A DNA stretch of 8,736 nucleotides from an uncultured Prevotella sp. (lineage in GTDB: Bacteria; Bacteroidota; Bacteroidia; Bacteroidales; Bacteroidaceae): positions 1 through 8,736 of the forward strand of contig USSA01000121.1 of NCBI GenBank assembly GCA_900557255.1, written 5' to 3'. Positions 1 to 8,736 of this stretch are shown piece by piece (the stretch's first letter is position 1; every line of letters starts with the position of its first letter). A program made the position numbers and the translations under genes. The notes under the pieces were generated by a model, which was given only the letters and a program-made list of their open reading frames with translations, was not told the DNA's origin and did no database searches.

Positions 1-1011
1 TTCACCGACCTTACTACCCATCCTATCATCATATTGTCCGAAGTTTCCTCCTCGCATGATTTCATCAAGCAGGAACCTACCTTCCTTTTCATCCGTCGGT
101 GCAATCATCCTATCTTCTAATAGCCCGAACACCTCCTTCATCACAAACATCACAGCCTGGGCAAACTTCCATAATCCAAGATATTTCAATTCATGTCGTA
201 AGGCATCCAAATCTGTGTTAATCTGTGTCATCTGTGGGAGACTTTTTTTAGAATCCGTGAGATTTGTGAGATCCGTGTGCCACTTCACTAACACAAAGTA
301 GTAATCCAGAAGCTGTCTCAATCCGATTCCCTCCGTAAAGATATGCCGATACAGATGAGAAAGGATATAGATAACGTTGAATGAAGGCGTAGGCACATGA
401 ATCTCCCCATACCCATCAGGCAATGAAACCCAATGCGCACACTGTTCACCCATCACCTCCTTAAACCACTTCTGCATTCTCCGATTATGAATCGGACAGA
501 ACATATATGAAGGAGTAAAATGCACCTCTATCGCCGTCTTCATCACGGGAAAATCAACATGATGATACCGCATCACCTGATTCAGACACACTCGATCAAC
601 ATACTTCATGATTTTCTTGCGACCACCCGAAAGATAGATATCGATGTCACCAGGAGTACGCATATAAGGGTCAGGATAAAGCAACGCATTCCCCTGCCCC
701 TTCAAGATGCAGTTAGCAAAGCCCTCGCTCTCGAAGTTCTGGCAAACCTTCACGGAATCCTGAAACAGTTTGATATTCTGTTTCCGAATCATTTCCGCCA
801 TCGCCATCCATTGCATCAGTAGCTTCTGCTCTGGTGCCAACTCCTTTGGCAACCGCCTGATACCATAAAACAGCACACCAAGCAAAGCCTGCTTCTGGGC
901 GATACGATATAGCTCCTTCCAATCCGCTTCCTTCAAGGAATCAGGAATCTCCTTGGCAGAGCCAATACAGAATCGCAAGAAATCAAAGAAAATCTTTTGT
1001 TGTTTCTTCAC
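1..1011 (-). CDS. Nucleotidyltransferase family protein (NTP_transf_5-like), 3' end outside window
   Basis: Partial gene: 337 codons from a GTG start at 1011 are visible without a stop, and the gene continues past the left edge. The start is forced because the in-frame stop TAA lies two codons upstream and the first in-frame ATG is about 66 codons inside. The diagnostic stretch is at residues 103-127, with LKG (103-105), then YPDPYMR and the GDID motif (121-124), which is the metal-binding DxD of nucleotidyltransferase-fold enzymes. It is followed by HHVDF (149-153) and IEVHF (161-165), as expected for the NTP_transf_5 (PF14907) group. Members are common in exopolysaccharide clusters, but their substrate is generally unknown. 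The gene starts 3 bases after the WecG-like gene and is probably co-transcribed with it. Residues 245-267 are encoded by a short repeat and look like an insertion. Family assignment is fairly secure; the biochemical role is not. Confidence 0.82.
   Translation of the reverse strand, partial: MKKQQKIFFDFLRFCIGSAKEIPDSLKEADWKELYRIAQKQALLGVLFYGIRRLPKELAPEQKLLMQWMAMAEMIRKQNIKLFQDSVKVCQNFESEGFANCILKGQGNALLYPDPYMRTPGDIDIYLSGGRKKIMKYVDRVCLNQVMRYHHVDFPVMKTAIEVHFTPSYMFCPIHNRRMQKWFKEVMGEQCAHWVSLPDGYGEIHVPTPSFNVIYILSHLYRHIFTEGIGLRQLLDYYFVLVKWHTDLTNLTDSKKSLPQMTQINTDLDALRHELKYLGLWKFAQAVMFVMKEVFGLLEDRMIAPTDEKEGRFLLDEIMRGGNFGQYDDRMGSKVGE
210..280. repeat. Degenerate 9-10 bp repeat cluster inside the nucleotidyltransferase gene
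   Basis: On the plus strand, three copies of ATCTGTG (211-217, 221-227, 230-236) and three of ATCCGTG/ATTTGTG (253-259, 262-268, 271-277) are spaced 9-10 bases apart, with a T-rich centre at 243-249. On the coding strand these read as CACGGATCT-like and CACAGATTA-like units and encode a threonine/aspartate-rich stretch (residues 245-267). Units of the CACAGATT/CACGGATT type occur as dispersed repeats in several bacterial genomes (from memory, not searched). Here the copy keeps the reading frame open. Confidence 0.6.
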
Positions 1012-1014
1012 AAG

Positions 1015-1728
1015 TTACTCTTTCACCATGTTCCAGAGGAACAAAGTATTACCGATGATATATCTGCGCCACATACGCTTAGGCTCTTTGATCAAGCGAT
1101 AGAGCCATTCCAAGCCATGCTCCTGCCACCAGATAGGTGCACGCTCCACGGTACCAGCGAAGAAGTCAAAGACGGCACCGATGGTACCCACATGACAATG
1201 GATGTTCAACTCATTCCAATGAGAGTACGTCCACTTCTCCTGCTTAGGCGCCGTCATACCAATCCAAAGCAAATCTAGGTTGGCAGCATTGATGGCATCA
1301 ATGATAGCCTTGTTGTCCTCATCCGAAAACTCAGGCTTATAAGGAGGCGAATAAGTTACCACCTTCAGGTGAGGATAATCCACAGCAGCACGCTTCACAA
1401 TCAGGTCGAGCACCTTCTGCGAACTACCCATAAACATCACCGTACCACCTTTTTTATCCAGCTTGTTCATCTCGAAGACGAATAAGTCCCAGCCGGCTAT
1501 TCTTTCCTTCGGCTGACTCTTAGCCTTAATCCACTTGCACGCCTTCACGATGCTCACGCCATCCGGAATCAACACATCACCATTAGTCAGAGCATCAGCA
1601 AAAAGTTGATCCTTCTTTGCGGTGTTAAAAGAGTGAGCATTTACTGTGTTAATGAGCAATTTGCCCTCTGGTAATGAGGCTAATTCCGCCTTACTACCCA
1701 AAATTGTTAATGTTTTTAATCGAAACAT
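1015..1728 (-). CDS. WecG/TagA/CpsF family glycosyltransferase (GT26)
   Basis: The 237-residue protein is the normal length for the WecG/TagA/CpsF family. These enzymes transfer N-acetylmannosamine, N-acetylmannosaminuronic acid or a related sugar to an undecaprenyl-diphosphate-linked acceptor at the cytoplasmic membrane during polysaccharide assembly. Family hallmarks are TVNAHSF (28-34), IPDGVSIV (54-61, with the likely catalytic Asp56), MGSSQKV (100-106), GMTAPKQEKW (157-166), VGAVFDFFAG-like residues (around 180-192) and the C-terminal EHGLEWLYRL plus EPKRMWRRYIIGN (203-227). I chose the ATG at 1728 because the family motifs begin about 25 residues from it. An ATG at 1782 would add 18 residues that do not resemble the family. 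No clear Shine-Dalgarno is present at either. It ends 3 bases before the nucleotidyltransferase start, so the two form an operon. Acceptor and sugar cannot be told from sequence. Confidence 0.93.
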   Translation of the reverse strand: MFRLKTLTILGSKAELASLPEGKLLINTVNAHSFNTAKKDQLFADALTNGDVLIPDGVSIVKACKWIKAKSQPKERIAGWDLFVFEMNKLDKKGGTVMFMGSSQKVLDLIVKRAAVDYPHLKVVTYSPPYKPEFSDEDNKAIIDAINAANLDLLWIGMTAPKQEKWTYSHWNELNIHCHVGTIGAVFDFFAGTVERAPIWWQEHGLEWLYRLIKEPKRMWRRYIIGNTLFLWNMVKE

Positions 1729-1735
1729 AACTATA

Positions 1736-1759
1736 TTTGAAATTATTTTGTTATCTTCG
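1736..1759 (+). promoter_or_regulatory. Possible Bacteroidetes-type promoter for the 82-residue gene (weak)
   Basis: TATCTTCG at 1752-1759 is one base off the TAnnTTTG -7 consensus. A TTTG lies at 1736-1739, but the spacing is only 12 bases instead of about 19-21, so only the -7 half is credible. It sits in the short divergent gap between the WecG-like gene and the plus-strand gene starting at 1820. Confidence 0.25.
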
Positions 1760-1819
1760 CAGCCATAAACAGCGGGTTCCATCAGAAACCCATCATTTCA
1801 TAAATTAGAAACAACGGTT

Positions 1820-2068
1820 ATGACATACAATATTAATACTATATATACGAAGTATAAGCTGCTTACGAAAAAGCAACGTCAGCAACTCCTTGCGATCTTA
1901 CAGTTGCAAGGTATCAACGTTGTCAAAATCGAAGCCTACGAATATTCCGATGCCCCAGGCATTAAACATATGTTTTTCTATTTTTCGGATAGCCAAGAAG
2001 CCATCCCCTATTTTATGTTAGACAAAAAGGTATGGGAAGAGATTCAGATGGCAATCATGAAAATCTAG
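1820..2068 (+). CDS. Small hypothetical protein, 82 residues
   Basis: I do not recognise this gene. It encodes 82 residues from an ATG, preceded by an A-rich leader (AAACAACGGTT) without a clear Shine-Dalgarno. The N-terminal third looks helical and basic (YKLLTKKQRQQLLAIL, residues 13-28). The rest alternates hydrophobic and polar residues in a β-like pattern (VVKIEAYEYSD, then HMFFYFSD), ending in a short helix, so the composition is that of a compact soluble protein rather than random translation. No signal peptide or membrane segment is visible. It is the only gene here on the plus strand, divergent from the polysaccharide genes and convergent with the HNH nuclease gene (36-base gap). This placement suggests an independent transcription unit. 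It could be a remnant of the older locus or a small accessory of the neighbouring cassette; nothing decides between these. Confidence 0.55.
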   Translation: MTYNINTIYTKYKLLTKKQRQQLLAILQLQGINVVKIEAYEYSDAPGIKHMFFYFSDSQEAIPYFMLDKKVWEEIQMAIMKI

Positions 2069-2079
2069 CAAGACCAACA

Positions 2080-2094
2080 TATTGTATTACAATA
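2080..2094. repeat. 15-base palindrome between convergent genes
   Basis: TATTGTA and TACAATA arms (7 bp, perfect) flank a single central T in the 36-base gap between the convergent 82-residue gene and the HNH gene. With a one-base centre and no T-tract it is a poor intrinsic terminator. A dimeric-protein site or chance AT-rich symmetry are alternatives. Confidence 0.3.
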
Positions 2095-2104
2095 GGAGCT
2101 TCGC

Positions 2105-3097
2105 TCATATCACCCCACCTTCTTTCATTTGCTTGATAGTATCTTGTCTTAATTTTGTCAATGGTTCTTTATGTATATCAGCCTCATTAAGCGACAATTG
2201 ATTTGATAGATAAGCTATTGCATTTGCCTTTGTATTTTCAAATCCATAGCTTGCTGCCATAGCTTGCACTAGCGAATCATTAGTTTTAAAAGCATTCTCA
2301 TAAAGTTTAGAAACTTCATTGATACGACCTGCATACAAAGAGTCAATATGGAACATCTTTTCATGAACCTTACTTTCTTTCGTCACTCGCTTTCCGCTAC
2401 CTTTAAACAATATCTCACTGCAAGTAGGATAAGGACCTATTCCGCAACTTACCTTAGGGACAAAACGGAAAGGAGACAACACCTTATGCTGGTCAGCGTT
2501 GACATATAGCCCGAAATCAGAATCTTTCTTTCCCTTATGACCATTACAAATGCCACAAGATGGCTGAAGATTATAGAAACACGTTCCCAAGAAAGGATAC
2601 TTACTCTGTGGTTGATAATGATCCATCTGATAATAAACCTGCTCATCATTTGAAATTGTGGGTATTACATTGCAGTAAACACAAGTTTTCAATCCCATTT
2701 GCAGTTGGATTTCACCCAATATCAACCTTGCATCCTCATAGCGCAAACAAGAAATAATCCTCTCATAAAATGGTGCTTCATGGACTTTGCCTTTACCACT
2801 AACACCATAGACCACCTTTCTTGTCAGCATAGTAGGTTCCCGTTGCAATACCACATCATATTTTTGAATATAAGCATTCCAGTCCTTAGGTTCAAGAGTA
2901 AGAACAGCAGGATAATCACTTATCAATAAACCAATATAGTCAGTAACCGCAGTCTTGTCTATCCCAGGATTGTGTGCTGCAACATAATTCCTAAGTTTTT
3001 CCAAATCATCCACAACTTTTGGGCACTTTACCTTAACTTTTGAAGCATAATCTTGTGCATATCCTCTAATTGTATCATCTATCTCAATCTTTCTCAT
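2105..3097 (-). CDS. HNH endonuclease, PtuB-like partner of the adjacent ATPase (Septu-type)
   Basis: The 330-residue protein has a central zinc-bound HNH (ββα-metal) nuclease core: C139-V-Y-C142, then D159-H160 in QMDHYQPQSKYPF, then N176-L-Q-P-S-C181-G-I-C184-N185 and K188-G. The four cysteines should hold a structural zinc; H160 with N176 are the likely catalytic/metal residues. The pattern DHxxPxSKYP...NLxPxCxxCNxxKG matches nucleases paired with SMC-like ATPases in Septu defence (PtuB), where the nuclease cuts nucleic acid during phage infection. It is longer than the PtuB proteins I know, with an extra ~130-residue N-terminal helical part and a ~130-residue C-terminal part. The ATG at 3097 is chosen because AGGAGG sits 7 bases upstream; an upstream start at 3118 would add seven residues. 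It overlaps the ATPase gene by 14 bases, so translation is probably coupled. Cognate role is inferred from context. Confidence 0.85.
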   Translation of the reverse strand: MRKIEIDDTIRGYAQDYASKVKVKCPKVVDDLEKLRNYVAAHNPGIDKTAVTDYIGLLISDYPAVLTLEPKDWNAYIQKYDVVLQREPTMLTRKVVYGVSGKGKVHEAPFYERIISCLRYEDARLILGEIQLQMGLKTCVYCNVIPTISNDEQVYYQMDHYQPQSKYPFLGTCFYNLQPSCGICNGHKGKKDSDFGLYVNADQHKVLSPFRFVPKVSCGIGPYPTCSEILFKGSGKRVTKESKVHEKMFHIDSLYAGRINEVSKLYENAFKTNDSLVQAMAASYGFENTKANAIAYLSNQLSLNEADIHKEPLTKLRQDTIKQMKEGGVI

Positions 3098-5108
3098 TTC
3101 TCTTCCTCCTATCATCATACAATTGTTGCAACTGCATCTTCAGAAAAGGGTCGCCAATGATTTCCATCAACTTCCAATATTGCTCTTCCCATTTTTCTGT
3201 AAAATAGCCATTAGGTCGTAAACGAGTAATCATATCTGTCACTTTTCTACGAGCATATTCCCCAGTAAAGCCATTTTTCAAGAAAAAGCTCTGATATAGA
3301 ATATCACAGATATTGGCAGCAAATGGATTTTTGAAATCTCTAGTATCAGGTACCATTCCGTTTTCCAAATACAAGATATTACACTGTGGAATATCTGATA
3401 AGATAAAAGGAGAATGAGTAGCAATCATAATATTAAAAGAAGCATGCCGATTCATGCTCAATCGCTTGATATATCCAAGGAGTTCATCCACGAACCTACG
3501 TTGATACTCAGGATGGAAACACATCTCTACCTCATCAAGTATCAGATTAATATGCCTATACTTTACCCTATGAGATTCTTGGATGCTAAGCAAATTCAGA
3601 ATATGATAGATGTATGTACTGAAAGTATATAGATATTGTCTCTCTCCAGAGCTCATCTGCTCTACCGGAATAGCAAACCTATTCACACGTTCACCATTAA
3701 CCACCCTATCCATAAATATTTGTGTCTTGAAAAAAGAAGGAGGCAAGTACTCTTGGATATCTCTCATCTTGCGAGGATACGCCCCTTTAAATACAGGCAC
3801 CACATAATCTGGATAAGAAATAGACTCAGACCTTAGCCACTGAGAGTTTACACGCCCATCAAGCAAAGCATCTATGAAATGCAAAGTCTGCCTAATCTTT
3901 AAAGTAACATGAGATTTATCCTTCAATATAGTCTTAACCAATTCCCAAACAAGAATCCGAGACTCCTCAGTTACATCTTGCACAAACCCATCAAGTTCTC
4001 CCAAGATAGCAAACTTTTCATACGAAGGATAACTATTAGCTATTGCAAACGTCTTATATATAAGATACATCGCTGCGGTTCGTTGCATCACATCATCCAA
4101 ATTCAGATGAGCAGCACAACCATATGCATATAAGATTTCAGAGCCTATATCATGCTCCTCATTAGTTTTTAAGTGAAACTTATGAAACACCTCTTCCTTC
4201 ACATCATAATCCTTCAAATACTTTTCTTCCAATCCATCTTTGTCAAATGTATAGAGAATACTATTTAGCCTATATTCCTTCATGAACTCCCGATTATGCA
4301 TTTGAGCATAAATCATAATGGAAGCTAATCTGGAAATCGTCAGACGATGCTCCTTATTGATGTCAAAAACCCCATTGTCACGATAAGGATTCAAAACAAT
4401 CGGAGTCATATATCCATCATTCTTGTGAAAAAGACTATTGATCCAGCTATTCCCCTTTACTTCAAAAGCATCTTTATCCAAGCTATTACATTTCTCCCAA
4501 ACAAAATCATTCGCATTAAATGCCTGCAAACTATAGTTAGTAACTATCGAGTAAAAAAGGCTTTCTTTTGCCCATTTCACAAAATCAGACATTAAGACAT
4601 ATTTTACTTCATCATCCAGACCAGGCATATCGAATGCTACCAAAGAAACCACCTTGCCATTTCCAACTTGAAACTCAACTGCATTATCAAAACAAGAGAT
4701 TCTCGCCAATTTTCCATCAATAACATAATAGATTTCAGCATAAAGTCCCTTTATGAAATAGAGAGCATCTGATGACTTACGTCTTTTCCCCCGATTCAAC
4801 AAGCAGCCCAGATTGTTGATAACTCGATAGATGATTTCGAGCAAGGAAGACTTTCCGCTTCCATTCACTCCCACGATAGCTTGTACATTGATACGTTTAC
4901 CATAGAAATCTCGTGGCAGCATACTATCACTCAATACTACTTTCTTATTTTCGAGGTAACACCTGTCATTAAGAAAGTAATACTCTTGGCGCAGTCCTTT
5001 TTTTAAATTAGCACTGCATTTAGGCAAAATATGAATGGCAGAAATGCAAAAATCATGTATAGGTTGCTCCTCAATAGGAGTAATAAAAAAGTCATTGTAA
5101 TATTTCAT
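3084..5108 (-). CDS. SMC/ABC-like AAA family ATPase, PtuA-like (Septu-type)
   Basis: The 674-residue protein carries a complete ABC/SMC-type ATPase site split by a long middle region: Walker A GVNGSGKSS (80-88), signature motif MSSGERQ (485-491), Walker B LILDEVE (522-528) with catalytic Glu, and the H-loop ATHSPFILSD (563-572). The insert between about 100 and 480 is mostly helical-looking. The C-terminal FAANICDILYQSFFLKNGFTGEYA stretch (596-619) resembles a segment common in defence ATPases of the PtuA/OLD-like group (from memory). No TOPRIM domain follows the ATPase. In Septu, PtuA forms a complex with the HNH protein PtuB and controls its nuclease; the next gene encodes exactly such a protein. 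The start is the ATG at 5108, since extending to a TTG at 5123 adds only MIIVC-like residues. There is no clear Shine-Dalgarno. Family placement is confident; Septu subtype is not settled. Confidence 0.88.
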   Translation of the reverse strand: MKYYNDFFITPIEEQPIHDFCISAIHILPKCSANLKKGLRQEYYFLNDRCYLENKKVVLSDSMLPRDFYGKRINVQAIVGVNGSGKSSLLEIIYRVINNLGCLLNRGKRRKSSDALYFIKGLYAEIYYVIDGKLARISCFDNAVEFQVGNGKVVSLVAFDMPGLDDEVKYVLMSDFVKWAKESLFYSIVTNYSLQAFNANDFVWEKCNSLDKDAFEVKGNSWINSLFHKNDGYMTPIVLNPYRDNGVFDINKEHRLTISRLASIMIYAQMHNREFMKEYRLNSILYTFDKDGLEEKYLKDYDVKEEVFHKFHLKTNEEHDIGSEILYAYGCAAHLNLDDVMQRTAAMYLIYKTFAIANSYPSYEKFAILGELDGFVQDVTEESRILVWELVKTILKDKSHVTLKIRQTLHFIDALLDGRVNSQWLRSESISYPDYVVPVFKGAYPRKMRDIQEYLPPSFFKTQIFMDRVVNGERVNRFAIPVEQMSSGERQYLYTFSTYIYHILNLLSIQESHRVKYRHINLILDEVEMCFHPEYQRRFVDELLGYIKRLSMNRHASFNIMIATHSPFILSDIPQCNILYLENGMVPDTRDFKNPFAANICDILYQSFFLKNGFTGEYARRKVTDMITRLRPNGYFTEKWEEQYWKLMEIIGDPFLKMQLQQLYDDRRKRNEKD
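3105..3110 (-). promoter_or_regulatory. Shine-Dalgarno AGGAGG of the HNH gene
   Basis: AGGAGG lies on the minus strand 7 bases before the ATG at 3097, inside the last codons (Arg-Arg) of the ATPase gene. A strong Shine-Dalgarno is unusual among the genes of this window and fixes the nuclease start. Confidence 0.75.
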
Positions 5109-5214
5109 ACATACTATTATCAAAGAATATTATGGTAAGATAATTAGAGAAATGGCTTTTGAGAATGCTATATTCAGTAAGTAAAAGATTAGTAAGACTG
5201 AGTTCGAAATTCGC

Positions 5215-5264
5215 ACAATTGCTGTTCCCAAATAAACATTGTCTTCATTGCGAACAGCAATTGT
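5215..5264. repeat. 13-bp perfect inverted repeat upstream of the ATPase gene
   Basis: ACAATTGCTGTTC (5215-5227) and GAACAGCAATTGT (5252-5264) are exact inverted copies separated by 24 bases. They fill much of the 164-base gap between the 185-residue gene and the ATPase gene. In RNA this gives a stable hairpin starting about 24 bases after the upstream stop. No T-tract follows on the minus strand, so it is not a standard intrinsic terminator. It could instead protect a transcript end, attenuate or process the transcript, or bind a dimeric regulator as DNA. Confidence 0.75.
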
Positions 5265-5287
5265 TACACAAAAATCATAATCTGAAA

Positions 5288-5845
5288 TTAACTCTTTAAA
5301 GCATAAGAGCCTGCTAGCTCTTGTATATATTTCTTCTCATCTTCCTCTGTCGGTCTATCAACAGGAATCCTTGCCACATAGCTAGTAAAACGCATCATCA
5401 TCTGTTCCACAAAAGGATGATTAAGCTGTCCTATCGGTTTCAAGCCGTCAATAGAATCTAAGTTTAACGATTTTAGATGTTGAAAATCAACGACTAAGCT
5501 ATCCAAATCAATCACAGGACGAGGATCAAAAAAGAAATGCCTACATATATTCTTATTATGGATATACCCAGATAAAAATCTTATTAAGGCATCATATTGT
5601 TTTTTCTTTAACTGCCCATCAGTAGAATCTTTTACGATACTCTGAAATTCTTTAGAAGAACCAAGCACATCAGCAGCCACTTCCAAAGCAGCAACCATCA
5701 AGAAGCCACTATGATCATGTTCCAAGTCACAAGCATTAGAGATGACAATTCCCAAAGGATTTTCATCTCCTAATCCCCAATCCACACCATCCACTATGGT
5801 TCCTTGAGTAATCTGCCCCTTAAATTCTGAAATCCAAATGCTCAT
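5288..5845 (-). CDS. Hypothetical protein with SNACDLEH motif, 185 residues
   Basis: I cannot name this gene. It encodes a soluble-looking 185-residue protein with no membrane segment. A hydrophobic strand runs into the motif VISNACDLEHDH (34-45), where the Ser-Asn-Ala-Cys-Asp run could be a catalytic or metal-binding turn. Later come RHFFFDP (102-108), a Leu/Val/Asp strand LDSLVVDFQHL (114-124) and PFVEQMMMRFTSYVARIP (144-161). This layout reminds me of a broad uncharacterised family with a VIS/TxxCDL motif near the N terminus and a VVDxRxL plus arginine-ending helix near the C terminus, sometimes seen in defence or mobile regions. That is recollection, not a search result. The ATG overlaps the stop of the 103-residue gene (ATGA), indicating translational coupling. 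A 164-base gap with an inverted repeat follows before the ATPase gene. Confidence 0.75.
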   Translation of the reverse strand: MSIWISEFKGQITQGTIVDGVDWGLGDENPLGIVISNACDLEHDHSGFLMVAALEVAADVLGSSKEFQSIVKDSTDGQLKKKQYDALIRFLSGYIHNKNICRHFFFDPRPVIDLDSLVVDFQHLKSLNLDSIDGLKPIGQLNHPFVEQMMMRFTSYVARIPVDRPTEEDEKKYIQELAGSYALKS

Positions 5846-6153
5846 TCTTCAATCGTTAAAATTTCTCCTAGAGTTTTTCCGTTATAAGTGCTATTAAACC
5901 AATTCGATTGAGAGATTCTTTTGTATCTTTCTCTAAAATTCTTCTTTTTAGGAAACAAATAAATATTATCTTGCTGCATCTGCGTATTACTTTCAAAGCT
6001 ACAAAAAGCCAAAGAATTACCATTAGCAGCAAAGCCAAGCCCTGTATCTACAGGATTTGCATTAACAGTCAACGCAGTCATAGTCATTGCCATCAATGCA
6101 CATTTCTTTGCAAAAAAGCTTTGGCTACTTACCGTCATAGTTGTTTTATCCAT
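5842..6153 (-). CDS. Small hypothetical protein with short hydrophobic segment, 103 residues
   Basis: Unrecognised. The 103-residue product has two lysines (16-17) followed by a moderately hydrophobic, methionine/threonine/alanine-rich stretch (18-30) ending in NANP. This superficially resembles a signal peptide, but it is short, rich in threonine and starts late, so export is doubtful. The middle part GLGFAANGNSLAF (38-50) is glycine/asparagine-rich. The C-terminal third is basic (KKKNFRERYKR, 69-79) and then acidic. AGGA lies 3 bases before the ATG at 6153, which is close for a Shine-Dalgarno; an ATG five codons further in would be spaced less tightly. It begins 11 bases after the 211-residue gene ends and overlaps the 185-residue gene by 4 bases, so the three are one transcription and translation unit. 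A small regulatory or antitoxin-like partner is possible but unsupported by any motif. Confidence 0.7.
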   Translation of the reverse strand: MDKTTMTVSSQSFFAKKCALMAMTMTALTVNANPVDTGLGFAANGNSLAFCSFESNTQMQQDNIYLFPKKKNFRERYKRISQSNWFNSTYNGKTLGEILTIEE

Positions 6154-6164
6154 AATCCTAAATA

Positions 6165-6800
6165 TTATTCACTAAACAAATGATCAACAACCTCAGAATT
6201 TACTTTTTCTATAGAAGTCTCTATTAAACTTCTCAGTTGAAGAGCATCGGGAATCGAGTCTGAATTCTGATTATGATGATGATTGATATTGATAAAGACA
6301 CCATCATCCACCCCCATTCTTGGTTCAACATCCACATTTGCGACCTGATTATCATCAAGACCAATTCGTAAAGTCAATTTACCACACAAGTGGAAATCGC
6401 TATTCGGTGCGATGTTTCCATTAATAAAATGGTCCCACATCCAAACTTCTGCATTTTCACCTAAACCCAAAATTTCCTTTTCAAAGTTAATTCCAAAGGC
6501 AGACAACGCCATTTTGAATTCAGGATTGATTCTTTTCAATTCGTTTTTTATTGCCTCAACATAACAAACCAAGCTTTCAATATCTTGAGCTTTTACAATA
6601 AGCTTAGCAGGATTAATAATGACCATTGGATATGGTTTATTATTCACTGCAATAGTATAACCTTCAGGTGTCAGTCCATTCACCGTTTCGTATGGCATCC
6701 CAAACAATTCACGGCAAAATTTTCCATCCATCTGCGGCATCATAGCCATTGGTTGATTCCAAACAGCTACATACGACAAACTCATATCTTTCTTTTCCAT
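6165..6800 (-). CDS. Hypothetical protein, first gene of the defence-linked operon, 211 residues
   Basis: Unrecognised soluble protein of 211 residues. The pattern suggests a mixed α/β fold: N-terminal strand (SLSYVAVW, 7-14), strand VNNKPYPMVIINPAKLIVKA (52-71), helix IESLVCYVEAIKNELKRI (74-91), then a strand-rich part GKLTLRIGLDD (140-150) and VANVDVEP (153-160). It continues with DDGVFININHHH (165-176) and a C-terminal helix (186-210). The three histidines after the NIN strand are notable. Length and the final strand-plus-helix layout loosely recall TIGR04255-type proteins found near defence genes, but I see no convincing match. It leads the gene row, about 20 bases after a plausible start point set by the -7 element at 6828-6835. 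The start could be the ATG at 6800 or the one at 6785, which has the AG-rich GAAAAGAAAG just before it. The 103-residue gene follows after 11 bases. Confidence 0.75.
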   Translation of the reverse strand: MEKKDMSLSYVAVWNQPMAMMPQMDGKFCRELFGMPYETVNGLTPEGYTIAVNNKPYPMVIINPAKLIVKAQDIESLVCYVEAIKNELKRINPEFKMALSAFGINFEKEILGLGENAEVWMWDHFINGNIAPNSDFHLCGKLTLRIGLDDNQVANVDVEPRMGVDDGVFININHHHNQNSDSIPDALQLRSLIETSIEKVNSEVVDHLFSE

Positions 6801-6827
6801 TGTTCTGCTATATTATTATTTTTATTG

Positions 6828-6835
6828 CAAAAGTA
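6828..6835 (-). promoter_or_regulatory. Putative Bacteroidetes promoter -7 element of the five-gene block
   Basis: TACTTTTG on the minus strand matches TAnnTTTG exactly, 27 bases before the ATG at 6800. The expected TTTG at 19-21 bases upstream is absent; a TTTG occurs 12 bases upstream, which is too close. It would place transcription start near 6821 and leave a short A-rich leader. The surrounding 6836-6958 interval holds no gene and is very AT-rich. Confidence 0.5.
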
Positions 6836-6958
6836 ATCAAAATCCATCAAAGTTGGTTATTTTTTATTGATTTTTATTAGTTTTTCACCATAAAATCTAT
6901 ATTTACCTCATATTCTCGATTCTGAATCCTCAAAATTGCAGAGTTGTAACAGAATTCA

Positions 6959-7147
6959 CTATATTCTATCCAACTTAATACATCTCGATAATATATACCC
7001 TATCCTCTCCTCAAACTTACTCAAAGTAAATTCTTGTTCAAACTTCTCCTTTCCTACTATTCCCATATCCTCACGGAGCTCTCTGTCTTTCAACAGCATT
7101 TCTATCATATCAGCCAACGTAAGTATCCGCTCAACGCCGTATTGCAT
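6959..7147 (-). pseudogene. C-terminal remnant of a GT4-type (Glycos_transf_1) glycosyltransferase
   Basis: Only the last 62 codons remain. The translation has the typical end of a GT4 retaining glycosyltransferase: LADMIEMLLKDRELREDMG (10-28), then GKEKFEQEFTLSKFEERIGYIL (32-53), matching the usual pattern of a 'ADAIxxLLxDxELRxxMG...vxxxFsxxxxxxxxxxxY' helix pair. The ATG at 7147 is not a real start: an in-frame TGA lies two codons upstream, and the Rossmann domains and EX7E motif that should precede this tail are missing. The IS66 transposase gene begins 135 bases to the right, so the rest of the glycosyltransferase was probably separated by that insertion or deleted. Originally it would belong with the WecG-like and nucleotidyltransferase genes in a polysaccharide locus on the same strand. 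Confidence 0.72.
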
Positions 7148-7172
7148 ATCTCAAAAAAATGTTGTACCTTTG
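7142..7172 (+). promoter_or_regulatory. Strong Bacteroidetes-type promoter at the IS66 end
   Basis: TTG (7142-7144), then 20 bases, then TACCTTTG (7165-7172) match the Bacteroidetes -33/-7 consensus with correct spacing. It points to the right, into the 3' end of the transposase gene in antisense, and no plus-strand gene follows. Its place near the edge of the element suggests it may be a terminal-repeat copy of the promoter that drives the transposition genes from the other end. Confidence 0.6.
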
Positions 7173-7221
7173 CACGGCGGCATCATTTTTCTAATTTTGA
7201 GACAAGAATACGCAATTGAGC

Positions 7222-7247
7222 CCTCCATCAGCACAAGCTAATGGAGG
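7222..7247. repeat. Hairpin in the non-coding end of the IS66 element
   Basis: CCTCCAT (7222-7228) pairs with ATGGAGG (7241-7247); after one mismatch, AGC (7230-7232) pairs with GCT (7237-7239) around a four-base loop. It lies about 35 bases after the transposase stop. No T-tract follows, so it may shield the transposase mRNA end or act in cis for transposition rather than terminate transcription. Confidence 0.5.
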
Positions 7248-7282
7248 TTATACCTTAATTTGACTAAATATTAAATTCATTT

Positions 7283-8736
7283 TTATTGTTCCTCATCTTC
7301 CCAAAACTCAGGAAGAAGAGTATAATACTTATCCTCAGGCGTAGAATCTATGTGCTTCAACACATAACAAAGCCAACGCTCAGGATTTTTATCTAGCACC
7401 TTACATGCTCCAAACAAGGAGTACATCATTGCTGCACGCTTACAAGCATCCAAGTCACGGCAGAACAAATAAGCCTTCTTACCCATCACCATGTCACGGA
7501 TCAGGCGTTCGGTATCATTATTATCCAAAGGCATGTCTGGGATGTCTATATAATTGGTCAGCTCTGTATAGTTGCGCAGCATATAGTTCAATGCCTGGTA
7601 TATATTGCTGTCTTTTGGCACATCCAAGATGGCACTTGCAGCCCATAGCTTGAAGTCCTCCCATAGCGGCTCGGCATGGTCCTTCCTGAACTGTGCCTTC
7701 TCCTCGCCCTCAAGTTTCTTCTCCTTTATCATTTCCTCAATCAGGTTAATGTTCTGGTAGAAGAGAATACCTATCTTTGCAAGATTAGGATTTTCCTTTA
7801 AGGCTCGTTCCATTGGTCTTCGGGCATGAACGACACAACGACACAATATGCGACCATTTATCTTCTTCAGCCAATCATAGCCAGAGTAACCATCACATAT
7901 CAGCGCCACACCTTTCCAATCTTTGAGGTTGTCCATGATGTCAGCAGTACCCCTACCATGCTTGTTTTTCGTATTAACCATGAAGATTGGGATGCCTGTC
8001 GCCACAGAACGATATTGAATCAAGTAATGATTTACCGTCTTATGCTTCTCGCAGTCCAATATAGGGAATGGAGAACCATCAGCACCAAGCAGCAAACTGG
8101 ACATTACCCGATCCATCTGCAGATTGTAGAGAGGTTCTATCTTGTCACATACACCCTGATGCCAATCATCCACTGTTGAAGGAGCGAGTGTCAAGCCATC
8201 CTGTTTCATCTTCTTTATCTGCCGGTTAAACGGCTGATGAAGAACATACTTATTACACTCTAACTGCGCCAACAACTCTGCAGAAGCATAACTCTTCCAA
8301 AATACGTCCTCATAGCAAGGAGACTGCAAGAGCTGCTGCATTGGATCATCCTTGCGGCGAACGACAGGACGACGATATGGCTGAACAAAGTAGCGTACAT
8401 TGGCTGGCACTATAAACTCCTGCACCTTGCCTTTGTAAACTATTACATATTCATCCTCATGTCCTATATAGCCTTCAGGCCAAAGTACCTTTTCATCCAA
8501 ACGAGGCATATCCTTTGGTATAGGATTTCGTCCATGCCCCTTCTGTTCCTTCTGGCTATCCACAAGTTTCTTTATAGCCTTGCGCTTGCGATACTCCTCA
8601 CAGAATTCACGACACTCCTGGTAACGTTTCTTTTCCTCATCAGTGAACTCAATCGAAGCCAACACCTTATCATAGATGGTTTCACGTTCTTCCTTACTAA
8701 AGACTACCCGCTCACGCTTTTGAGTAAATATCATTC
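7283..8736 (-). CDS. IS66 family transposase (TnpC), 5' end outside window
   Basis: The visible 483 residues form the catalytic transposase of an IS66 element, which cuts and joins DNA at the element ends. The DDE triad is readable: D219 in LLGADGSPF, D281 in ALICDGYSGYDWL, and E409 in PLDNNDTERLIRD. The CRCVVHARRPMERAL stretch (298-312) and the C-terminal LLPEFW box (473-478) are also family-typical. A first ATG is at 8734, but IS66 transposases normally carry a further N-terminal coiled-coil segment before the region seen here (KRERVVFSKEE corresponds to the 'KSE' region), so the gene probably starts to the right of the window. No frameshift or internal stop is seen, so the protein may be functional. 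Its GC content looks higher than that of the neighbouring five-gene block. Confidence 0.93.
   Translation of the reverse strand, partial: MIFTQKRERVVFSKEERETIYDKVLASIEFTDEEKKRYQECREFCEEYRKRKAIKKLVDSQKEQKGHGRNPIPKDMPRLDEKVLWPEGYIGHEDEYVIVYKGKVQEFIVPANVRYFVQPYRRPVVRRKDDPMQQLLQSPCYEDVFWKSYASAELLAQLECNKYVLHQPFNRQIKKMKQDGLTLAPSTVDDWHQGVCDKIEPLYNLQMDRVMSSLLLGADGSPFPILDCEKHKTVNHYLIQYRSVATGIPIFMVNTKNKHGRGTADIMDNLKDWKGVALICDGYSGYDWLKKINGRILCRCVVHARRPMERALKENPNLAKIGILFYQNINLIEEMIKEKKLEGEEKAQFRKDHAEPLWEDFKLWAASAILDVPKDSNIYQALNYMLRNYTELTNYIDIPDMPLDNNDTERLIRDMVMGKKAYLFCRDLDACKRAAMMYSLFGACKVLDKNPERWLCYVLKHIDSTPEDKYYTLLPEFWEDEEQ

Follow-up and report, generated by a model that had tools for sequence, protein, structure and literature searches.

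Organization of the locus

The question raised by this locus is whether five adjacent genes form one extended system or two modules that happen to be neighbours. The window, i.e. the whole stretch of 8,736 nucleotides of DNA from an uncultured Prevotella sp. that was analysed, carries an ATPase–HNH pair like that of Septu, a known anti-phage system, preceded by three uncharacterised genes. In an earlier note these three were read as possible sensors, regulators or effectors added to a larger Septu-type system or, alternatively, as a separate small system beside the pair. The features are as follows:

6165..6800, minus strand: p211, first gene of the cassette (ORF, 211 aa)
5842..6153, minus strand: p103, second gene of the cassette (ORF, 103 aa)
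5288..5845, minus strand: p185, third gene of the cassette (ORF, 185 aa)
3084..5123, minus strand: Septu-like ATPase (PDC-M62A), 679 aa from a TTG or 674 aa from an in-frame ATG 15 bases further on
2105..3118, minus strand: HNH nuclease (PDC-M62B / PtuB-like), 337 aa, or 330 aa from an inner ATG
5215..5264, strand not given: inverted repeat in the gap between the p185 cassette and the ATPase gene
6828..6835, minus strand: TAnnTTTG element TACTTTTG, putative -7 element of the cassette promoter

The five genes are co-oriented with short gaps or overlaps, as previously described: 11 bases separate p211 from p103, p103 and p185 overlap by 4 bases, and 164 bases lie between p185 and the ATPase gene (179 if counted from the ATPase ATG). 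The 14-base overlap reported for the HNH and ATPase genes applies to the inner HNH ATG; with the outer start it is 35 bases. In 500-base windows the GC content is 32–39% across 2001-7000 against approximately 42–48% towards both ends of the window, which agrees with the lower GC noted before. Homologous protein clusters number 36 for p211, 62 for p185 and 20 for p103 (some partial), and the ATPase and HNH proteins have family matches; the five genes are therefore not chance reading frames.

The ATPase–HNH pair

The best PADLOC profile matches were PDC-M62A for the ATPase (E 7.5e-51) and PDC-M62B for the HNH protein (E 3.2e-26), and PtuA1 (E 4.9e-16) and PtuB1 (E 1.9e-10) were matched as well. 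The motifs of the ATPase (Walker A GVNGSGKS, signature MSSGER, Walker B LILDE, and THS) and of the HNH protein (CxxC..DHxxP..N..CxxCN) are intact. These results bear out the earlier Septu-like reading: judged by sequence, 2105-5123 is a PDC-M62/Septu-like pair, with the ATPase followed by the HNH gene as in those systems. It differs from them in that the NCBIfam PtuA and PtuB equivalogs (retron Ec78 type) scored 37.6 and 15 bits, far under the cut-offs of 500 and 150, which places the pair outside the Ec78 retron subfamily. Since no reverse transcriptase gene was seen among the ORFs of the window, the pair is not Septu type II as defined in PMC8565338. In a Bacillus cereus survey, 203 PDC-M62 calls duplicate Septu calls (PMC11811056).

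The trio and the pair recur apart

The trio was found at nine distinct loci besides the window. It is headed by p211 at L001, L002, L003, L012 and L036, and at L004–L007 by a protein of TIGR04255, a curated NCBIfam subfamily without a stated function (L008 repeats the L007 sequence). No ATPase or HNH gene was detected near the trio at these nine loci, nor at seven other loci with TIGR04255 units, in a check that covered 17 records, L007 and L008 being one sequence and L085, L086 and L092 standing outside it. L004 has almost no downstream sequence, and a whole-genome search found no ATPase in its genome; the ATPase was detected in none of the eight whole genomes or virus records behind L001–L008. 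An HNH match accompanied the ATPase at 16 of 16 loci, and the trio was detected at none of them, at least 1.1 kb of upstream sequence being available at 13. One genome (G377) holds the trio and an ATPase, and another (G201) a TIGR04255 unit and an ATPase, in both cases on different contigs.

Recurrence of the three genes upstream of ATPase–HNH pairs, to which the earlier note had looked for support, was thus not seen in the homologue neighbourhoods; trio and pair each recur without the other, which is the pattern it had named as contrary to an extended system and which favours its alternative of a separate small system. The window holds two independent mobile modules head to tail, the trio upstream and the ATPase–HNH pair downstream; the host is a gut bacterium of the Bacteroidales, probably Segatella copri. 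That the trio supplies added sensors, regulators or effectors to Septu, all five genes acting together, is very improbable, as the shared strand, close spacing and common low GC are outweighed by the mutual absence just described, by the inverted repeat and the 164 bases that part the two modules, and by the separate contigs in G377 and G201; this candidate is largely refuted. Genes upstream of a Septu-like pair need not all belong to Septu. An independent trio with a MazF-fold effector beside a Septu-like pair is the best explanation of the locus as a whole, with a probability of roughly 0.55.

A predicted MazF-fold protein in third position

The AlphaFold model of p185 (pLDDT 88) gave structure matches to MazF, and the fold is predicted to be MazF/CcdB; a Foldseek search with the model returned no row at E <= 0.001. 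PF02452 did not match p185 at E <= 1, for which reason p185 is not filed as a PemK member, and its profile showed no link to MazF among PDB sequences and only 6% probability against two PemK-type proteins. The conserved set comprises N37-A-C39-D40, R102, D120, F121 and R159, and across an alignment of 16 diverse relatives C39, D40 and R159 are invariant and R102 and D120 near-invariant. MazF usually carries a conserved arginine; in the weak alignment at 6% probability it is not seen in p185, and among the sister units it is present at L060 and absent at L061. At L060 the effector slot holds a PemK_toxin match (PF02452, E 1.9e-6, above cut-off), and the L061 effector is 65% identical to this PemK-type protein. 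The likeness to MazEF/PemIK (PF02452) thus lies in the predicted fold and in the PF02452 protein of a sister unit's slot; the differences are that p185 lacks PF02452, has its own C-D / R / D-F / R set and belongs to a three-gene unit.

Relatives of p185 also occur in other settings. L047 encodes a fusion of a receiver domain with a p185-like domain, which has an output position there, and the fusion adjoins an HSP90/histidine-kinase-like ATPase. Twelve genomes with a match included two trios (L035, which is the L001 place, and L036), two receiver-domain fusions (L037, L038), six stand-alone relatives (L039–L044) and the broken fragments L045 and L046, which were covered by profile scan only. 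The p211, TIGR04255 and p103 profiles had no match near the six stand-alone genes. p185 is proposed to be the effector.

Two protein families in first position

p211 reached no Pfam or NCBIfam cut-off and had no PADLOC match, and its best PHROGs match was only E 0.14. Its AlphaFold model (pLDDT 89) found no convincing PDB match, and no SecB was seen among the structure matches listed for it. TIGR04255 proteins occupy the operon slot of p211 with the same partners (L004–L007 versus L001–L003), and the family stands in first position at L005–L007, L054, L056, L058, L060 and L061, and at L004 as judged by eye; the match in L007 has E 5.1e-24, and relatives are found in L005 and L006. The two heads share this slot, but p211 had no NCBIfam match to TIGR04255 at E <= 1 (30 bits needed) and showed no similarity to a five-member TIGR04255 alignment in profile comparison (0.9%). 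A cross-swap was found at L091, where p211 stands with a tail and an effector type otherwise seen beside TIGR04255. A full-text search of a literature collection, by the name TIGR04255 only, found no paper.

The partners at ten TIGR04255 loci were p185-superfamily proteins at three (L056, L058, L059), PemK-type proteins at two (L060, L061), a 180+152-aa pair resembling that of Pantoea L055 at one (L057), and proteins of other kinds at four (L062–L065). Near L062, a 552-aa frame (L086) has a weak p185-superfamily match (E 2e-4).

The predicted MazF fold and the small partner could also suggest a classical two-gene type II toxin–antitoxin pair with p211 or TIGR04255 as an unrelated passenger. 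This is improbable, as one or the other heads nine of the nine further trio loci as well as those units with type II or PemK effectors that were inspected, and a single slot is taken by two different heads. Within the preferred reading of an independent trio, p211 is proposed to be a sensor or chaperone-like component.

The small protein and its tail

p103 has a weak N-terminal hydrophobic stretch, a variable middle and a conserved C-terminal tail, TLGEILTIEE. The type of tail agrees with the type of effector in 16 of 16 cases, a count from which L059 was left out, its small-gene place holding only a 56-aa frame; the small proteins of L058, L060, L061 and L091 gave no match to the p103 profile and were assigned only by place and tail pattern. 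This agreement hints at contact between p103 and the effector. The tail is missing, apparently via a change of frame, in four of seven aligned p103 homologues (20 were found), which is odd for an antitoxin. p103 is proposed to be an antitoxin or a tether.

Mobile settings

Several units lie in phage or mobile-element settings. PHROGs matches were obtained for nine of ten neighbour genes tested, and include a terminase and a portal beside L001, a tape measure at approximately 1 kb from L003 and 8 kb from L008, a head protease near L081, endolysin-type genes near L080 and L082, and integrases beside L050 and L084; the L055 unit sits in a Pantoea prophage.

Such neighbours would also suit a phage or mobile-element set acting at the envelope, in lysogenic conversion or superinfection exclusion, with p185 as a non-enzymatic binder of MazF-like fold and p103 as a membrane or exported protein. 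The hydrophobic stretch of the small protein (strongest in L007, mean 2.0), the tail-less p103 variants and the MazF-type arginine not seen in the weak p185 alignment point in the same direction. Nevertheless, this is unlikely, for the invariant and near-invariant residues of p185 have the look of a functional site, the slot is filled by PemK-type proteins in L060 and L061, and the stretch is weak in 10 of 11 small proteins (0.85–1.56).

A proposed mechanism

Set beside the observed gene order, separability of the modules, predicted fold, swaps of head and effector, tail/effector agreement and mobile settings, the independent trio would work as follows. p185 would be toxic, probably to RNA or translation. 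MazE-type antitoxins hold MazF inactive, and by analogy p103 may keep p185 inactive through its tail. The head protein might stabilise p103, or sense infection and release the effector, in the manner of the chaperone in toxin–antitoxin–chaperone (TAC) systems, and the trio could serve in protection against rival phages or in maintenance of the element.

More tentatively, and at somewhat less than an even chance, the trio may represent a combinatorial class of three-part toxin systems without earlier description, carried in prophages and mobile elements, in which TIGR04255 or p211 as the folded head, together with a small linker whose C-terminal tail is exchangeable, guards one MazF-fold effector out of several kinds (p185 type, 201-214-aa type, PemK). 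The tail would act as a specificity code and the head as a phage sensor or chaperone, and the p185 domain would add a new branch to the MazF fold, with a conserved site of its own, and would also serve as a response-regulator output domain. Should the TIGR04255 units prove to be three-part toxin systems, a role open to experiment could be assigned to a gene set that recurs in prophages, the MazF fold would include a branch whose conserved residues differ, and the agreement of tails with effectors would offer a compact model for pairing an antitoxin-like peptide with an effector.

TAC systems such as CmdTAC (PMC11618068) are similar in that their three genes encode an effector, a small partner whose C-terminal part is important and one further folded protein, and in that effectors differ from system to system; their third protein could stabilise or sense, and p211 might by analogy have the same role. 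The differences are that the effector of CmdTAC is an ADP-ribosyltransferase whereas p185 has a predicted MazF fold, and that the matches listed for p211 include no SecB.

Promoter candidate and junction repeat

The consensus of the Bacteroidetes -7 type is TAnnTTTG, and TACTTTTG, 27 bases before the p211 ATG, is of this type. The promoter-like element that had been placed ahead of the first gene is to that extent present, but the claim is weak because 13 matches were observed across the window versus 8.8 expected, which is not above chance alone.

An inverted repeat that had escaped earlier notice sits where the cassette and the ATPase–HNH module join. Its 17-base arms (5215-5231 and 5248-5264) are 94% identical with 16 bases between them, and the fold has a z of -3.3, none of 200 shuffles being equally stable; it is possibly a terminator or an operator at the module boundary.

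Gene arrangement and the Septu-like pair

The region 2105..6800 of the window comprises two modules, one of a known kind (Septu-like) and the other a three-gene unit. The five minus-strand genes claimed by the earlier note were borne out by ORF calls at the coordinates below, as were its spacings of 11 bases, a 4-base overlap and a 164-base gap; the 14-base overlap holds only if the HNH gene starts at an inner ATG. Both ends of the window are richer in G+C than the gene island, as had been noticed.

Features of the window
1015-1782: WecG/TagA/CpsF glycosyltransferase (Pfam match)
1820-2068, plus strand: 82-aa frame between the HNH and WecG genes (weak PHROGs match only, E 0.019)
2105-3118, minus strand: HNH nuclease
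3084-5123, minus strand: Septu-like ATPase
5288-5845, minus strand: p185, predicted MazF/CcdB fold, proposed effector
5842-6153, minus strand: p103, small protein
6165-6800, minus strand: p211, head protein
6959-7147, minus strand: short frame, glycosyltransferase C-terminal-like by eye (no Pfam match), adjoining the IS66 gene
7283-8734: IS66 transposase gene (Pfam match)

The flanks (the 6959-7147 frame, IS66 and WecG/TagA/CpsF) suggest a sugar-polymer cluster broken up by IS66. The reading of the ATPase-HNH pair as Septu-like is supported by the best PADLOC matches, PDC-M62A for the ATPase (E 7.5e-51) and PDC-M62B for the nuclease (E 3.2e-26), ahead of PtuA and PtuB, and by intact Walker A, signature, Walker B and THS motifs in the ATPase and an intact HNH motif. 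A Bacillus cereus genome survey describes PDC-M62 calls as duplicating Septu calls (PMC11811056). For one Septu system, tRNA-Tyr cleavage is reported, with both ATPase and HNH motifs required (PMC13096335), and by analogy the window pair would be expected to work in the same general manner.

Independent occurrence of pair and trio

Among 397 genomes of the family of genome G001, the ATPase was found at E <= 1e-10 in 16, always with an HNH match beside it; p211, p103 and p185 were detected near none of these 16 ATPases (tblastn E <= 0.01, plus profiles), the upstream sequence covered being at least 1.1 kb for 13 loci and less than 600 bases for three. In the same set, p185 (profile A1) occurs in four genomes and p211 (profile A5) in five. 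No ATPase or HNH was found in 17 records carrying the trio or a unit headed by TIGR04255, an NCBIfam family (16 distinct records, as L008 repeats L007 over the stretches compared; nine are trio loci); among the trio loci, the downstream sequence covered reaches only about 130 bases past p185 in L004 and about 0.9-1 kb in L003 and L006. A search of the complete genomes or records that L001-L008 come from likewise gave no ATPase (0/8). Genome G377 carries the trio and the ATPase, and G201 a TIGR04255 unit and the ATPase, on separate contigs in each case. The suggestion of a five-gene extended Septu system is contradicted by the pair standing without the trio at all 16 ATPase loci and the trio without the pair at nine trio loci; the alternative, a separate small system adjoining the pair, agrees with two modules that each recur without the other.

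Organization of the three-gene unit

None of p211, p103 and p185 reached a Pfam or NCBIfam cut-off, matched PADLOC or had a PHROGs match better than E 0.1. Homologous clusters numbered 36 for p211 (211 aa), 20 for p103 (103 aa; one cluster, 99% identical, carries the name Segatella copri) and 62 for p185 (185 aa). Across 16 diverse relatives of p185, G15, C39, D40 and R159 are invariant and R102, D120, F121 and Y156 nearly so.

The order of head protein, small protein and p185 is the same in nine further loci. The head is p211 in five (L001, L002, L003, L012, L036) and a TIGR04255-type protein in L004-L007 (L007, E 5.1e-24; L005 and L006 aligned with L007; L004 like L005 by eye), and no sequence similarity between p211 and TIGR04255 was detected. 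The effector slot holds three types: I (p185), II (201-214 aa) and III (PemK-type). Type II effectors (L054, L056, L058, L091) share 39-78% identity with one another, against 22-29% with type I proteins, represented in the comparison by L001 and L005. In L091 the head is p211 (E 3.3e-71) while the effector is of type II (superfamily profile, E 1.2e-6), which makes p211 and TIGR04255 interchangeable heads.

The C-termini of the small proteins show three patterns, [ST][IL]G[EDQ], FWD[LM] and [RK]WL, which agree with effector type, not head, in 16/16 units, the patterns having been defined after the sequences were seen and the units being related by descent, not independent. The tail-effector match stands as a consistent hypothesis rather than a test. 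In L058, L060, L061 and L091 the small protein has no match to the p103 profile.

TIGR04255 has a further partner type, two uncharacterised genes of 180-189 and 149-152 aa that follow it and look similar by eye in a Pantoea prophage (L055:4983-6831) and in a locus of a Bacteroidales family (L057:485-2208), where an amidase gene lies nearby.

Proposed mechanism

The three-gene unit would fall within the toxin-antitoxin kind as a variant, and by analogy we favour a mechanism resembling that of toxin-antitoxin-chaperone systems. In one of these, CmdTAC, the chaperone is described as sensing a phage capsid protein, setting the toxin free (PMC11618068). Unit, order, swaps and predicted fold are established for the trio; p185 would be toxic, the tail of the small protein would neutralise it, the head protein would do the sensing, and the role of the trio would be defence or maintenance. 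Three observations count against this mechanism. The head is not recognisable as a chaperone, an arginine usual in MazF-type proteins was not seen in a weak alignment of p185 and is likewise absent from L061, and the conserved p103 tail is missing, with an apparent change of frame, in four of seven aligned homologues (of 20 found). The four (P0112, P0115, P0116, P0118) diverge at a lysine-rich stretch; decay, phase variation or an assembly error may account for their tail loss. A narrow literature search, on TIGR04255 by name and related topics, found no published account of such a three-gene unit.

Genomic setting

PHROGs matches were obtained for nine of ten neighbour proteins tested.

Neighbours of trio and related loci (PHROGs)
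L001: terminase, portal
L003: tape measure, about 1 kb away
L008: tape-measure-like fragment, about 8 kb away
Near L081: head protease
Near L080 and L082: amidase/endolysin
Beside L050 and L084: integrases

The L080 unit has a third partner type, not p185, and in the Pantoea prophage a TIGR04255 unit with this same partner type sits between lysis and terminase genes. The surroundings of L002 are, by eye, chromosomal genes, and the neighbours in the window are the IS66 transposase and the WecG-type glycosyltransferase.

p185-like domains outside the trio

Since six genomes of the phylum carry similar stand-alone 188-aa proteins of the p185 superfamily (L039-L044), near which profiles of p211, TIGR04255 and p103 had no match, the p185 domain also exists outside the trio. 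In L047 a p185-like domain is fused behind a receiver domain (above the Pfam cut-off), and the fusion adjoins an ATPase that has parts resembling HSP90 and histidine kinases; in the relative L048 the receiver domain falls below the cut-off (19.7 of 30.2 bits).

Two-gene units of ATPase and receiver/p185-like fusion
L047:3716-6918
L048:3407-6647

The L047 unit adjoins a DrmMII-like methyltransferase (E 5.4e-172), and the two-gene unit is a possible two-component defence unit.
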